From Aequorivita sp. CIP111184 (GTDB taxonomy: Bacteria > Bacteroidota > Bacteroidia > Flavobacteriales > Flavobacteriaceae): a DNA stretch of 64,000 nt. Position 1 is the first letter of the stretch. Every line of letters starts with the position of its first letter. Shown here one piece after another: positions 1-64,000 of the stretch. Where the stretch lies: NCBI RefSeq assembly GCF_900489465.1, contig NZ_UEFQ01000013.1, positions 682,001 to 746,000 of the forward strand. Reading direction: 5' to 3'. A program made the translations under genes and the position numbers. A model generated the notes under the pieces. The model saw only the letters and a list, made by a program, of their open reading frames with translations, was not told where the DNA came from and ran no database searches.

Positions 1-62
1 ATCAAGGTTCCTACATTCTGTAGATACCAGTGTATCAAAAGGGTTGCGTGGTTTGCTAAAAA

Positions 63-1070
63 TTATTTACTTATTGCCGCAATAGCGTCTTTGATTTTCT
101 TTTCCAGTTCATCCATTAATTCTGGATTGTCCAAAAGAAGTGCTTTTACAGCATCACGCCCTTGACCAAGTTTGGTTTCATCATAGCTGAACCATGACCC
201 AGCTTTTTTTACAATTTCAAAGTCAACACCAAGGTCAATAATTTCACCAACTTTAGAAATTCCTTGGCCATACATAATATCGAATTCCGCTTGTTTAAAA
301 GGTGGCGCCACCTTATTTTTAACCACTTTCACGCGGGTTTTGTTCCCCATCGCATTACTATCGCTATCTTTTATTTGTGTAGAGCGGCGAATGTCTAAAC
401 GCACAGATGCATAGAACTTTAAAGCATTTCCACCTGTGGTGGTTTCTGGGTTTCCGAACATTACACCAATTTTTTCACGCAATTGATTAATGAAGATTAC
501 AGTACATTTTGTTTTGCTGATAGAACCTGTAAGTTTTCGGAGTGCTTGACTCATCAAACGCGCGTGAAGTCCCATTTTGCTATCGCCCATTTCGCCTTCT
601 ATTTCACTTTTTGGCGTTAAGGCTGCAACAGAGTCAATAACCACGATATCTATTGCGCCGCTTCGGATTAAGTTATCGGCAATTTCCAAAGCTTGCTCGC
701 CGTTGTCGGGTTGTGAAATGATGAGGTTTTCAATATCCACTCCCAACTTTTCAGCATAACCACGGTCGAAAGCATGTTCTGCATCGATAAAAGCAGCAAT
801 TCCGCCTTTTTTCTGTGCTTCTGCCATCGCATGCAGTGTTAAAGTTGTTTTACCCGAAGATTCCGGGCCGTATATTTCAATAACCCTTCCGCGAGGATAA
901 CCGCCAACTCCCAGAGCAACATCCAAGCCAAGTGAACCAGTTGGAATTACATCCACATCTTCAACGGCGCTATCGCCCATTTTCATCACGGTTCCTTTGC
1001 CGTAGGTCTTGTCTAGTTTATCGAGAGTAAGCTTTAAAGCTTTTAGTTTTGCGTCTTTTTCAGTGCTCAT
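63..1070 (-). CDS. recA: Recombinase RecA
   Basis: RecA forms ATP-dependent filaments on single-stranded DNA, drives strand exchange in recombinational repair and triggers LexA self-cleavage where LexA exists. The 335-residue product has the usual length. Walker A GPESSGKT lies at about residues 68-75, followed by the IDAEHAFD and VVIDSVAAL segments and the [20 protein letters not shown] stretch that forms DNA-binding loop 2. The short acidic C-terminal tail of many RecA proteins is replaced by a mixed-charge end. The ATG start is supported by a promoter element about 60 bp upstream. No downstream partner is visible because the gene ends at the left edge of the window. Identification is secure. 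Confidence 0.98.
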
Positions 1071-1131
1071 TTTCAGTATTTTTTATGATGGAAATTTAAG
1101 TAGCTAAGATACTATTTCTTTGTGCTTGGGG

Positions 1132-1139
1132 CAAAAGTA
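1132..1139 (-). promoter_or_regulatory. recA -7 element
   Basis: TACTTTTG on the minus strand matches the Bacteroidota -7 consensus TAnnTTTG exactly and lies about 62 bp upstream of the recA ATG. I do not see a clear LexA-type palindrome between it and the gene. Confidence 0.5.
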
Positions 1140-1277
1140 AAATATAGGGGAGAGAGAATTTTTGTTAACAAAATAAACCTGAAAATACTTGTTCAAGCAA
1201 AGCCGAAATGCAATTTATAACTAATGCGTTTCAAATATACTAAACCGGCCATTTATCATTATTTTATGAATTTGGCA

Positions 1278-1991
1278 TTATTCCTTTATAAATTTTTTAA
1301 TAGTTTTATTACCCTCTTTATCTTCAATATTTAAAAAATAAATGCCTTTTGATAGTTGGGAAACATCTACGGAGATTTCTTTTTCAAATTCTAAATTTTT
1401 AGTAATCAAAAGCTTACCTTCTATATTTAAAATTTTGAGATTTAGATTTCCTGCTTTGCTTGCTGAGTTTAATACCAGTTTTTCTTTAACGGGATTGGGA
1501 TAAATTGAAATCTGCTTTACATTAAATTCTGATATGGATAAAGGCTCGTTACTATAATAAGCAATATCACCATCGGGATTTGTTATTTCCAGTAAATTGA
1601 TGGTGCCGTTTGTAGTTATTGTATATCCAAAAGGATTTCTTGCCTCACCAGAGTTTTGATATAAAATTGAAAAATAATCATCATTAAAATTTTGGAGTTG
1701 TTGATCAGTGCAAAAACCTAACAGGAAAAGAGGGTAATCTTCAAAGGATAATTCTGTGTTTTGATTATCATAGGTAACGGCTACATTAATTGCATCACAA
1801 TAGCTAGAAGAAAATTTAAAAGGATTTTCTGTAAATGTGTGAGAATTAGGATAACCACCATTCGGCGGCAGATAATCTGTATTGTCAATATTTAATTTTT
1901 GCAAATACCAAGGATTCTCAAAAAGTTGTGGGTCTTGCGCCGAACAAATTGAAACGGTAAATAGAAAGATTAAAAAATATAATTGCTTCAT
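1278..1991 (-). CDS. Small secreted T9SS cargo protein, META-like
   Basis: Predicted secreted protein of 237 residues. The start is placed at ATG 1991 (MKQLYFLIFLF) because this begins a signal peptide ending in SICSAQ; a longer frame start at 2060 would put 23 charged residues in front of it. The mature part opens with DPQLFENPWYLQKL, shared with two other genes in this window (32368-33450 and 59322-60014). The last 75 or so residues are a type A T9SS sorting domain: IYPNPVKEKLVLNS, an ILNIEGKLLI strand, ISVDVSQLSKGIYFLNI and a basic KKFIKE tail. The central region resembles the META/HslJ fold only loosely. The biochemical role is unknown; export through T9SS is inferred from the sorting domain. 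Confidence 0.8.
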   Translation of the reverse strand: MKQLYFLIFLFTVSICSAQDPQLFENPWYLQKLNIDNTDYLPPNGGYPNSHTFTENPFKFSSSYCDAINVAVTYDNQNTELSFEDYPLFLLGFCTDQQLQNFNDDYFSILYQNSGEARNPFGYTITTNGTINLLEITNPDGDIAYYSNEPLSISEFNVKQISIYPNPVKEKLVLNSASKAGNLNLKILNIEGKLLITKNLEFEKEISVDVSQLSKGIYFLNIEDKEGNKTIKKFIKE

Positions 1992-2069
1992 ATCCAAAAA
2001 TTTATTACAATATAAACCAAACAACCTTTTTATGCAACAGGGTTTTTCCCCTTTTTTCAAAAAAACCCT

Positions 2070-2077
2070 TACTTTTG
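2070..2077 (+). promoter_or_regulatory. trhO -7 element
   Basis: TACTTTTG matches TAnnTTTG exactly and lies 38 bp upstream of the trhO ATG, in the short region divergent from the secreted protein gene on the left. Confidence 0.5.
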
Positions 2078-2115
2078 CAACTTAAATCAATTCTTTTCAC
2101 CTAAAAAAGTATAGC

Positions 2116-3147
2116 ATGCAACTGTACAATAAATTAAGTGCAAGAGAGAGGGAAACACTTTTGGAACAGGCCGGCGAGGAACGGCTTACCCTTTCTTTTT
2201 ATCAATACGCCAAAATTGGCAATCCACATCTTTTCCGCAACCACCTTTTTGTTTCTTGGCACGAACAAGATGTGCTGGGTCGTATTTATGTAGCTCACGA
2301 AGGCATCAATGCCCAACTTTCCGTTCCAGCGAAACGATTTAAAGACTTTAAGGAATTTCTGGACGGCATTCATTTTTTGAAAGATGTGCGTTTGAATATT
2401 GCTATTGAGCAAGATTTGAAATCTTTCTTAAAATTGAAAGTAAAAGTGCGCGATAAAATTGTTGCCGATGGTTTGAACGACGAAACCTTTGATGTTACTA
2501 ACAAGGGAATTCACGTGGACGCCCTAAAATTCAACGAACTCATTGAAGATCCGAATGTGGTTTTAGTTGATATGCGAAACCATTACGAAAGTGAAATAGG
2601 CCATTTTAAAAACGCCGTAACGCCCGATGTTGATACGTTTCGTGATTCGTTGGATATAATAGAAGAAGATTTAAAAGACCACAAAGAAGATAAAAAATTG
2701 TTGATGTACTGCACGGGTGGTATCCGTTGTGAAAAAGCCAGCGCATACTACAAACACAAAGGTTTTAAAAATGTGTTTCAGCTGGAAGGCGGTATTATTG
2801 AATATGCACGCCAAGTTGAAAATCAAGGTTTGGAAAATAAATTCATAGGAAAAAACTTCGTCTTTGACCATCGCCGTGGCGAACGAATTACTGAAGATAT
2901 AATTAGCCACTGCCACCAATGCGGCGAAGCTTGCGACACACATACAAACTGCGCAAACGAAGCCTGCCATTTACTATTTATTCAATGTGAAAAATGCGCC
3001 GTTGCAATGGAAAGTTGTTGTAGTGATGAATGCATCGAAATAATCCATTTGCCCGAAGAAGAGCAAAAAAGACTTCGACAAGGCATTCCTAATAGCAACA
3101 AGATTTTTAAAAAAGGACGTTCGGAAAAGTTGAAGTTCAAAAAGTAG
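2116..3147 (+). CDS. trhO: tRNA uridine(34) hydroxylase TrhO
   Basis: TrhO hydroxylates U34 in the tRNA anticodon, giving 5-hydroxyuridine used in wobble decoding. The 343-residue protein has an N-terminal acylphosphatase-like domain (YVAHEGINAQLSV near residue 60) and a central rhodanese domain whose active loop CTGGIRCE lies near residue 200, with the catalytic cysteine first. The C-terminal part is cysteine-rich (HQCGEACDTHTNC, QCEKCAVAMESCC), as in the family, and probably binds metal. It has its own promoter and no operon partner; the next gene starts about 150 bp away. Identification by the active loop and overall architecture is strong. The older name is YceA-type rhodanese protein. 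Confidence 0.92.
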   Translation: MQLYNKLSARERETLLEQAGEERLTLSFYQYAKIGNPHLFRNHLFVSWHEQDVLGRIYVAHEGINAQLSVPAKRFKDFKEFLDGIHFLKDVRLNIAIEQDLKSFLKLKVKVRDKIVADGLNDETFDVTNKGIHVDALKFNELIEDPNVVLVDMRNHYESEIGHFKNAVTPDVDTFRDSLDIIEEDLKDHKEDKKLLMYCTGGIRCEKASAYYKHKGFKNVFQLEGGIIEYARQVENQGLENKFIGKNFVFDHRRGERITEDIISHCHQCGEACDTHTNCANEACHLLFIQCEKCAVAMESCCSDECIEIIHLPEEEQKRLRQGIPNSNKIFKKGRSEKLKFKK

Positions 3148-3186
3148 TTTGAAGATGGAAGAGGGGAAGTTGAAAGCTATTAACTT

Positions 3187-3219
3187 AAAATCGTAAATCG
3201 CGAATTCAAAATCGTAAAT
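3187..3219 (+). repeat. Two direct copies of AAAATCGTAAAT
   Basis: The 12-mer AAAATCGTAAAT occurs at 3187-3198 and 3208-3219, 21 bp apart, in the gap before ricT. Similar AATCATAAATC text lies upstream of hemB near 20220-20275. It may be a binding-site pair or only a degenerate simple repeat. Confidence 0.4.
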
Positions 3220-3301
3220 TTTATTGGTATCTTTACTGATTAAATTTTTTGTTTAATTTTTCGTCCCTCTTCGTTTTGAATAGGGCTTTATATATAGAAT
3301 T

Positions 3302-4558
3302 ATGAGCTGTACCAGCTGTGCCACGGGCGCCAACGGACAGCCAAAGGGATGCAAGAACAATGGTACTTGCGGAACAGATGGCTGTAACAAACTGACGGTG
3401 TTCGACTGGCTTTCAAATATGTCACTTCCTGCCAATATGGAACCCTTCAATGCGGTGGAAGTACGCTTTAAAAACGGAAGAAAGGAGTTCTTCCAGAATC
3501 CAGAAAATCTTACTTTAAGTATTGGCGACGTTATAGCAACAGAAGCTTCGCCAGGCCACGATATTGGAATTGTAACGCTTACCGGAGAATTGGTGCGTGT
3601 ACAAATGAAAAAGAAAAAGACTCCTTTAAAAGTGGAAGCGCTTCCTAAAATCTACCGTAAAGCTTCGCAGAAAGATATTGATATTTGGCAAGGCGTTCGT
3701 GATAAAGAGGCTGATGTGCAAAAACGTTCACGCGAGATTGCCATTCGCCACGGACTACAGATGAAGATTAGTGATGTTGAATTTCAAGGCGATGCTTCAA
3801 AAGTTATATTTTATTACACCGCTGAAGAGCGTGTTGATTTCCGTGAATTAATAAAAGAATTTGCCCGAACATTCAATACACGTATTGAAATGAAACAAGT
3901 TGGTTTCCGTCAGGAAGCTGCTCGTTTGGGGGGTATTGGTAGTTGTGGCCGCGAACTTTGTTGTTCCACTTGGTTAACAGATTTTCGTTCAGTGAATACT
4001 TCCGCAGCACGCTATCAGCAACTTTCATTAAATCCCCAAAAACTTGCGGGACAATGTGGAAAATTGAAATGCTGCTTAAATTATGAATTGGATACTTATT
4101 TGGAAGCATTGGAGTCTTTCCCCAGTATGGAGACAAAACTTCAGACTGAAAAAGGATATGCCACTTGTCAAAAAATAGATATTTTTAAGGGTCTGCTTTG
4201 GTACGCCTATGAAAAGGAATTTATGAATTGGCATGAACTGACCGCCGAAAAAGCTAATGAAATTATAGAGTTAAACAAAAAAGGCAAAAAGCCAATGGCA
4301 CTTGAGGAATTTATAGTTGAAGTTCCTAAAGCAGAGAAAGAACCGTACAGCAACGTTGTTGGCCAAGATAGTTTAACGCGCTTTGACCAACCTAAGCAAA
4401 AAAACAAAAAACGCCGAAATAAAAGCCGAAATAAAGGACCAGTTGAAGCTACCGCTGGAAATGCTTCCAAAAATAATCCTAAGGGCAATTCTTCAAAAAA
4501 GTCAGGACATAAACCTGGAAATCAAAACAGAAATAGAAAGCCTACCAAAAATGAATAA
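3302..4558 (+). CDS. ricT: RicT-like PSP1-domain protein
   Basis: A PSP1-domain protein related to Bacillus RicT (YaaT), part of an Fe-S complex that affects RNase Y and mRNA maturation; its role in Bacteroidota is not settled. The 418-residue product begins with a cysteine cluster (SCTSCATG, GCKNNGTCGTDGC, residues 2-30), which replaces the simpler N terminus of the Firmicutes protein. The PSP1 domain follows, with the family hallmark GSCGRELCCSTWL near residue 215 and QCGKLKCCLNYE near residue 255. The last 60 residues are very basic (KKRRNKSRNK, GHKPGNQNRNR) and probably unstructured, perhaps binding RNA. It overlaps gldH by 8 bp, so the two are surely cotranscribed. The ATG start lies right after a possible TATCTTTA -7 element at 3228-3235. 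Confidence 0.85.
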   Translation: MSCTSCATGANGQPKGCKNNGTCGTDGCNKLTVFDWLSNMSLPANMEPFNAVEVRFKNGRKEFFQNPENLTLSIGDVIATEASPGHDIGIVTLTGELVRVQMKKKKTPLKVEALPKIYRKASQKDIDIWQGVRDKEADVQKRSREIAIRHGLQMKISDVEFQGDASKVIFYYTAEERVDFRELIKEFARTFNTRIEMKQVGFRQEAARLGGIGSCGRELCCSTWLTDFRSVNTSAARYQQLSLNPQKLAGQCGKLKCCLNYELDTYLEALESFPSMETKLQTEKGYATCQKIDIFKGLLWYAYEKEFMNWHELTAEKANEIIELNKKGKKPMALEEFIVEVPKAEKEPYSNVVGQDSLTRFDQPKQKNKKRRNKSRNKGPVEATAGNASKNNPKGNSSKKSGHKPGNQNRNRKPTKNE

Positions 4559-5036
4559 GTTAGTGGCATTTTTTTTGTTGTCTGTGATGTTCGTATCGTG
4601 CGAATCAAACACCGTTTTTAGTGAAACACAGTCAATGGAAGATTATTGGGGCGCAGGTGAGGTGGTTGAATTCAAACTTCCGCAGATGGATTCCCTTAAA
4701 AATTACAATCTGTTTTTAAATATTCGAAATACGAACGATTACAAGTTCAATAATATATTCTTAATAGTTTCAATGAATTTCCCTCACGGTAAAACTGTAA
4801 CGGACACCCTTGAATACCGAATGGCAAATCCGGATGGTTCTTGGATGGGCCAAGGCATTGGGGACATAAAGGAAAACAAGCTCTGGTATAAAGAGCACGT
4901 ACAGTTTTTTGAAGAAGGAAATTACACCGTAGATATAGCACAGGCAATGCGCAATAATGGCGCAGTGGAAGGCGTTACAAAACTCGAAGGCATTACAGAT
5001 GTTGGTTTCAGTGTTGAAGAAGCCGTCAAACAGTAA
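4551..5036 (+). CDS. gldH: Gliding motility lipoprotein GldH
   Basis: GldH is an outer-membrane-associated lipoprotein needed for gliding motility and T9SS function in Flavobacterium. The start is ATG 4551, inside the end of ricT, giving 161 residues that begin MNKLVAFFLLSVMFVSC, a lipoprotein signal whose lipidated cysteine is residue 17. The mature protein has the GldH pattern of a YWGAGEVVEFKLPQMDSL segment followed by a beta-rich domain (LFLNIRNTNDYKFNNIFL) and a C-terminal helix. The ricT-gldH-penicillin-binding-protein order, with an 8 bp overlap and a 7 bp gap, marks one transcription unit. The longer frame from 4383 lies inside ricT and was rejected. The rest of the gld set is not in this window. 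Confidence 0.85.
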   Translation: MNKLVAFFLLSVMFVSCESNTVFSETQSMEDYWGAGEVVEFKLPQMDSLKNYNLFLNIRNTNDYKFNNIFLIVSMNFPHGKTVTDTLEYRMANPDGSWMGQGIGDIKENKLWYKEHVQFFEEGNYTVDIAQAMRNNGAVEGVTKLEGITDVGFSVEEAVKQ

Positions 5037-5043
5037 AAAAAAT

Positions 5044-7356
5044 ATGGCAACAAAAAAAGCAGCCCCTAAAAAGAAAAAGCAGAATGATCTAGGCCATCAT
5101 GTCAAAACCTTTTGGAAGATTTTCGCAGGTTTTATACTTGTGGTTATTTTGTTTTTCCTATTAGCATCGTGGGGAGTTTTCGGAAGTCTTCCAGATGAAA
5201 CCAGTCTTGAAAACCCAGAGAAAAATCTCGCTACCGAAATCATTTCTTCAGATGGAAAAACGCTTGGAAAATTCTATAAAGAAAACAGGACTCCGGTTTC
5301 TTTTGATTCTTTGCCAGACCATTTAGTAAACGCTTTGATAGCTACTGAAGATGCACGTTTTTACGATCACTCCGGAATTGACGGTAGAGGAACTTTACGC
5401 GCCGTTGCATTTTTAGGCACACGTGGTGGGGCAAGTACTATTACCCAACAATTAGCTAAATTGTTTTTTACGGATCAAAGAGCGTCAAATAAAGTAGAAC
5501 GAGTTCTTCAAAAAATAAAAGAATGGATTATTGCTATCCGTCTGGAACGTCGTTATACAAAAGAAGAAATAATCACGATGTATTTCAATGAATACGATTT
5601 TCTAAATCAAGCTGTAGGTATAGAGAGTGCTGCAAATATTTATTTTGACAAACCTCCTTCACAATTAACCACTGCGGAAGCTGCAATGCTAGTTGGGATG
5701 TTCAAAAACTCCTCTCTTTTTAATCCTAATCGGCGTCCAGAACTGGTGCGCGAAAGAAGGAACGTTGTGTTGGCCCAAATGGAGAAGTACGATTATATTT
5801 CAGAAACAGTAATGGATTCACTTCAAGCGCTTCCCTTAAACTTAAAATTTACACCCCAAGGGCATGATGAAGGAATCGCAACATATTTCCGAGAATACGC
5901 TCGTAACTTTATGGAAGATTGGATTAAGGAACATCCAAAACCAGATGGCAGTAAATACAATATTTATCAAGATGGATTGAAAGTATATGTAACAATAGAT
6001 AGTAAAATGCAGGAATATGCCGAAACTGCGGTAAAAAAACATATGGCCCATCTGCAAGAAACCTTTGACGACCAAAATAAAAACAATAAAACAGCCCCTT
6101 TCCGTGATATTACGGAAGAAGAAACAACGGGGATCTTAAATTCTGCTATGCGAAAAAGCGATCGCTGGCGTGAAATGAAAAAACAAGGCCTGGACGAAGC
6201 AGAAATAATACAAAGCTTTAAAAAGAAAGTACCTATGCGAGTTTTTTCTTGGAAAGGTGATATTGACACTATAATGACACCTATGGATTCCATCCGTTAC
6301 CATAAATCTTTCCTTCAGGCGGCAATGATGTCCATGACTCCACAGACAGGCGAGGTGAAAGCTTGGGTGGGCGGTATAGACTATAAACACTATAAATATG
6401 ATATGGTAAAGACAGGCAGGCGCCAAATAGGCTCCACTTTCAAACCATTCGTATATGCTACAGCCATAGATCAAATGCACATGTCACCATGTGATACTTT
6501 GCCAAACACCCTTTACACAATTCCCGCGGGCAGACACAATTTAATAAAACCTTGGACTCCAAAAAATTCAGGTGGTAGCTATGGAGGAATGGTAACTCTT
6601 AAATATGCACTTGCAAATTCCATTAACACGATCACCGCAAGATTGATAGACCGTGTGGGCCCAGAACCAGTAATTGATTTAGTAAAGAAAATGGGAGTTA
6701 ACACTGAAAATATGCCAGCAGTACCATCAATCGCACTTGGAACACCAGATGTTTCGGTTTACGAAATGGTTGGTGCGTATAGCACTTTCGCAAATGAAGG
6801 GGTTTACGTTGAACCTATACTTATTCAAAGAATTGAGGACAAAAATGGAACGGTCCTTTATCAAAATGTGCCAAAAACAAAAGACGTTATAAGTAATGAA
6901 ACCGCGTACGTAACTGTTAGCTTAATGGAAGGCGTAACGCAGTCTGGATCTGGTTCTCGATTGAGAGGAACTTGGGCAGTGAATTCTCCTATTTATAAAA
7001 ATGCAGTTACTGGATATCCATATAATTTTACGAATCCTATTGCTGGTAAAACTGGAACAACCCAAAACAATAGCGATGGTTGGTTTATGGGTATGGTTCC
7101 GAATCTTGTTACTGGAGTATGGGTAGGTGGTGATGACCGCGCAACCCATTTTGGCTCTATTAGTTATGGACAGGGAGCTACAATGGCTTTGCCTATTTGG
7201 GGTATGTATATGAAGAGCTGTTATGCTGATAAGGATTTGGACGTTTCAACAGGAAACTTTAAACGTCCTGCAAACCTTTCTATTGAAACAGATTGCTCCA
7301 AGTGGCGCGAAGGAAATCCTGATGTTGAAGAAATCCCGGATGAGTTCGATTTTTAA
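5044..7356 (+). CDS. Class A penicillin-binding protein (PBP1A-like)
   Basis: Bifunctional peptidoglycan synthase: an inner-membrane glycosyltransferase joined to a DD-transpeptidase. The start is ATG 5044, giving 770 residues with a lysine-rich cytoplasmic tail and one membrane segment at about residues 20-45 (IFAGFILVVILFFLLASW). The glycosyltransferase domain shows ATEDARFYDHSGID and GGASTITQQLAKLFF. The transpeptidase shows the SxxK motif in GSTFKPF (about residue 465), SxN in ANSINTITA and KTG in GKTGTTQNNSDGW. Length and motif order are normal for the family. It lies 7 bp after gldH and is closed by a terminator, so it ends the ricT operon. Confidence 0.93.
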   Translation: MATKKAAPKKKKQNDLGHHVKTFWKIFAGFILVVILFFLLASWGVFGSLPDETSLENPEKNLATEIISSDGKTLGKFYKENRTPVSFDSLPDHLVNALIATEDARFYDHSGIDGRGTLRAVAFLGTRGGASTITQQLAKLFFTDQRASNKVERVLQKIKEWIIAIRLERRYTKEEIITMYFNEYDFLNQAVGIESAANIYFDKPPSQLTTAEAAMLVGMFKNSSLFNPNRRPELVRERRNVVLAQMEKYDYISETVMDSLQALPLNLKFTPQGHDEGIATYFREYARNFMEDWIKEHPKPDGSKYNIYQDGLKVYVTIDSKMQEYAETAVKKHMAHLQETFDDQNKNNKTAPFRDITEEETTGILNSAMRKSDRWREMKKQGLDEAEIIQSFKKKVPMRVFSWKGDIDTIMTPMDSIRYHKSFLQAAMMSMTPQTGEVKAWVGGIDYKHYKYDMVKTGRRQIGSTFKPFVYATAIDQMHMSPCDTLPNTLYTIPAGRHNLIKPWTPKNSGGSYGGMVTLKYALANSINTITARLIDRVGPEPVIDLVKKMGVNTENMPAVPSIALGTPDVSVYEMVGAYSTFANEGVYVEPILIQRIEDKNGTVLYQNVPKTKDVISNETAYVTVSLMEGVTQSGSGSRLRGTWAVNSPIYKNAVTGYPYNFTNPIAGKTGTTQNNSDGWFMGMVPNLVTGVWVGGDDRATHFGSISYGQGATMALPIWGMYMKSCYADKDLDVSTGNFKRPANLSIETDCSKWREGNPDVEEIPDEFDF

Positions 7357-7380
7357 TAAAATTCTTTTTTAATAAAGACG

Positions 7381-7418
7381 AACCTCACAAGTTTTTGACA
7401 ACCTGTGAGGTTTTTTTA
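7381..7418 (+). terminator. Intrinsic terminator after the PBP gene
   Basis: AACCTCACA pairs with TGTGAGGTT around a 14-base loop, followed by a run of T. It closes the ricT-gldH-PBP unit before the CoA-transferase genes. Confidence 0.8.
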
Positions 7419-7455
7419 TAGTTTGAAATTTCGTAATTTTCAAAAAATTTAAAAA

Positions 7456-8157
7456 ATGATAAAAAAGACAGTTGCAAACGTTCGTGAAGCCTGTGAAGGT
7501 ATTAAGGACGAAATGACTTTTATGTTGGGAGGTTTTGGTCTTTGTGGTATTCCCGAAAATATTATAGGTGAATTGGTTCGAAAAAATATCCAAAACGTGA
7601 CGTGTATTTCAAACAATGCAGGTGTAGATGATTTTGGTCTAGGCCTTTTGTTGAAGAAGCACCAAATAAAGAAAATGATCTCTTCATATGTAGGTGAAAA
7701 TGCCGAATTCGAGCGCCAAATGCTAAGTGGAGAGATGGAGGTGGAACTGATTCCACAGGGTACGTTGGCACAAAGATGTGAAGCAGCCCGAAGCGGCATA
7801 CCAGCATTTTACACACCTGCAGGTTACGGAACTGAAGTGGCCGAAGGAAAGGAAACCCGAGAATTTCACGGAAAAATGTATGTAATGGAAAAAGCCTTTG
7901 AAGCAGATTTTTCCTTTGTAAAAGCTTGGAAAGGCGACGAAGCAGGAAATCTTATCTTTAAGGGAACGGCCAGAAATTTTAACCCTGCAATGTGCGGTGC
8001 TGGTAAAATTACAGTTGCTGAAGTGGAAGAATTAGTTCCTGTTGGCGAATTGGACCCCAATCAAATTCATATTCCAGGAATCTTTATCCAAAGGATATTC
8101 CAAGGAGAAAAGTATGAAAAGAGAATTGAGCAACTAACGGTTAGAAAAAGAAACTAA
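7456..8157 (+). CDS. scoA: 3-oxoacid CoA-transferase subunit A
   Basis: Alpha subunit of a family I CoA-transferase, which moves CoA from succinyl-CoA to acetoacetate or a related acid. The 233 residues start [29 protein letters not shown], carrying the GGFGxCGxP oxyanion/CoA-binding motif near residue 25. [15 protein letters not shown] and the [20 protein letters not shown] segment are typical of SCOT-type subunit A. Its stop overlaps the start of the B subunit (TAATG), so translation is coupled. The substrate cannot be fixed from sequence; AtoD-like acetoacetate use is the nearest alternative. Ketone or branched-chain amino acid catabolism is the likely setting. Confidence 0.9.
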
Positions 8158-8813
8158 TGGCACTTTCAAAAGAACAAATAGCACAACGAATTGCAAAAGA
8201 AGTTAAAGACGGATACTACGTTAATTTGGGAATAGGAATTCCAACATTGGTAGCCAACTTTGTGCGAGATGATATAAGCGTGGAATTTCAAAGCGAAAAC
8301 GGGATCCTTGGAATGGGCCCATTTCCTTTTGAAGGCGAAGAAGACCCAGATTTAATTAATGCCGGGAAGCAAACAATCACCGCATTGCCCGGCGCATCTT
8401 TTTTTGACTCTACAATGAGTTTTGGAATGATCCGGGGCCAACACGTTGATTTAACAATACTCGGAGCTATGGAAGTTTCTCAAAATGGTGACATTGCCAA
8501 TTGGAAAATTCCAGGAAAAATGGTTAAAGGAATGGGTGGGGCAATGGATTTGGTCGCCTCCGCCGAAAACATTATTGTAGCTATGATGCACACCAATCGT
8601 GATGGAGAATCTAAATTATTAAAGGAATGTAGCTTGCCACTAACGGGTGTAAAATGCGTAAAAAAAATAGTTACAAACCTCGCCGTACTCGAAATAATTG
8701 ATGGAAAATTTCACCTACTTGAAAGGGCACCAGGAATATCAGTGGAAGAAATTATAAAAGCTACAGAGGGAGATTTAATAGTAAACGGCAATATTATAGA
8801 GATGAAATTTTAA
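8157..8813 (+). CDS. scoB: 3-oxoacid CoA-transferase subunit B
   Basis: Beta subunit, carrying the catalytic glutamate that forms the enzyme-CoA thioester. The 218 residues show VNLGIGIPTLVANFV near residue 22, then the SENG motif (FQSENGILGMGP, about residue 44) with the active glutamate. Further family segments are GQHVDLTILGAMEVSQNGD, IPGKMVKGMGGAMDLV and GVKCVKKIVTNLAVLEI. It starts on the last base of the A subunit stop and is followed by a terminator, so scoAB forms a two-gene operon. Confidence 0.92.
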   Translation: MALSKEQIAQRIAKEVKDGYYVNLGIGIPTLVANFVRDDISVEFQSENGILGMGPFPFEGEEDPDLINAGKQTITALPGASFFDSTMSFGMIRGQHVDLTILGAMEVSQNGDIANWKIPGKMVKGMGGAMDLVASAENIIVAMMHTNRDGESKLLKECSLPLTGVKCVKKIVTNLAVLEIIDGKFHLLERAPGISVEEIIKATEGDLIVNGNIIEMKF

Positions 8814-8836
8814 AAAAACAACCAATTTGATATTTT

Positions 8837-8863
8837 AAAAACCTTGATTTTCAAGGTTTTTTT
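8837..8863 (+). terminator. Intrinsic terminator after scoB
   Basis: AAAACCTTGA and TCAAGGTTTT form a 10 bp stem with a 4-base loop, followed by T residues, 24 bp after the scoB stop. Confidence 0.8.
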
Positions 8864-8996
8864 ATGTTAAAAAGTCGGTAAAAAGAGCCCATATGTTAAA
8901 ATATAGTGTATTTCATCGAATTTATGTGCTTTTTATCGCTTAGTATCGAAAATGTTTACATCTTAGCAGTCCCAAATCTTACCAACTTAACCTCAT

Positions 8997-9086
8997 ATGG
9001 AAAAAGTATTTAGATCATTTAAAAGCACAAAAGAATTGGTACTAAATGTGCTTTTCATTTTTAAGAAAGTGTTTTTATTGGTCTAA
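8997..9086 (+). CDS. Candidate small peptide, 29 residues
   Basis: A possible small gene with an ATG start and TAA stop, too short for normal gene calling. It encodes MEKVFRSFKSTKELVLNVLF followed by IFKKVFLLV: a basic N-terminal part and a hydrophobic C-terminal half, compatible with a small membrane-associated peptide. It is the only ATG ORF of note between the two terminators. No homologue is recognised and short ORFs arise by chance in AT-rich DNA, so this is speculative. Confidence 0.2.
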   Translation: MEKVFRSFKSTKELVLNVLFIFKKVFLLV

Positions 9087-9141
9087 TCTTTTTTTATGGT
9101 TGTTTATGCCCCAAATCTGTCATAAACACAGATAAATTATT

Positions 9142-9177
9142 AAACCCGTTCTTCGTGAGGTTAGAACGGGTTTTTTT
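9142..9177 (+). terminator. Strong intrinsic terminator
   Basis: AAACCCGTTCT and AGAACGGGTTT form an 11 bp stem with a 10-base loop, followed by T7. No long plus-strand gene directly precedes it: the nearest, scoB, already has its own terminator. On the minus strand it lies just past the stop of the ABC gene and may serve that gene too. Confidence 0.8.
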
Positions 9178-9195
9178 ATTCACTTTTTAAAATCT

Positions 9196-10884
9196 TTAAA
9201 TTCCCTTCGGAATTGCCTCAATAAGCTTTTTTGAATACGCTGTTTGTGGATTTTCATAGATTTCATCCGCATCTCCCAATTCCTCAATTTTTCCTTTATT
9301 CATAACCAATAGCTGGTCTGCCATATATTTTACTACTGCCAAATCATGTGATATGAATATATAGGTAAAACCAAAGTCATTTTTTAGTTCATTGAGTAGA
9401 TTTAAAACCTGGGCTTGTACCGAAATATCCAATGCAGAGACCGATTCGTCACAAATAACCAATTTTGGTTCCACGACAATCGTTCGCGCTATACCAACGC
9501 GCTGCCGCTGTCCGCCTGAAAGCTCGTGAGGGTAACGATAAAAGTAGCTTTCGTCTAAACCTACTCTTTCAAGCAGTGAAAGAACACGCTCCTTTCTTTC
9601 TTTTTTTGATTTTCCTAAGCTGTGAACTTCCATAGGTTCCATTAAAGCTTGGCCTATCATTAAACGTGGATTTAGAGACGAATACGGATCCTGAAAAATA
9701 ATCTGTATTTCCTTTCGAAGGTTTCTAATTTCACTTTTGGAAAGTGTGGTAAGTTCCTTTCCTCTATATTTTATACTTCCCGCCGTCGCTTTTTCAAGTT
9801 GAAGAATTGTTCTACCCAAGGTAGATTTTCCACAACCAGATTCGCCCACAAGTCCCAACGTTTCGCCTTCAAAAACTGAAAAGCTAACATCATCCACCGC
9901 TTTTACAATTTCTTTTTTTGAAAAAATTCCCACATTACTGAGATACTGTTTTTCCAAATTGATGATTTCAAGTATCGGCTTTTGAGTATAAATATTTTTA
10001 TGTCTTTTTGCGCGTTCAACAGGTTTCACTTCGCGCGGAACAAAACTTTTATCGGCAATGGATGCAATGGTTGGCAATTTTGCCAAACGAACATTTAATG
10101 AAGGCCGCGATTCCAGAAGTGCTTTTGTATATTCTGCCTTTGGAGTTTTAAATATTTCAGAAGTAGTAGCTTTTTCAACAATCTCACCTTTATACATTAC
10201 CACAACTTTATCAGCAATTTCGGAAACCAAACTCAAATCGTGTGATATGAAAAGCATTGACATCTTTGTTTCTTCTTGGATGGATTTTAAGAGAGAGATA
10301 ATCTCCTTTTGAACGGTTACATCAAGAGCAGTGGTGGGTTCGTCAGCAATTAGCAGTTTAGGTTTGCAGGCAATTGCCATTGCAATCATTACCCGCTGCA
10401 TTTGTCCGCCGCTTATTTGGTGCGGATAACTGTTGAAAATCTCTTTAGGTCGAGGCAATTTTACTTTTTCAAATAATAAAATTGTTTCCTTTTTAGCTTC
10501 GGAAGCGTTCATTTTTAAATGAAGGCGAATTATTTCTGAAACCTGAAAACCACATTTTAAAGACGGATTGAGCGCACTCATAGGTTCCTGAAAAATCATG
10601 GCTATTTCCTTTCCACGTATTTTTTGGAATTCTTTCTCATTCACTTTGAGTAAATTTTTTTCTTCAAAAAGAATGTTTCCGGATAGATTCGATTGTTTTT
10701 TTGGAAATAAACCCATAATGGCAAGTGACGTAACAGATTTTCCAGAACCTGATTCGCCTACAATTCCCAAAATTTCATTTCTAAATACTTCAAACGAAAT
10801 TGAATGCACTACCTCAATGCTGCTTTCCTTATTTCCGAAGGATACGGACAGTTTTTCAACTGATAATAATGGCTCATTTTTCAT
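9196..10884 (-). CDS. Peptide ABC transporter, fused double ATPase
   Basis: Cytoplasmic ATPase of an oligopeptide or dipeptide importer, with the DppD-like and DppF-like halves fused in one chain (562 residues), as in E. coli YejF or GsiA. Each half has Walker A (GESGSGKS near 45, GESGCGKS near 350), an ABC signature ([28 protein letters not shown]) and Walker B ([28 protein letters not shown]). The second Walker B has DES in place of DEP. A short oligopeptide-type C-terminal extension ends each half. The start is the ATG at 10884; a -7 element ends 6 bp upstream, so the message would be almost leaderless. The permease and binding protein genes are not adjacent, so its membrane partners are unknown. 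Confidence 0.9.
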
Positions 10885-10889
10885 CAATT

Positions 10890-10897
10890 CAAAGATA
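10890..10897 (-). promoter_or_regulatory. -7 element abutting the ABC gene start
   Basis: TATCTTTG on the minus strand matches TAnnTTTG exactly and its last base is 6 bp before the ATG at 10884. Transcription would begin at or within a few bases of the start codon. Confidence 0.5.
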
Positions 10898-11026
10898 ATA
10901 CAATCAGATGGACTAAAACTTTAACTGTAGTTCATCGAATATAATTTCATTTAATCGATATTTTTTGTTCTTTTAAGTGTTTTTAACAAAACAACAAACT
11001 TTTTATTCACTAAATCTTACATTATT

Positions 11027-14000
11027 ATGAAAAAAATTAACAAGATCGTTATTCTTCTTTCACTCCTAATTTTTGGTTTTTCAGTAGCAGTTTCTGCCCA
11101 AAACAAAAAAGATGAAAAGAAAAACGTAAAGCAACCCCCAAGTCTAGTGGTTTTTGATGCCTCACAATCTTATTCTCTTCAAAATTCTACACAAATTTTT
11201 AAAGAAGTTTTAAATCCATCCTCCCTAACTTCTTTCACAACGCTAAAACAAGAACAAGATCCGTTAGGGTTTACACACAAAAAAATGCAACAGTACTTTA
11301 ACGGTGTTAAAGTGGAGTTTGCAACCGTTACGTTGAGTAGTAAAAACGGAACCTTACAGTCTTTAAATTCTGCTTATTTTCCTATTGCTGAAGATTTTAG
11401 TGTAACTTCATCAATAAGTAATTCACAAGCTTTAAATAGTGCAATTGCTCATGTAGGAGCAACAAAATATATGTGGCAGAATGCTTCTGAAGCTGCATTA
11501 GCTGATAATTATAAAAAACCGACGGGAGAGTTGGTAATTATTCCAGCTGTTAAAAATATTTCTGAAACAAACCGACTTGCTTATAAATTCGACATTTATG
11601 CTACAGCACCTCTTTACAGAGCAGATGTATATATTGATGCCAAAACGGGTCAATTTATTATGGAGAATAAAAGAATCCATGATGCCAATGTGCCCGCAAC
11701 AGGAACAAGCCTCTATAATGGCACTGTATCTTTTACTGCGGACAATGCGTCTGGCCCATACAGGTTACGCCAAACTGCAGACGGTGGTGGTATCCAAACG
11801 TTTGATTTGAACAATAGCACCAACTATAACAGCGCAGTTGATGTTACTAGCAATTCAACAAACTTTACTTCAAATCCAACGGGGGTTCAAGCTCATTTTG
11901 GTGCTGAGAAAACTTATAAATATTATTCTCAGAAGTATGGTAGAAATTCATATAACAATACTGGAGGCGTTATTAAATCATACGTTAGCTATTCTAGTAA
12001 TTACGTGAACGCTTTTTGGGATGGAACCCGAATGACTTATGGTGATGGCGATGGTACAAATTATGGACCTTTAGTTTCCTTGGATATTTGTGGTCACGAA
12101 ATTACCCACGGAGTTACAGAATACTCTGCAAATTTGGTTTATAGTTACCAATCTGGAGCTTTGAATGAATCATTCTCAGATATATTTGGTGAATCTATTG
12201 AGAAATTTGCATCTGGAAGCAATGACTGGCTAATGGGTGATGATATTGGTGCTGGCGGAAGCGGTGGCGCCCTTCGTTCTATGAGCAACCCTAATGCCTA
12301 TGGCGATCCAGATACTTATTTAGGAACAAATTGGTACTCTGGTTCAGGTGATTCTGGAGGAGTTCACACAAACTCTGGAGTGCAAAATTTTTGGTATTAT
12401 GTATTGAGCGTAGGTAAAAGCGGTACCAATGATAAAGGTGACAGCTATAATGTAACAGGAATTGGAATGGACAAAGCAGGTGCTATAGCATATAGAAACC
12501 TTACTGTTTATTTAAATTCAAATTCACAATATAGTGATGCAAGAAATGGTGCTATTCAAGCTGCAAAAGATTTATACGGTGCAGGAAGTGCCGAAGAAAT
12601 TGCAACTACAAACGCTTGGTACGCAGTAGGTGTTGGAGCTGCTTATGGCGGTGGCGGTGGCGGAAGCGATTATTGTGCCTCTCAAGGAAATAGCGTGAAT
12701 GATGAATACATAAGCCGTGTACAACTAAACACTATAAACAATGCTTCAGGTGCTCAGCTTTATTCTGATTTTACAAGTATCTCTACTTCTTTGAGTGAAG
12801 GTTCAACCTATACTGTTACAGTTACTCCAACTTGGACGGGTACAGTTTACAGTGAAGGTTATGCAGTATGGATTGACTATAACGGTGATAAAGATTTTGG
12901 TGATGCTGGCGAATTGGTTTGGTCCAAAGCCGCTTCTACCAATACTACTAATAGTGGATCATTTACAGTGCCTTCTGGAACCGTGGGAGGAGAAACAAGA
13001 ATGCGAGTATCTATGAAATACAATGGAATTCCAACTTCTTGCGAAACATTCAGTTATGGTGAAGTTGAAGATTATACCATTAATTTAGGTGGTGCAGGAC
13101 CAGATACACAGGCCCCTACGGCACCTTCAAATTTAGTAGCCTCAAATGTTACGCAGACTACACTTTCACTATCGTGGAATGCTTCTACAGATAATGTGGG
13201 TGTAACAGGTTACGATGTTTTTCAAGGCACTACAAACATTGGAAGTGTAACTGGAACCTCGGCTAGTATCACAAGCCTAACAGCTTCGACCGCATATTCT
13301 TTTAAAGTGCGTGCGCATGATGCTGCCGGTAATAATTCAGGGTACAGCAATATAGTGAGTGTCACTACTCCGTCAAATTCTGTTACCTATTGTACTTCAA
13401 AAGGAAACAATACGAACGACGAGTATATTGACAGAGTTCAGCTTGGAAGTATCAATAATCTTTCTGGGAATAACAGTGGTTATGCAGATTTCACAAGTAT
13501 ATCAACAACATTGTCAAAAGGAAGTAGTAATACCATAACCATAACACCAAGATGGACCGGCACGGTTTATAACGAAGCGTATGGGGTATGGATTGACTAT
13601 AACCAAGATGGTGATTTCAGCGATGCTGGAGAGCAGGTTTATACACGTTCCCGCACCAAATCTACACCAATTTCAGGAAGCTTTACAGTGCCCACATCAG
13701 CACTTAACGGTGCAACTAGAATGCGAGTTTCTATGAAGTATAACGCAAATCCCACCCCATGTGAAACTTTTACCTATGGAGAAGTGGAAGATTATACCGT
13801 TATTATTGGAAGTGGAGCAGCATCACAAGGATTTACTGAAGGCAACGGTTTTGCATCTTTAGAAATGACCCTTTATCCAAATCCTGCAAAACAAACTTTG
13901 AATATTTCATTGCTTGATGCAACTGGTAAAGAATATGTAATCTATAATGTAATGGGACAAGTTGTAAGTAAAGGTGCTTTCACCGAAATTTTAGATGTTT

Positions 14001-14080
14001 CAACATTGCAAAGTGGTGTTTATATGATTGAAGTAAATACCGAAGCAAACAAAATAATGAAACGTTTTGTAAAAGAATAG
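11027..14080 (+). CDS. Secreted thermolysin-type metalloprotease (M4), T9SS cargo
   Basis: Extracellular zinc endopeptidase of 1017 residues. Order: signal peptide (to about residue 25, ending SVSAQ), FTP/PepSY propeptide, M4 catalytic domain, a GEVED domain (about 545-690), a fibronectin type III domain (about 695-785), a second GEVED domain (785-930) and a type A T9SS sorting domain (LYPNPAKQTLNISL to MKRFVKE). Zinc ligands and base are in GHEITHGVTEYSANL (about residue 356), the third ligand in GALNESFSDIFGE and the catalytic histidine in GGVHTNSGVQNFWYY. All catalytic residues are present. The two GEVED copies are diverged duplicates (both contain TRMRVSMKYN) and probably bind substrate or surface polymers. 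It is a single-gene unit closed by a terminator. Confidence 0.93.
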   Translation: MKKINKIVILLSLLIFGFSVAVSAQNKKDEKKNVKQPPSLVVFDASQSYSLQNSTQIFKEVLNPSSLTSFTTLKQEQDPLGFTHKKMQQYFNGVKVEFATVTLSSKNGTLQSLNSAYFPIAEDFSVTSSISNSQALNSAIAHVGATKYMWQNASEAALADNYKKPTGELVIIPAVKNISETNRLAYKFDIYATAPLYRADVYIDAKTGQFIMENKRIHDANVPATGTSLYNGTVSFTADNASGPYRLRQTADGGGIQTFDLNNSTNYNSAVDVTSNSTNFTSNPTGVQAHFGAEKTYKYYSQKYGRNSYNNTGGVIKSYVSYSSNYVNAFWDGTRMTYGDGDGTNYGPLVSLDICGHEITHGVTEYSANLVYSYQSGALNESFSDIFGESIEKFASGSNDWLMGDDIGAGGSGGALRSMSNPNAYGDPDTYLGTNWYSGSGDSGGVHTNSGVQNFWYYVLSVGKSGTNDKGDSYNVTGIGMDKAGAIAYRNLTVYLNSNSQYSDARNGAIQAAKDLYGAGSAEEIATTNAWYAVGVGAAYGGGGGGSDYCASQGNSVNDEYISRVQLNTINNASGAQLYSDFTSISTSLSEGSTYTVTVTPTWTGTVYSEGYAVWIDYNGDKDFGDAGELVWSKAASTNTTNSGSFTVPSGTVGGETRMRVSMKYNGIPTSCETFSYGEVEDYTINLGGAGPDTQAPTAPSNLVASNVTQTTLSLSWNASTDNVGVTGYDVFQGTTNIGSVTGTSASITSLTASTAYSFKVRAHDAAGNNSGYSNIVSVTTPSNSVTYCTSKGNNTNDEYIDRVQLGSINNLSGNNSGYADFTSISTTLSKGSSNTITITPRWTGTVYNEAYGVWIDYNQDGDFSDAGEQVYTRSRTKSTPISGSFTVPTSALNGATRMRVSMKYNANPTPCETFTYGEVEDYTVIIGSGAASQGFTEGNGFASLEMTLYPNPAKQTLNISLLDATGKEYVIYNVMGQVVSKGAFTEILDVSTLQSGVYMIEVNTEANKIMKRFVKE

Positions 14081-14101
14081 TTAGTTAATATTGATAGTTA
14101 G

Positions 14102-14140
14102 AGAGGCCCGTTTCAATTTTGAAACGGGCCTCTTCTTTTT
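14102..14140 (+). terminator. Intrinsic terminator after the M4 protease
   Basis: AGAGGCCCGTTTCAA and TTGAAACGGGCCTCT form a perfect 15 bp stem, followed by TCTTTTT. It lies between convergent genes; the minus side has a weaker T-run. Confidence 0.88.
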
Positions 14141-14159
14141 ATAAAAAATATTTTAAAGT

Positions 14160-14567
14160 CTATAAGGGGTCGCCCACTTTAATATCACACCTGTGTCCTG
14201 GCTGGCCGTGGGGTGGATTGATGCCATTCCCAGAAATTGAAGCAGGAACTTGATTGGTTTTATTTATAGCAGGTGCAGAGTTTGAACTTTCAGAAGTTCC
14301 GTTTAAAGGTGCTCCCACAGGAATGTCACAGCGATGCCCCGGTTGTCCGTGAGCTGGGTTCATAGCCAAATCACCACTTATAGAGGTTGTATTTGTTGTT
14401 GGAGCCACATTTTGAAGGGCTTGTTTTTTCTGCTCAAGTGTTGCCTCTTGCGTTTTGTTTATTGGTTCTTCCGCAGTCGCCGCTTTATCTTTACAGGATA
14501 TAAAAAATGGAGCCGAAGCAAGTAAGACTATTAAAAATGATTTTGGATTGAATCTTGGGATTGTCAT
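14160..14567 (-). CDS. Lipoprotein with two HGQPGHRCDI repeats
   Basis: Unknown protein of 135 residues. A lipoprotein signal ends in LLASAPFFISC (cysteine about residue 25), followed by a low-complexity Ala/Gln/Thr linker. Two near-identical repeats follow: NPAHGQPGHRCDIPVGAPLN (about 68-87) and NPPHGQPGHRCDIKVGDPL at the extreme C terminus. The His-Cys content of each repeat suggests metal or heme binding, but that is a guess. The repeated block is reminiscent of short C-terminal motifs found in hypothetical proteins of other Bacteroidota, whose function I do not know. The gene stands alone; the gap to the M4 gene holds their shared terminator. Confidence 0.7.
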   Translation of the reverse strand: MTIPRFNPKSFLIVLLASAPFFISCKDKAATAEEPINKTQEATLEQKKQALQNVAPTTNTTSISGDLAMNPAHGQPGHRCDIPVGAPLNGTSESSNSAPAINKTNQVPASISGNGINPPHGQPGHRCDIKVGDPL

Positions 14568-14653
14568 AGAAGTAGCTATTTAATTATGACCGATAAATCT
14601 ACTAAAAATTAAGTAGAAAACCACATTCAGAGATTTCTTCCGAAGAAAAAAAT

Positions 14654-15367
14654 TTACACAGAAAGTATTTCGTCTTCATCTAAAATGGCTTCATTCCTAA
14701 GGCGTAAAAGAATTTGGGCTACGGTAACCGTATCCTTTTCACAATAAATTACGATTCTGTCAATATCTTTTTCTTCGTAAAAAACGCTGCGCACTTGGCT
14801 GCCATCAATATCATCTTTCGGGGAAGGAATTCCCAAAACATGAGCCATTAACTTAAGAGAAGTAAAAGTTTTGTAATCACCAAACTTCCAAAGTTCCAGT
14901 GTGTCTAAATGTGGAACTTCCCAAGGTTTTTTTCCGAAGAGATCTAATTTAAAGGGAATGTCGATTCCATTTATTATCATTCTCCGTGCAATGTATGGGA
15001 AGTCAAATTCCTTTCCATTGTGAGCACAAAGCACATGATGAGGTTTGTTGAAGTGTGTTTCCAAAAGACTTTTAAAATCCTTTAAAATTTTCACCTCATC
15101 CCCGTGAAAGCTGGTTACACGAAAATTTCTAACCTCGCCCTTCATCACAAAATAACCTACAGATATGCATACAATTTTTCCAAATTCTGCCCAAATGCCA
15201 GCACGTTCGTAAAAGTCTTCCGCTGAAATATCATCCTTTCTTTGGTATTGGCTTTTCAGCTCCCAAAGCGTTTTGGAAGCATCGTCCAATTCGCTATAAT
15301 TTTCGTGTTGTGGAACAGTTTCGATATCCAAAAAGAGGATATGTTCCAAGTTTATACGCTTAATCAT
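14654..15367 (-). CDS. 3'-5' exonuclease, RNase H fold (PolB-like)
   Basis: A DnaQ-like exonuclease of 237 residues, of the kind annotated as predicted 3'-5' exonuclease related to PolB. FLDIETVPQ near residue 13 gives the DxE catalytic pair, AHNGKEFDFPYI near 117 the second aspartate, and YCEKDTVTVAQILLRL near 210 the last. It would hydrolyse DNA or RNA ends in the cytoplasm; the natural substrate is not known. No polymerase domain is attached. It precedes a serine hydrolase and ogt on the same strand but with gaps of its own, so an operon is uncertain. Confidence 0.8.
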   Translation of the reverse strand: MIKRINLEHILFLDIETVPQHENYSELDDASKTLWELKSQYQRKDDISAEDFYERAGIWAEFGKIVCISVGYFVMKGEVRNFRVTSFHGDEVKILKDFKSLLETHFNKPHHVLCAHNGKEFDFPYIARRMIINGIDIPFKLDLFGKKPWEVPHLDTLELWKFGDYKTFTSLKLMAHVLGIPSPKDDIDGSQVRSVFYEEKDIDRIVIYCEKDTVTVAQILLRLRNEAILDEDEILSV

Positions 15368-15411
15368 ATTTTGAAAATTTCAATCGGGGAGAAGTTTAAA
15401 GCTACAAAAAA

Positions 15412-16560
15412 TTATTGATTTTTATCCAGCATTTTATAGACCTCTTCAACATACACATAAAAATCACTACTGAAAGGCTGTCCAAAATTCTCGCCTTTTT
15501 GATGTCCCAAACGCACAATAATCAAGTTATCTTCGGGAACTACAATTACATACTGACCAAGAATACCCCGCATTACAAAAATATTTTTCTCCAAAAAATC
15601 GCTCAGCCAAAACCCATAACCGTATTCGGGACTTTCTGCAAAACGGGGCGTAATAGATTTCGCCACAAATGCGGAATCTAAAACTTGTTGTCCGTTCCAT
15701 TTGCCGTAATCTTTATAAAGTTTCCCGAAACGCGCAAAATCTCTTGCATTACTGCCTATGCAACAATATGCTTTTACTAATCTATTTTTTTCATCGTCTA
15801 CCTGCCAAACCGCAGAGTTTTCCGCACCCATAGGATTCCAAAAACTTTCATATAAATAATGCGCTAAACGCTTCTTCGTAGCTTTCTGAATGACCATTGC
15901 TAAAAGTTCGGTGTTTCCGCTTAAATATTTGTAGCGCACACCGGGCGTATCGACCACTTTTAGTTTTAAAATTATTTCAGCCAAGTCACTATCATAATAG
16001 GCTTTCGCAGTCATTCCAAACGGATTGAAATACGACTCATCCCAATCCAGTCCTGAAGCCATCGATGAAAGATCGCCAACCGTTAAACCAGTTCCAGCAT
16101 ACTGAGGATAAAAATCGCCCACAGGCTGTTCCAAACTTTTAATGAACCCATCATTAATTGCTTTTCCTAGTAGGGACGAGGTTATGCTCTTCGCCATTGA
16201 AAAAGAGTTGGTCTGCGAATCTTTTCCGAAGCCATCAAAGTATTTTTCAAACCAAAGGCTATCATTCTTAATTACCAAAAAAGCAACTGTTCCCAAGGTA
16301 TCGTTCATTTCAGAAAGTGCTGGTGTAGCTTCAATAGTGTTATATTTTTTATGAATAGGCCAAGGTTGTAAATTGTTACTTGCCGAAATTTCTTCAGTTT
16401 CGAAAAATTTAAAATCGTCAATATATGCCGTGGTGTGTCCGTGAAGATAAACTACCCAAATGCCTTTTAGTATATAGCCGTAGCCAGTAATATAAAGTCC
16501 AATTACAAGGGTAACTAGCAGTATAAAAATCCACTTAAATAATTTCTTAATCTTTTGCAT
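15412..16560 (-). CDS. Serine hydrolase, class C beta-lactamase fold
   Basis: Membrane-anchored or periplasmic serine hydrolase of 382 residues. An N-terminal hydrophobic segment (WIFILLVTLVIGLYITGYGY) anchors or exports it. The catalytic SxxK is in SFSMAKSITSS (about residue 137), a tyrosine follows in VRYKYLSGNTE and the third motif is in the YGYGFWLSDF region. These features fit the beta-lactamase-related family (DD-peptidases, esterases, class C enzymes); true beta-lactamase activity should not be assumed. It abuts ogt directly: the ogt stop is next to its start codon, so ogt and this gene are probably cotranscribed. Confidence 0.82.
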   Translation of the reverse strand: MQKIKKLFKWIFILLVTLVIGLYITGYGYILKGIWVVYLHGHTTAYIDDFKFFETEEISASNNLQPWPIHKKYNTIEATPALSEMNDTLGTVAFLVIKNDSLWFEKYFDGFGKDSQTNSFSMAKSITSSLLGKAINDGFIKSLEQPVGDFYPQYAGTGLTVGDLSSMASGLDWDESYFNPFGMTAKAYYDSDLAEIILKLKVVDTPGVRYKYLSGNTELLAMVIQKATKKRLAHYLYESFWNPMGAENSAVWQVDDEKNRLVKAYCCIGSNARDFARFGKLYKDYGKWNGQQVLDSAFVAKSITPRFAESPEYGYGFWLSDFLEKNIFVMRGILGQYVIVVPEDNLIIVRLGHQKGENFGQPFSSDFYVYVEEVYKMLDKNQ

Positions 16561-17061
16561 CTAAAACAAAGATTGCTGTGGCGAAGGACTTTCAAACTCC
16601 AACAACCACTTTTTGCGGTGAAGTCCACCAGCGTAACCCGTAAGTGAACCATCGCTGCCAATTACTCGATGGCAGGGAATAATTATAGAAATAGGATTCT
16701 TCCCATTAGCAGAGGCTGCCGCACGAATCACTTTTTGATCGCCAAGTTGGTTTGCCATTTGTTGGTAACTTGTTGTTTTTCCGAAGGGAATTTTCTGCAA
16801 TTGCCTCCAGACTTTTCTTTGAAAATCTGTTCCGGTGGGTGAAAGTTTTAAATTGAATTCTTTCCGCTTTCCTTCAAAATACTCCTGAAGTTGTGATACT
16901 GTTTCCTGCAATTCAGCTGGTACTGTTTCCAGCAATTCAGTTGATACTTTTTCTGAAATGTTAGTTTCATCAGAATCTTTAAAAAGTAGAGATGCTAAAC
17001 CATTAGCATCTCCTTTCAATTCCAAAATTCCTATTGGCGTATTTAGGAAGGCAGTTTTCAT
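16561..17061 (-). CDS. ogt: Methylated-DNA-protein cysteine methyltransferase
   Basis: Suicide DNA-repair protein that moves the methyl group from O6-methylguanine to its own cysteine. The 166 residues have the Ada/Ogt C-terminal domain: VWRQLQKIPFGKTTSYQQMA, RAAASANGKNPISIIIPCHRV with the acceptor cysteine in PCHRV (about residue 131), and GSDGSLTGYAGGLHRK. The N-terminal domain has a tandem 8-residue duplication (TELLETVP, AELQETVS), seen in the DNA at 16897-16944. The gene overlaps the upstream CBS-domain gene by 4 bp (ATGA) and is followed immediately by the serine hydrolase. Confidence 0.93.
   Translation of the reverse strand: MKTAFLNTPIGILELKGDANGLASLLFKDSDETNISEKVSTELLETVPAELQETVSQLQEYFEGKRKEFNLKLSPTGTDFQRKVWRQLQKIPFGKTTSYQQMANQLGDQKVIRAAASANGKNPISIIIPCHRVIGSDGSLTGYAGGLHRKKWLLEFESPSPQQSLF
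16897..16944 (-). repeat. 24-bp tandem duplication inside ogt
   Basis: 16897-16920 and 16921-16944 are two 24-bp units differing at three positions, adding 8 residues in frame in the N-terminal domain of Ogt. A third, partial copy (TACTTTTTC) may follow. Confidence 0.75.
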
Positions 17062-18161
17062 TTCTCGTCTTCTATTTTGGGCTCTATATCTTCGTTTAGT
17101 TTAATTCCCATGCGTTTTGCACGCACTTCCCAATTTTTTCTGGCTTGTAGTTGCATGTCTTCAACATTATCGCTTTCGTCCATAATTTCAAGTCCTAAGA
17201 GGGTTTCTATAATGTCTTCCATGGTTACCACGCCAATGGTATTCCCAAAGTCATCTACTACGGAAGCAATATGCACTCTTTGTTTTATAAACGTTTCAAA
17301 AAGTTCCGGAATTGGTTTTTCAGCAGCAATAACAAAAATATCTCGTTTCAAATCGCTTAAAAGTTTGTCGCCGCGATCTTCCACAATTTCCTCTAAAATA
17401 TCATCCCGAAGTACAAATCCTGTTATGTTATGGCTCTTACCTTTATAAACAGGAATCCTCGAAAACCGCAAACTTTTATGGTTTTGGTGAAAATTTTCCA
17501 AATTCATTGTTTCATCTTCCAACGTTACTACGGTAAAAGGAGTCATTACATCTTTAGCTTGAACGCTTTTAAAAACCAAAAGATTTTTGATTACGGTAGT
17601 CTCGCTTTCTTCAAAAACACCCTCTTCTTCAGCTGCATCTGTTATTGCCATAAATTCTTCCCTACTCATCGTGCTAACGTGAGCAGATTTACCAACAAGA
17701 CGGGTTATGAGCATTAATAGCCAAAGTAGTCCCGTGTATTTTAGCGGAAAAATAATCACGTTTAAAAACATTGCCGTAAATGGACCGAGTTTTTTCCAAT
17801 AGGTTGCACCAATAGTTTTCGGGATTATTTCTGAAACCACTAAAATAAGCATGGTCATGATTGCTGAAACAATTCCCACAATATTCATCCCGAAGAGGTC
17901 TATTTTATAAGGCAACTTTTCCGCTTCAACTCCAACCATAATGGCTCCAACAGTGTGTGCAATAGTATTCAGCGTTAATATTGCTATTAATGGTTTATCT
18001 ATATCTTTTTTAAAATTCGTCAACGTCTTTGCATACGTTTTTCCTTCATGGGTTTTCATCCGTAAATAAGTTGGCGTAAAACTTAGTAGCGCGGCCTCCA
18101 GAATAGAGCACAAAAAGGAAAAGAAAATGGAAAGCACCGCATAAACAATAAGTAATGTCAT
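17058..18161 (-). CDS. CNNM/CBS-domain membrane protein (CorC/HlyC family)
   Basis: Integral membrane protein of 367 residues with an N-terminal CNNM (DUF21) transmembrane domain of about three helices (residues 1-160) and two CBS domains (about 200-320; VMTPFTVVTLEDE, VVDDFGNTIGVVTMEDIIETLLG). Such proteins are linked to magnesium or cobalt export and were once called hemolysins. The CorC C-terminal transporter-associated domain is missing, the protein ending shortly after the CBS pair. Its 4 bp overlap with ogt indicates cotranscription. Confidence 0.85.
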   Translation of the reverse strand: MTLLIVYAVLSIFFSFLCSILEAALLSFTPTYLRMKTHEGKTYAKTLTNFKKDIDKPLIAILTLNTIAHTVGAIMVGVEAEKLPYKIDLFGMNIVGIVSAIMTMLILVVSEIIPKTIGATYWKKLGPFTAMFLNVIIFPLKYTGLLWLLMLITRLVGKSAHVSTMSREEFMAITDAAEEEGVFEESETTVIKNLLVFKSVQAKDVMTPFTVVTLEDETMNLENFHQNHKSLRFSRIPVYKGKSHNITGFVLRDDILEEIVEDRGDKLLSDLKRDIFVIAAEKPIPELFETFIKQRVHIASVVDDFGNTIGVVTMEDIIETLLGLEIMDESDNVEDMQLQARKNWEVRAKRMGIKLNEDIEPKIEDEK

Positions 18162-18234
18162 AATGATAGAAATAATTTTCCCCTAAAATAAAGATTTACA
18201 AACTGTTTTTATCGAAACACTTTGTTAATTACAT

Positions 18235-18263
18235 AAAAAAACCGCCACATTGGGCGGTTTTTT
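18235..18263. terminator. Bidirectional intrinsic terminator
   Basis: AAAAAACCGCC and GGCGGTTTTTT form an 11 bp stem with a 6-base loop and a T-run on both strands. It lies past the 18274-18744 gene, which it would terminate on the minus strand. Confidence 0.85.
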
Positions 18264-18273
18264 AAAACAATCT

Positions 18274-18744
18274 TTAGGAAGCCTTTAATAGCGGCCTCAA
18301 TGTATTTTCCCAACGTTTTGCGTCTTGAAGACAAACAAACGGGTCGTTAGAAAGTTCATTTTCATCGTGTTCATTGTAAAATGGGATCTGGCGTCTGCCC
18401 GTTTTTTCAACCAACTCTATTCCAACCCAGTCAAGGGTTTTGTCAGTTTGTTTAATGCTTTTTACGCGACAGTCTTTCACGTCCTCCATATTTACAATTT
18501 TCAAATCTGCGGAAGGATTTCTCTTTGAAGTATAAACCAGTTTTTTTGAAACTTCGTCTATGCCAATCACACAATTGCCAATAACGTCAATGGTTTTTAA
18601 ATTGATGCCGTTGCTCTGTGAAAGCTTTGTAACAGATTTTTTCACTTTACTGTCCGTGCCGGAAGAGTTCATAATCAAAAAAATAACTGGCACTAACATA
18701 ACTACTGTAATAATAATACCCACAAGGGTTGAGCTAAATTCCAT
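18274..18744 (-). CDS. Unknown membrane-anchored protein
   Basis: Unrecognised protein of 156 residues. One N-terminal membrane segment (LVGIIITVVMLVPVIFLIM, about residues 7-27) is followed by a soluble domain of alternating strands (GNCVIGIDEVSKKLVYTS, VKDCRVKSI, LDWVGIELVEKTGRRQIPFY) and a C-terminal helix. The soluble part looks PH-like in strand pattern, but I cannot support that further. It is a single gene with its own terminator and an ATG start. Confidence 0.65.
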   Translation of the reverse strand: MEFSSTLVGIIITVVMLVPVIFLIMNSSGTDSKVKKSVTKLSQSNGINLKTIDVIGNCVIGIDEVSKKLVYTSKRNPSADLKIVNMEDVKDCRVKSIKQTDKTLDWVGIELVEKTGRRQIPFYNEHDENELSNDPFVCLQDAKRWENTLRPLLKAS

Positions 18745-18825
18745 ATTGAATAATTTTAAGATGAATAATTTTAAATAAATAAGGGTTTGAAAATCAATTC
18801 AAGCCAGCTAAAAATTTTTAAAAAA

Positions 18826-19182
18826 TCACCAAAAAAAATGGAAAGGAAACAAATGCCGGAAGATGAGCTCCCGTTTATCTTTTAATGAATAAGAAGAATT
18901 ATATAAAGAAGATATGCGGGCATTCGAAAAATCCTGACTGGGATAAAAAAGCCCAAACAAACCAAGACCTAAATACTCATTCTGTGAAACCGTCTGAGAA
19001 ACTTCACCAACGGAAACTTCATTAAAAATAAAAGGCTTACCGTGGTCATCATGCTGCACGGCGGAAATTTCAGTGGTTTTATTATTGACCAGAGTTTCCG
19101 CCGCAAAAGCTATATTCCCGAATACCAACAAAATGGCAATCGAAACCAGTAATTTACTTATATGTTTTTCAACATTTTTCAC
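18826..19182 (-). CDS. Unknown exported protein
   Basis: Unrecognised 118-residue ORF with a GTG start. It begins MKNVEKHISKLLVSIAILLV and has a signal-like hydrophobic stretch ending near NIAFAAETLV. The rest (HDDHGKPFIFNEVSVGEVSQ, NEYLGLGLFGLFYPSQDF) shows no known domain; it ends in HLFPFHFFW. The hydrophobic start and open frame suggest a real exported protein, but no homologue is recognised. It lies next to hemB, separated by 45 bp, on the same strand. Confidence 0.5.
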   Translation of the reverse strand: MKNVEKHISKLLVSIAILLVFGNIAFAAETLVNNKTTEISAVQHDDHGKPFIFNEVSVGEVSQTVSQNEYLGLGLFGLFYPSQDFSNARISSLYNSSYSLKDKRELIFRHLFPFHFFW

Positions 19183-19227
19183 GCATCAAATGTATATCAA
19201 ATTTGAATTGCTAAAGATAAAATTTTG

Positions 19228-20217
19228 CTAATTAATTAACTTGACAATGTCCTTCGCAAAATAGCTTGCAATCATTGAAGCTCCGGCGCGTTTTATGGCA
19301 GTTACCTGCTCGAGCATTACAGCATCATGATCCAACCAACCTTTTTCGGCTGCAGCTTTAAGCATCGCATATTCGCCGCTCACTTGATATACAGCTACGG
19401 GAACGTTAACAACCTCTTTAATGTCGCGAACAATATCCAAGTAGCAAAGTCCGGGTTTCACCATAACAATATCGGCGCCTTCATCAATGTCCATCAACGT
19501 TTCTCGGATAGCTTCTTCGCGGTTTCCAAAATCCATTTGGTATGTTTTTTTATCCTTTGGAATATCTTTTGCATCCACAGGAGCTGAATCCAAAGCATCG
19601 CGGAATGGGCCGTAAAAGGCAGAAGCATATTTGGCACTGTAGGCCATAATTCCAGTATCGCAAAAACCTTCGTCTTCCAAAAGTGTTCTGATTTCAAAAA
19701 TACGGCCGTCCATCATATCACTCGGAGCAACTATATCTGCTCCTGCCTTTGCATGGCTTAGGGACATTTCAGCTAAAACTGCATTTGTATCGTCATTCAA
19801 AACTTTTCCTTCAGAAATAATTCCGTCATGTCCATAAATTGAAAAAGGATCCATCGCAACATCTGTCATCACAATCATTTCTGGAACGGCATTTTTAACC
19901 TTTTTTATGGCGCGCTGCATCAATCCATCAGCATTTAAGGCTTCTTTTCCGCTGTTGTCCTTCAGTTTATCATCAACTTTTACGAAAAGCAACACCGACT
20001 TCAATCCAAGTTTCCAAAGTTCTTTTACTTCTTTTTGAAGCATATCTAAACTAAGCCTATAATAATTCGGCATAGAGGCAATTTCTTCTTTCACGCCCTT
20101 TCCTTCCACCACAAAAAGCGGCACAATAAAATCGTTTGGGCTAATAATAGTTTCACGAACCAAGCTTCTCATACTTTCAGTGGTTCGCAATCTTCGGTTT
20201 CTTCTTAATGGGTACAT
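19228..20217 (-). CDS. hemB: Porphobilinogen synthase
   Basis: Condenses two 5-aminolevulinate molecules into porphobilinogen, the second step of tetrapyrrole synthesis. The 329 residues contain the Schiff-base lysine in VMVKPGLCYLDIV (about residue 252) and a second active lysine near YSAKYASAFYGPFR. The metal loop reads VAMDPFSIYGHDG: aspartates replace the cysteines of zinc enzymes, so a magnesium-type HemB is expected. The last gene of the leftward heme run, it is separated from hemF by a 69 bp gap holding a 14 bp hairpin, so its expression may be partly independent. Confidence 0.96.
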   Translation of the reverse strand: MYPLRRNRRLRTTESMRSLVRETIISPNDFIVPLFVVEGKGVKEEIASMPNYYRLSLDMLQKEVKELWKLGLKSVLLFVKVDDKLKDNSGKEALNADGLMQRAIKKVKNAVPEMIVMTDVAMDPFSIYGHDGIISEGKVLNDDTNAVLAEMSLSHAKAGADIVAPSDMMDGRIFEIRTLLEDEGFCDTGIMAYSAKYASAFYGPFRDALDSAPVDAKDIPKDKKTYQMDFGNREEAIRETLMDIDEGADIVMVKPGLCYLDIVRDIKEVVNVPVAVYQVSGEYAMLKAAAEKGWLDHDAVMLEQVTAIKRAGASMIASYFAKDIVKLIN

Positions 20218-20241
20218 AATTATTTATGATTTATGATTAAC

Positions 20242-20274
20242 GATTTATGATTTTTGAATTAAAAATCATAAATC
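20242..20274. repeat. 14-bp perfect hairpin between hemF and hemB
   Basis: GATTTATGATTTTT (20242-20255) and AAAAATCATAAATC (20261-20274) pair perfectly around GAATT. It lies in a stretch of AATCATAAATC-like repeats in the hemB leader. It is AT-rich and lacks a GC stem, so it is not a typical terminator; an attenuator, processing site or protein site is possible. Confidence 0.6.
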
Positions 20275-20286
20275 TTACATCTAAAA

Positions 20287-21207
20287 TTAATTTATCCAAT
20301 CTTTCGGATTTCTCAACAGCTCAACAAGCTTCTCTTCCTCACTTCCCGCCTCAGGGTGATAATCATATCTCCACTGCACATGTGGCGGCAAACTCATCAA
20401 AATACTTTCTATTCGGCCATTGGTTTTTAATCCGAAAAGCGTTCCTTTATCGTGAACCAGATTAAACTCAACATACCGCCCTCGACGTATTTCCTGCCAA
20501 GTTTTGTTTTCTGCGGAATATGAAAGATCTTTCCTTTTTTGAACAATGGGAAGGTAACAATCCAAAAAGCTATTGCCAATCTCTGTTACAAAATTATACC
20601 AATCCTGCATTTTCATTGTCTCTGTTTTCTTCAAATAATCGAAAAACAAACCACCAATTCCACGAGCTTCCTCGCGATGTGAATTCCAGAAATATTCGTC
20701 ACAGCGCTTTTTATAAGTTTCATAAAACTCAGTCCCGAAGCTTCGGGAATGTTTATCACAAGCATTTTTACATACTTGGTGAAAATGTCTCGCATCCTCT
20801 TCAAACAAATAATACGGCGTTAAATCCTGCCCGCCGCCAAACCAACTATCCACAATATTCCCTTCGGAATCATACATTTCAAAATAACGCCAGTTGGCAT
20901 GAACTGTTGGCACCATCGGACTCTTTGGATGAAGTACCAAACTCAAACCGCAGGCAAAGAAATCGGCATCTTTCACACCAAAATATGCTTGCATGCTTTC
21001 GGGCAATTTACCGTGGACTTCACTGATGTTTACACCTCCTTTTTCAAAAACAGCTCCGTTTTCAATTACACGGGTTTGGCCGCCGCCACCTTCTTCACGT
21101 GTCCATTTATCTTCTCTAAATTTAGCCTTTCCATCAATTTCTTCAAGAGCGGAAGTAATTTGGTTCTGTAAATTCTTTATATAATTAACAAACTGTTCTT
21201 TCATCAT
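20287..21207 (-). CDS. hemF: Oxygen-dependent coproporphyrinogen oxidase
   Basis: Oxidatively decarboxylates coproporphyrinogen III to protoporphyrinogen IX using O2. The 306 residues show the HemF segments GGGGQTRVIENGAVFEKGGV, HPKSPMVPTVHANWRYFE, WFGGGQDLTPYYLFEED and RRGRYVEFNLVHDKGTLFGL. Residues 154-159 (SRSFGT) are encoded by a perfect 16 bp palindrome and sit where related proteins, as I recall them, are about four residues shorter, so this looks like an in-frame repeat insertion in a surface loop. The start overlaps the EI24 gene by 4 bp. It is an aerobic enzyme; no hemN is seen here. Confidence 0.95.
   Translation of the reverse strand: MMKEQFVNYIKNLQNQITSALEEIDGKAKFREDKWTREEGGGGQTRVIENGAVFEKGGVNISEVHGKLPESMQAYFGVKDADFFACGLSLVLHPKSPMVPTVHANWRYFEMYDSEGNIVDSWFGGGQDLTPYYLFEEDARHFHQVCKNACDKHSRSFGTEFYETYKKRCDEYFWNSHREEARGIGGLFFDYLKKTETMKMQDWYNFVTEIGNSFLDCYLPIVQKRKDLSYSAENKTWQEIRRGRYVEFNLVHDKGTLFGLKTNGRIESILMSLPPHVQWRYDYHPEAGSEEEKLVELLRNPKDWIN
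20733..20748. repeat. 16-bp perfect palindrome inside hemF
   Basis: TCCCGAAGCTTCGGGA is its own reverse complement. It starts exactly on a codon boundary and encodes SRSFG plus part of T159. Its core CTTCGGGA recalls dispersed palindromic repeats of flavobacterial genomes. Confidence 0.7.
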
Positions 21208-21959
21208 ATTGTTTTCTGAAGTGATTTGGCATTATCTAATACTCTCAAGGTTTCCGTACTCGCTGCTGTAACCGAAAGTGGTAATACTAAAATAATTCCA
21301 ACCACGGGAATTAAAAGCATAAGCATAAAAACAATACCATTTCCAATTGCCAAACCCCGATTTCTTTTAACAAATTGAATACTTTCGGAATATTTAAAGT
21401 GTCTTTCTAATGTGTAATCCATATTCCCAAAACCGGCGTAATAGCTCTGCACCAAAAACAAAAGTACCGAAGAAATAATTCCTATAACAGGTATAAACCC
21501 TATCAAAATTATTGGAATTGTTAGCAACAGTTCCATTATTAAATTCCGAACGTTTATCCGCACGCCACGCCATAGCTGTTCGGCATTTGAAGTATTTCGA
21601 TGTGAATGATCTGTTCCGAAAAGATGTTTCTCAATTTTTTCAGAAACCGGACTCATAAACGGGGCGCTCAACGCCATCACAATATGCCGATATAAAATGA
21701 TTCCCAAAGCAATGATTATTAAAGCGCCAATGAAATCACTAATAGTTCTAAAAGTTTCGGCGCCCCATTCCCAAAACCAAATTTTAGAAATAAAGGCTCC
21801 AAGATTATCACTCAGTCCCCAAGCCGAAAAACCGATCAAAACAGCAGTTAAAAAACTAATTGCCATAGGCACACCAAAGTACTTCCAAAGCCCAAGTTTG
21901 TTGATGAGCTTGAAAGTTCCTGTATATGCTTTTATGGCTTTTAGAATATTTTTAATCAT
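21204..21959 (-). CDS. EI24/CysZ-like membrane protein
   Basis: Integral membrane protein of 251 residues with about six hydrophobic segments (for example YFGVPMAISFLTAVLIGFSA, LIGALIIIALGIILY, IPIILIGFIPVIGIISSVLL, IVFMLMLLIPVVGIILVLPL), matching the EI24 domain seen in CysZ sulfate permease. A conserved YYAGFGNMDYTLER segment supports the family. Sulfate transport is not implied: it is embedded between an unknown gene and hemF with overlapping or abutting starts, so a role near heme synthesis or the membrane environment of HemF is more likely, though unproven. Confidence 0.75.
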   Translation of the reverse strand: MIKNILKAIKAYTGTFKLINKLGLWKYFGVPMAISFLTAVLIGFSAWGLSDNLGAFISKIWFWEWGAETFRTISDFIGALIIIALGIILYRHIVMALSAPFMSPVSEKIEKHLFGTDHSHRNTSNAEQLWRGVRINVRNLIMELLLTIPIILIGFIPVIGIISSVLLFLVQSYYAGFGNMDYTLERHFKYSESIQFVKRNRGLAIGNGIVFMLMLLIPVVGIILVLPLSVTAASTETLRVLDNAKSLQKTI

Positions 21960-22445
21960 CTATTCTTCAATAAAAACAAGTTGTTTTTCAAACTTGTCTG
22001 TTTCATCAACCGTTTCAATCTTTGCCGCTATCGAAGCTTTTTGTTTTATAAGTGAAATGATTTCTGTTTCATTTTTACCTTTTATTTCTTCAAAATAATC
22101 AATTCCCACTTGGTTATTGTGCAAGTCCATTGCTCTTTCCAAAGCTTCGTTTGGTGAAAAATCTTCATGCCAATCCGTAAATGTATTTGCCCACGCTTTT
22201 GCTTTTTCTTCGTTATTTTTCCATTTTAAGCATTTTCGGATTATCAATATAGCCCAAAGTGCATGTCTAAATGCATTAGCCTTATTGCTTAAATGGTGCT
22301 TGCTTCCGTATTCCTGCTGCGCAATATCCATACATTTTTTGGTCGAAAAAATTGTAGGTAAAGCATACATAGGGTTTTTAAGGAAAAGACCAAACAAGGC
22401 AAAGAGTTGCTTGAAATCCAGCTTCTTAAAAATCTGCCAAAGCAT
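21960..22445 (-). CDS. Unknown protein, DUF6973-like
   Basis: Protein of 161 residues with no recognised enzyme motif. The central part NKANAFRHALWAILIIRKC and WANTFTDWHEDFSPNEALER, with several His and Trp residues, resembles the DUF6973 family of Bacteroidota; I cannot confirm this. Its start abuts the hemE stop and its stop abuts the EI24 start with no gap, so it is surely cotranscribed with heme genes. The His-rich core (RHALW, DWHEDF, DLHNNQ) could bind metal. Function unknown. Confidence 0.65.
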   Translation of the reverse strand: MLWQIFKKLDFKQLFALFGLFLKNPMYALPTIFSTKKCMDIAQQEYGSKHHLSNKANAFRHALWAILIIRKCLKWKNNEEKAKAWANTFTDWHEDFSPNEALERAMDLHNNQVGIDYFEEIKGKNETEIISLIKQKASIAAKIETVDETDKFEKQLVFIEE

Positions 22446-23474
22446 CTATTCCTGCTTGTATTCCTTAACTGCTTCAATAAAAGCACCGGCGTTTTCCAAC
22501 GGAATATTTGGTAAAATTCCGTGGCCTAGATTCACGATATATCGGTCTTTGCCGAATTCATCAATCATTTGTTTTACCATCTTTTTTATTACTGATGGCG
22601 GACTAAAAAGTCGCGTTGGGTCAAAATTTCCCTGAAGGGTAATTTTTCCACCCGTTAAATATCGGGCATTTTTAGGCGAACAAGTCCAATCTACACCTAA
22701 TGCCGAAGCACCACTTTTTGCCATCGTATCCAACGCAAACCAACAACCTTTTCCGAAAGCAATTACGTGCGTTTCATCTTTTAAGGCATCAATAATCTGT
22801 TGCATATATTGCCAGCTGAATTCTTGATAATCAGTTGGCGAAAGCATGCCGCCCCAGCTATCAAAAACTTGAACAGCGTTTACGCCAGCCTTTACTTTTT
22901 CTTTTAAATATAAAATTGTGGTATCCGTTATTTTCTGAAGCAATTCATGCGCCGCAACAGGTTGAGTGAAACAAAATTCCTTTGCTAAATCAAAGTTTTT
23001 CGAGCCTTGACCCTGCACACAATAACACAAAATGGTCCACGGACTTCCCGCGAAACCGATTAACGGAATTTCGTCATTCAGTTTTTCTTTGGTCATTTTT
23101 ATGGCTTCCATTACGTAGCCAAGTGTTTCGTTAATGTCTGGAACAATAACGCGTTCCAAATCTTTCATAGAACGAATTGGGTCAGGAACCCAAGGACCAA
23201 TTCCGGGTTTCATTTCCACATGAATATTCATTGCCTGTGGTATGACCAAAATATCACTGAATAAAATAGCTGCATCCATTCCGTATCTGCGGATGGGTTG
23301 TACAGTGATTTCACTAGCGAGTTCTGGGGTTTGGCAACGGGTAAAAAAGTCGTATTTCGCTTTTATTTCCTGAAATTCTGGCAAATATCTTCCAGCTTGG
23401 CGCATCATCCAAACGGGTGGTCTTTCCACGGTTTCACCGCGAAGGGCTTTTAAGAATAAATCGTTTTTAATCAT
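22446..23474 (-). CDS. hemE: Uroporphyrinogen decarboxylase
   Basis: Removes four carboxyl groups from uroporphyrinogen III to give coproporphyrinogen III. The 342 residues begin with the signature [16 protein letters not shown] (about residues 19-34), contain [16 protein letters not shown] with the catalytic aspartate, [13 protein letters not shown] and the C-terminal NLGHGILPN. Length is normal. It overlaps hemD by 8 bp and abuts the downstream unknown gene. Confidence 0.97.
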
Positions 23475-24120
23475 CGTTTTTTAATGTATTTACCGCTTTG
23501 GCAATTACGCTTTCTACGGTTGTGGTGTTTGAAATTAACACGTTTTCAGTATATTTTTTTGCTTCAGAAGCGGTTGTTTTTCCAATACAGATGGCCTTTG
23601 CGTTATTTATTTTATTTTCTGAAAAAAAACTCCGCACGCCACTTGGGCTGAAAAATAAAATAGCATCAAATTTTCTTCCAAATTTTTTTGGGTTTAGAGT
23701 TGTATTGTAAACTTCAATCTCTTCAAAAGGAATATTGTTCTCTTTTAGTTTTGAAGGTATTTCATCACTTCGGATATTTCCGCAGAAGAAATAAAAGGGG
23801 TCATTTGTGTGATTTTTCACCAAATAATCTGCCAATTCGGAAGCATATTCGGTCATTTTAATCACTTTGTGGCCACTTTTTTCCAAAGCTAATTTTGTTT
23901 TTTCACCTACACAAAAACAATCTTGAACCACCAAACTTAAATTCTGAATTGATTTCACTGCGTTCTGGCTTGTAAAAATTGCGTTTACGATTGTGGAGCG
24001 AACTTCAAAAGGAATAAAATCTATTTTTATAGCATTGTATTCCAACAGTGAATTGCCCGCACTGAGTAATAATGATTTTTGACTTTCACTTAGCTTTTTA
24101 GTTGATAGAACTGCTGGCAT
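23467..24120 (-). CDS. hemD: Uroporphyrinogen-III synthase
   Basis: Cyclises hydroxymethylbilane with inversion of ring D to uroporphyrinogen III. HemD sequences are poorly conserved; this 217-residue protein is assigned from its size, the typical segments [10 protein letters not shown] (residue 49 on) and [12 protein letters not shown] (about 152), the [16 protein letters not shown] region and its place before hemE. Its first 23 bp overlap the end of ktrA, so translation is probably coupled to the potassium gene. Confidence 0.92.
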
Positions 24121-24802
24121 AGTTTTTAAGATATTTCTTTATGTCGGCATCCTTCCCAAAAACCACTAGAATATCGCCCCTTTGAAAAGCCATATCTGGG
24201 GTTGGAAGGCCTACCACTTCTTTCTTTTCAACAATTCTTCCCAATAAATTGGTGTGTTGCTTTTTACGAATTATTGTAATTATGTTGAGGTTAAAATTCT
24301 TTCGAAAATTAGATTCCTGAATGGTTTTTCCCACCAAAGATTTACAAACTTCAACTTCCGAAACTAAGTGTTCGTCATCAATTTCAAAATTGTCTATACT
24401 TCCTTTTAAATTGATTTTTTTCGTAAACCTTTCTGCATATTCCTGCTCGGGATGAATTATTTGATCAACACCCATTGCTTCCAGAATGGTATCTTCCAAA
24501 GCAGATGCAGATCGTGAAATGATTTTTGCTTTTGTCAATTTTTTCACAATTGCAGTACTCATAATGGCAGCCCCATTTTTTTCACCAATAGCAATTATTG
24601 CTAGATCTGCATTTTTTAGTGGCAATGACTGATAGGCGTTTTCATTAGTAGCATCTATAGCTACTGCATGGGCCACCTTATCTTTTATTTGTTCTATTTT
24701 TTCAAGGTCGTGGTCTGCAACAATTACTTCGTTGCCTGTATTTGAAAGGTTTACAGCCAGCGACATCCCAAAATTTCCAAGACCAATAACTACTATCTTC
24801 AT
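24098..24802 (-). CDS. ktrA: TrkA/KtrA-type potassium uptake regulatory subunit
   Basis: Cytoplasmic gating subunit of a potassium uptake system, binding nucleotides and assembling as a ring under the channel subunit. The 234 residues carry an N-terminal RCK/TrkA-N domain with IGLGNFGMSLA (GxGxxG, residues 6-16) and the acidic VADHDLEKIEQI, and a C-terminal TrkA-C domain (about 140-225). Single-RCK size fits KtrA rather than the double TrkA of E. coli. It follows the channel subunit by 28 bp and overlaps hemD, so it lies inside the heme operon. Confidence 0.9.
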   Translation of the reverse strand: MKIVVIGLGNFGMSLAVNLSNTGNEVIVADHDLEKIEQIKDKVAHAVAIDATNENAYQSLPLKNADLAIIAIGEKNGAAIMSTAIVKKLTKAKIISRSASALEDTILEAMGVDQIIHPEQEYAERFTKKINLKGSIDNFEIDDEHLVSEVEVCKSLVGKTIQESNFRKNFNLNIITIIRKKQHTNLLGRIVEKKEVVGLPTPDMAFQRGDILVVFGKDADIKKYLKNYASSSIN

Positions 24803-24830
24803 ACGCTTGTTTTTTAAAAATTAAGCATTT

Positions 24831-26582
24831 TTAGTTTATCAAAATGTTTTCTTCGGGATAGGTATATTCTGTTCTTCCAACGCTTTTCAAGAGACCTATC
24901 ATTAAATTTAGCAGACCAATTCTTCCAAAAAACATTAGAAATATAATTACATATTTACTGTGTTCAGAAAGTTGTGAGGTAATACCCATAGATAACCCTA
25001 CTGTGGAAAATGCTGAAAAGACTTCAAAAGCTATTTGCAACAAGGAGAATTCCGGGTTGAAAATAAGCAATAACAAAATACCCATGCCAATGCACGCTAA
25101 GGATATTGAGATAATGGCGAAGGCGCGGTGTACAGCTTCAACTGCTATTCTTCGGGTTCCAATTTCAATATATTTTTTGTCGCGAGCTATGGCGAAAATA
25201 TTAAGTGTAGCGAGGGCAAAAGTTGTGGTTTTTATTCCACCTCCAGTTGATGCTGGTGAAGCACCTATCCACATTAAAAATATCATGAAAAGGATTCCAG
25301 GAATAGTAAAATCTGCCATATCTACTGTATTGAAACCAGCTGTTCGCGAAGTTACTGATGAGAACATTGCAGTGGTAAATTTTCCGAAAGCGGTTGTGTG
25401 TGGCAGAAGGTTGGTTTGCTGTTCCGAAAAGAGGAAAAAAATTGTCCCAGCGACTATAAGAATTATTGTGGTATAAAGAACAATTTTGGTGTTTAAGTTG
25501 ATAACCCTCGAAATAAATACACGATCTTTTTTGCTAAAAATATTTGTGACAAATTTTTTAAAATATTGAATGACGTTGTATGCAATATGATACCCGAGCC
25601 CTCCAAAAACAATAAGCCCCATTACAACCCACTGCATATAATAATTGAAGCGTAATCCGTTGTCATAAAGTCCATTTGAGGCTATGGAAAAACCAGCATT
25701 ACAATAAGCTGAAATAGCATGAAAAACAGCAAAAAAACCTCTGCTTCCAAACGAGTCTATGTGAGACAAGGAGTGATAAATTAATAAGGCGCCGATACCC
25801 TCTAAAATCAAGGAAAAAACCACAATCTGCATTACAGTTTTCATAACACTGTTCAACTTATCGTGTCCTAAAATATCTTTCATGTAAAGACTTTCTTTAA
25901 AGGATGCACCACTTTTAAAGAAATAGGCAAAGAAAGAAGTAAATGTTAGCATTCCCAAACCACCAATTTGAAACAAGATCATTATAATGGTTTGCCCAAA
26001 TGGCGTGAAATCCTTTGCAGTATCAACCACAATCAATCCTGTAACGGCTGTGGCACTTGTTGCTGTAAATAACGCATCTGTAAAAGTTATGCCATTTGTA
26101 GTGGCGCTTGGCAGCATCAATATAAAAGTCCCCGCTAGTGCGATTATGGCAAAACTACCCACAAAAAGAATTGCAGGGTTAAAATACATACTGTAAATTT
26201 TCCGAAGCAGAAACGTGAGTCGTATAAAAAAATAAAATAACAGCCCATATTCTATAACATAACGTGCATTAAAGAAAGTTTCAATTAAAGAAGTTTCATA
26301 ATTGGCCAAAATCATAATGACTTCCAGTACAATTAACAACAGCAAAATGAACAAGTTTATCCTACTACTTCGGTAAACATCGGGGTCTTTTCGGTATTTG
26401 TAGTATTTGTAAAAGTTAAATGCAATCAAAGCAAATAACAAGCTTGGCAGCACAATGAGTTTATACTTCCTGAAGTCATTGAAATTTTCAAAGCCGAAAT
26501 CAAAAATTAAAAAGGAGAGTAGGCCTAGGTCTAAAAACCAAACGACAATATTCGTTAGGCTCGTTTTTTTCCAAAGGCTCAT
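24831..26582 (-). CDS. ktrB: TrkH/KtrB-type potassium channel subunit
   Basis: Membrane subunit of the potassium uptake system. The 583 residues include an unusually long N-terminal region of about four extra membrane segments (residues 1-130) before the four pore repeats. Filter regions can be seen at TGLIVVDTAKDF (repeat 1), YCNAGFSIAS (2), RTAGFNTVDM (3) and STVGLSMGITSQ (4), each with the conserved glycine. The ATG overlaps the hemC stop by 4 bp and ktrA follows, so both potassium genes are cotranscribed with hemC. KtrB of Firmicutes is about 450 residues, so the N-terminal extension is notable. Confidence 0.9.
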   Translation of the reverse strand: MSLWKKTSLTNIVVWFLDLGLLSFLIFDFGFENFNDFRKYKLIVLPSLLFALIAFNFYKYYKYRKDPDVYRSSRINLFILLLLIVLEVIMILANYETSLIETFFNARYVIEYGLLFYFFIRLTFLLRKIYSMYFNPAILFVGSFAIIALAGTFILMLPSATTNGITFTDALFTATSATAVTGLIVVDTAKDFTPFGQTIIMILFQIGGLGMLTFTSFFAYFFKSGASFKESLYMKDILGHDKLNSVMKTVMQIVVFSLILEGIGALLIYHSLSHIDSFGSRGFFAVFHAISAYCNAGFSIASNGLYDNGLRFNYYMQWVVMGLIVFGGLGYHIAYNVIQYFKKFVTNIFSKKDRVFISRVINLNTKIVLYTTIILIVAGTIFFLFSEQQTNLLPHTTAFGKFTTAMFSSVTSRTAGFNTVDMADFTIPGILFMIFLMWIGASPASTGGGIKTTTFALATLNIFAIARDKKYIEIGTRRIAVEAVHRAFAIISISLACIGMGILLLLIFNPEFSLLQIAFEVFSAFSTVGLSMGITSQLSEHSKYVIIFLMFFGRIGLLNLMIGLLKSVGRTEYTYPEENILIN

Positions 26583-27514
26583 TTCAATTGATTTTTTATG
26601 GAAAGCATTAGTTCAGCCGCACCATTATTTAGAATAAATGTAGCACAATCCTTACCGAAACCTTTGTATTTTGATGTTAAAACTTTCTTTTCAACTTCAA
26701 TTTTAGTTTGCCCATCCAATGAAAAAAGACAGCCTTTAAAAAGTATCTCATCGCCGATAATTTCTGCAGAAGCGCCAATAGGAGCAGTGCAACCGCCTTC
26801 TAAAGTTCGTAAAAATTCGCGTTCAATGTGGGTGCAGATTTCGGAAGCGGCATGATTCAATTTGGAAGTGGCTTCTTTGCTGAATTCATCATTTTCTAAA
26901 GCTACCACTACCATGGCGCCTTGTGCAGGTGCAGGGAGCATCCAGCTTAAATCTATATGATTTTCGGGCAACAAATTAATTCTTTGCAATCCCGCTTTAG
27001 CGAAAATGGCGCCTTCCCAATTATTATCCTTCAATTTTTGAAGTCGTGTATTCACGTTTCCGCGTAAATCCACCACTTTATGATTTGGATACCTATGAAG
27101 CCATTGTGCTTGCCGCCGAAGACTTCCCGTTGCTATTGTGCAGGGCGATGCGCTGAGCTTGTTGAAGTATTTTTCAAAATCAATTACATCTTTTGTTACC
27201 AAAATATCTTCGGAAGAGGCGCGTTCCAAAACGGCTGTTTGTACAATGCCATTAGGTAAAAGTGTAGGTACGTCTTTCATGCTATGCACGGCGATATCCA
27301 CGGTTCCCATTATCATTGCCACATCCAGTGTTTTAGTGAAAATTCCAGTAATGCCCATTTCGTAAAGTGGCTTATCTAAAATTAAATCGCCTTCAGATTT
27401 CACTGGAACTAATTGGGTAGTATATCCTAAATTTTCAAGTTTGGATTTTACAGTGTTAGCTTGCCAAAGTGCAAGTTCACTGTCGCGGGTACCAATTCGG
27501 ATTGTTTTTTTCAA
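26579..27514 (-). CDS. hemC: Hydroxymethylbilane synthase
   Basis: Polymerises four porphobilinogens into hydroxymethylbilane on a dipyrromethane cofactor. The 311 residues start with TTG (27514), chosen because IRIGTRDSELALWQA is the universal N terminus and no ATG lies upstream. The cofactor cysteine is in RTLEGGCTAPIGA (about residue 240) and the phosphate-binding ATGSLRRQAQ near 130. Residues 116-124 (YFNKLSASP), before that motif, are encoded by DNA resembling a common bacterial palindromic repeat, so a loop insertion is suspected. It lies 2 bp after hemA and overlaps ktrB by 4 bp. Confidence 0.95.
   Translation of the reverse strand: MKKTIRIGTRDSELALWQANTVKSKLENLGYTTQLVPVKSEGDLILDKPLYEMGITGIFTKTLDVAMIMGTVDIAVHSMKDVPTLLPNGIVQTAVLERASSEDILVTKDVIDFEKYFNKLSASPCTIATGSLRRQAQWLHRYPNHKVVDLRGNVNTRLQKLKDNNWEGAIFAKAGLQRINLLPENHIDLSWMLPAPAQGAMVVVALENDEFSKEATSKLNHAASEICTHIEREFLRTLEGGCTAPIGASAEIIGDEILFKGCLFSLDGQTKIEVEKKVLTSKYKGFGKDCATFILNNGAAELMLSIKNQLK
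27143..27169 (-). repeat. Repeat-like insert inside hemC
   Basis: The minus-strand stretch from 27169 contains CTTCAACAAGCTCAGCGCAT, one mismatch from the widespread bacterial repeat core CTTCGACAAGCTCAG. It is translated as YFNKLSASP in frame. It is decayed, with no perfect stem left. Confidence 0.45.
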
Positions 27515-27516
27515 GA

Positions 27517-28776
27517 TTAGGCGGTTTCAAGTTGAAAAACTCTTCTTATGAGTTCTATACTTTCGGCGGAGCCATCTTCGCCTTTTAAATGGTTTGCGAA
27601 ATGTGTAGTAATTTTCTGAATAAGGCGATCGCTAATTATTTCTGCCTGCTCTTCATTGAAACCAGCAATCTTTTTACGCTGATTATCAATTTCTGCAGCT
27701 TTAATTTCAGCCAATTTGTATTTCAAAGCTTTAATGGTAGGCGCAAATTTGCGGTTGTCTGCCCATTGGTTAAATTCCTTCTCTATTTCAGCAATAATCT
27801 TTTTCGCTACAGGAAGTTGGGATGCACGCTGTTCTAGGGTATGGTCTGTTACCGCAGCAAGATGATCCATATGAACTAAGGTTACAAATTCATTTTCCAA
27901 AACATCTTCAGAAACATTTTTAGGTATGGAAAGATCCAAAATAAGCAATGGCCTTTTTAAATGTAAAAGTTCTTTTGAAATTGTGGGCTGCTGTGCTCCA
28001 GTTGCAACAATCAACACATCTGCTTGGGCAATCTCGCTTTGTATATCAGCATAATCTTTTACAATCAGATTAAATTTACCAGCAACTTTTTCAGCCTTTT
28101 CCTTTGTGCGATTTATAAGCGTTATGTGGTCGTTTTTGGTGTGTTTTATTAAGTTTTCGCAAGTATTTCTACCTATTTTCCCTGTTCCAAAAAGCAAAAT
28201 ATTTTTTTCAGAAATGTAGGGAACACGTGCCATAATGTATTGCACCGCCGCAAAACTGACGGAAGTAGCACCCGAAGAAATTCCCGTTTCATTCTTTATG
28301 CGCTTGCTAGCTTGTATAACTGCATTTGCAAGTCGCTCGGCAAATGGATTGATAATGTCGTGCTTTTTAGATTCTCGAAAACCATTGCGCAACTGACTTA
28401 TAATTTCAAAATCGCCCAGAATCTGACTGTCAAGTCCAGTGCCAACGTTAAAGAGATGCGAAACTGCATCGTGATTTTTATATATGTAAGCCACTTTTTC
28501 AAACTCCTCAACGGTACCGTTGGTGTGTTCGCAAAGTAATTTTATAATTTGGTAAGGGTGTTGTGCGAAACCGTAAAGTTCAGTTCTATTACAAGTGGAA
28601 ATAACGGTAAGCGAAGGGATACGATTCTCTTTAGCCTGTAAAAGAATTTTCTCTTTTGCAGCATCATTAATACTGAAGTGGCCACGGATTTCAGCATCTG
28701 CTTTTTTGTAGTTGAGGCCGATGGCGTAAAAATTGCCTTCAAGTGATTCCTCAGAATATGTTTTCAAATTTCCCAT
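27517..28776 (-). CDS. hemA: Glutamyl-tRNA reductase
   Basis: First step of C5 heme synthesis: reduces glutamyl-tRNA to glutamate-1-semialdehyde with NADPH. The start is ATG 28776 (MGNLKTYSEESLEGNFYAIGLNY, 419 residues), because a perfect -7 element at 28789-28796 lies downstream of the alternative ATG at 28803. The catalytic cysteine is in VISTCNRTELYG, the NADPH site in ILLFGTGKIGRNTCENL and the dimerisation domain follows. It is the first gene of the ten-gene leftward run and is divergent from araC. The usual next enzyme, HemL, is not in this window. Confidence 0.96.
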   Translation of the reverse strand: MGNLKTYSEESLEGNFYAIGLNYKKADAEIRGHFSINDAAKEKILLQAKENRIPSLTVISTCNRTELYGFAQHPYQIIKLLCEHTNGTVEEFEKVAYIYKNHDAVSHLFNVGTGLDSQILGDFEIISQLRNGFRESKKHDIINPFAERLANAVIQASKRIKNETGISSGATSVSFAAVQYIMARVPYISEKNILLFGTGKIGRNTCENLIKHTKNDHITLINRTKEKAEKVAGKFNLIVKDYADIQSEIAQADVLIVATGAQQPTISKELLHLKRPLLILDLSIPKNVSEDVLENEFVTLVHMDHLAAVTDHTLEQRASQLPVAKKIIAEIEKEFNQWADNRKFAPTIKALKYKLAEIKAAEIDNQRKKIAGFNEEQAEIISDRLIQKITTHFANHLKGEDGSAESIELIRRVFQLETA

Positions 28777-28788
28777 ATAAAACAGCAG

Positions 28789-28796
28789 CAAATGTA
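28789..28796 (-). promoter_or_regulatory. hemA -7 element
   Basis: TACATTTG on the minus strand fits TAnnTTTG exactly, 12 bp before the hemA ATG at 28776. It would drive the whole hem/ktr run with a very short leader. Confidence 0.55.
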
Positions 28797-28866
28797 AGCG
28801 CATTGTTTTTTAAAAAATAACGCCAGCGGTATCTTTTTTGTCGATGCCTGTTAAAAATCCTCGAAA

Positions 28867-28882
28867 TATGATATTTATCATA
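28867..28882. promoter_or_regulatory. FNR-like palindrome between hemA and araC
   Basis: TATGATATTTATCATA has 7 bp arms and contains TGAT-N4-ATCA, the layout of Crp/FNR-family sites (TTGAT-N4-ATCAA, one mismatch per half). It lies about 90 bp from both starts. Confidence 0.45.
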
Positions 28883-28926
28883 CATTAACCCCTAAATTCG
28901 CGGTTTCCAAAGACAATTGACTTACA

Positions 28927-28951
28927 TTTATTTAGAACTATTCTAAATAAA
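28927..28951. promoter_or_regulatory. 11-bp inverted repeat upstream of araC
   Basis: TTTATTTAGAA and TTCTAAATAAA form a perfect inverted repeat with a 3 bp spacer, ending 17 bp before the araC ATG. It looks like an operator, possibly for the AraC protein itself or a Fur/PerR-type regulator. The regulator is not identified. Confidence 0.55.
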
Positions 28952-28968
28952 ACTATTTTAAAACCGAT

Positions 28969-29859
28969 ATGGATTCCGAAAAAAATGTCGCTCAAAGCTT
29001 TTACGAAGAAACTGCAATTTCTTCAGGTTTTTTCATCCTTAAATTCAATAATGAAAGTGATGATAATCAAACTTTTAAGCGGGAGGTAAACTCCAATTTT
29101 ATTCAGTTTCATTTCTGCATAAAAGGTTCGGCTTCGTTTCTTTTTAATGAAGGAAATTATACCTTGCCAATAAGTGAAGAAAACTCTTTGTTGCTTTATA
29201 ATCCACAGCGTGATTTACCCATTAATTTGGCACTTGAAAAGCATTCTTGGGTACTTTCTGTTCTATTGCCCATCAATAAATTTCACGGACTTTTTTCTAC
29301 AGAGGCAGATTATATAACTTTTTTGAGTAAAGAAAACAAAGACCGAAAGTATTATAAAGATGGTCATGTTTCACCTTCTATGGCTATTGTGCTAAACCAG
29401 TTGATGAATTATAATCTTCATCCTACAATTAAACCTCTCTATTTTAAGGCGAAAGCGTATGAGTTGTTAAGTCTATATTTTAATAGACCAGCCGATGCTG
29501 ATGTTGAGCAATGCCCTTTTTTGGCGGATGAAGACAATGTTTCAAAAATTAAAAAAGCCAAACAAATTATAATATCAAGAATGGCAGAACCTCCAACGCT
29601 GCAGAAATTGGCTGATGAAATAAACTTGCCCTTAAACAAGCTGAAGGAAGGTTTTAAACAAATTTATGGCGACTCCGTTTTTAGTTTTCTTTTTGATTAT
29701 AAAATGGAAGTGGCGCGCCAATTACTCGCCACAGGCTCACATAATGTGAATGAAGTGGGATTAAAAGTTGGCTATAGCACGGCAAGCCATTTTATTTCAG
29801 CTTTTAAAAAGAAATTTGGCACTACACCAAAAAAGTTTTTGATGAGTTTAAATGCATAA
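28969..29859 (+). CDS. AraC-family transcription regulator
   Basis: DNA-binding regulator of 296 residues. The C-terminal AraC domain has two helix-turn-helix motifs: PTLQKLADEINLPLNKLKEGFKQIYG (about residues 207-232) and VNEVGLKVGYSTASHFISAFKKKFGTTPKKF (about 262-292). The N-terminal half (to about 190) is a cupin-like sensing domain with no assignable ligand. It is divergent from hemA and is followed 88 bp later by hemH with a separate promoter, an arrangement that suggests it controls heme or iron genes. Two palindromes lie in the divergent region. Confidence 0.9.
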   Translation: MDSEKNVAQSFYEETAISSGFFILKFNNESDDNQTFKREVNSNFIQFHFCIKGSASFLFNEGNYTLPISEENSLLLYNPQRDLPINLALEKHSWVLSVLLPINKFHGLFSTEADYITFLSKENKDRKYYKDGHVSPSMAIVLNQLMNYNLHPTIKPLYFKAKAYELLSLYFNRPADADVEQCPFLADEDNVSKIKKAKQIIISRMAEPPTLQKLADEINLPLNKLKEGFKQIYGDSVFSFLFDYKMEVARQLLATGSHNVNEVGLKVGYSTASHFISAFKKKFGTTPKKFLMSLNA

Positions 29860-29896
29860 ATTATCAATATAGTTTCATTGTTTTTAAATACTGCCC

Positions 29897-29930
29897 TTTT
29901 TGAGCATTGTATTTTAAAAGAGTAATTTTG
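29897..29930 (+). promoter_or_regulatory. hemH promoter
   Basis: TTTTTG at 29897-29902 (-33 type) and TAATTTTG at 29923-29930 (exact TAnnTTTG) are 20 bp apart, the best two-part Bacteroidota promoter in the window. The hemH ATG is 17 bp downstream. Confidence 0.65.
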
Positions 29931-29947
29931 CTTAAAATTTTTACGCT

Positions 29948-30985
29948 ATGAAAGGAGTTCTCCTCGTAAACCTCGGTTCGCCGGACAGTACAAATCCAAA
30001 AGATGTAAAAAAATACCTCGATGAATTTTTAATGGATCCACGGGTTATTGATGTTCCATTTTGGTTCCGCTCTTTTTTGGTGCGGGGAATTATTTTGAAC
30101 ACACGCCCAAAAAAATCTGCGGAAGCTTACCAAAAAATTTGGTGGGAGGAAGGTTCGCCTTTGATTGTGATTTCGGAAAGACTTCAGAAAAAAATTCAAC
30201 AAAAAACAACTATTCCCGTTGCTTTGGCGATGCGCTACGGAAGTATGACATTGAAAAAAGGTTTGCAGGAATTAGTAGATCAAGGTGTGGATGAAATTCT
30301 TACTATTCCACTCTATCCGCAGTTTGCAATGGCAACAACGGAAACTATTGATGTGAAGGTTGAAGAACTTAAAAATGAATTTTTTCCACAACTTCAAATT
30401 ACTTCGCTTCCAGCATTTTATAACAAATCCGAGTATATAGAAGTGCTTTCAAAAAGCATTTCGGAAAAACTTAAAAACCTAGATTACGAACATATTCTTT
30501 TCAGCTATCACGGGGTTCCAGAAAGGCATATTTATAAAAGAGACGTTACAAAAAGCCATTGCAAAATAGACGGGAGCTGCTGCATCACAGATTCGCCTGC
30601 CCACCAATTTTGCTATCGCCACCAATGTTTAAAAGTTACTGATTTAGTTGCGAAAAAGTTGAATTTACAACCTGGAACTTATTCCACATCGTTTCAATCA
30701 CGATTAGGTTTTGATCCGTGGCTGAAACCGCCAACAGATAGAACCATAGAGCGAATGGGGCTCAACGGCGTGAAAAAGATGGCGATCGTGACCCCAGCTT
30801 TTGTAAGCGATTGTTTAGAAACTTTGGAAGAGATAGCCATGGAAGGCGAAGAAATTTTCCACGAAGCTGGCGGAAAAGAATTTACGGTAATTCCCTGTTT
30901 AAATGACCGCGATGATTGGGCAGAAGTTGTAACGGGCTGGATTGATCAATGGCGAATTGTGGACGTAAAAACCGCAATCGCCTAA
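29948..30985 (+). CDS. hemH: Ferrochelatase
   Basis: Inserts ferrous iron into protoporphyrin IX, the last step of protoheme synthesis. The 345 residues begin MKGVLLVNLGSPDSTNPKDV, the family N terminus, and carry the active histidine in FSYHGVPERHIYKRD (about residue 187), followed by a cysteine-containing segment (CKIDGSCCITDS). SRLGFDPWLKPPTD and AIVTPAFVSDCLETLEEI complete the signature. The start of the MATE exporter overlaps the last base of its stop, giving translational coupling. Confidence 0.96.
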   Translation: MKGVLLVNLGSPDSTNPKDVKKYLDEFLMDPRVIDVPFWFRSFLVRGIILNTRPKKSAEAYQKIWWEEGSPLIVISERLQKKIQQKTTIPVALAMRYGSMTLKKGLQELVDQGVDEILTIPLYPQFAMATTETIDVKVEELKNEFFPQLQITSLPAFYNKSEYIEVLSKSISEKLKNLDYEHILFSYHGVPERHIYKRDVTKSHCKIDGSCCITDSPAHQFCYRHQCLKVTDLVAKKLNLQPGTYSTSFQSRLGFDPWLKPPTDRTIERMGLNGVKKMAIVTPAFVSDCLETLEEIAMEGEEIFHEAGGKEFTVIPCLNDRDDWAEVVTGWIDQWRIVDVKTAIA

Positions 30986-32328
30986 TGAAACCGAGCCAAA
31001 GCGCCGCCTTGGGCACAGATTCCATAGCAACCTTATTGATAAAACAGGCCGTACCAGCATCTATAGGTATTTTGGTGATGTCGCTAAATATTTTGGTGGA
31101 CACCATCTTTGTAGGAAACTGGATTGGCTCAATAGCTATTGCAGCCATTAATGTAGTTTTACCAGTTTCATTCTTCATCGCTGCCCTTGGAATGGCTATT
31201 GGTATTGGTGGTTCCTCCATTATTTCTCGTGCTTTGGGGTCTGACAATAAAGAACGGGCACTGAAAACCTTTGGAAACCAAATCACTTTAACGCTTTTGC
31301 TCACTACTGCAATGGTAGTTTTTGGCTTGATTTTCATAAATGAACTGATTCCCGCGTTTGGAGGTAAAGGAGACATCTTTGAACCTGCAAAAATCTATTA
31401 CCGCATTGTGCTTTACGGCGTGCCACTTTTGGCACTTTGTATGATGGGAAATAATGTAATTCGCGCTGAGGGGAAACCTAAATTCGCAATGATTGCAATG
31501 ATTATCCCTTCTGTGGGGAACCTTGTCTTGGATTATATTCTTATTAATCTATTAGATTTGGGAATGGCGGGCGCCGCTTGGGCAACGACTATTTCTTATG
31601 GATTGTGTTTTCTGTATGTTTTGTGGTTCTTCTTAAGTGGTAAATCTGAATTGAAAATAAGATTGCCACATTTTAAACTCAATTTTCCTATTTTAAAAGA
31701 GATGTCTGCGCTCGGTTTTGTAACCCTTGCACGACAAGCCGTAGTAAGCGTTACCTACCTGTTGATGAATAATATTTTGTTTGATATTGGCGGCGAAGCT
31801 TCTGTTGCATCCTACGGAATCATTGCCAGAATGTTGATGTTTGCACTTTTCCCAGTTTTGGGAGTAACCCAAGGGTTTTTGCCGATTGCTGGTTATAATT
31901 ATGGCGCGAATAAATTTCCACGCGTTCGAGAAAGTATAAACAAAGCAATTCTGTATGCGGGTGGTTTGGGTCTTATTATTTTTATAGTAATAATGATTTT
32001 CCCAGAGGCAATCGTTTCAGTGTTTACAACAGATCCCGATATCCTATCTGAAACACCCCATTATATGCGCTGGGTTTTTGCTGCAACGCCAATTATTGCT
32101 ATTCAATTGATTGGCTCGGCTTACTTTCAGGCTATTGGGAAAGCTTTTCCAGCTTTATTACTCACATTAACGCGGCAAGGTTTTTTCTTTATTCCTTTAA
32201 TTTTTATTCTTCCGCATTACTTCGGGGAACTGGGTGTTTGGATTTCTTTTCCAGCGGCAGATATACTTTCAACTATAGTAACGGGTTATTTTTTGAATCG
32301 GGAAATACGGAAGACACTGAAAGAATAA
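30985..32328 (+). CDS. MATE-family efflux transporter
   Basis: Cation-driven exporter of 447 residues with about twelve membrane helices in two halves (for example ATLLIKQAVPASIGILVM, VGNLVLDYILINLL, FIVIMIFPEAIVSVF). The start is ATG 30985, which overlaps the hemH stop as TAATG; the longer frame from 30949 lies inside hemH. GIGGSSIISRALGS and GVTQGFLPIAGYNYGANKF are typical MATE segments. The coupling to hemH suggests it could export a porphyrin or heme-related compound, but the substrate cannot be read from the sequence. Confidence 0.9.
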   Translation: MKPSQSAALGTDSIATLLIKQAVPASIGILVMSLNILVDTIFVGNWIGSIAIAAINVVLPVSFFIAALGMAIGIGGSSIISRALGSDNKERALKTFGNQITLTLLLTTAMVVFGLIFINELIPAFGGKGDIFEPAKIYYRIVLYGVPLLALCMMGNNVIRAEGKPKFAMIAMIIPSVGNLVLDYILINLLDLGMAGAAWATTISYGLCFLYVLWFFLSGKSELKIRLPHFKLNFPILKEMSALGFVTLARQAVVSVTYLLMNNILFDIGGEASVASYGIIARMLMFALFPVLGVTQGFLPIAGYNYGANKFPRVRESINKAILYAGGLGLIIFIVIMIFPEAIVSVFTTDPDILSETPHYMRWVFAATPIIAIQLIGSAYFQAIGKAFPALLLTLTRQGFFFIPLIFILPHYFGELGVWISFPAADILSTIVTGYFLNREIRKTLKE

Positions 32329-32333
32329 ACTGA

Positions 32334-32362
32334 ATATTTAGTATTTTTAAAATACTAAATAT
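32334..32362. repeat. AT-rich 14-bp inverted repeat before ATG
   Basis: ATATTTAGTATTTT (32334-32347) and AAAATACTAAATAT (32349-32362) form a perfect inverted repeat with one base between them, ending 5 bp before the start of the next gene. It may be an operator or a hairpin that masks the start codon in RNA. Confidence 0.65.
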
Positions 32363-32367
32363 CGGTT

Positions 32368-33450
32368 ATGAAAAAAATTCTACTTCTCTTTGCAGTTAAT
32401 CTTATGTTTCTGGCCACATTCGCACAGCCTGCCGGAATGTTGAACGAAACTTTCAACTTACAATTTATACAAACAAACGATCTCTTTTTCACCCCTAATG
32501 GTGAAAATCCAAATTTAACCATATACGAGGTTGCTGGAAATTACGTTTTGGATGCTGACGGAATTTTTAATACGTTAAATGCCGCCGCAAGTTTTAATGG
32601 TAATTCAATAATTCTTAATGATTTTGGCGTTACACTAAACGACTGTATAGAACCTAATTGTTATTATGAAAATATTTATTTTTATGAAATTGTCACAAAC
32701 CAAAATCTAGAATCCAAAACATTAACGTATAATTATAACGAAAGAAACGGTTATAAGTACCTATCGTTGCGTGATGCTGATTATAATTGGGCGTATTTCA
32801 GTACAGAGCCTGCTCCAGAGCCCGATCCACTTTTGTTTCAAACTTGGTATCTCTATATGACGGAAGTAGATTTGGGCGACCCTATATTATACGGTGGCCC
32901 AAACCCACCACAGATTACGATAAATCCTGATTTTACCTATACTGGCGTGGAAGGTTGCGCAACCATTAGCGGTGATTTTATTTTAGGAAACGGGGAAGAT
33001 TATGATTTTAAACTACAATCACAAAATTATCAGCAAGACACCAGCAATTGTCCGCCAGGACCAGTTGGTTATGTTCTGTATGATTTAATGTCGAGCAATC
33101 CTCCTCTGGCCTGCACTTTATATACAGGAAATGATGGAAAAGACTATTTTCAATACGAAACCTTTGCTGGATTTATTTCCTATTTCAGAAATGTGTTACT
33201 CTCAACTCCTGAAAACAGTTTGGCCGATTTAAAGATTTATCCAAATCCTGCAAAAAATAAATTGATTATTCAATCTGCGACTACTATTTTCAATACTGTT
33301 TCTATTTCAGATATTAATGGGAGGGTAATAAAATCAACTAAAAACTTAATTTCAAATGAAATAGATGTTTCAGCGTTAAAAACCGGAATGTATTTTATAA
33401 CCATTACTTCTGCCGAAGGGAATATTACCAAGAAATTTATCAAAAATTGA
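32368..33450 (+). CDS. Secreted T9SS cargo protein, META-like family
   Basis: Secreted protein of 360 residues with signal peptide MKKILLLFAVNLMFLATFAQ. It appears to hold two related units: residues 20-155, and 160-275 which opens with DPLLFQTWYLYMTEVDLGDP, the hallmark shared with the genes at 1278 and 59322. A type A T9SS sorting domain ends the protein (IYPNPAKNKLIIQS, ISDINGRVIKST, VSALKTGMYFITI, KKFIKN). The central EGCATISGDF segment resembles the META/HslJ pattern with its cysteine. It sits between the MATE and hemJ genes but has its own palindromic leader. Function unknown. Confidence 0.82.
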   Translation: MKKILLLFAVNLMFLATFAQPAGMLNETFNLQFIQTNDLFFTPNGENPNLTIYEVAGNYVLDADGIFNTLNAAASFNGNSIILNDFGVTLNDCIEPNCYYENIYFYEIVTNQNLESKTLTYNYNERNGYKYLSLRDADYNWAYFSTEPAPEPDPLLFQTWYLYMTEVDLGDPILYGGPNPPQITINPDFTYTGVEGCATISGDFILGNGEDYDFKLQSQNYQQDTSNCPPGPVGYVLYDLMSSNPPLACTLYTGNDGKDYFQYETFAGFISYFRNVLLSTPENSLADLKIYPNPAKNKLIIQSATTIFNTVSISDINGRVIKSTKNLISNEIDVSALKTGMYFITITSAEGNITKKFIKN

Positions 33451-33532
33451 TTTCCAGCTTCTAGTTGGTGCAACCACATATTTTGAATTATTGGGTATCT
33501 TTACGGTCAGTTTTTACATAACCGAGCTGTTA

Positions 33533-34072
33533 ATGGAACAATACTATCCTTACATAAAATCACTTCACTTAATATTTATAATCACTTGGTTTGCGGGGCT
33601 CTTTTATATTGTCCGTTTATTTGTATACCAAATTGAAGCTACCCAAAAGCCTTCGCCCGATAAGCAAATTTTAGGGGAACAACTTAAAATAATGGCTTCC
33701 CGACTGTGGAATATTATCACTTGGCCTTCTATGATTTTGGCACTTTTTTTCGGTATATGGCTTATTTATATGCGACTGTTTTTCTTGAGTGATGCTTGGA
33801 TGCAAGTGAAATTGGCTTTCGTGGTAATTTTAATAATTTACCATTTTAAATGTCACCAAATTTTTAAACAACTTCAAAAGGGCGTTGTAAAACATTCCTC
33901 GAACTATATGCGCCTATTTAATGAAATACCAACAATCATACTTTTTGCCGTGGTTTTTTTGGTAATTCTGAAAAGCGCTGTCAACTGGATATATGGTACC
34001 GTTGGTATTATTGTCTTTGCCATTTTGCTGATGATGGGCTATAAAATTTACAAGAGAATTCGGGAGAAATAG
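33533..34072 (+). CDS. hemJ: Protoporphyrinogen IX oxidase HemJ
   Basis: Membrane oxidase that converts protoporphyrinogen IX to protoporphyrin IX, the step before HemH. The start is ATG 33533 (MEQYYPYIKSLHLIFI), giving 179 residues and about four to five membrane helices; the upstream frame from 33491 lies over a likely TATCTTTA promoter. The heme-ligand histidine is in KSLHLIF and the YIVRLFVYQIEA segment with ITWPSMILALFFGIWL matches HemJ. Its place near hemH supports the call; the alternative CopD copper family is unlikely here. Confidence 0.85.
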   Translation: MEQYYPYIKSLHLIFIITWFAGLFYIVRLFVYQIEATQKPSPDKQILGEQLKIMASRLWNIITWPSMILALFFGIWLIYMRLFFLSDAWMQVKLAFVVILIIYHFKCHQIFKQLQKGVVKHSSNYMRLFNEIPTIILFAVVFLVILKSAVNWIYGTVGIIVFAILLMMGYKIYKRIREK

Positions 34073-34138
34073 TACAACTTTTTGGGGTTTTCTGTTTCGG
34101 ACTAATTATTGCTATCTTTCATTCTCAAAATAATGTAA

Positions 34139-35596
34139 ATGTATTTTTACAAAAAATCGCTTCGCACCCGAATCTTTCTTTCTATGTTTCTTCTGGTTTT
34201 GGGAGCTTCGGTACTGATTGCTATTGTTACCGTATTTCAATATAAAGAAGAAGCCCAAGACTACCACCGCGACAGACTTTTACGAAAAGAAGCGGCTATA
34301 CGGGAAAACATAAACTATATTTTAAAAACAACGACCTATCCTGTTGAAACGGAACAAATTCCTTTAATTTTTAAAGATAAAATCTACGAAATAAAAGATA
34401 TCCATGGCCTTGAGATTTTTTTATATGATCTTGACGGAAATCTTTTGAAATCATCAAAACCTTCTTTTTTTAAAGACACCGTTTCCCCAAAAATGGCAGA
34501 ATATGCTTTGGAAACGCTTCAAAATTCGCCTACAAAAAATTATATAAAGGAATTTGAGGAAGGTGGCCAAAAGTACCAATCATCCTATACGTATATTACA
34601 GACAGTTATTTCAAACCTTTGGCAATCCTTAATTTACCATATATTGAAGATGATGGCTTCATTACAAAAGAACTTACGGAATACCTTTATCGTCTTGGCA
34701 TGGCCTACTTTTTTATGCTTTTGGTTGCTATTATATTATCCTATTTTCTTTCAAAATACATTACGCGATCCTTAAAAGAGATAAGTGAAAAACTTTCTGA
34801 AACACGTTTTGACGCCCGCAACAAAAAAATTATAATCAGTGATACGCCACAGGAAATATCAATACTTATAAATTCCTATAACGGGATGATTGATGAGCTG
34901 GAAAACAGTGCCGCCCAACTCGCTGCAAGTGAGCGGGAAACTGCTTGGCGCGAAATGGCGAAGCAGGTGGCCCATGAAATAAAGAACCCATTAACACCAA
35001 TGCGGCTTACCGTTCAAAGTTTTCAACGCAAATTTGATCATAATGATCCGGAGATTGACAAAAAAATGGACGAATACACCAATACACTGCTTCAACAAAT
35101 AGATACGCTGAGTTCTATTTCTTCGGCATTTTCAACCTATGCAAAGATGCCTGCCCAACAGGATGAAACATTAAATGTTGTAAAAATCACAAAGCTGGCT
35201 TTAGATATTTTTAATGAAGATTTTATCTACTTCTTCTCGGAACAGGATGAGGTTCGCGCGCGTTTTGACCGTACACAACTAATTCGTGTTATTACAAATT
35301 TGATTAAAAACAGTATTCAGTCCATTGAGCAAAAAAAGCCTACCGAGCCGCGAATTGATGTTATTGTTAAAACAGAAGAAAATTTTGTAAATATTTTGGT
35401 TACCGACAACGGAATAGGCGTTTCCGAAGAAAACAGAAATAATATTTTCGAACCTCAGTTTACAACTAAAACTAGCGGAATGGGTCTAGGGCTTGGAATG
35501 GTAAAAAATATCGTGGAAACTTATGGAGGAACCATCGTACTGGAATCTTCCGAAGAAAAAACAATTTTTAAAGTTTCCTTTCCAGCAATTGTTTAA
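34139..35596 (+). CDS. Sensor histidine kinase, NtrY-like
   Basis: Membrane histidine kinase of 485 residues. Two membrane segments (residues 12-32 and about 185-205) bracket a periplasmic sensor domain; a HAMP-like linker follows. The phospho-acceptor is in HEIKNPLTPMRLTVQ (about residue 282), N box in RVITNLIKNSIQSI, G1 in DNGIGVSEENRNN, F box in IFEPQFTTKTSG and G2 in MGLGLGMVKNIVETYGG. No response regulator is adjacent, so it is an orphan whose partner lies elsewhere. It follows hemJ by 66 bp with a possible TATCTTTC element. Confidence 0.9.
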   Translation: MYFYKKSLRTRIFLSMFLLVLGASVLIAIVTVFQYKEEAQDYHRDRLLRKEAAIRENINYILKTTTYPVETEQIPLIFKDKIYEIKDIHGLEIFLYDLDGNLLKSSKPSFFKDTVSPKMAEYALETLQNSPTKNYIKEFEEGGQKYQSSYTYITDSYFKPLAILNLPYIEDDGFITKELTEYLYRLGMAYFFMLLVAIILSYFLSKYITRSLKEISEKLSETRFDARNKKIIISDTPQEISILINSYNGMIDELENSAAQLAASERETAWREMAKQVAHEIKNPLTPMRLTVQSFQRKFDHNDPEIDKKMDEYTNTLLQQIDTLSSISSAFSTYAKMPAQQDETLNVVKITKLALDIFNEDFIYFFSEQDEVRARFDRTQLIRVITNLIKNSIQSIEQKKPTEPRIDVIVKTEENFVNILVTDNGIGVSEENRNNIFEPQFTTKTSGMGLGLGMVKNIVETYGGTIVLESSEEKTIFKVSFPAIV

Positions 35597-35922
35597 AATT
35601 TTTGATTGATAGGATGCCCTTTTTTTTAAAAAAGCCAATAATTTCGTAGCATCACAAAGGTTTTAAAGTCATCTAAAAAAGTTATTTATAGTTTTCATTT
35701 TTTGTAAACTTTTTATCTTCGTGAAGCCAGTAAAAATACTGTAAGTTATTTTTAATCAATATATTATAAATTTTATTATAATTTTTTTTGTAAACAATTG
35801 ATTATCACGTGTTGAAAACTTTGTTAAAAACCTAATATTAATTCCCCCCAATTTCCTTTAAATTTTTACATATTTGTTAGTCCCGAGTAGCGGCTAATTT
35901 TAACCTAAAAAAAGCAAAGGAC
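35597..35922. other. AT-rich leader region of nrdB
   Basis: About 326 bp without an ORF. It is very AT-rich, holds a near-consensus -7 element CATATTTG at 35869-35876, and a GTTGAAAACTTTGTTAAAAA stretch upstream. No NrdR-type box or riboswitch is evident. It is probably the regulated nrdB promoter. Confidence 0.5.
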
Positions 35923-36900
35923 ATGAGTGCAATTGAACCAATTTTACAGGAAAACAAAAACAGATTCGTAATATTCCCGATCCAACATCACGATATTTGG
36001 GAGTGGTATAAAAAGAGCGAAGCCAGTTTTTGGACAGCCGAAGAAATTGATTTGCACCAAGATCTTACAGATTGGGCTACAAAACTGAATGCGGATGAGC
36101 GTTATTTCATTAAGCACATTCTTGCATTTTTTGCTGCTTCCGATGGGATTGTTAATGAAAATCTTGCCGAAAATTTCGTGAATGAAGTGCAGTATAGCGA
36201 AGCAAAATTCTTCTACGGTTTCCAAATTATGATGGAAAACATTCACAGCGAAACCTATTCTTTGCTAATTGATACTTACGTTAAGGACGAAAAGGAAAAG
36301 GACCAACTTTTCAATGCTATTGAAACATTTCCGGCGATTAAGAAGAAAGCAGATTGGGCATTAAAATGGATTGAAAGCGATTCATTTGCTGAGCGATTGA
36401 TAGCTTTTGCAGCGGTTGAAGGAATTTTCTTTTCTGGAGCGTTTTGTTCTATTTTTTGGTTGAAAAAACGCGGCTTGATGCCTGGACTTACCTTTTCAAA
36501 TGAATTGATTTCACGTGATGAAGGCGTTCACTGCGATTTTGCCGTTCACCTTCACAATCATCACTTAATCAATAAGGTGTCAAAAGAGCGCATTCGTGAA
36601 ATATTGGTGGACGCCTTGAATATTGAACGCGAATTTATTACCGAGTCACTTCCTGCAAGTTTGATTGGGATGAATTCAAAATTGATGACGCAATATCTTG
36701 AATTTGTAACCGATAGACTTTTAATGGAGCTTGATTGTGAAAAGGAATATAACGTTACCAACCCATTTGATTTTATGGATATGATTTCGCTTCAAGGGAA
36801 AACCAATTTCTTCGAAAAGCGCGTGGGGGAATACCAAAAAGCTGGAGTTACCAACAAAGACAAAGAATCTAATAAAATCAGTTTCGACGCAGATTTTTAG
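35923..36900 (+). CDS. nrdB: Ribonucleotide reductase subunit beta, class Ia
   Basis: Small subunit carrying the di-iron centre and tyrosyl radical. The 325 residues resemble eukaryotic R2: [16 protein letters not shown] near residue 105 supplies the Glu, His and radical Tyr (ExxHxxxY), [16 protein letters not shown] near 190 the other Glu and His ligands, and the end FDADF matches the peptide by which R2 docks on R1. It lacks the long N-terminal tail of animal R2. nrdA follows 114 bp later on the same strand. Confidence 0.96.
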
Positions 36901-37014
36901 GCAGCATCGCTTACAAAAGATAAAAATATTTTAATAAGTTGCTGAATCAGTGCAAATTAATATTTTCGCCTTAAACTTTCAGCTAAAATTCCTAACCATT
37001 TAAATTAAACAATT

Positions 37015-39429
37015 ATGAATGTAGTAAAAAGAGATGGCCGAAAAGAGCCCATGATGTTCGATAAAATTACGGCTCGCGTGCGCAAACTTTGCTATGGTTT
37101 GAACGAATTGGTAGATCCTGTAAAAATCTCAATGCGTGTTATAGAAGGTCTTTACGACGGTGTAACAACTAGCGAGCTTGATAATTTGGCTGCGGAAATT
37201 GCAGCTACAATGACTACTTCTCATCCAGATTATGCACGCTTGGCAGCACGAATTTCTGTTTCTAACCTTCATAAAAATACCAAAAAATCATTTTCGGAAG
37301 TGATGACGGATCTTTACGAATATGTAAATCCGCGTACCGGAAAAAAAGCACCATTGTTGAGCGATGAGGTTTTTGAAGTGATAAAAAATAATGCGGAAGA
37401 ACTTGACTCAACAATAATCTACAACCGTGATTTTGGGTATGATTATTTCGGTTTTAAAACCTTGGAACGTTCCTATTTATTGAAACTGAATGGAAAAATA
37501 GCAGAACGTCCACAACATATGTTGATGCGTGTTTCCGTAGGCATTCATTTAGATGATTTAGCCGCGGTGAAGGAAACTTACGAGTTGATGTCAAAGAAAT
37601 ATTTTACGCACGCAACACCAACGCTTTTCAACAGTGGAACTCCAAAACCACAAATGTCTTCCTGCTTTTTGCTAGCAATGAAAGACGACAGTATCGATGG
37701 AATCTATGATACGCTGAAGCAGACTGCAAAAATTTCGCAATCTGCCGGTGGAATTGGTTTATCAATTCACAATGTTCGCGCAACAGGATCCTATATTTCT
37801 GGGACTAATGGAACTTCAAACGGAATTGTACCAATGCTTCGCGTTTTTAACGACACAGCGCGTTACGTTGATCAAGGCGGAGGAAAACGTAAGGGTTCTT
37901 TTGCAATTTATGTAGAACCGTGGCATGCTGATATTTTTGACTTTTTAGACTTGAAAAAGAATCACGGAAAAGAAGAGATGCGCGCCCGTGATCTTTTTTA
38001 TGCAATGTGGATTCCAGATTTATTTATGGAACGTGTTCAGGCTGATGCAGAATGGACATTAATGTGCCCGAACGAATGTCCGGATTTGTATAAATGCCAC
38101 AGTGAAGAATTTGAGGCACTTTACCACAAATATGAAGCAGAAAATAAAGGCAGAAAAACTATAAAAGCGCGTGAACTTTGGGAGAAAATCCTTGAGTCAC
38201 AAATTGAAACTGGTACGCCTTATATGCTTTATAAAGATGCTGCAAACCGCAAAAGCAACCAGAAAAATTTGGGAACCATCCGTTCTTCAAATTTGTGTAC
38301 TGAAATTATGGAATACACTTCTGAAGACGAAGTTGCAGTTTGTAATTTGGCTTCCATAGCATTACCGATGTTTATAAAAAATAAAGAGTTTGACCACAAA
38401 GAACTTTTCAGAGTAACCAAACGTGTTACCAAAAACCTGAACCGCGTTATTGACAGAAATTATTATCCAGTGATTGAAGCAGAAAATTCAAACTTCCGCC
38501 ACCGTCCAATTGGGTTGGGAATTCAAGGTTTGGCAGATGCATTTATTATGCTCCGAATGCCGTTTACTAGTGATGAAGCAAAAAAACTGAACCAAGAAAT
38601 TTTTGAAACGCTTTATTTTGCTGCAGTTACCGCTTCTATGGAAGAAGCAAAAGCAGATGGTGCTTATGAAACTTATAAAGGCTCGCCAATTTCCGAAGGA
38701 CTTTTCCAGCATAATTTGTGGGGAATAAAAGACGAAGAATTGAGCGGCCGTTGGGATTGGGGAAAACTCCGAAAAGATATAAAGAAGCACGGCATTAGAA
38801 ACTCCCTTTTAGTTGCTCCAATGCCAACTGCATCTACCTCGCAAATACTTGGTAACAACGAAGCGTTTGAGCCTTATACTTCAAATATTTACACGCGTCG
38901 CGTTCTTTCGGGGGAATTCATTGTTGTGAATCAGCATCTTTTGGAAGATTTGGTAGAACTCGGACTTTGGAACGAAGATTTGAAGGAAGAGATTATGCGT
39001 GCGAACGGTTCCATTCAGGATGTGGAAATTATTCCGCAGGATTTAAAGGAACTGTATAAAACGGTTTGGGAACTTTCTATGAAAGACATTATTGATATGA
39101 GCCGCCAGCGTGGTTATTTCATTGACCAAAGCCAATCTTTGAACTTGTTTATGGAAAATGCAAATATGGCAAAACTTACCTCCATGCATTTCTATGCTTG
39201 GAAGAGCGGCTTAAAAACTGGAATGTATTATTTAAGAACGAAAAGTGCGGTGGATGCGATTAAGTTCACCCTTAAAAAAGAAGAGAAAAAAGAAACCGTG
39301 GGTGCAGAAGTTATAGCAACTGTAGCTGAAGATTTCTCAACAAAACCAATGACACCTCAAGAGTTACGCGAAATGTTAGCGCAGTCCAAAAACGCCGGTG
39401 ACGATGATTGTTTAATGTGTGGGTCATAA
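37015..39429 (+). CDS. nrdA: Ribonucleotide reductase subunit alpha, class Ia
   Basis: Large catalytic subunit, reducing ribonucleoside diphosphates to deoxy forms. The 804 residues start with the ATP cone ([20 protein letters not shown]), followed by the catalytic barrel: [19 protein letters not shown] near residue 220 with the first redox cysteine, [22 protein letters not shown] near 426 with the radical and second cysteines and the base glutamate, and [22 protein letters not shown] near 604. The C-terminal CLMCGS pair receives electrons from thioredoxin. The overall pattern is eukaryote-like, as in nrdB. Confidence 0.97.
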
Positions 39430-39449
39430 ATTTTGACCATAAATTTTTG

Positions 39450-39479
39450 AAAAGGAAGGCATTTGTCTTCCTTTTTTTT
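39450..39479 (+). terminator. Intrinsic terminator after nrdA
   Basis: AAAAGGAAG pairs with CTTCCTTTT across an 8-base loop, followed by more T. It closes the nrdB-nrdA unit. Confidence 0.8.
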
Positions 39480-39525
39480 ATGAGTTATTTAAGGCGTTGT
39501 TAAAAACCCTTTCACTTGGAATGAT

Positions 39526-39600
39526 TGTGGATCTTAAACACAATTTATTGATGTTAATGGAAGACTATTATTAGCAGAGCGACTCATTAAAAGATTTATT
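39526..39600 (+). pseudogene. Possible decayed T9SS sorting-domain fragment
   Basis: One short frame reads FIDVNGRLLLAERLIKRFIS, which recalls the NGR strand of a type A sorting domain (compare ISDINGRVIK in the 32368 gene). A stop lies just upstream and no YPNP motif remains. If real, it is only a remnant; chance similarity is quite possible. Confidence 0.2.
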
Positions 39601-39608
39601 TCTATACT

Positions 39609-39645
39609 AAAAAAGCCCCAACATTATTTAGATGTTGGGGCTTTT
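39609..39645. terminator. Bidirectional terminator after the PiT gene
   Basis: AAAAGCCCCAACAT and ATGTTGGGGCTTTT form a 14 bp stem with a 7-base loop; the minus strand has T6 after it. It serves the leftward PiT gene, which ends 22 bp away. Confidence 0.85.
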
Positions 39646-39667
39646 GGCTTTATTATTTTAAAGGGTT

Positions 39668-41911
39668 TTAAGCTTTCTTAAAACTTGAATAGTATTCCTC
39701 CATCAAATTCATCAAAGCCGTTACCAAATCTTTTGTCTCAAGCAATAAGCTGAAATATAAAGTTGTGTTTTTCGGGCTCGATTCTTCGGTTCGAGTTCTG
39801 GCTATCTGCTTTTCAATCTTATTTGAAAGACTTTCGAAAATTCCTTCTTTTTTATTGAGGACATCTTTAATTCGTTGGAATTCTTTTTTCTGGAAAATAT
39901 CTTCAATTTCGCTTAAGAGTTCTTCCAAATGTTGATCTATTTCCTGCAAATCCTTTATTTGATTAAAACGAAGCGCTTTGTGGTTGTTATTCACATGCTT
40001 GTAGCTCGCTTTCGAAATAAATTCCAAGGATTGTACAACATCTGTCAAATAACCAAGAATCACGATATAGAAATTACTTCCGCGAACACTGGTTTCATCA
40101 AGATTTTTAATGAAATAGAAAATATTATCCCGTAATTCTTCTACTTCATCATTCAGTTTATTTACGCCTTTCTTGCTCTTCTTCAGTTTTTTAGTATCCT
40201 GCTTGGCCAAACCGCGAAGCATATCACTGTAGATTTTGTTTGAGCGTGAAATAACATTGCTGATGTTATCTGCACTTTCCTGAATAATACCTTGAACAGT
40301 TTTACTTTCTGCTTTCTTAAGTCCTGTTTTACTTAATTTAACTCTCACTTTATCTTTATGGGAAATATAATTTCTCACTAATAAAAGAATTGCCAATAAC
40401 AATAGTACAGCAATCATGGCGCCTCTGCCAATATAAATCAAGTAGGTTAAAGTTCCTGCGGCAGCAAAGGCAACAAAGGCGGTAAAGAACCAGCCACCAA
40501 TTACATTAAGCACCCCGGCAACTCTGTAAACGGCACTTTCACGGCCCCAAGCTCTATCGGCTAAGGATGTACCCATGGCCACCATAAAAGTTACATAGGT
40601 TGTGGAAAGCGGAAGCTTCATAGATGTAGCTGTAGCGATCAAAATACCCGCAACTACAAGATTAATGGATGCACGAATCATATCAAACGCCGGCAACTCA
40701 TAGGTTTTGTGTTTTGGTAGATTAACAACAGGTTTTTCAAAACGTTTATCAATTTTTCCCTGAAGCTTCTGTGGAATGATATAATCGAAATAAGTTGATA
40801 ATTGCGTGGATGATTTAACCAAAAACCTAGAAAGCATATTCGGGTTAAATTTTTCATGACCGTCACCTTGGCGCGCTAAGTCTATCTCTGTGTCAGAAAC
40901 AGTTCTTGCTTTTTTGGAAAACCACAATGTAAGCACCATAACACCCCCTGCAATAAAAAGAAGCATTGGTTCTGCTGGTACTTGCTCTGCAAGGCTATTC
41001 ATACTATATTCTGAAGCAGGAACGCCAGATGCGGACCAATCCATAAAGCTATGATATGCAGCCATTGGTACTCCAATAAAGTTTACCAAATCGTTTCCTG
41101 CAAAGGCTAACGCAAGACTGAAAGTACCTACCGCAATTACTATAATAAGGATACTCTTTTTGAATATCATCATAAAAAGTTGCGAGAAAACAGTCAAAAC
41201 AACAAAGCTTACCCCAATTATCAACAAGGTATCATTTTCAACGATGTCCTTAAAATCTCCGTAAAATGGAGTTCCTTTCAAGCCTTTCATAAAGATGAAA
41301 TAACTAATTGCAGTTAAAGCAACACCTCCGAAGATGGCACCGAAATACTTCATTTTTTGCTCTGCGTGAAAAGTGAAAATAAGTCGAGAAATATATTGAA
41401 CTATCATCCCCACGGTAAAAGCAACCCCAACAGAGATTATAATTCCAGAGATAATTTCTAAGGCTTTATCTGTATTAATATATTTTGAGAGTGCTGAAAA
41501 TGATTCAGTGTCAGAATGACCAATTTTTATCAATGCCATAATAACTGCGGCACCCAAAAGTTCAAACACAATGGAAACCGTTGTAGATGTTGGTAAACCA
41601 ATAGTGTTGAAAAAGTCCAGCAGCAATATGTCAGTAATCATAACAGCCATGAAAATAATCATGATTTCGTCGAAGTAGAATTCACCAGGAACGAAGATTC
41701 CTTTTCGTGCTACTTCCATCATTCCACTTGAAAAAACTGCCCCAATGAAAATCCCCAAACTCGCGATTATCAAGATGGTTCTGAATGAGATTGCCTTGGA
41801 ACCAATGGCCGAGTTCAAGAAATTTACGGCATCGTTACTAACCCCAACTACCAAATCTGCAATGGCAAGTGCGGCAAGCGCAACAATCATTAATAAATAA
41901 ATATTATCCAT
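39668..41911 (-). CDS. Inorganic phosphate transporter PiT with PhoU-like domain
   Basis: Low-affinity phosphate (or metal-phosphate) permease of 747 residues. The PiT part has two homologous halves with GVSNDAVNFLNSAIGSKA near residue 24 and LAFAGNDLVNFIGVPMAA near 268, and the STT motifs GLPTSTTVSIVFELLGAA and LPLSTTYVTFMVAMGTSLAD. From about residue 530 a cytoplasmic helical domain of about 215 residues (IIQESADNISNVISRSNKIY onward) resembles PhoU/DUF47, which in other bacteria sits in a separate gene and controls PiT; here the two are fused. Preceded by a 75 bp gap with its own Pho-type box, so it is likely induced with the neighbouring porin. Confidence 0.93.
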   Translation of the reverse strand: MDNIYLLMIVALAALAIADLVVGVSNDAVNFLNSAIGSKAISFRTILIIASLGIFIGAVFSSGMMEVARKGIFVPGEFYFDEIMIIFMAVMITDILLLDFFNTIGLPTSTTVSIVFELLGAAVIMALIKIGHSDTESFSALSKYINTDKALEIISGIIISVGVAFTVGMIVQYISRLIFTFHAEQKMKYFGAIFGGVALTAISYFIFMKGLKGTPFYGDFKDIVENDTLLIIGVSFVVLTVFSQLFMMIFKKSILIIVIAVGTFSLALAFAGNDLVNFIGVPMAAYHSFMDWSASGVPASEYSMNSLAEQVPAEPMLLFIAGGVMVLTLWFSKKARTVSDTEIDLARQGDGHEKFNPNMLSRFLVKSSTQLSTYFDYIIPQKLQGKIDKRFEKPVVNLPKHKTYELPAFDMIRASINLVVAGILIATATSMKLPLSTTYVTFMVAMGTSLADRAWGRESAVYRVAGVLNVIGGWFFTAFVAFAAAGTLTYLIYIGRGAMIAVLLLLAILLLVRNYISHKDKVRVKLSKTGLKKAESKTVQGIIQESADNISNVISRSNKIYSDMLRGLAKQDTKKLKKSKKGVNKLNDEVEELRDNIFYFIKNLDETSVRGSNFYIVILGYLTDVVQSLEFISKASYKHVNNNHKALRFNQIKDLQEIDQHLEELLSEIEDIFQKKEFQRIKDVLNKKEGIFESLSNKIEKQIARTRTEESSPKNTTLYFSLLLETKDLVTALMNLMEEYYSSFKKA

Positions 41912-41932
41912 TTCTTTTTATTTAAACTGGTG

Positions 41933-41977
41933 CAAATTTCCCATATAAAATAGGATTGATTGTTACCAAATTGTTAA
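41933..41977 (-). promoter_or_regulatory. Pho-type box and promoter of the PiT gene
   Basis: Reading the minus strand, TTAAC (41977-41973) and GTAAC (41966-41962) lie 41 and 30 bp before TTTGCACC (TTTG at 41936-41933). The start codon is 22 bp further on. Confidence 0.6.
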
Positions 41978-41986
41978 CTGTATTGT

Positions 41987-43213
41987 TTAAAAATCTATCT
42001 GTAATCGGCCTTGCAAAATCCTTGCGTTGCCCTTATCTTCTATATTTGCCCAAACATGATTTATCATTATTCTTGTTACTGGATTTAGATACCAATTTAC
42101 ACCTAAAGTAATATCTGATTGTTGGCCGCCTAAAATATCATTATTATTAAGGTCTGAATTTGAATAACGGAGCGCTACTTCCCAAGCTCCAGCACCTTTA
42201 TCTTTTCCGCCAAAATTCTTTTTTGGGTTTACTCTATCAAAACCTTCGTATGAACTTTTATAATTTTTACTCTCGCCGGTTAGATAATAGCTTAATTGTC
42301 CATAGTAACTTTCAAAGTTATATTTTTTAAAAGTAGCTTCGGTATTATTGTTTACTGTAGCTGTTAAATATTCCGCTTGGATTGATAAAGGTCCGCTTAC
42401 GAAAGCTGCTTCAAAATTTGCAAGGTTAATATTATTCACGTTTTGAATATTTTCAGTATTTATATATTTTAGTTCAAGATGGGCTTCGGGCCGTGAAGCA
42501 ACGCTGTAGGTTTTACTTTCTGGTTTTCTATAACTGTACCCTAAACCAAGGTGAAGTAATTGCTTTTTTTCAGAATTATCAAGTGCCAATCCGGTAATTC
42601 TTCCTGTAAAAACATATCCATCATCCGCTAGTATGTCATTTCCGTTGTTGCTGGCCATTCTAAAAGCTCCAGCTTGCGCGGAAAGACGATTTCCGAAAAA
42701 ATCATTAAAAATCAAAACACCATTATTGCGTTCTTGCGAAAAATCAATAAAAAACGATCGCTCCATAAAAGTAATGTATTTACTACTCGTTAAAGCATCC
42801 AAACGAAATGGCTCTTTTACATGGCCTACACGTATAGTTCCAACACCCGGAATATCTGTAAGACCAATAAACATATCTTTAAAAGCTACTTCGCCACTGG
42901 CAAAATCAAATTGAAGTTTAAATTCCACATTGCTGTAAACAGTTCCAGACATAAATATACGGGCTCGCCTAAATTCTGTCCCGCTTTTAGACACTAAGGG
43001 CCCCAAAGTAGTATCTAATTTATCATTTTGGAAAAAGTAGGCGTGGTCCACCATTATACGACCACCAAATTTTAAAGAAAATTGTTTATCCTGGCTTTCT
43101 AGTTTAAAGCCATTATCCCACTTGAAGGAAAAAGGATTATTGGGTGTTTCCTGCGAAAATGCACTAATACAAGAAAACACCAAGGCAACTAAAAGTATGC
43201 GCTTGTGTAACAT
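41987..43213 (-). CDS. Phosphate-selective porin O/P family protein
   Basis: Outer-membrane beta-barrel of 408 residues. The start is ATG 43213 (MLHKRILLVALVFSCISAFS), giving a signal peptide; the longer frame lies over the promoter. The mature part has the OprO/OprP pattern FKWDNGFKLESQDKQFSLKFGGRIMVDHAYF, EFRRARIFMSGTVYSNVEFKLQFDFA, TIRVGHVKEPFRLDALTSSKY and SQERNNGVLIFND, and ends in a C-terminal aromatic strand (ILQGRLQIDF). Its neighbours and Pho-type box indicate phosphate or polyphosphate passage, although pore selectivity is inferred from the family only. Confidence 0.88.
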   Translation of the reverse strand: MLHKRILLVALVFSCISAFSQETPNNPFSFKWDNGFKLESQDKQFSLKFGGRIMVDHAYFFQNDKLDTTLGPLVSKSGTEFRRARIFMSGTVYSNVEFKLQFDFASGEVAFKDMFIGLTDIPGVGTIRVGHVKEPFRLDALTSSKYITFMERSFFIDFSQERNNGVLIFNDFFGNRLSAQAGAFRMASNNGNDILADDGYVFTGRITGLALDNSEKKQLLHLGLGYSYRKPESKTYSVASRPEAHLELKYINTENIQNVNNINLANFEAAFVSGPLSIQAEYLTATVNNNTEATFKKYNFESYYGQLSYYLTGESKNYKSSYEGFDRVNPKKNFGGKDKGAGAWEVALRYSNSDLNNNDILGGQQSDITLGVNWYLNPVTRIMINHVWANIEDKGNARILQGRLQIDF

Positions 43214-43244
43214 TAAAAAATCGTTTCTTAGTTTTTGTCGGGTA

Positions 43245-43289
43245 CAAAGAACCGATTTTAATGTTATGTGAATGTTAAGGAATGGTTTA
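43245..43289 (-). promoter_or_regulatory. Pho-type box and promoter of the porin gene
   Basis: On the minus strand TAAAC (43289-43285), TTAAC (43278-43274) and ATAAC (43267-43263) repeat every 11 bp, 41, 30 and 19 bp before TTTGTACC (TTTG at 43248-43245). Confidence 0.65.
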
Positions 43290-43512
43290 AAATTATTAAT
43301 TTTAAACATAAAAAGGGCTGCATAATTAAATACAGCCCAGTTTTAAAATCTAGTCGACAAAAACTAAACGATTTTAAAATTTGCCTTCTATAAGGCAGAT
43401 ACAAAGAAAATGACACGATGTTTAGTTTGTGTAAATTTACCTTTACCAAATCATTAAGTTATTAATCTTATTTTTCTTATTTTTTTAAATAATTGAATAA
43501 CAATTAGTTATA

Positions 43513-43563
43513 GGGTTAATGTTATTATAATGTTATGCAATAGTTTCTTAAAGGTTAATTTTG
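43513..43563 (+). promoter_or_regulatory. Promoter of the MORN-like gene with reversed Pho-type repeats
   Basis: TAATTTTG at 43556-43563 is an exact -7 element. ATAACATTATA (43536-43526) and ATAACATTAAC (43525-43515) repeat with an 11 bp period, but on the minus strand, so this box faces away from the gene it would control. Confidence 0.45.
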
Positions 43564-43600
43564 TAAATTTGAATATTCCAAAATATTTAAAAACTTACTT

Positions 43601-43960
43601 ATGAGAAATATAATCGCACTTTTAGCAATCATTTTGACAACATCTTTGGCTTTAGCTCAGGATAATAAAAGCAACACTTACTTTTTAGATGGTGATGTAA
43701 TAGAAGCTACAATCTATCACGATAATGGAATGATAGCACAAACGGGTTTTTATAATAAGGAAAATAAACTTACTGGAGAATGGGTGAGCTATGATCTTCA
43801 AGGAAACAAGACTGCCGTAGCAGAATATAATAATGGTGAAAAAGTAGGTACTTGGTATTTCTTCTCAAATAATAGTATTAAAGAAGTAAACTTTATGGAC
43901 GCACGTGTAGCTAAAGTTGTTACTTGGAAGTCTTCCGATACACAAGTGGTTTCAAATTAA
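43601..43960 (+). CDS. Small exported MORN-like/YwqK-type protein
   Basis: Exported protein of 119 residues: signal peptide MRNIIALLAIILTTSLALAQ, then two MORN/YwqK-like repeats (EATIYHDNGMIAQTGFYNKE, KLTGEWVSYDLQGNKTAVAE, NGEKVGTWYFFSNNSIKEVNF). Such repeats bind membranes or carbohydrate in other contexts, but the function is unknown. Its place among the phosphate genes and its 11-bp-repeat promoter suggest it belongs to the phosphate-starvation set. A terminator follows directly. Confidence 0.75.
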   Translation: MRNIIALLAIILTTSLALAQDNKSNTYFLDGDVIEATIYHDNGMIAQTGFYNKENKLTGEWVSYDLQGNKTAVAEYNNGEKVGTWYFFSNNSIKEVNFMDARVAKVVTWKSSDTQVVSN

Positions 43961-43978
43961 AGATTTAAATTAATATAA

Positions 43979-44010
43979 AAAAACCCGGTTTCGAAAGAAA
44001 CCGGGTTTTT
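43979..44010. terminator. Bidirectional terminator with GAAA loop
   Basis: AAACCCGGTTTC and GAAACCGGGTTT form a 12 bp stem (14 with flanking A-T pairs) closed by a GAAA tetraloop, with T on both strands. It serves the MORN-like gene and the convergent lipoprotein gene. Confidence 0.9.
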
Positions 44011-44031
44011 AATTTTTTGCTAATTCAATAT

Positions 44032-45300
44032 TTATTCAAAAACGTAACCAGTCCAGTTGAACAAATCTCTGCTCACTGTTGGAACAGTTCCGTCTGTTAC
44101 ATTAATTGTTGCGTCAAGAGTTGTTTTGATATCTGCAATATCAAGACCTGTTGAAGAATCTCCAACTACTGAAAGATTAACTAAAGAACCTTTGGCATCA
44201 CCCTTAGAATCTGTTAAATCAATGAAATCTGCCGCTTTTGCATTAGGATTTGCAAAGGCTACGTATGCATTGGTTAGTGTAAGTCCACTACCTCTTCGTA
44301 CTTTTATCATATCTGCCATTTCTATTACAGCTCCATTTATCAATACCAAGCCATTAATGGTTGGGTTTGATTGTCCGCTATCACCAGGAGAATTACCATC
44401 TAGATTTCCATCGCCTTCCAAACCACGTGGGTCTTCGGTAATTGAAGTATAATTAGCTTCTCTTAAACCATAAAGGTTTGTGGCAGTTCCGGTCCATCCT
44501 TGGGTCCAGTCAAACATATCATCTTTAATGTTTACTGACATTAAATTCTTTACATTCACAGTTCCACCGAAAAATTCATAGGCATCATCATCGCCGTAAA
44601 ATACTGCTAAGTTTTCAATAACGGTTTCATTTCCAACGCCATAGAAAGTAATTCCATTAAATTCCTTGTCGCCATTAATACGAGCTCCAGTATAAGAAGC
44701 TTCCACGTATTTCATAACTCCAGAATTATCGTTAGAAGTTGTTCCGCCGTAAGTTAGGTCTACAACTTCAGTAGTTGCAGTTCCACCACCACTAATAGGA
44801 GCTTTTCCAATTAGAAGAATTCCACCCCAGTCTCCAGATCTTGGATTTGCAGCACTTGAAGTAAATTTTATTGGTGCAGCAGAAGTTCCAGAGGCATTAA
44901 TTTTTGCTCCTTGCTCTATGGCAACATAAACGTTTGTTCCACCAGCAGTAGCTTTAATAGTTGTGCCAGGCTCAATACATAATGTAGCTCCGTTTTTAAC
45001 GTGTAACGGGCCATTAAGAATCCATACGGTGTCTGCAGTTAAGCATACATCTGCAGTTACATCACCTTTAAGGTCTGTGGGATCTAAATCTGGATCGTCT
45101 TGAGAGGCAATTATACCGTCTTTTTCAGCTTGCACTGCGCACGGCTCACATGCTGAACCACCACAATCGATACCAGTTTCGTCACCGTTTTGAACTCCAT
45201 CATTACAAGTAGCTTCCACTTGTGTGGGGCTATCGTCTTTACTACAGCCAGTAAGGGCTAATGTTGCGATTACAAAGCTTGATAAAAGAAATTTTTTCAT
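44032..45300 (-). CDS. Cell-surface lipoprotein, beta-helix-like
   Basis: Lipoprotein of 422 residues; start ATG 45300 gives MKKFLLSSFVIATLALTGC with the lipid cysteine at 19. A cysteine-rich segment follows (CNDGVQNGDETGIDCGG, about residues 30-46), a motif seen in other Bacteroidota surface proteins. The rest has the repeating short-strand pattern of a right-handed beta-helix (LHVKNGATLCIEPGTTI, VYVAIEQGAKINASG, SGDWGGILLIGKAPIS). No enzyme motif is seen. It lies next to the TonB receptor with its own Pho-type promoter, so a receptor partner or phosphorus-compound binding protein is a reasonable guess. Confidence 0.75.
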   Translation of the reverse strand: MKKFLLSSFVIATLALTGCSKDDSPTQVEATCNDGVQNGDETGIDCGGSACEPCAVQAEKDGIIASQDDPDLDPTDLKGDVTADVCLTADTVWILNGPLHVKNGATLCIEPGTTIKATAGGTNVYVAIEQGAKINASGTSAAPIKFTSSAANPRSGDWGGILLIGKAPISGGGTATTEVVDLTYGGTTSNDNSGVMKYVEASYTGARINGDKEFNGITFYGVGNETVIENLAVFYGDDDAYEFFGGTVNVKNLMSVNIKDDMFDWTQGWTGTATNLYGLREANYTSITEDPRGLEGDGNLDGNSPGDSGQSNPTINGLVLINGAVIEMADMIKVRRGSGLTLTNAYVAFANPNAKAADFIDLTDSKGDAKGSLVNLSVVGDSSTGLDIADIKTTLDATINVTDGTVPTVSRDLFNWTGYVFE

Positions 45301-45327
45301 TTTTTTGTTTTGTTTAAAAGTTTGGTG

Positions 45328-45383
45328 CAAAGAAACAACTAGCTTGTTTCGTAACTCTTAGGTTAATATTATGGTTCTGTTAA
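45328..45383 (-). promoter_or_regulatory. Pho-type box and promoter of the lipoprotein gene
   Basis: On the minus strand TTAAC (45383-45379), ATAAT (45372-45368), CTAAG (45361-45357) and GAAAC (45350-45346) stand 52, 41, 30 and 19 bp before TTTGCACC (TTTG at 45331-45328). A second pair, TTAAC (45366-45362) and GTTAC (45355-45351), is 11 bp apart but out of that phase, so this is the least clean of the four boxes. Confidence 0.5.
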
Positions 45384-45392
45384 TTGTATTTT

Positions 45393-48218
45393 TTAGAATG
45401 AATAGGAAACGCCTGCACTAAAAACTACACCTCTTTTGTAGGTTTCTACTGGAACTTCCTGTCCGTCTGGCAATGCTGCATTTGGAACCCCAATATTGTT
45501 TACATCCTGTGTCAATTTATACTCAGGATCTAATATGTTTTTAATGTTAAGTTTGATTCCGAAATTTTCATTGATGGCAATTTTATTAATGAAATCAAGA
45601 GTTGGGATTGCAGAGAGCACAATATTGTTCTTTCCTGAGCCAGGATTTGCATCATCACCACCTGTTCCCAAAGAGTAGATACTTTTGCTGTTATAGTTGA
45701 AAACCACCGAGCTGGTAATGCCGCTGTTTTTCTTTTTCAAATTCAACGTTAAATCTGAGCCCAAAATGAATGGCGAAGAGCCTTCCAATTCATCTTCTTT
45801 ATTGGTGAAACGAACTGTAAGATTATCTGTTGGAACGTCTTCCAATTTTTGGTTTGAGTATAAATAGGAAGCATTCAAACCGAAAGTCAAAGTCTTTTCA
45901 CTGTCCGAATCATTTGAAAGTTTCAAAATGTTTTTTCTCAGTTCAAGCTCAACACCTGCAATAGTTGCATCGCCGGTGTTTACATAGGAAAGCTCGCCTG
46001 CCGCAGAATTTACTTCAATACGGTTAATGGCATTTTTAATGTTTTTATAGAAACCTGTAACCGCAACAATTTCACCCGGACTGAAGTAGTATTCATATTT
46101 TAAATCTAGGTTGTAATTGTCAGCAGTCAACAAATCTGGATTACCAAAACTGTTGAAGCTTACGTCTTCATAAAGGAAAGGTGCTACCTCCTTAAATTGT
46201 GGAAGTGTATATGTTTTGCTTCCCGCTAAACGAACGATGCTGTTTTCGTTAAAGTTATACTTCAAATTAAAACTTGGTAAAACGAAGTTTTCATCAATAA
46301 GTGAAGGATCTGTGTTTGGATCGTTGGTTGTTGCAAGGTTGGTATCAAAAAGCACTTCTTGTTTCACTTTTTCGTAACGAACGCCTACGTTTGCTGAAAA
46401 GCTATTTGAAAAATCATAACTTACTTCTCCTAAACCTGAGTGAATGGTTCTAGTTCCATCATAAGAAAATGGAATGAAAGGATCTTTCCCGTCACGACCA
46501 TCCCCGCGGTTTGTGGTAAGTCTAAATATTCCGTCGTTTAAAGATTGTTGGTTGAAGAGTGAAGTATCTGGATTATCAATATCAACAACAGCCGGGCTAT
46601 CAAAAATATAGTTTAGTTGGGTATAATTGAAAGTTCGGTCTGTATCTCTATAATTGTAGCCTAAACGGATTCTACTATTTTTACTGTCTTCATTTTGTCC
46701 ATTTAAAGCATAATCCAAATAAAGTTTTCCGGCCAGATCATTTTCTTCAAGATTTGAATAAAAACGATTGTTAAGAGCGCTTCCCGATGCAGCACGGGCA
46801 ATATCTGCATTTACATCAATAACATAAGTATTGGTTCTACGGTCTGGCTCATATCCACGGATGGTATTGTATGAAGCGCCCGCTTCCAAACTAAGTTTTT
46901 CAGAAATGGTAAGCGAAGTTAAAAGCTGGTTTACAAAAAGATTATTCTCGTTTTCCTGCTGTCTTCTAACTAAGGCACGAATTGGGTTTTGAGGCTCATC
47001 GTTTTCTGTAAGTCCCGCTTTTAATCCGTAATAATCAGCAACGCTTTGGCTATTGCTCTTTATGAACATACTGTTTGCCGCGATATAATCTCCTTCCTGA
47101 AAACGGAATTTTATATTGGCCATAGCCAATTTTGAAACGTTATAATTATATTCGGTTCGTTGAAATTGTTGGTTAAATCCTCCAGCAGCGTTTATTCTAT
47201 CTGAAGTTCCTTCGCGGTATTCATATTTATTATCAAAATTACCTACGAAGAAAAGACTTAGTCTGTTTCTCCCAATATCAAAACGCTTTCCGCCAGAAAG
47301 AGAATAACTAGAATTTAGTTGTGCATTTTGTGTGTTTGGTTTAAAGTTGTTATCAAAAGCATGCACATTCAAGTCCGTAATAGGTACGTGCGTATCGTGA
47401 ATGTTGCCAATGTATTTTGCATTGTCCATAATTAAAAATTCCTTTCCAACAGCTCGAGAATTCACTTCCGGGGAAATGGAAAACTGTAAACTTCCAGGTC
47501 CAGTAAGTTCTTTGCTTACAATGTTTATGTTAGCTCCCGCAACGTCACCGTAAAGTGGTACAGAAAAAGTTTTGTTAATCCCTACACTTTCAATAACATC
47601 ACTAGAGAAAAAGTCCAAAGAGATATTTTTGTATTCCGGATCTTCGGAAGGAAGTGGCAACTCATTTAAAGTGGTGGAATTGTAACGGTCTCCTAAACCG
47701 CGAACAAATACGTTCTTAATTCCTGCCTGTTTTTTAACACCCGTTACTTTGGTTACAGCGCCTTCTGCATCGCCCACGCCTTTTCTTGAAAGGTCTTCCG
47801 CCCCGATAGATTGTGTAATTCCCACAGCTTTCTTCTGTTCTAATAATAAAGCAACAGCACTTTCCCTACGCGTTGTAGTTTTAATTACTACTTCATCTAA
47901 GGCAGCCGCACTAGCGCCCATGGGCACGTCAATATTAGTTACTTTGTCTGCAATTACTTTAACGTCTGGAATTTCAACAGTTTCGTAACCAACAAAACTA
48001 TATACCACGGTATAGGTTCCGGGCTCAATGTTTTCCAAAGAATACAAACCATCAATATCTGAAGTTACACCTTTAGTAGTTCCTTTCAGAAATATATTTG
48101 CAAAGGGCAACGGTTCGTTATTGTAATCGGTATCGGTAAGTTTTCCAACAATGGAGCCTGTTTGGGCTATCGATATTGAAGTTAAAAAGAAGAATAAAAC
48201 TTTAATAATTGTTTTCAT
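45393..48218 (-). CDS. TonB-dependent outer-membrane receptor
   Basis: Outer-membrane active transporter of 941 residues. Signal peptide (MKTIIKVLFFFLTSISIAQ), a carboxypeptidase-regulatory-like beta domain (about 20-110; GSIVGKLTDTDYNNEPLPFA), a plug domain (about 120-240; GVKKQAGIKNVFVRGLGDRY) and a 22-strand barrel ending in an aromatic strand (FSAGVSYSF). The plug wording SAPIG-EDLSRKGVGDAEGAV differs from typical siderophore receptors. No SusD-type partner is adjacent; a beta-helix-like lipoprotein is instead. With a six-repeat Pho-type promoter, it is a candidate receptor for phosphate or an organophosphate. The substrate is unproven. Confidence 0.9.
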   Translation of the reverse strand: MKTIIKVLFFFLTSISIAQTGSIVGKLTDTDYNNEPLPFANIFLKGTTKGVTSDIDGLYSLENIEPGTYTVVYSFVGYETVEIPDVKVIADKVTNIDVPMGASAAALDEVVIKTTTRRESAVALLLEQKKAVGITQSIGAEDLSRKGVGDAEGAVTKVTGVKKQAGIKNVFVRGLGDRYNSTTLNELPLPSEDPEYKNISLDFFSSDVIESVGINKTFSVPLYGDVAGANINIVSKELTGPGSLQFSISPEVNSRAVGKEFLIMDNAKYIGNIHDTHVPITDLNVHAFDNNFKPNTQNAQLNSSYSLSGGKRFDIGRNRLSLFFVGNFDNKYEYREGTSDRINAAGGFNQQFQRTEYNYNVSKLAMANIKFRFQEGDYIAANSMFIKSNSQSVADYYGLKAGLTENDEPQNPIRALVRRQQENENNLFVNQLLTSLTISEKLSLEAGASYNTIRGYEPDRRTNTYVIDVNADIARAASGSALNNRFYSNLEENDLAGKLYLDYALNGQNEDSKNSRIRLGYNYRDTDRTFNYTQLNYIFDSPAVVDIDNPDTSLFNQQSLNDGIFRLTTNRGDGRDGKDPFIPFSYDGTRTIHSGLGEVSYDFSNSFSANVGVRYEKVKQEVLFDTNLATTNDPNTDPSLIDENFVLPSFNLKYNFNENSIVRLAGSKTYTLPQFKEVAPFLYEDVSFNSFGNPDLLTADNYNLDLKYEYYFSPGEIVAVTGFYKNIKNAINRIEVNSAAGELSYVNTGDATIAGVELELRKNILKLSNDSDSEKTLTFGLNASYLYSNQKLEDVPTDNLTVRFTNKEDELEGSSPFILGSDLTLNLKKKNSGITSSVVFNYNSKSIYSLGTGGDDANPGSGKNNIVLSAIPTLDFINKIAINENFGIKLNIKNILDPEYKLTQDVNNIGVPNAALPDGQEVPVETYKRGVVFSAGVSYSF

Positions 48219-48240
48219 TTTTGTCGTTTGATTTATTTGT

Positions 48241-48319
48241 GCAAAGGAACTCCCGTAATGTAAAGACCGTGTTAATTAAGCATTACCAATTCGTCACTAT
48301 AGCGTTAGCTAAAGGTTAA
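48241..48319 (-). promoter_or_regulatory. Six-repeat Pho-type box and promoter of the TonB receptor
   Basis: On the minus strand six 5-mers step exactly 11 bp: TTAAC (48319), CTAAC (48308), GTGAC (48297), GTAAT (48286), TTAAC (48275), TTTAC (48264), then TTTGCAC with TTTG at 48245-48242. The last three stand 41, 30 and 19 bp before TTTG. The first includes CTTAACCT, the cyanobacterial Pho-box unit. Confidence 0.7.
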
Positions 48320-48389
48320 GCAACAACCCAAAAATTATCATTGCTTTACTTTTTGAAAATACTATCTTGCCTACAAATTTTTGAATATT

Positions 48390-49721
48390 ATGATGCAATG
48401 GGAACAGCTGCTCTCTTTACGGAAGCAAGGACATACAGGAAAGAGAATTAGGATTGAAGAAAATGAAACCCGTTTGGGTTTTGAAGTGGATTATGACCGG
48501 GTTATTTTTTCTTCGGCGTTCCGAAGTTTGCAAGATAAAACACAGGTTATTCCATTGTCAAAAACTTCTTTCGTTCATACGCGATTAACGCATAGTTTGG
48601 AAGTTTCGGTAGTAGGTCGCTCTTTGGGAAGAATTGTGGGAAAAGAGATATTGAAAAAACATCCGCAATTGCAAAATGCGCACGGGTATCAATTCAACGA
48701 TTTTGGGGCGATTGTTGCTGCTGCTGCTTTAGCGCACGACATTGGCAACCCGCCATTCGGGCACAGTGGCGAAAAGGCCATCGGTGATTATTTTTTAAAC
48801 GGAAATGGGAAGCGTTTTAAAGATGATCTAAACGAAAAGGAATATCAAGATTTGATAGATTTTGAAGGAAACGCCAATGGGTTCAAAATTCTTACAGAAT
48901 CCAAAAACGGTGTAGAAGGCGGTTTACGGTTAACCTATGCAACCTTGGGCGCTTTTATGAAATACCCAAAACAATCGCTTCCCAAAAAACCTACAGCTCA
49001 TGTTGCTGATAAAAAATTTGGCATTTTTCAAAGCGATACAGATTTTTTTAGTGAAGTAGTTTCCGAGCTCGGTCTTTTAAACAGAGAGAATAATGGCTTC
49101 GCGCGACACCCACTTGCTTTTTTGGTTGAGGCCGCAGATGATATTTGTTACACGATTATAGATTTTGAAGATGGTATTAATCTAGGGTTGATTGAAGAAG
49201 AAATAGCGCTGGAGTATTTAATCAATTTGGTTCGGAATAACTTGAAGAAAGAGGTTTATTCCAGTTTGAAAACTTCACAGGATCGATTGGCTTATTTGCG
49301 CTCACTTGCTATAAACACGTTGATTGCTGAAGCCGCTTCAATTTTTATTGAAAATGAAGAAGAAATTTTGAAAGGTACTTTTTCCGAAGCATTGTTGGAT
49401 AAGAGCCAATACAAAGCTCAGATAGCTGATATTATAAAGGTAAGTGTTGAAAAAGTGTACCAAAGCACGGAAGTGATGGAAAAGGAAATTGCGGGTTATA
49501 ATATATTGTCAACATTGCTCGATGCCTTTACTACTGCCTATGAAAATCATCAAAACAACAAAGTTCGGCATTATGATAAACTAGTATTGCGGATGTTTGA
49601 AGTTAATCTTTCCAAAAACCTATCAGTTTATGAATATTTAATGGAGTGCTGTAGTTACATCTCACGATTAACTGACGGAAATGCACTACAAATATTTAAA
49701 AAAATAAAAGGCAATTTATAA
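48390..49721 (+). CDS. dgt: dGTPase (deoxyguanosine triphosphate triphosphohydrolase)
   Basis: Hydrolyses dGTP to deoxyguanosine and triphosphate, controlling the dNTP pool. The start is ATG 48390 (443 residues; a second ATG follows at 48393). HD-domain metal ligands lie in RLTHSLEVSVVGRSLG (His about residue 69) and AALAHDIGNPPFGHSGEKAI (about 118). EAADDICYTIIDFEDGINLGLI holds the last aspartate. The protein is near the normal family length. It stands alone, in the gap shared with the TonB receptor promoter. Confidence 0.93.
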   Translation: MMQWEQLLSLRKQGHTGKRIRIEENETRLGFEVDYDRVIFSSAFRSLQDKTQVIPLSKTSFVHTRLTHSLEVSVVGRSLGRIVGKEILKKHPQLQNAHGYQFNDFGAIVAAAALAHDIGNPPFGHSGEKAIGDYFLNGNGKRFKDDLNEKEYQDLIDFEGNANGFKILTESKNGVEGGLRLTYATLGAFMKYPKQSLPKKPTAHVADKKFGIFQSDTDFFSEVVSELGLLNRENNGFARHPLAFLVEAADDICYTIIDFEDGINLGLIEEEIALEYLINLVRNNLKKEVYSSLKTSQDRLAYLRSLAINTLIAEAASIFIENEEEILKGTFSEALLDKSQYKAQIADIIKVSVEKVYQSTEVMEKEIAGYNILSTLLDAFTTAYENHQNNKVRHYDKLVLRMFEVNLSKNLSVYEYLMECCSYISRLTDGNALQIFKKIKGNL

Positions 49722-49885
49722 AAATAGCTTTTTGTTTTACTTAAATATGTTAAAGTGTGAATTATAGAAGGTTATATCATCAATTTTATGATATTTTTAT
49801 AAATCCTATCTATAGGAACATTAAATCAACATTTTTTTAGATCAATCCATCTGGTCTTATTCACCTAAAAACTTATTTTAATCTT

Positions 49886-52504
49886 ATGAAAAAAATTCTT
49901 TACTTAATTATCTTTTTTGCTGTAAATACGTCTTTTGCGCAGGATTACAGCAATTTGGTAAAAACGTACCTTCAACAAAATCGAACCCAATATTCGCTGC
50001 AACAGCAGGATATTTCGGACATTTCAATTGCATCACAGACCTATTCTAAAAGCTTGAAGGCTTATAATGTTTATGTCGAACAACGCCACCAAGGCATTAA
50101 ATTGTTCAATTCTACTTCTCCCTTTGTAATAAAAGATGGGGCAGTATATAGTGCTAAAATGTCTTTTACAGATAATGCGGCGGCAAAGATAAATGCATCT
50201 TCGCCTTCAATATCAGCTGTAAATGCAATTTCAAAAGCTGCAAACTGGTTAGGACTGCAAAACCCTACAAATTTGAATTTGATAGAAACAGTTTCAGACA
50301 ATAGCTATGTTTTTTCCAATGGAAACATTTCACAGGAAAATATTCCTGTAGAACTTGTTTACCAAAAAATGGATGATACAGGAGCTTTAAAACTTGCTTG
50401 GAATTTGAGTATCTATCTTTTAGATTCAACACATTATTATAGCGTGCGAATAGACGCGCTTTCGGGTGATTTATTGGCGACTAATGATTGGGTTGTAAAC
50501 TGTAACTTTGGCGAAGGTTCACATTCCCACTCCAATACTGAGAATGTACTTTTCTCAACTACCAATATAAGCAATTCAAGCCGTATGCTTGGGGATGGCT
50601 CTTCGTATCGCGTATTTCCATTACCTTTAATAGGCCCTAACTCTGGTCCAGATCAAATTGTTTCTGATCCATCAGATCCTGTTGCGTCTCCATTTGGATG
50701 GCATGACACAGACGGTATCGCTGGTGCAGAATTTACTCATACACGTGGTAACAACGTGTTATCTATGGAAGATGTAAATGGAAATAATGGAGCGGGTGCT
50801 ACAGCTGAAGGAGGCCCAACATTGGAATTTGATTTTCCTTTTAACCTTCCACAATCTCCTGCTTCATATAGAGATGGTGCAATCACCAACTTATTCTACA
50901 TGAATAATATGATGCACGATATAATGTATGCATATGGTTTTGATGAAGAGAGTGGTAATTTTCAGGCAACAAACTATAGTGGTTTGGGTTCGGAAAATGA
51001 TTATGTATTAGCCGATGCCCAAGATGGTAGTGGCTTAAACAATGCGAACTTTGGAACTCCCCCAGACGGAGGTAAACCAAGAATGCAGATGTACCTTTGG
51101 ACCGCTCCAGGAAAAGTTTTAGGTACTTTGATGAATATTAATGGTGGCCCATTGGCTGGTGAATACTATGCCATTGAATCCAATTTTTCAGGTGGAACTC
51201 CGCTACCAACTACTGCAATTACTGAAAATATGGTATTGGTTGTAGATGATAATGCTGGTAGTTCAACAGATGAACACGATGGGTGTGATTCTATTTTAAA
51301 CGCTGCAGAGCTTAATGGAAAAATTGCTGTAGTTAGAGCTGGTGCATGTGGAAATACATTTAAAGTTATCCAAATTCAAGCAGCAGGTGCTATCGCCGTA
51401 GTGGTGGTTAATAATCTTCCTACTGATCCAACTGCCATGGTTGGTGGAGGTTCTTCCATAGACATTCCTTCAATTATGATTTACCAATCTGATGGAGAAG
51501 CAATCATTACTGCACTTCTTAATGGTGAAACGGTTAATGCTACTCTTCGTGATGACGGATCAGGAAACGATCCCTTCCAAAGAGATGGCGATCTTGACAA
51601 TGTAATTATTGCGCATGAATATGGCCATGGTATTTCAAACCGTTTAGTAGGTGGGGCTGCAAATACAGGATGTTTAAGTACTCAAACAACTCCAGAGCAA
51701 ATGGGTGAAGGCTGGAGTGATTATTTTGGTTTAATTCTTACAATGCAAGATGGTGATACTGGAGAAACTCCAAGAGGTGTTGGAAATTACGCTATTGGTG
51801 AGGGAATTGCAGGAAGAGGTATTAGAACAAAAATGTATACAAGAGATTTTGCTCTAAATAACTTTACATATGATAATATTAAAACACAAGTTGCACCACA
51901 CGGTGTTGGCTCTGTATGGGCTACAATGCTTTGGGATTTAACTTGGGATTTAATAGATGAATATGGTTATGATCCAGATATCAAAAACGGTACTGGTGGA
52001 AATAATATTGCGCTTCAACTTGTTATGGATGGCTTAAAACTAACACCATGTAGCCCTGGATTTGTAGATGCCCGTGATGCTATTTTAGAAGCTGATCTGC
52101 TTACCAATGCTGGTGCCAACAGATGTATTATTTGGCGTGCCTTTGCTAAGCGTGGTCTTGGTGAAAGTGCAGATCAAGGAAGCTCTAGTAGTAAATCAGA
52201 TGGTACAGAGGCTTTTGATGTTCCTGTAGACTGTGTATTGGGTGTATCAGATAATAGTACACTTGAGAACAATTTCATAGTATTTCCAAATCCATCTAAT
52301 GGAGAATTGAGTATTAAATCAAGATTCGATGTTGGGAATGCTACAATTTCTATCTTTGATATGAATGGCAGAAAAGTCTTCAATCAAGAAGTTGAAATTC
52401 ATCATACTGCTAATATTAACGCTAGCAGCCTTAATCCAGGTATTTACGTAATGCAGATTGAAGGTGCTAATCGTTCACAAACAACTAAATTGATAATCAA
52501 ATAA
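49886..52504 (+). CDS. Secreted fungalysin-type metalloprotease (M36), T9SS cargo
   Basis: Extracellular zinc protease of 872 residues. Signal peptide (to about 19, SFAQDY), FTP propeptide, M36 catalytic domain interrupted by a PA domain (about 455-555; NGKIAVVRAGACGNTFKVIQ), catalytic HEYGH in VIIAHEYGHGISNRL (about 576) with the third ligand in EQMGEGWSDYFGL, and a type A T9SS sorting domain (VFPNPSNGELSIKS to TTKLIIK). All zinc ligands are present. Second large secreted protease of the window, it has an independent transcription unit and terminator. Confidence 0.92.
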   Translation: MKKILYLIIFFAVNTSFAQDYSNLVKTYLQQNRTQYSLQQQDISDISIASQTYSKSLKAYNVYVEQRHQGIKLFNSTSPFVIKDGAVYSAKMSFTDNAAAKINASSPSISAVNAISKAANWLGLQNPTNLNLIETVSDNSYVFSNGNISQENIPVELVYQKMDDTGALKLAWNLSIYLLDSTHYYSVRIDALSGDLLATNDWVVNCNFGEGSHSHSNTENVLFSTTNISNSSRMLGDGSSYRVFPLPLIGPNSGPDQIVSDPSDPVASPFGWHDTDGIAGAEFTHTRGNNVLSMEDVNGNNGAGATAEGGPTLEFDFPFNLPQSPASYRDGAITNLFYMNNMMHDIMYAYGFDEESGNFQATNYSGLGSENDYVLADAQDGSGLNNANFGTPPDGGKPRMQMYLWTAPGKVLGTLMNINGGPLAGEYYAIESNFSGGTPLPTTAITENMVLVVDDNAGSSTDEHDGCDSILNAAELNGKIAVVRAGACGNTFKVIQIQAAGAIAVVVVNNLPTDPTAMVGGGSSIDIPSIMIYQSDGEAIITALLNGETVNATLRDDGSGNDPFQRDGDLDNVIIAHEYGHGISNRLVGGAANTGCLSTQTTPEQMGEGWSDYFGLILTMQDGDTGETPRGVGNYAIGEGIAGRGIRTKMYTRDFALNNFTYDNIKTQVAPHGVGSVWATMLWDLTWDLIDEYGYDPDIKNGTGGNNIALQLVMDGLKLTPCSPGFVDARDAILEADLLTNAGANRCIIWRAFAKRGLGESADQGSSSSKSDGTEAFDVPVDCVLGVSDNSTLENNFIVFPNPSNGELSIKSRFDVGNATISIFDMNGRKVFNQEVEIHHTANINASSLNPGIYVMQIEGANRSQTTKLIIK

Positions 52505-52528
52505 GATATTATTTAGTTATTGAAAATT

Positions 52529-52557
52529 AAAAGAGGCTCGAAAGAGCCTCTTTTTTT
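52529..52557 (+). terminator. Terminator after the M36 protease
   Basis: AAAAGAGGCTC and GAGCCTCTTTT form an 11 bp stem with a GAAA loop followed by T. Its 3' end overlaps the stop of the convergent dxs gene. Confidence 0.85.
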
Positions 52558-54334
52558 ATAAGTATTTTTGAAGGGATTTTTTTATTTTTTCAGAAGAGAT
52601 GCCCACAATATCCTGCAATTCTGAAATAGTCCCTTGTTCAGGGAAAACATCTGGAATGCCTAAAATTTCAATGGGATTTTTATAAGTATTTTTTGAAGCA
52701 AAAGTCGCAATAGTAGTTCCTAAACCGCCAATAATTGTTCCGTCTTCAACCGTAATAATTGTTTTATAATTATTAAAAACCTGATGAAGAAGGGTTTCGT
52801 CCAATGGCTTTAAAAAGCGAATATCAATCAAACCAATTTTTTTCTGTAGTAAAAGTGGAAATGATTCAATCGCCTCCAGGGCGTTGTTGGCAATTGTTCC
52901 AAGGGTTAAAACAACAATTTCTGCACCTTCTTTTACTATTTCTGCTTTTCCAATTTCAATGGCGCTGAATGGGTTTTCCCAATTAATGATAGTTCCCCTG
53001 CCTCGTGGATAGCGAATGAATATGGGTAAGTCCAATCCTTTCTGTGCGGTGTACATAATATTTCGTAGTTCCGTTTCATTACGCGGCGCAAAAATGATGA
53101 GGTTTGGAATACAGTTTAAATACGCCAAATCAAAAATACCGTGATGGGTTGGACCATCTTCACCCACAATCCCTGCGCGGTCTAAACAGAAAATTACTGG
53201 AATTTTCTGAAGGCAAACGTCATGGATTACCTGATCATAAGCGCGCTGCAAAAATGTGGAATAAATATTACAGAAAACAGTAAATCCCTGGGTCGCCATT
53301 CCTGCTGCAAAAGTTACTGCGTGCTGTTCCGCAATGCCAACATCAAAGGCTCTTTCAGGAAAAATATCCATCATAAATTTTAGTGAACTTCCCGTTGGCA
53401 TCGCTGGGGTAATGCCTATTATCTTTTCGTTCATTGAAGCTAGTTCAACTAACGTTTTACCAAAGACATCTTGAAATTTTGGAGGTTGTTTTTCGGCACT
53501 TTTTGGCGCCAAATCCCCAGTAAGTGCATCAAATTTTCCAGGTGCGTGATAAACTACCTGATTTTCTTCGGCTTGCCGTAATCCTTTACCTTTTGTTGTA
53601 ATTACATGGAGCACTTTGGGTCCTGGAACATTCTTCAGCCTTTCCAATTCTGAAATGACGAGATTTAAATCGTGACCATCTATTGGTCCGGAGTAATTAA
53701 AGTTTAAAGCTTCAAAAATATTGTCTGCTTCCTTTGCCCCGTCAAGCTTCACTTTCGTAAAATAATTTTTCAATGCGCCTACACTGGGGTCAATGCCAAT
53801 GGCATTATCGTTTAGAATTACCAAAAGGTTTGTGTCTGTAACTCCTGCGTGATTTAAGGCTTCAAAAGCCATTCCACTTGCTATTGAAGCATCGCCAACA
53901 ACTGCTATGTGCTGTTTATTAATTTCTCCTTTCAGTTTTGATGCAATCGCCATTCCAAGTGCCGCGGAAATTGCGGTACTGCTATGGCCAACACCGAAAG
54001 TATCGTATTCACTTTCACTTCTCTTAGGAAAACCACTTATACCTCCCAATTGTCTATTGGTATGAAATATTTCTTTTCTTCCCGTTAATATTTTATGGCC
54101 GTATGCTTGATGGCCAACGTCCCAAACCAAAATATCGTTTGGGGTGTTAAATACATAATGAAGGGCAATTGTAAGTTCTACAACGCCAAGACTCGCTCCC
54201 AAATGGCCTTCTTTTGTAGCAACAATATTTATAATGAATTCACGAAGCTCCCGCGCCAATTGTTCCAATTTTTCCTCTGGAATTTTCCGAAGGTCTTCGG
54301 GGAATTTTATTGTATTTAAAATGTTTTCTGACAC
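52556..54334 (-). CDS. dxs: 1-deoxy-D-xylulose-5-phosphate synthase
   Basis: Thiamin-diphosphate enzyme that condenses pyruvate and glyceraldehyde 3-phosphate in the MEP isoprenoid pathway. The 592 residues start with GTG (54334). TPP and substrate motifs: GHLGASLGVVELTIALHYVF (about 42), VVGDASIASGMAFEALNHAG (about 145), AEQHAVTFAAGMATQG and LDRAGIVGEDGPTHHGIFDL (about 392). A TATCTTTA element at 54346-54339 ends 4 bp before the start codon, so the message may be leaderless. It is convergent with the M36 gene and divergent from tadA. Confidence 0.96.
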   Translation of the reverse strand: MSENILNTIKFPEDLRKIPEEKLEQLARELREFIINIVATKEGHLGASLGVVELTIALHYVFNTPNDILVWDVGHQAYGHKILTGRKEIFHTNRQLGGISGFPKRSESEYDTFGVGHSSTAISAALGMAIASKLKGEINKQHIAVVGDASIASGMAFEALNHAGVTDTNLLVILNDNAIGIDPSVGALKNYFTKVKLDGAKEADNIFEALNFNYSGPIDGHDLNLVISELERLKNVPGPKVLHVITTKGKGLRQAEENQVVYHAPGKFDALTGDLAPKSAEKQPPKFQDVFGKTLVELASMNEKIIGITPAMPTGSSLKFMMDIFPERAFDVGIAEQHAVTFAAGMATQGFTVFCNIYSTFLQRAYDQVIHDVCLQKIPVIFCLDRAGIVGEDGPTHHGIFDLAYLNCIPNLIIFAPRNETELRNIMYTAQKGLDLPIFIRYPRGRGTIINWENPFSAIEIGKAEIVKEGAEIVVLTLGTIANNALEAIESFPLLLQKKIGLIDIRFLKPLDETLLHQVFNNYKTIITVEDGTIIGGLGTTIATFASKNTYKNPIEILGIPDVFPEQGTISELQDIVGISSEKIKKSLQKYL

Positions 54335-54443
54335 AGTGTAAAGATACAGTTATTGAATATTTCTTATTTGGTTTTGATGAATTTGTGAATCAGTGAGTTT
54401 GTTAATTTGTAATTTCGCATACTACTTGTAAAAGAATTATACT

Positions 54444-54899
54444 TTGAGCATAATAAATCCTTTTGATGACACCTACTTTATGAAACGCGCTCTACAAGAA
54501 GCAGAGGCTGCCTATGAAAAAGGTGAAATACCTATTGGCGCTGTAATCGTTATAAACAATCAAATTATTGCGCGCGCACATAACCTAACTGAAACATTAA
54601 ATGATGTTACCGCTCACGCGGAAATGCAAGCAATTACCGCTGCCGCAAATTATCTGGGTGGAAAATATTTAATTGATTGTACGCTCTATGTAACTATTGA
54701 ACCCTGCCAAATGTGCGCGGGAGCTTTATTTTGGAGTCAAATTTCAAAAATAGTTTATGGTGCAAGGGATGAACAGCGTGGCTGTATCGCTTTAAATACA
54801 AAACTGCATCCCAAAACTATTATGGCAGGAGGTGTGATGGCTGAGCAAACTTCACAACTGCTAAAACGGTTTTTTATCGAGAAAAGAAATTTAAACTAA
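54444..54899 (+). CDS. tadA: tRNA adenosine(34) deaminase
   Basis: Converts A34 to inosine in tRNA-Arg. The 151 residues use a TTG start at 54444; the next ATG (54480) would remove the N-terminal FDDTYF-MKRAL helix that family members retain, so TTG is preferred. Zinc ligands and base: HAEMQAI (about residue 57) and PCQMCAGALFWSQI (about 90-103). It is a single gene with a terminator. Confidence 0.94.
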   Translation: MSIINPFDDTYFMKRALQEAEAAYEKGEIPIGAVIVINNQIIARAHNLTETLNDVTAHAEMQAITAAANYLGGKYLIDCTLYVTIEPCQMCAGALFWSQISKIVYGARDEQRGCIALNTKLHPKTIMAGGVMAEQTSQLLKRFFIEKRNLN

Positions 54900-54906
54900 A
54901 AGAAAA

Positions 54907-54930
54907 GCCTTTCATAAATGAAAGGCCTTT
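54907..54930. terminator. Terminator between tadA and cspA
   Basis: GCCTTTCAT and ATGAAAGGC form a 9 bp stem with a 2-base loop. The minus strand has TTTTCTTTT next to it, serving cspA; the plus side is weaker. Confidence 0.65.
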
Positions 54931-54954
54931 AGAGAATCCGTAATCTATGTCTTT

Positions 54955-55152
54955 TTAGTCGTGGATTACGCGAACTTGAGCCGCAACACGTCCTTTTCTT
55001 CCTTCTTCTTCTACATATTCTACCTTATCACCTTCGTTAAGAGCTTCGCCATTTAAGCCAGTTATATGTACAAAAATGTCTTTTCCGGTGTCATCATTAG
55101 TGATAAAACCAAAACCTTTAGATTCGTTAAAAAATTTTACAGTTCCTTCCAT
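54955..55152 (-). CDS. cspA: Cold-shock protein
   Basis: Small single-stranded nucleic-acid-binding protein of 65 residues that melts RNA secondary structure. RNP1 is KGFGFI (residues 12-17) and RNP2 DIFVH (25-29) in a five-strand OB fold beginning MEGTVKFFNESKGFGF. The leader is about 30-40 bases of A and T with an exact -7 element upstream, and a terminator follows. CspA-type is certain, but the paralogue number is not. Confidence 0.95.
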   Translation of the reverse strand: MEGTVKFFNESKGFGFITNDDTGKDIFVHITGLNGEALNEGDKVEYVEEEGRKGRVAAQVRVIHD

Positions 55153-55186
55153 TTTAAATAAAAAATAAATTAATAATAAGTATACA

Positions 55187-55194
55187 AATGTATA
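55187..55194 (-). promoter_or_regulatory. cspA -7 element
   Basis: TACATTTG on the minus strand fits TAnnTTTG exactly; it sits within the palindrome TATACAAATGTATA, 34 bp before the cspA ATG. Confidence 0.55.
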
Positions 55195-55250
55195 ATAATT
55201 ATGATTTCAAATGTTAAGGAAATCAAAAATTTTTTCAAATCGCACAAGGC

Positions 55251-55496
55251 TTATATCTTTTTATCTTTTTGGTAATCTTGCATTTTTTCGATATTTTCCT
55301 TTGTTAGCATATAGTCTTTTACACTCCTGTTTTTCCATCGATGGTAGATAAAAAGTGGCATCAAAACAAAAAAGCCAGCCATTAGGGTAAGACCAATAAT
55401 TAGATTTCCGGTAACCTCATCTTCTGGTTTAATGTAAAAACCTATGCCCAATGCTATGAGAATTGAAATAAACAATATTGTCAAAAAATATCTCAT
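55251..55496 (-). CDS. Small membrane protein of unknown function
   Basis: Unrecognised protein of 81 residues with two hydrophobic helices (YFLTILFISILIALGIGFYI and NLIIGLTLMAGFFVLMPLFI) and a charged C-terminal tail (MLTKENIEKMQDYQKDKKI). It lies 27 bp after the ClC gene on the same strand, so it is probably cotranscribed with it. Confidence 0.6.
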   Translation of the reverse strand: MRYFLTILFISILIALGIGFYIKPEDEVTGNLIIGLTLMAGFFVLMPLFIYHRWKNRSVKDYMLTKENIEKMQDYQKDKKI

Positions 55497-55523
55497 CTTA
55501 TTTAATTTTTACTCGTTACTCAA

Positions 55524-57320
55524 CTATTTCCCCGAAAAATCAATTAATTTTCTTCGGTAGGCCGTGAGCAGTTTTGACTTTGAAACAAAGCCGTAGTATG
55601 CTCCATTATTTATTACAGGAAGATTCCAGGCACCAGTATCTTGAAATTTTTTCATTACATCTGTCATTTTATCTTCATTTAGATAAATCAATTCGGGTGC
55701 GCTGTGCATTAGCTCGCTGGCTTTAACTTCTTCGTATAGATTTTGGTCGAACATCACTGGTCTTAGATCATCTAAAAGAATGATTCCTTCCAACGCATTT
55801 GTTTCCTTGTTCAGAACAGGGAAAAGGTTTCTTTTAGATTTTACTATGGCTTGATGTACAATTTCGCCAAGATTCATCTGAGGATAAATAGCAATGAAAT
55901 CGCGTTCTATTACAGTTTGAATATCCATCAATGTAAGTACCGCATGATCTTTGTTATGCGTAATCAAATCACCTTTTCTTCCCAATTCCATGGCATAAAC
56001 AGAGTGGGGAATAAAATATTTTGTAATGGAGAAGGAAATCGCAGCTGTAATCATCAATGGAATAAAAAGCTCATAACCACCCGTCACCTCTGCAATCAAG
56101 AAAATAGCTGTTAATGGTGCGTAGAGAACCCCCGCCAATAATCCCGCCATTCCTACCAGCGTAAAATTGCTTTCAGAAATAGGCGTGGATAATAACCCAC
56201 AGTTGTTTAGTATTTTTGATACAACGTTCCCCATTATACTTCCCATAAATAGGACTGGAGCAAAAATTCCTCCAACCCCACCAGCGCCAAAAGTAAGTGA
56301 ACTTGCAATAATTTTGAAAAGCAATAACCCTACTAATAGTGCAATAACTATCCAAATACTTGAAAGTTCTAACTGGAAAATATTGTTTTGCAGGGCTAAT
56401 TCGGGATTTCCTTTTACCAAATTGTTTATTACATCAAACCCCTCTCCATAAAGTGGGGGAATGAAATAAATGAGAACACCCAAACCTATTCCTCCAATTA
56501 TTAATCGCTTGGCTGGAGAGCTTATTTTCTCAAAGAAATCTTGAAAAAAAGCATACACCTTTGTGAAATAAACTGAAGTAAAACCCGCAACAACGCCTAG
56601 AATCATAAAAAAAGGCACGTCACTAAGTGTGAATGGATCTGTATTCTTGAAAGGTAATAATACATCATTTCCGAAAAAGAAATAGGAGGTAAGTATTCCA
56701 GAAATAGAGGCTAACAAAAGGGGAAGCATGGAAGCCAATGTGAGGTCAAGACTGAAAACTTCAATTGCAAAAATCAGTGCTGCAATAGGTGCTTTAAAAA
56801 TTGATGCCATCGCGCCTGCAGCAGCACAACCTATCAATAGGGTTCTGTTTGCTTGATTCAAGTGCAAAACTCTAGATAAGTTTGAACTTATTGCCGCACC
56901 AGTAGCAACGGTAGGCCCCTCTAATCCTACAGAACCTCCAAAGCCCACTGTTAATGGAGCCGTTAAAATACTTCCAAACATTTGGTAGCGTTTTATAAAA
57001 CCCTTCTTTTTTGAAATAGCAAATAAAGTGGAAGGTATTCCGTGGCTTACCTTGTTTCGAATTACGTATTTAATAATAAGATATACAACTAATAGACCAA
57101 GAATAGGAAAGATAAAATAAAAGGCTGTGTGATAATATTCTATCAAATTACCTTCTAGCAAATGCTGTATAAAGTGGGTAAGGTTCTTTAATATTACAGC
57201 CCCTACTCCTGCCAAAAAGCCCACCACGATACTAATTAAATATACAAATTGGTTTTGGGAGATATATTTAATTCTCCAAATTAGGAAGCGGGTTAGTAAA
57301 GTTCTTTTTTGTGTAGGCAT
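55524..57320 (-). CDS. ClC-type chloride channel/transporter with CBS pair
   Basis: ClC anion protein of 598 residues: about ten to twelve membrane helices (to about residue 425) and two C-terminal CBS domains. The start is ATG 57320; the upstream TTG falls in the aspS terminator. The selectivity segments GSVGLEGPTVATGAAI (gating Glu present) and GAGGVGGIFAPVLF are intact. In helix H the text is AALIFAIEVFSLDL: the residue matching E203 of E. coli ClC, needed for proton coupling, is Val as in ClC channels (IEVTS). Channel-type behaviour is therefore possible. Confidence 0.88.
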   Translation of the reverse strand: MPTQKRTLLTRFLIWRIKYISQNQFVYLISIVVGFLAGVGAVILKNLTHFIQHLLEGNLIEYYHTAFYFIFPILGLLVVYLIIKYVIRNKVSHGIPSTLFAISKKKGFIKRYQMFGSILTAPLTVGFGGSVGLEGPTVATGAAISSNLSRVLHLNQANRTLLIGCAAAGAMASIFKAPIAALIFAIEVFSLDLTLASMLPLLLASISGILTSYFFFGNDVLLPFKNTDPFTLSDVPFFMILGVVAGFTSVYFTKVYAFFQDFFEKISSPAKRLIIGGIGLGVLIYFIPPLYGEGFDVINNLVKGNPELALQNNIFQLELSSIWIVIALLVGLLLFKIIASSLTFGAGGVGGIFAPVLFMGSIMGNVVSKILNNCGLLSTPISESNFTLVGMAGLLAGVLYAPLTAIFLIAEVTGGYELFIPLMITAAISFSITKYFIPHSVYAMELGRKGDLITHNKDHAVLTLMDIQTVIERDFIAIYPQMNLGEIVHQAIVKSKRNLFPVLNKETNALEGIILLDDLRPVMFDQNLYEEVKASELMHSAPELIYLNEDKMTDVMKKFQDTGAWNLPVINNGAYYGFVSKSKLLTAYRRKLIDFSGK

Positions 57321-57334
57321 CTTTAAAGCTATCA

Positions 57335-57360
57335 AAAAATCCTGCAAGTGCAGGATTTTT
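57335..57360 (-). terminator. Terminator after aspS
   Basis: AAAAATCCTGC and GCAGGATTTTT form an 11 bp stem with an AAGT loop; on the minus strand a T-run follows. It separates aspS from the ClC gene. Confidence 0.8.
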
Positions 57361-57362
57361 TA

Positions 57363-59117
57363 TTATGATTTTAGTTCAACCTTTAAATGAAGTTCTTCCA
57401 GTTGCTTTTGGTCTATGGTTGCTGGGGCGTCAATCATTACATCGCGGCCTGAGTTGTTTTTTGGGAAGGCAATAAAATCGCGGATGGTTTCCTGTCCACC
57501 CAAAATGGCTACCAATCTATCCAATCCAAAAGCAATACCGCCGTGTGGTGGCGCTCCATATTGGAAGGCGTCCATCAAAAAACCAAACTGTGCTTTTGCT
57601 TCTTCAGGTGTAAAGCCTAAATAATCAAACATCAGTGCCTGTGTTTTTTTATCGTGAATACGTATTGAACCACCACCTATTTCATTTCCATTTAAAACAA
57701 GGTCGTAAGCATTTGCTTTTACATCGCCGGGATTGGTATCTAAAAGTTCAAGCTGACCAGGTTTTGGGGAGGTGAACGGGTGATGCATAGCGTGATATCG
57801 GTTTGTTTCCTCATCCCATTCCAATAGCGGGAAATCCACAACCCAAAGGGGAGCGAATTCTGTATTTTTTCTTAACCCGAGTTGTTCTGCTAAATGCATA
57901 CGTAATGCACTTAACTGTGTTCTCGCTTTATTTTTTGCTCCCGAAAGTACGCAGATTAAGTCGCCAGTTTTTGCACCGGTTGCTTCTGCCCACTTTGCCA
58001 AATCTTCTTGATTGTAAAACTTATCTACGGAAGATTTATAGGTTCCATCCTCGTTGCAACGAACGTAAACCATTCCCATCGCCCCGATTTGTGGACGTTT
58101 TAACCAATCGATTAAATTGTCTATTTCTTTTCTGGTGAATGCATTTCCGCCAGGAACTGCAATTCCAACAACCAACTCAGCTTGGTTAAAAACACCAAAA
58201 TCTTTGTGTTGGGCAACCGCGTTTAATTCGCCAAACTCCATTCCGAAACGGATGTCCGGTTTATCGTTTCCGTACTTTTCCATTGCTTCATCATAAGTCA
58301 TTCTTGGGAATTCGGAAATCTCAATGCCGTTAATTTCTTTCAATAAATGTTTGGTCAGACCTTCAAAAGCCTTCAAAATATCTTCTTGCTCTACGAAAGC
58401 CATTTCGCAGTCAATTTGTGTGAATTCCGGCTGGCGGTCTGCACGCAAATCTTCATCGCGAAAGCATTTTACTATTTGAAAATATTTGTCTAAACCTCCA
58501 ACCATTAGCAATTGCTTAAAGGTTTGGGGTGACTGCGGAAGCGCATAAAACTGACCTTCATTCATCCGTGAAGGCACTACGAAATCGCGTGCGCCTTCTG
58601 GAGTTGATTTTATTAAATAAGGAGTTTCCACTTCAATAAATCCTTCATTTGAAAGATAATTGCGAACCGCCATCGCAACTTTTGAACGGAAAATAAGGTT
58701 TTCACGAACGGGTTTTCTGCGGATGTCTAGATAACGATATTTCATTCGCAAATCCTCGCCGCCGTCTGTTTCGTCTTCTATGGTGAAGGGTGGAGTAAGT
58801 GATTCGTTTAAAATGTTTAATTCAGAAACCAAAATTTCTACATCGCCCGTGGGCATATTTGGATTCTTCGATTCGCGCTCAATAACGGTTCCTTTTACTT
58901 GGATCACAAATTCACGACCCAATTTTGCGGCTTTTTCAATTACTTCTTTTGAAGTTCTTTCTTCGTCAAAAATAAGCTGGGTGATACCGTAGCGGTCGCG
59001 AAGGTCTACCCAAACCATAAAGCCTTTGTCGCGGGTTTTTTGTACCCAGCCTGCAAGGGTTACTTCTTTATTGATATCTGCCGCGCGAAGCTGGCCGTTG
59101 TTGTGCGTTCTGTACAT
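57363..59117 (-). CDS. aspS: Aspartate-tRNA ligase
   Basis: Class II aminoacyl-tRNA synthetase charging tRNA-Asp. The 584 residues have the N-terminal OB-fold anticodon domain, GVQ-type [20 protein letters not shown] in the catalytic core, [21 protein letters not shown] (motif 2, about residue 215), the bacterial GAD insertion (about 290-410) and [17 protein letters not shown] (motif 3). Start ATG 59117, 5 bp after a palindromic hairpin in the leader. It is a single gene with its own promoter and terminator. Confidence 0.97.
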
Positions 59118-59122
59118 AATAT

Positions 59123-59140
59123 TTCCCGCGAAGGCGGGAA
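59123..59140. repeat. Palindromic repeat in the aspS leader
   Basis: TTCCCGC and GCGGGAA (18 bp overall, reading TTCCCGCCTTCGCGGGAA on the minus strand) form a hairpin 5 bp before the aspS ATG. It resembles REP-like palindromes with a CTTCG core dispersed in flavobacterial genomes. Confidence 0.65.
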
Positions 59141-59174
59141 TCTTTTGAATTAAACCTAAATTTTATTAAGGGTG

Positions 59175-59182
59175 CAAATTTA
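59175..59182 (-). promoter_or_regulatory. aspS -7 element
   Basis: TAAATTTG on the minus strand fits TAnnTTTG exactly and lies 57 bp before the aspS ATG. The leader includes the palindromic repeat. Confidence 0.55.
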
Positions 59183-59261
59183 ATAAGTAATTAATGAATA
59201 GTTATGGTTTTGAAGGGATTATTATTTGTTGTTCCGAATTCACATAGTTTTATAAATAAAA

Positions 59262-59291
59262 AATCTGCAAGCATCAGAATACTTGCAGATT
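59262..59291 (-). terminator. Terminator after the small T9SS gene
   Basis: AATCTGCAAG and CTTGCAGATT form a 10 bp stem with a 10-base loop; the minus strand continues with T residues. It closes the leftward 59322-60014 gene. Confidence 0.75.
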
Positions 59292-59321
59292 AATAAACTT
59301 TGTGTTTGCTTTTGATTGGTA

Positions 59322-60014
59322 TTATTCTTTTAGAAATTTTTTAGTAACCGTATTCCCATTTTCATCTTCAATATTTAGAAAATACATACCGCTTGATAGA
59401 TTGGAAACGTCTATGGCGGTTTGCTTTTCGAGCGCTAAAGTTTGATTGCTTAAAAGTTTGCCTTCTATGTTGAAGATCTTGATTTTTAGATTTTCTACGG
59501 GACTCGTGGTGCTTAGAAATAATTTGTCTTTTGCAGGATTTGGGTAAAGTTGGAATTTATTTTTTTGAAAGTCTGAAGCGGAAAGGGGGTAGCTTTTAAA
59601 AACGGCGTTTCCCAAAAGAGCAGTGTTTGTTGTCAAAACATACCCTGATCCATCTTGGGTTATGGAGTATGACATTTCCATTATGACATAAAAGTAACCA
59701 TCTTCAAATGAATTGTGTTCGGGAATTCCACAATCTTCGCCAGTTTCGGTAAAATTTAAGATTGTAAGAAAATTCTGTCCAGCTTCATATAGACCATTAA
59801 ACGAATTACAGGCCCCTTCTCCATAAAATTCAAGATTTTCATTAATAACAAGGTATGGATTAATTGGCGGTTCTATTTCTGAAACCATATAAACGGGATC
59901 TAAATCTGTAGGCTGCATTGAATATAAATACCACGTATATTCAAAAAGCTGCGGGTTTTGCGCAACGCTTGTTTGAAAGGTGAGGATGGCGAGAAGAATG
60001 TATAGTTGTTTCAA
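59322..60014 (-). CDS. Small secreted T9SS cargo protein, META-like family
   Basis: Secreted protein of 230 residues with a TTG start (60014) and signal peptide MKQLYILLAILTFQTSVAQ, very like the start of the 1278 gene. The mature part starts NPQLFEYTWYLYSMQPTDLD; EFYGEGACNSFNGLYEAG gives the best META/HslJ-like match (GxCNxxNGxY) of the three paralogues. A type A T9SS sorting domain ends in KKFLKE (LYPNPAKDKLFLST, IFNIEGKLLSNQ). TAAATTTG overlaps the TTG codon, so the true start or promoter remains unsure. Function unknown. Confidence 0.75.
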   Translation of the reverse strand: MKQLYILLAILTFQTSVAQNPQLFEYTWYLYSMQPTDLDPVYMVSEIEPPINPYLVINENLEFYGEGACNSFNGLYEAGQNFLTILNFTETGEDCGIPEHNSFEDGYFYVIMEMSYSITQDGSGYVLTTNTALLGNAVFKSYPLSASDFQKNKFQLYPNPAKDKLFLSTTSPVENLKIKIFNIEGKLLSNQTLALEKQTAIDVSNLSSGMYFLNIEDENGNTVTKKFLKE

Positions 60015-60101
60015 ATTTAAAACTTTACAACAAAGTACAAAAAAACCCCTTTGAACAGTAATGCCGCAAAGGAATTTTTAAGAGAAGTATTTACTTATTA
60101 G

Positions 60102-63100
60102 TTAGCCAATACGCTCATTATACATAGCTTGATTCGCCTTCAATTTTTTCAATTCCTTGAGTCTGCGTTTTTTTCTAAACTTAATCTTGGCGCGGTTCAC
60201 CAAATAGAACATTACAGGTACCACAATCAAGGTTAGGAACGTGGCGAAAATCAATCCGAAGATTACCGTCCACGCCAGCGGCCCCCAGAAAATAACGTTA
60301 TCACCGCCAATGTAGATATTTGGACTATAATCTGTAAATAGCCCAAAGAAATCTATGTTGAAACCTATTGCCAAAGGTACAAGCCCAAGCACAGTTGTAA
60401 TTGCGGTAAGCAATACAGGGCGCAAACGCGATTTACCGCCAGCAACTATTATGTCAAAATACTGCTTCTTAGTGAGCATATCATCATCATCCATTTCTAG
60501 GTCGCTCATTTTTCGATCTATTAAAATCTGAGTGTAATCTATGAGTACGATGGCGTTATTAACAACAATACCTGCCAGCGAAATAATACCCATCATCGTC
60601 ATAATAATCACGAAATCCATATGGAAAACCACCAATCCAAGGAATACACCTGCTAAACTGAGAACCACCGAAGTTAGAATAATCACCGGTTTGGAAAGCG
60701 AGTTGAACTGCGCCACGAGTATCAGCAAAATACCACCTAGGGCATAAAACAACGCCATTAATAGGAAACCCATATTGTCTGCCTGTTCTTCCTGTTCACC
60801 CGTGAAGGCAAGGTTTATATCCTTTGGAAGTTCGTAACTCTGCAATTCGGTCTTTAGGTCATTTACAATCTCGGTAGCGTTGTAGCCACCAATTACGTTA
60901 GAATAAACGGTAATGGTTCTCTTTAAATCTTTTCTTTTAATAGCGCTGAAAGAAGCTGTATTGTTCTTCGTAACCATCGCAGAAATTGGAACCTGTACAA
61001 TTTTCCCTTGATTGTTTCTGAAGGTAATTGGCTGGTTGAAAAGCGCGCTTTCATCATAACGGGATTTGTCTGATAGGCGTACGTTTATCTCGTAATCATC
61101 GTCGCCTTCTTTATACGTAGAAGCTTCTTCCCCAAAAATTGCACGGCGCAATGTTTGGCCAATCTGCCCTGTAGATATTCCCAATTGACCAGCTTTTTGT
61201 CGGTCTACGGTTACATCCATTTCAGGTTTGCTTTTGTTTACATCTATTTTCAGTTCCTCAATACCGCTGATGCCCAATCCTTCAATATAAGAGCGTAAGT
61301 TTTCTGCTTCGCGAAGCATCTCTTCATAATTTTCACCGCTCAATTCAATATTAATAGGATAGCCAACAGGTGGGCCAGCAGCATCTTTTTCAACAATAAT
61401 AGAGGCGCCGGGGAAACCTTTTACAGATTCACGTACTTCTTCTAAAACAGTACTACTTTTCACACCACGGCGAAGTTGGAAGTCGCGCATAGAAAGAGTT
61501 ATTTTTCCCTTTTGCGGCATTTCGTTGCTTTGGCCTCCGTCAGTCTGCGGGTTTCCGGCACCTTGACCTACTTGCGAAATAGCAGACTCTACCATATAAT
61601 TGTAGCCGTTGTCATTGTATTTCTCGATAGCATCAAAAACGCGTTGCTCTACTTGTTTTGTAAGTTCGTTTGTTTTTTCAATGTCAGTTCCCTGTGGATA
61701 TTCTATGTATGTTATAATCTGGTTGGGCTGGTTTTCGGGAAAGAAAAGCACTTTTGGTTGTACAATTCCCACTAAAACGAAAGACAGAATCAAAATAATA
61801 ATTGTTCCGAAGAAAAACACATAGGCCTTTCTTCCCCGCAAAGCATATTTTAATGTGTTTTCGTAATAATTCTCTAGTTTTTTAAGGGATTTATACTGAA
61901 AATAATCCACGGCTCCTGCCAAGAAATATTTGTAAACCCAAAGCATAATAGCGGTTAGAATGGCCAAGTTTCCAAAACCACGAAAAGCCGCTACATCCAT
62001 AGCAAAACCAGCGACTAAAAGTAAAATACCCACACCCAATAGAATCATACTCCAGCGGATGAGTTTCTTTTTTGTCATTGGTTCTTCTTCAGTTTTCATA
62101 AATTCTGAAGTAAGCATAGAGTTGATAACCAAGGCTACAAAAAGCGATGATGAAAGTACCACCGAGAGCGTTATTGGGAAATAAATCATAAACTTACCAA
62201 TGGTTCCCGGCCAAAGCCCAAGTGGAAAAAAAGCCGCCAATGTAGTTGCAGTAGAAGCAATGATGGGCCATGCTATTTCGCCCATTCCTTGTTTCGCAGC
62301 TTTTCGGGGTGGCATGCCTTCACTCATTAAAGTATACACGTTCTCAACCACTACAATACCGTTATCCACTAACATTCCCAGTCCCATAACAAGCCCGAAA
62401 AGCACCATTGTGTTTAGCGTAAAGCCTAATGATGAAAGTATAAACAACGACATTAACATAGAAAGCGGAATGGCGAAACCTACAAATAACGCATTTCTGA
62501 AACCTAAGAAAAACATCAAAACCAATACAACCAAAAGAACCCCAAAAATGATATTGTTTACCAAATCATTTACCTGATTTTCTGTTTTGATGGATTGATC
62601 ATTGGTTAAACTAACGTGTAAGCCTGGCGGTAGATAATTTTCCTCTTCTTCGGACACGATTTTTTTAATCTGCTCTACGGCTTCAATCATGTTTTTACCG
62701 GCACGTTTTTTTATGTCAAGCATCACTACAGGCTTGCCGTATTCTCGGGCATAGGTGGTAGCGTCTTTTTCCTTAAATTTTATATCAGCTATGTCTTTGA
62801 GGAAAATAATCCCGTCGTCTTTTTTAACTACTACGTTTTCCAGTTCTTTTGGATCTTCAATTTCACCAGTTATACGGATGTTTTTTTGAACGCCGTTGGT
62901 GATGATATTTCCACCAGAAATGGTGTTATTCTCTCCTTTCACAGCATTTATGATATTATCAAAACTTACCTGCGAAGCGGTCATTTTATAAATGTCTACC
63001 GCTATTTCAACCTCCTTTCCTTCGGCGCCTCTTACGGTAGCTTCTTTAATTTGCGGGAGCAATTCAATTTTGTCCTGAAGATATTCGGCATAATCCTTCA

Positions 63101-63599
63101 ACTGCTGAACGGGATAGTCTCCCGTAAGATTGATGTTTAATATGGGAACTTCTTCAGAAAAATTTAAATTGAAAACGTTGGGTTCTACTTTGCCGCCATT
63201 AGTTAAAGTGGGCCAAGTAGTTTCAGATTTTACTTGATCAACTTTATCTTTTACCAACTGTTTTGCTACGGGAATTTCTACGCTTTCTTCAAATTCCACA
63301 ATGATAATAGAGTAATCCTGAAGGGTAGTGGAGGTGATTTCCTTCACGCCTGCAATGTCCTTAAATTCTTCCTCTAAAGGTTCTGTGATAAATTTTTCAA
63401 CATCTTCGGCAGAGTTTCCAGGGTTTACGGAACTTACGTAGATTTTGGTTTCAATAATTTCTGGAAAAGCCTCGCGCGGCATACTGTAGTAAGCGTAAGC
63501 ACCCAAAAAGAGGATGATTGCCATTACTACATAGACCGTCATTTTATTGTCAATGGCCCAAGATGAAATACTAAATTCTTTATACGGGTTTTTGCTCAT
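60102..63599 (-). CDS. RND efflux permease, HAE1/AcrB family
   Basis: Proton-driven inner-membrane pump of a tripartite efflux system; 1165 residues, about 100 longer than AcrB. Twelve helices with two large periplasmic loops; the first half has the GLVMGLGMLVDNGIVVVENVY segment (about residue 400) with proton-relay aspartate, and AWPIIASTATTLAAFFPLG; the second half has GGILLILVAQFNSLSKPVII and MGIISLAGIVVNNAIVLIDY. An extra hydrophobic stretch (WSMILLGVGILLLVAGFAMD, LAILTAIMLWVYKYFLAGAV) about residues 505-560 accounts for the extra length. It is preceded by the adaptor gene. The substrate cannot be read from sequence. Confidence 0.9.
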   Translation of the reverse strand: MSKNPYKEFSISSWAIDNKMTVYVVMAIILFLGAYAYYSMPREAFPEIIETKIYVSSVNPGNSAEDVEKFITEPLEEEFKDIAGVKEITSTTLQDYSIIIVEFEESVEIPVAKQLVKDKVDQVKSETTWPTLTNGGKVEPNVFNLNFSEEVPILNINLTGDYPVQQLKDYAEYLQDKIELLPQIKEATVRGAEGKEVEIAVDIYKMTASQVSFDNIINAVKGENNTISGGNIITNGVQKNIRITGEIEDPKELENVVVKKDDGIIFLKDIADIKFKEKDATTYAREYGKPVVMLDIKKRAGKNMIEAVEQIKKIVSEEEENYLPPGLHVSLTNDQSIKTENQVNDLVNNIIFGVLLVVLVLMFFLGFRNALFVGFAIPLSMLMSLFILSSLGFTLNTMVLFGLVMGLGMLVDNGIVVVENVYTLMSEGMPPRKAAKQGMGEIAWPIIASTATTLAAFFPLGLWPGTIGKFMIYFPITLSVVLSSSLFVALVINSMLTSEFMKTEEEPMTKKKLIRWSMILLGVGILLLVAGFAMDVAAFRGFGNLAILTAIMLWVYKYFLAGAVDYFQYKSLKKLENYYENTLKYALRGRKAYVFFFGTIIILILSFVLVGIVQPKVLFFPENQPNQIITYIEYPQGTDIEKTNELTKQVEQRVFDAIEKYNDNGYNYMVESAISQVGQGAGNPQTDGGQSNEMPQKGKITLSMRDFQLRRGVKSSTVLEEVRESVKGFPGASIIVEKDAAGPPVGYPINIELSGENYEEMLREAENLRSYIEGLGISGIEELKIDVNKSKPEMDVTVDRQKAGQLGISTGQIGQTLRRAIFGEEASTYKEGDDDYEINVRLSDKSRYDESALFNQPITFRNNQGKIVQVPISAMVTKNNTASFSAIKRKDLKRTITVYSNVIGGYNATEIVNDLKTELQSYELPKDINLAFTGEQEEQADNMGFLLMALFYALGGILLILVAQFNSLSKPVIILTSVVLSLAGVFLGLVVFHMDFVIIMTMMGIISLAGIVVNNAIVLIDYTQILIDRKMSDLEMDDDDMLTKKQYFDIIVAGGKSRLRPVLLTAITTVLGLVPLAIGFNIDFFGLFTDYSPNIYIGGDNVIFWGPLAWTVIFGLIFATFLTLIVVPVMFYLVNRAKIKFRKKRRLKELKKLKANQAMYNERIG

Positions 63600-63614
63600 G
63601 GTGCAAAGGGTTTC

Positions 63615-64000
63615 TTAGTTTTTGATAGTTACTTTTTGACCGTCGCGAAGGGTTTTGGCTCCTTCAATAATAATTGTATCTCCTTTTTTTAGGCCAGATT
63701 TTACTTCTGTATGGTTTTGATAGGATAGTCCAGTTACAAGAAGTACGCGTTTTGCAACTCCAGTTGAATCATTCACTGGTTGGTAGAGAAAAGCGATAGT
63801 TTCACCTTCTGCGTTTTCCATAAGTATATTTTCAGGCACAGTTATAGCTGCATCTGCGCTATAGTCATTTACTTTTACGGTTGCAATAAGGTTTGGTTTT
63901 ACAAGCCCGTCTTTGTTCGGAATTTCAACTTGTATATCAAAACTTCTGTTATTTGGGTTGATATAATTGCTCACTTGGCGAACCGTTCCAGTGAAATCTT
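63615..64000 (-). CDS. RND efflux periplasmic adaptor, partial
   Basis: The C-terminal part of a membrane fusion protein that links the pump to an outer-membrane channel; the frame stays open to the window edge, reading DFTGTVRQVSNYINPNNRSF. What is visible includes the beta-barrel and membrane-proximal domains (VKVNDYSADAAITVPENILM, GLSYQNHTEVKSGLKKGDTI). The stop is 15 bp before the pump start, so the two are cotranscribed. The N terminus and the lipid or signal anchor lie outside the window. Confidence 0.85.
   Translation of the reverse strand, partial: DFTGTVRQVSNYINPNNRSFDIQVEIPNKDGLVKPNLIATVKVNDYSADAAITVPENILMENAEGETIAFLYQPVNDSTGVAKRVLLVTGLSYQNHTEVKSGLKKGDTIIIEGAKTLRDGQKVTIKN

Follow-up and report, generated by a model that had tools for sequence, protein, structure and literature searches.

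Genes and promoters of the locus

The window, by which we mean the whole 64-kb stretch of DNA analysed here (GC content 37%, from a genome of 3.54 Mb), contains genes for a PiT-type phosphate transporter, an OprO/OprP-type porin, a lipoprotein and a TonB-dependent receptor on the minus strand and, on the plus strand, a gene for a small, secreted-looking protein termed the MORN gene in the following (Table 1). The same receptor is present in eight named Aequorivita loci with 85-98% identity, which points to a Flavobacteriaceae member of the Aequorivita type, and a homologue of the lipoprotein gene adjoins the receptor gene in all 29 non-own receptor loci among the best 30 matches. In front of each of the four minus-strand genes TTAAC-like units follow each other in steps of 11 bp and stand upstream of a TTTG(C/T)AC element. 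When the layout was re-derived on the minus strand, the unit positions given by the first-pass annotation proved right at all four promoters.

Table 1. Genes, promoters and arrays of the locus. Positions are those of the 64-kb window. Values in brackets are distances from the start of a unit to the first T of TTTG(C/T)AC, counted on the minus strand.
Feature	Position	Strand	Domain matches or elements
PiT-type phosphate transporter gene	39668..41911	-	PF01384 (PHO4)
PiT promoter	41930..41977	-	2 units: TTAAC 41973-41977 (-41), GTAAC 41962-41966 (-30); unit at -19 absent; TTTGCAC 41930-41936
OprO/OprP-type porin gene	41987..43213	-	PF07396
Porin promoter	43242..43289	-	3 units: TAAAC 43285-43289 (-41), TTAAC 43274-43278 (-30), ATAAC 43263-43267 (-19); TTTGTAC 43242-43248
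Inverted array of the MORN gene	43521..43558	-	TTAAC, GAAAC, ATAAC, ATAAC; inverted relative to the MORN gene
MORN gene (small protein, secreted-looking)	43601..43960	+	MORN_2 match below the curated cut-off
Lipoprotein gene	44032..45303	-	no Pfam match
Lipoprotein promoter (weak)	45325..45383	-	TTAAC 45379-45383 (-52), ATAAT 45368-45372 (-41), CTAAG 45357-45361 (-30), GAAAC 45346-45350 (-19); TTTGCAC 45325-45331
TonB-dependent receptor gene	45393..48218	-	PF13715 (CarbopepD_reg_2), PF07715, PF00593
Receptor promoter	48239..48319	-	6 units in 11-bp steps: TTAAC 48315-48319 (-74), CTAAC (-63), GTGAC (-52), GTAAT (-41), TTAAC (-30), TTTAC 48260-48264 (-19); TTTGCAC 48239-48245

At least two direct units with an 11-bp period, as they would be expected for a Pho box, stand before the PiT, porin and receptor genes, and the porin-promoter layout recurs in the loci L111, L112, L116 and L117. 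For the lipoprotein gene the assignment is doubtful: the fit of its main register is weak, and a second register, half a turn off, is formed by TTAAC at -35 (45362-45366) and GTTAC at -24 (45351-45355), a pair mostly preserved in six of the eight named Aequorivita loci. One common layout had originally been ascribed to five genes. Four genes carry it, the lipoprotein gene poorly; a fifth gene, the MORN gene, is preceded by an inverted array. A strict and unusual phasing on one face of the helix had been proposed as well. The units are indeed in register, but the face is approximate since an 11-bp step drifts slightly against a helix of 10.5 bp, and the register is not anomalous; with a PhoB-type activator a register with the core promoter is to be expected.

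Strength of the arrays in the window and in the genome

Forty-five receptor and PiT promoters, all from orthologues in other genomes, served to build a 48-bp matrix and a sequence-only covariance model. The 45 promoters are the rows kept from the 50 of the training alignment A1, each with at least six of the eight TAAC letters and all anchored on TTTGC; because of this anchoring and selection the invariant columns of A1 are partly there by construction. In the 64-kb window the matrix ranked the four promoters first to fourth (32.5, 31.8, 24.5 and 18.0), and the score dropped to 8.5 at rank 5. In the genome-wide scan with the model, for which 150 of 3520 candidates were scored, the PiT promoter came first (E 9.9e-5), the receptor promoter second (E 2.3e-4) and the porin promoter third (E 0.004) although the training set held no porin promoter; fourth place had an E of 0.054. 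The lipoprotein promoter was missing from the 24 matches that the same 150 scored candidates gave at E<=10. Matrix scores close to that of the lipoprotein promoter occur elsewhere in the genome, namely before a MarC family gene (17.8) and before a MoxR-type ATPase gene (16.2). The PiT, porin and receptor promoters are therefore secure, and the lipoprotein promoter is on a par with the MarC and MoxR-type places.

At the MarC gene the core layout with one mismatch precedes a TTTGC (L133, G000:C38:244256-244287), and the core layout itself is found before a TTTGC ahead of the MoxR-type gene (L151, G000:C35:416804-416847). Both may be chance occurrences or further targets; neither gene has an evident phosphate role, which counts against a phosphate regulon. 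If phased repeats were common at unrelated promoters they would mean little, yet strong matches are rare there, with these two places as possible exceptions. The exact pattern TAAC-N7-TAAC-N25-TTTG exists twice in the 3.54 Mb, at the PiT and at the MoxR-type gene. With up to one mismatch allowed it is not enriched in the own genome (53 against 93 in the reversed control). The same holds for TTAAC-N6-TTAAC as a bare pair at this tolerance (401 places against 981), so that neither is diagnostic alone. Nineteen of the matches from E 0.054 downwards were inspected for further members of the group in the own genome; several of them lie inside genes or precede genes that we take to be of the pyrE, pheT and tatA types. 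The MarC and MoxR-type places cannot be set aside as readily.

Conservation upstream of orthologous genes

The receptor occurs in 85 and the PiT transporter in 146 of 149 genomes; the orthologous promoters compared here come from the best 30 matches only. They comprise 27 anchored promoters from 29 non-own receptor loci and 23 anchored promoters from 29 PiT loci. Among these, exact TAAC is present before the receptor at -74 in 24/27, at -63 in 26/27 and at -30 in 25/27 cases, position -41 reads TAAC in 13/27 and TAAT in 12/27, and the units at -52 and -19 are degenerate yet in register. Before PiT, exact TAAC was found in 19/23 anchored promoters at -41 and likewise in 19/23 at -30. Exact 11-bp pairs number 38 at receptor and 20 at PiT promoters among the best 30 matches, compared with shuffle means of 0.25 and 0.085, respectively. 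The first-pass annotation had suggested an alignment of orthologous upstream regions, and in it both the unit step and the distance to TTTG are kept at PiT and receptor genes. Between genera, units, 11-bp step and TTTG stay constant and most spacer positions vary.

Several loci were left out of these counts: L057 (fits, with TTTGT) and L058 (fits, with a start further upstream) for the receptor; L063 (fits, with TTTGT), L090 (units before TTTAC), L084 (cut by a contig end) and L071, L076 and L080, in which no array was seen, for PiT. Three counted loci do not fit (L035, L054 and L082) and two are one base off (L075 and L086). A genome of the same genus, G027, has PiT with its array and yet no receptor at E<=1e-100.

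Genes preceded by arrays in the family

The model matched at E<=0.02 in 79 of 100 genomes of the family, one to six times in each. The gene downstream is a PiT, receptor, receptor-domain, lipoprotein or barrel gene at 137 of the 150 matches listed, and gene classes absent from the training set are included. Of the matches listed, 78 are situated at most 130 bp from a start (PiT 43, receptor 33, porin 2). A reading frame follows downstream in 68 of the other 72, 32 of these 68 with a Porin_O_P match; by class, the 72 comprise 31 whose downstream products form one porin cluster, 14 at lipoprotein genes, eight at receptor or receptor-domain genes and three at PiT. Three further barrels among the matches listed are L291 and L279 (both Porin_O_P) and L304 (barrel). 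Two matches, L303 and L313, lie upstream of PiT at a distance of about 170-190 bp, and their fit to the matrix is poor (12.6 and 10.8). Thirteen of the 150 matches listed are without such a gene, which counts against the reading as a phosphate regulon: two lie at aspartyl-tRNA synthetases and one each at a SerC-like aminotransferase, an ECF sigma factor and a Plug-domain receptor (L314), the remainder being L298, L308, L319, L325 and four places without a reading frame. On the whole, strong copies are found at phosphate-acquisition promoters and are rare elsewhere. The lipoprotein gene is weakly marked in the window, but among the matches listed 14 other genomes have a strong array before it, and in three of these it adjoins phoB.

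Some of the matches deserve separate mention. Proteins of 121-136 amino acids that resemble the N-terminal domain of the receptor are encoded behind an array of their own at L259, L264, L269, L281, L282, L301 and L323; in five genomes these small receptor-domain genes lie upstream of a receptor or lipoprotein array, some 600-660 bp from it. The unit-like runs 145-163 bp upstream of the aspartyl-tRNA synthetase frames (L283 and L321) may be a property of a divergent gene. At L317 (G094:C33:398669-398712) an array with a score of 31.1 has an ECF sigma factor as the chosen frame, 279 bp off; as a target this sigma factor would hint at an additional regulatory layer.

Promoters of pstS and phoX genes

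In the own genome neither PstS (TIGR02136) nor PF05787 (phoX) gave a match at E<=0.001, and the forward-type regulon of this organism may therefore be little more than the present locus. In relatives, 14 pstS matches were obtained and 13 promoters scanned (L224, a second fragment, was left out). Five of the 13 promoters beat all 20 shuffles, four of them clearly, and all five belong to the ten matches above the family cut-off, the other three of the 13 being below it. Eight of the 13 show no array, which counts against the main reading. Porin-like frames upstream of the pstS genes L213 and L218 suggest operons, and in several relatives pstS is close to PiT or the receptor by coordinates. The phoX promoters are mostly without the layout, which likewise counts against it: six of 30 loci in relatives beat the shuffles, in a set of which only some are classical PhoX.

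A candidate regulator and its inverted array

The own genome contains four genes for OmpR-type DNA-binding regulators (L107, CusR-like; L108; L109, RprY-like; and L110). The best two families of L108 (contig C35:134803-135480) are TIGR02154, with 216.1 of 296.2 bits, and NF053854, with 207.7 of 270 bits; since it stays below the cut-offs of both NCBIfam PhoB equivalogs, we call it PhoB-like. Next to it lies a histidine kinase gene with PnpS, WalK and PhoR as best families, all under their cut-offs, so that L108 has a neighbour of the PhoR type. An orthologue of PhoB is present in 97 of 100 genomes (E<=1e-60), and for this reason co-occurrence discriminates little. Three genomes lack a PhoB match at this threshold; two of them are incomplete (G048, 82% complete, and G055, 86%) and carry array matches, a finding that counts against PhoB as the reader. 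In 13 of 55 genomes phoB and the receptor gene are arranged divergently, with 178-282 bp between the matches. A PhoB-family reader had been suggested from the start, and this synteny together with the array before phoB strengthens the candidate.

The forward layout was sought before phoB and scored above 10 in one of 30 loci; the inverted form was found instead. An exact inverted pair GTTA-N7-GTTA lies at most 180 bp before phoB in 24 of 27 loci, three loci with a divergent receptor or lipoprotein gene having been excluded, whereas in 200 shuffles the number of such loci averaged 0.54 and never exceeded 3. At spacings of 8-10 and 12-15 there was no inverted pair in the 27 loci, and a same-strand 11-bp pair was present in three of them. 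Anchoring on TTTG had proved ambiguous, and the phoB promoters were anchored on TATCTTT instead (24/30 loci); relative to this anchor the inverted units are located mostly at -57/-46 or -59/-48, i.e. some 46-59 bp upstream of the TTT in TATCTTT. A three-unit score of 15 was reached on the opposite strand with period 11 in 15 of 30 phoB loci (L327-L356), in 0/30 on the same strand and in 0/30 at periods 8-10 and 12-14. The units of the own phoB gene are GTTAC and ATTAA (inverted), the second being degenerate. The three remaining regulator genes of the own genome, like five matches to L107, have no exact 11-bp pair within 180 bp upstream.

The MORN gene is the other case of inversion. At period 11 its four-unit score is 19.8-23.3 when the window is taken together with seven named Aequorivita loci (L111-L115, L118 and L124), of which five lack a porin match within the locus; at periods 9, 10, 12 and 13 it does not exceed 10.6. 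Orientation might conceivably be part of the code, a proposal to which we give rather less than even odds: forward arrays ending 19 or 30 bp before a weak TTTG would activate, and inverted ones, which would stand before good -7 elements (TATCTTT at phoB, TAAATTTG at the MORN gene), would work otherwise, perhaps by autorepression or low-gain autoregulation of phoB. If so, one unit read in two directions would set both the level of the activator and the activation of its targets.

Comparison with known Pho boxes

The likeness to the cyanobacterial Pho box, on which the original proposal was built, was stated correctly: the accessible text of PMC1906773 gives the SphR box as CTTAACCT with 3-bp linkers. 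The two have a TTAAC core, an 11-bp period, at least three tandem direct units and phosphate genes in common, and the TTAAC/TTTAC run before the receptor gene is similar to cyanobacterial sites listed there, CTTAACCTtccCTTTACCA for example. The arrays described here differ from what that text reports in the unit (N)TAAC with its variable first base and without a fixed CT tail, in the phylum, in the fixed distance to a Bacteroidota TTTG and in the presence of up to six in-register units. In the portion of PMC4415409 that we could consult, the Pho box of several bacteria consists of two 11-nt direct units, and E. coli shares with our case the 11-bp head-to-tail units, a PhoB-type regulator with a PhoR-type kinase and the phosphate genes. 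Its core CTGTCAT (PMC4415409) differs from the one found here; further differences are the lack of a PhoX or PstS match in the own genome and the inverted array before phoB.

Within the phylum of Aequorivita, a PhoRB regulon has been described for Bacteroides fragilis (PMC3547664). As far as the main text of that paper shows, PhoB is required there for pstC expression at low Pi and the recombinant protein shifts a 512-bp pstC promoter fragment; the word 'consensus' does not occur in this main text, and no box sequence was found in the passages covered. For Flavobacterium johnsoniae, the text covered of PMC8115612 reports strong induction upon Pi depletion in the phoBR cluster (log2 8.0 for the receptor, 9.9 for the lipoprotein and 3.1 for PhoB). 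The OprP of this cluster was not induced (log2 -1.3), which counts against a common regulon, and a phoB mutant was not found in the text covered (PMC8115612). The cluster, PUSIV, is given there as glycosyltransferase, OprP, PhoR, PhoB, receptor and polygalacturonase-like lipoprotein (PMC8115612), and the metagenome-assembled locus L122 has a similar order with GT, PhoR, PhoB, receptor and lipoprotein. The orthology of Fjoh_0545 and Fjoh_0546 to the window genes is taken from order and class only, and Fjoh_0545 is assigned to PF14905 in the covered text (PMC8115612) as compared with PF00593 for the window receptor. The term 'pho box' has no occurrence in the same text and no operator was found there. 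The accessible part of PMC4796936 mentions putative Pho boxes for the plcP clusters of marine bacteria and gives no sequence for them. A search of the openly licensed literature returned no Pho box sequence for flavobacteria. The box described here is thus of a known kind, and its sequence, unit number, register with a Bacteroidota promoter and inverted arrays make it a lineage-specific variant.

Alternative explanations

Different causes for the same pattern have to be weighed. We regard it as unlikely that the arrays are read by a different OmpR-type regulator (RprY-like L109, or L110) or by a factor from some other family, and that they define a cell-envelope rather than a phosphate regulon. 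OmpR-type regulators generally use tandem repeats of about one helix turn, and four of them are encoded in the own genome. When these four served as queries, however, phoB was the one gene to turn up beside the receptor and PiT loci examined; phoB is divergent from the receptor in the 13 genomes, and its promoters carry the units. CusR-like L107 is too rare, at 5 of 100 genomes, to account for arrays in 79.

Still less probable is an inheritance of the layout as promoter DNA, duplicated or slowly diverging, without any common regulator. Receptor, lipoprotein, porin and PiT genes often adjoin, and a local duplication of promoters is therefore conceivable, but spacers vary between genera while units, step and TTTG persist, and the layout recurs ahead of unrelated gene families, on separate contigs and at some pstS genes. 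Chance is the least credible of the alternatives. It would draw on the AT-rich sequence (window GC 37%) and on the loose patterns, which lack genome-wide enrichment; against it, a model trained elsewhere places PiT, receptor and porin as the top three of the genome, 11-bp pairs exceed the shuffles by far, and at phoB no other period between 8 and 14 reaches the threshold. Chance is contradicted for the PiT, receptor, porin and phoB promoters; the lipoprotein promoter may still be due to it.

A probable flavobacterial phosphate regulon and its meaning

We consider it probable, at about 0.88, that the arrays serve as Pho-box-type operators in a phosphate regulon of flavobacteria, with the PhoB-like regulator as candidate reader. 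This estimate depends on the PiT, receptor, porin and phoB promoters and not on that of the lipoprotein gene. The Pho-type regulon postulated in the first-pass annotation thereby gains support from features of the DNA itself, namely the ranks of the arrays, their conservation, their spacing, the set of genes marked, the linkage to phoB and the array in front of phoB. Binding of the regulator, activation and a response to phosphate are what we infer from them.

In Bacteroidota, the consensus of the -7 element is TAnnTTTG; the sigma factor and -7 element of E. coli differ from those of this phylum. PhoB-type activators contact sigma. Under phosphate shortage the PhoR-like kinase would phosphorylate the PhoB-like response regulator, whose subunits would then bind head-to-tail to the (N)TAAC units, one per 11 bp and two to six per promoter. 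The array would substitute for a good upstream promoter element in front of a weak Bacteroidota-type -7 element (TTTG), and the subunit nearest to the start would recruit or hold RNA polymerase at TTTG. We propose that this contact of the last subunit with RNA polymerase accounts for the fixed distance between array and TTTG. PiT, porin, receptor and, more weakly, lipoprotein would be co-induced and would move phosphate or organic phosphorus across both membranes. A higher number of units might afford tighter or more graded control, and the inverted arrays before phoB and the MORN gene may act otherwise.

Flavobacteria play a major part in recycling organic phosphorus, both in the sea and in soil. 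Their published phosphate regulon consists of expression data, and in the accessible text of the openly licensed papers no operator sequence was found for it. An array pattern that marks transport genes of the same kinds in 79 of the 100 genomes sampled would allow a large part of this regulon to be read from genome sequence alone. It is also suited as a test case for the action of a PhoB-type activator at the unusual Bacteroidota promoter, and it singles out the lipoprotein-receptor pair and the small receptor-domain protein as candidate phosphate-controlled functions.
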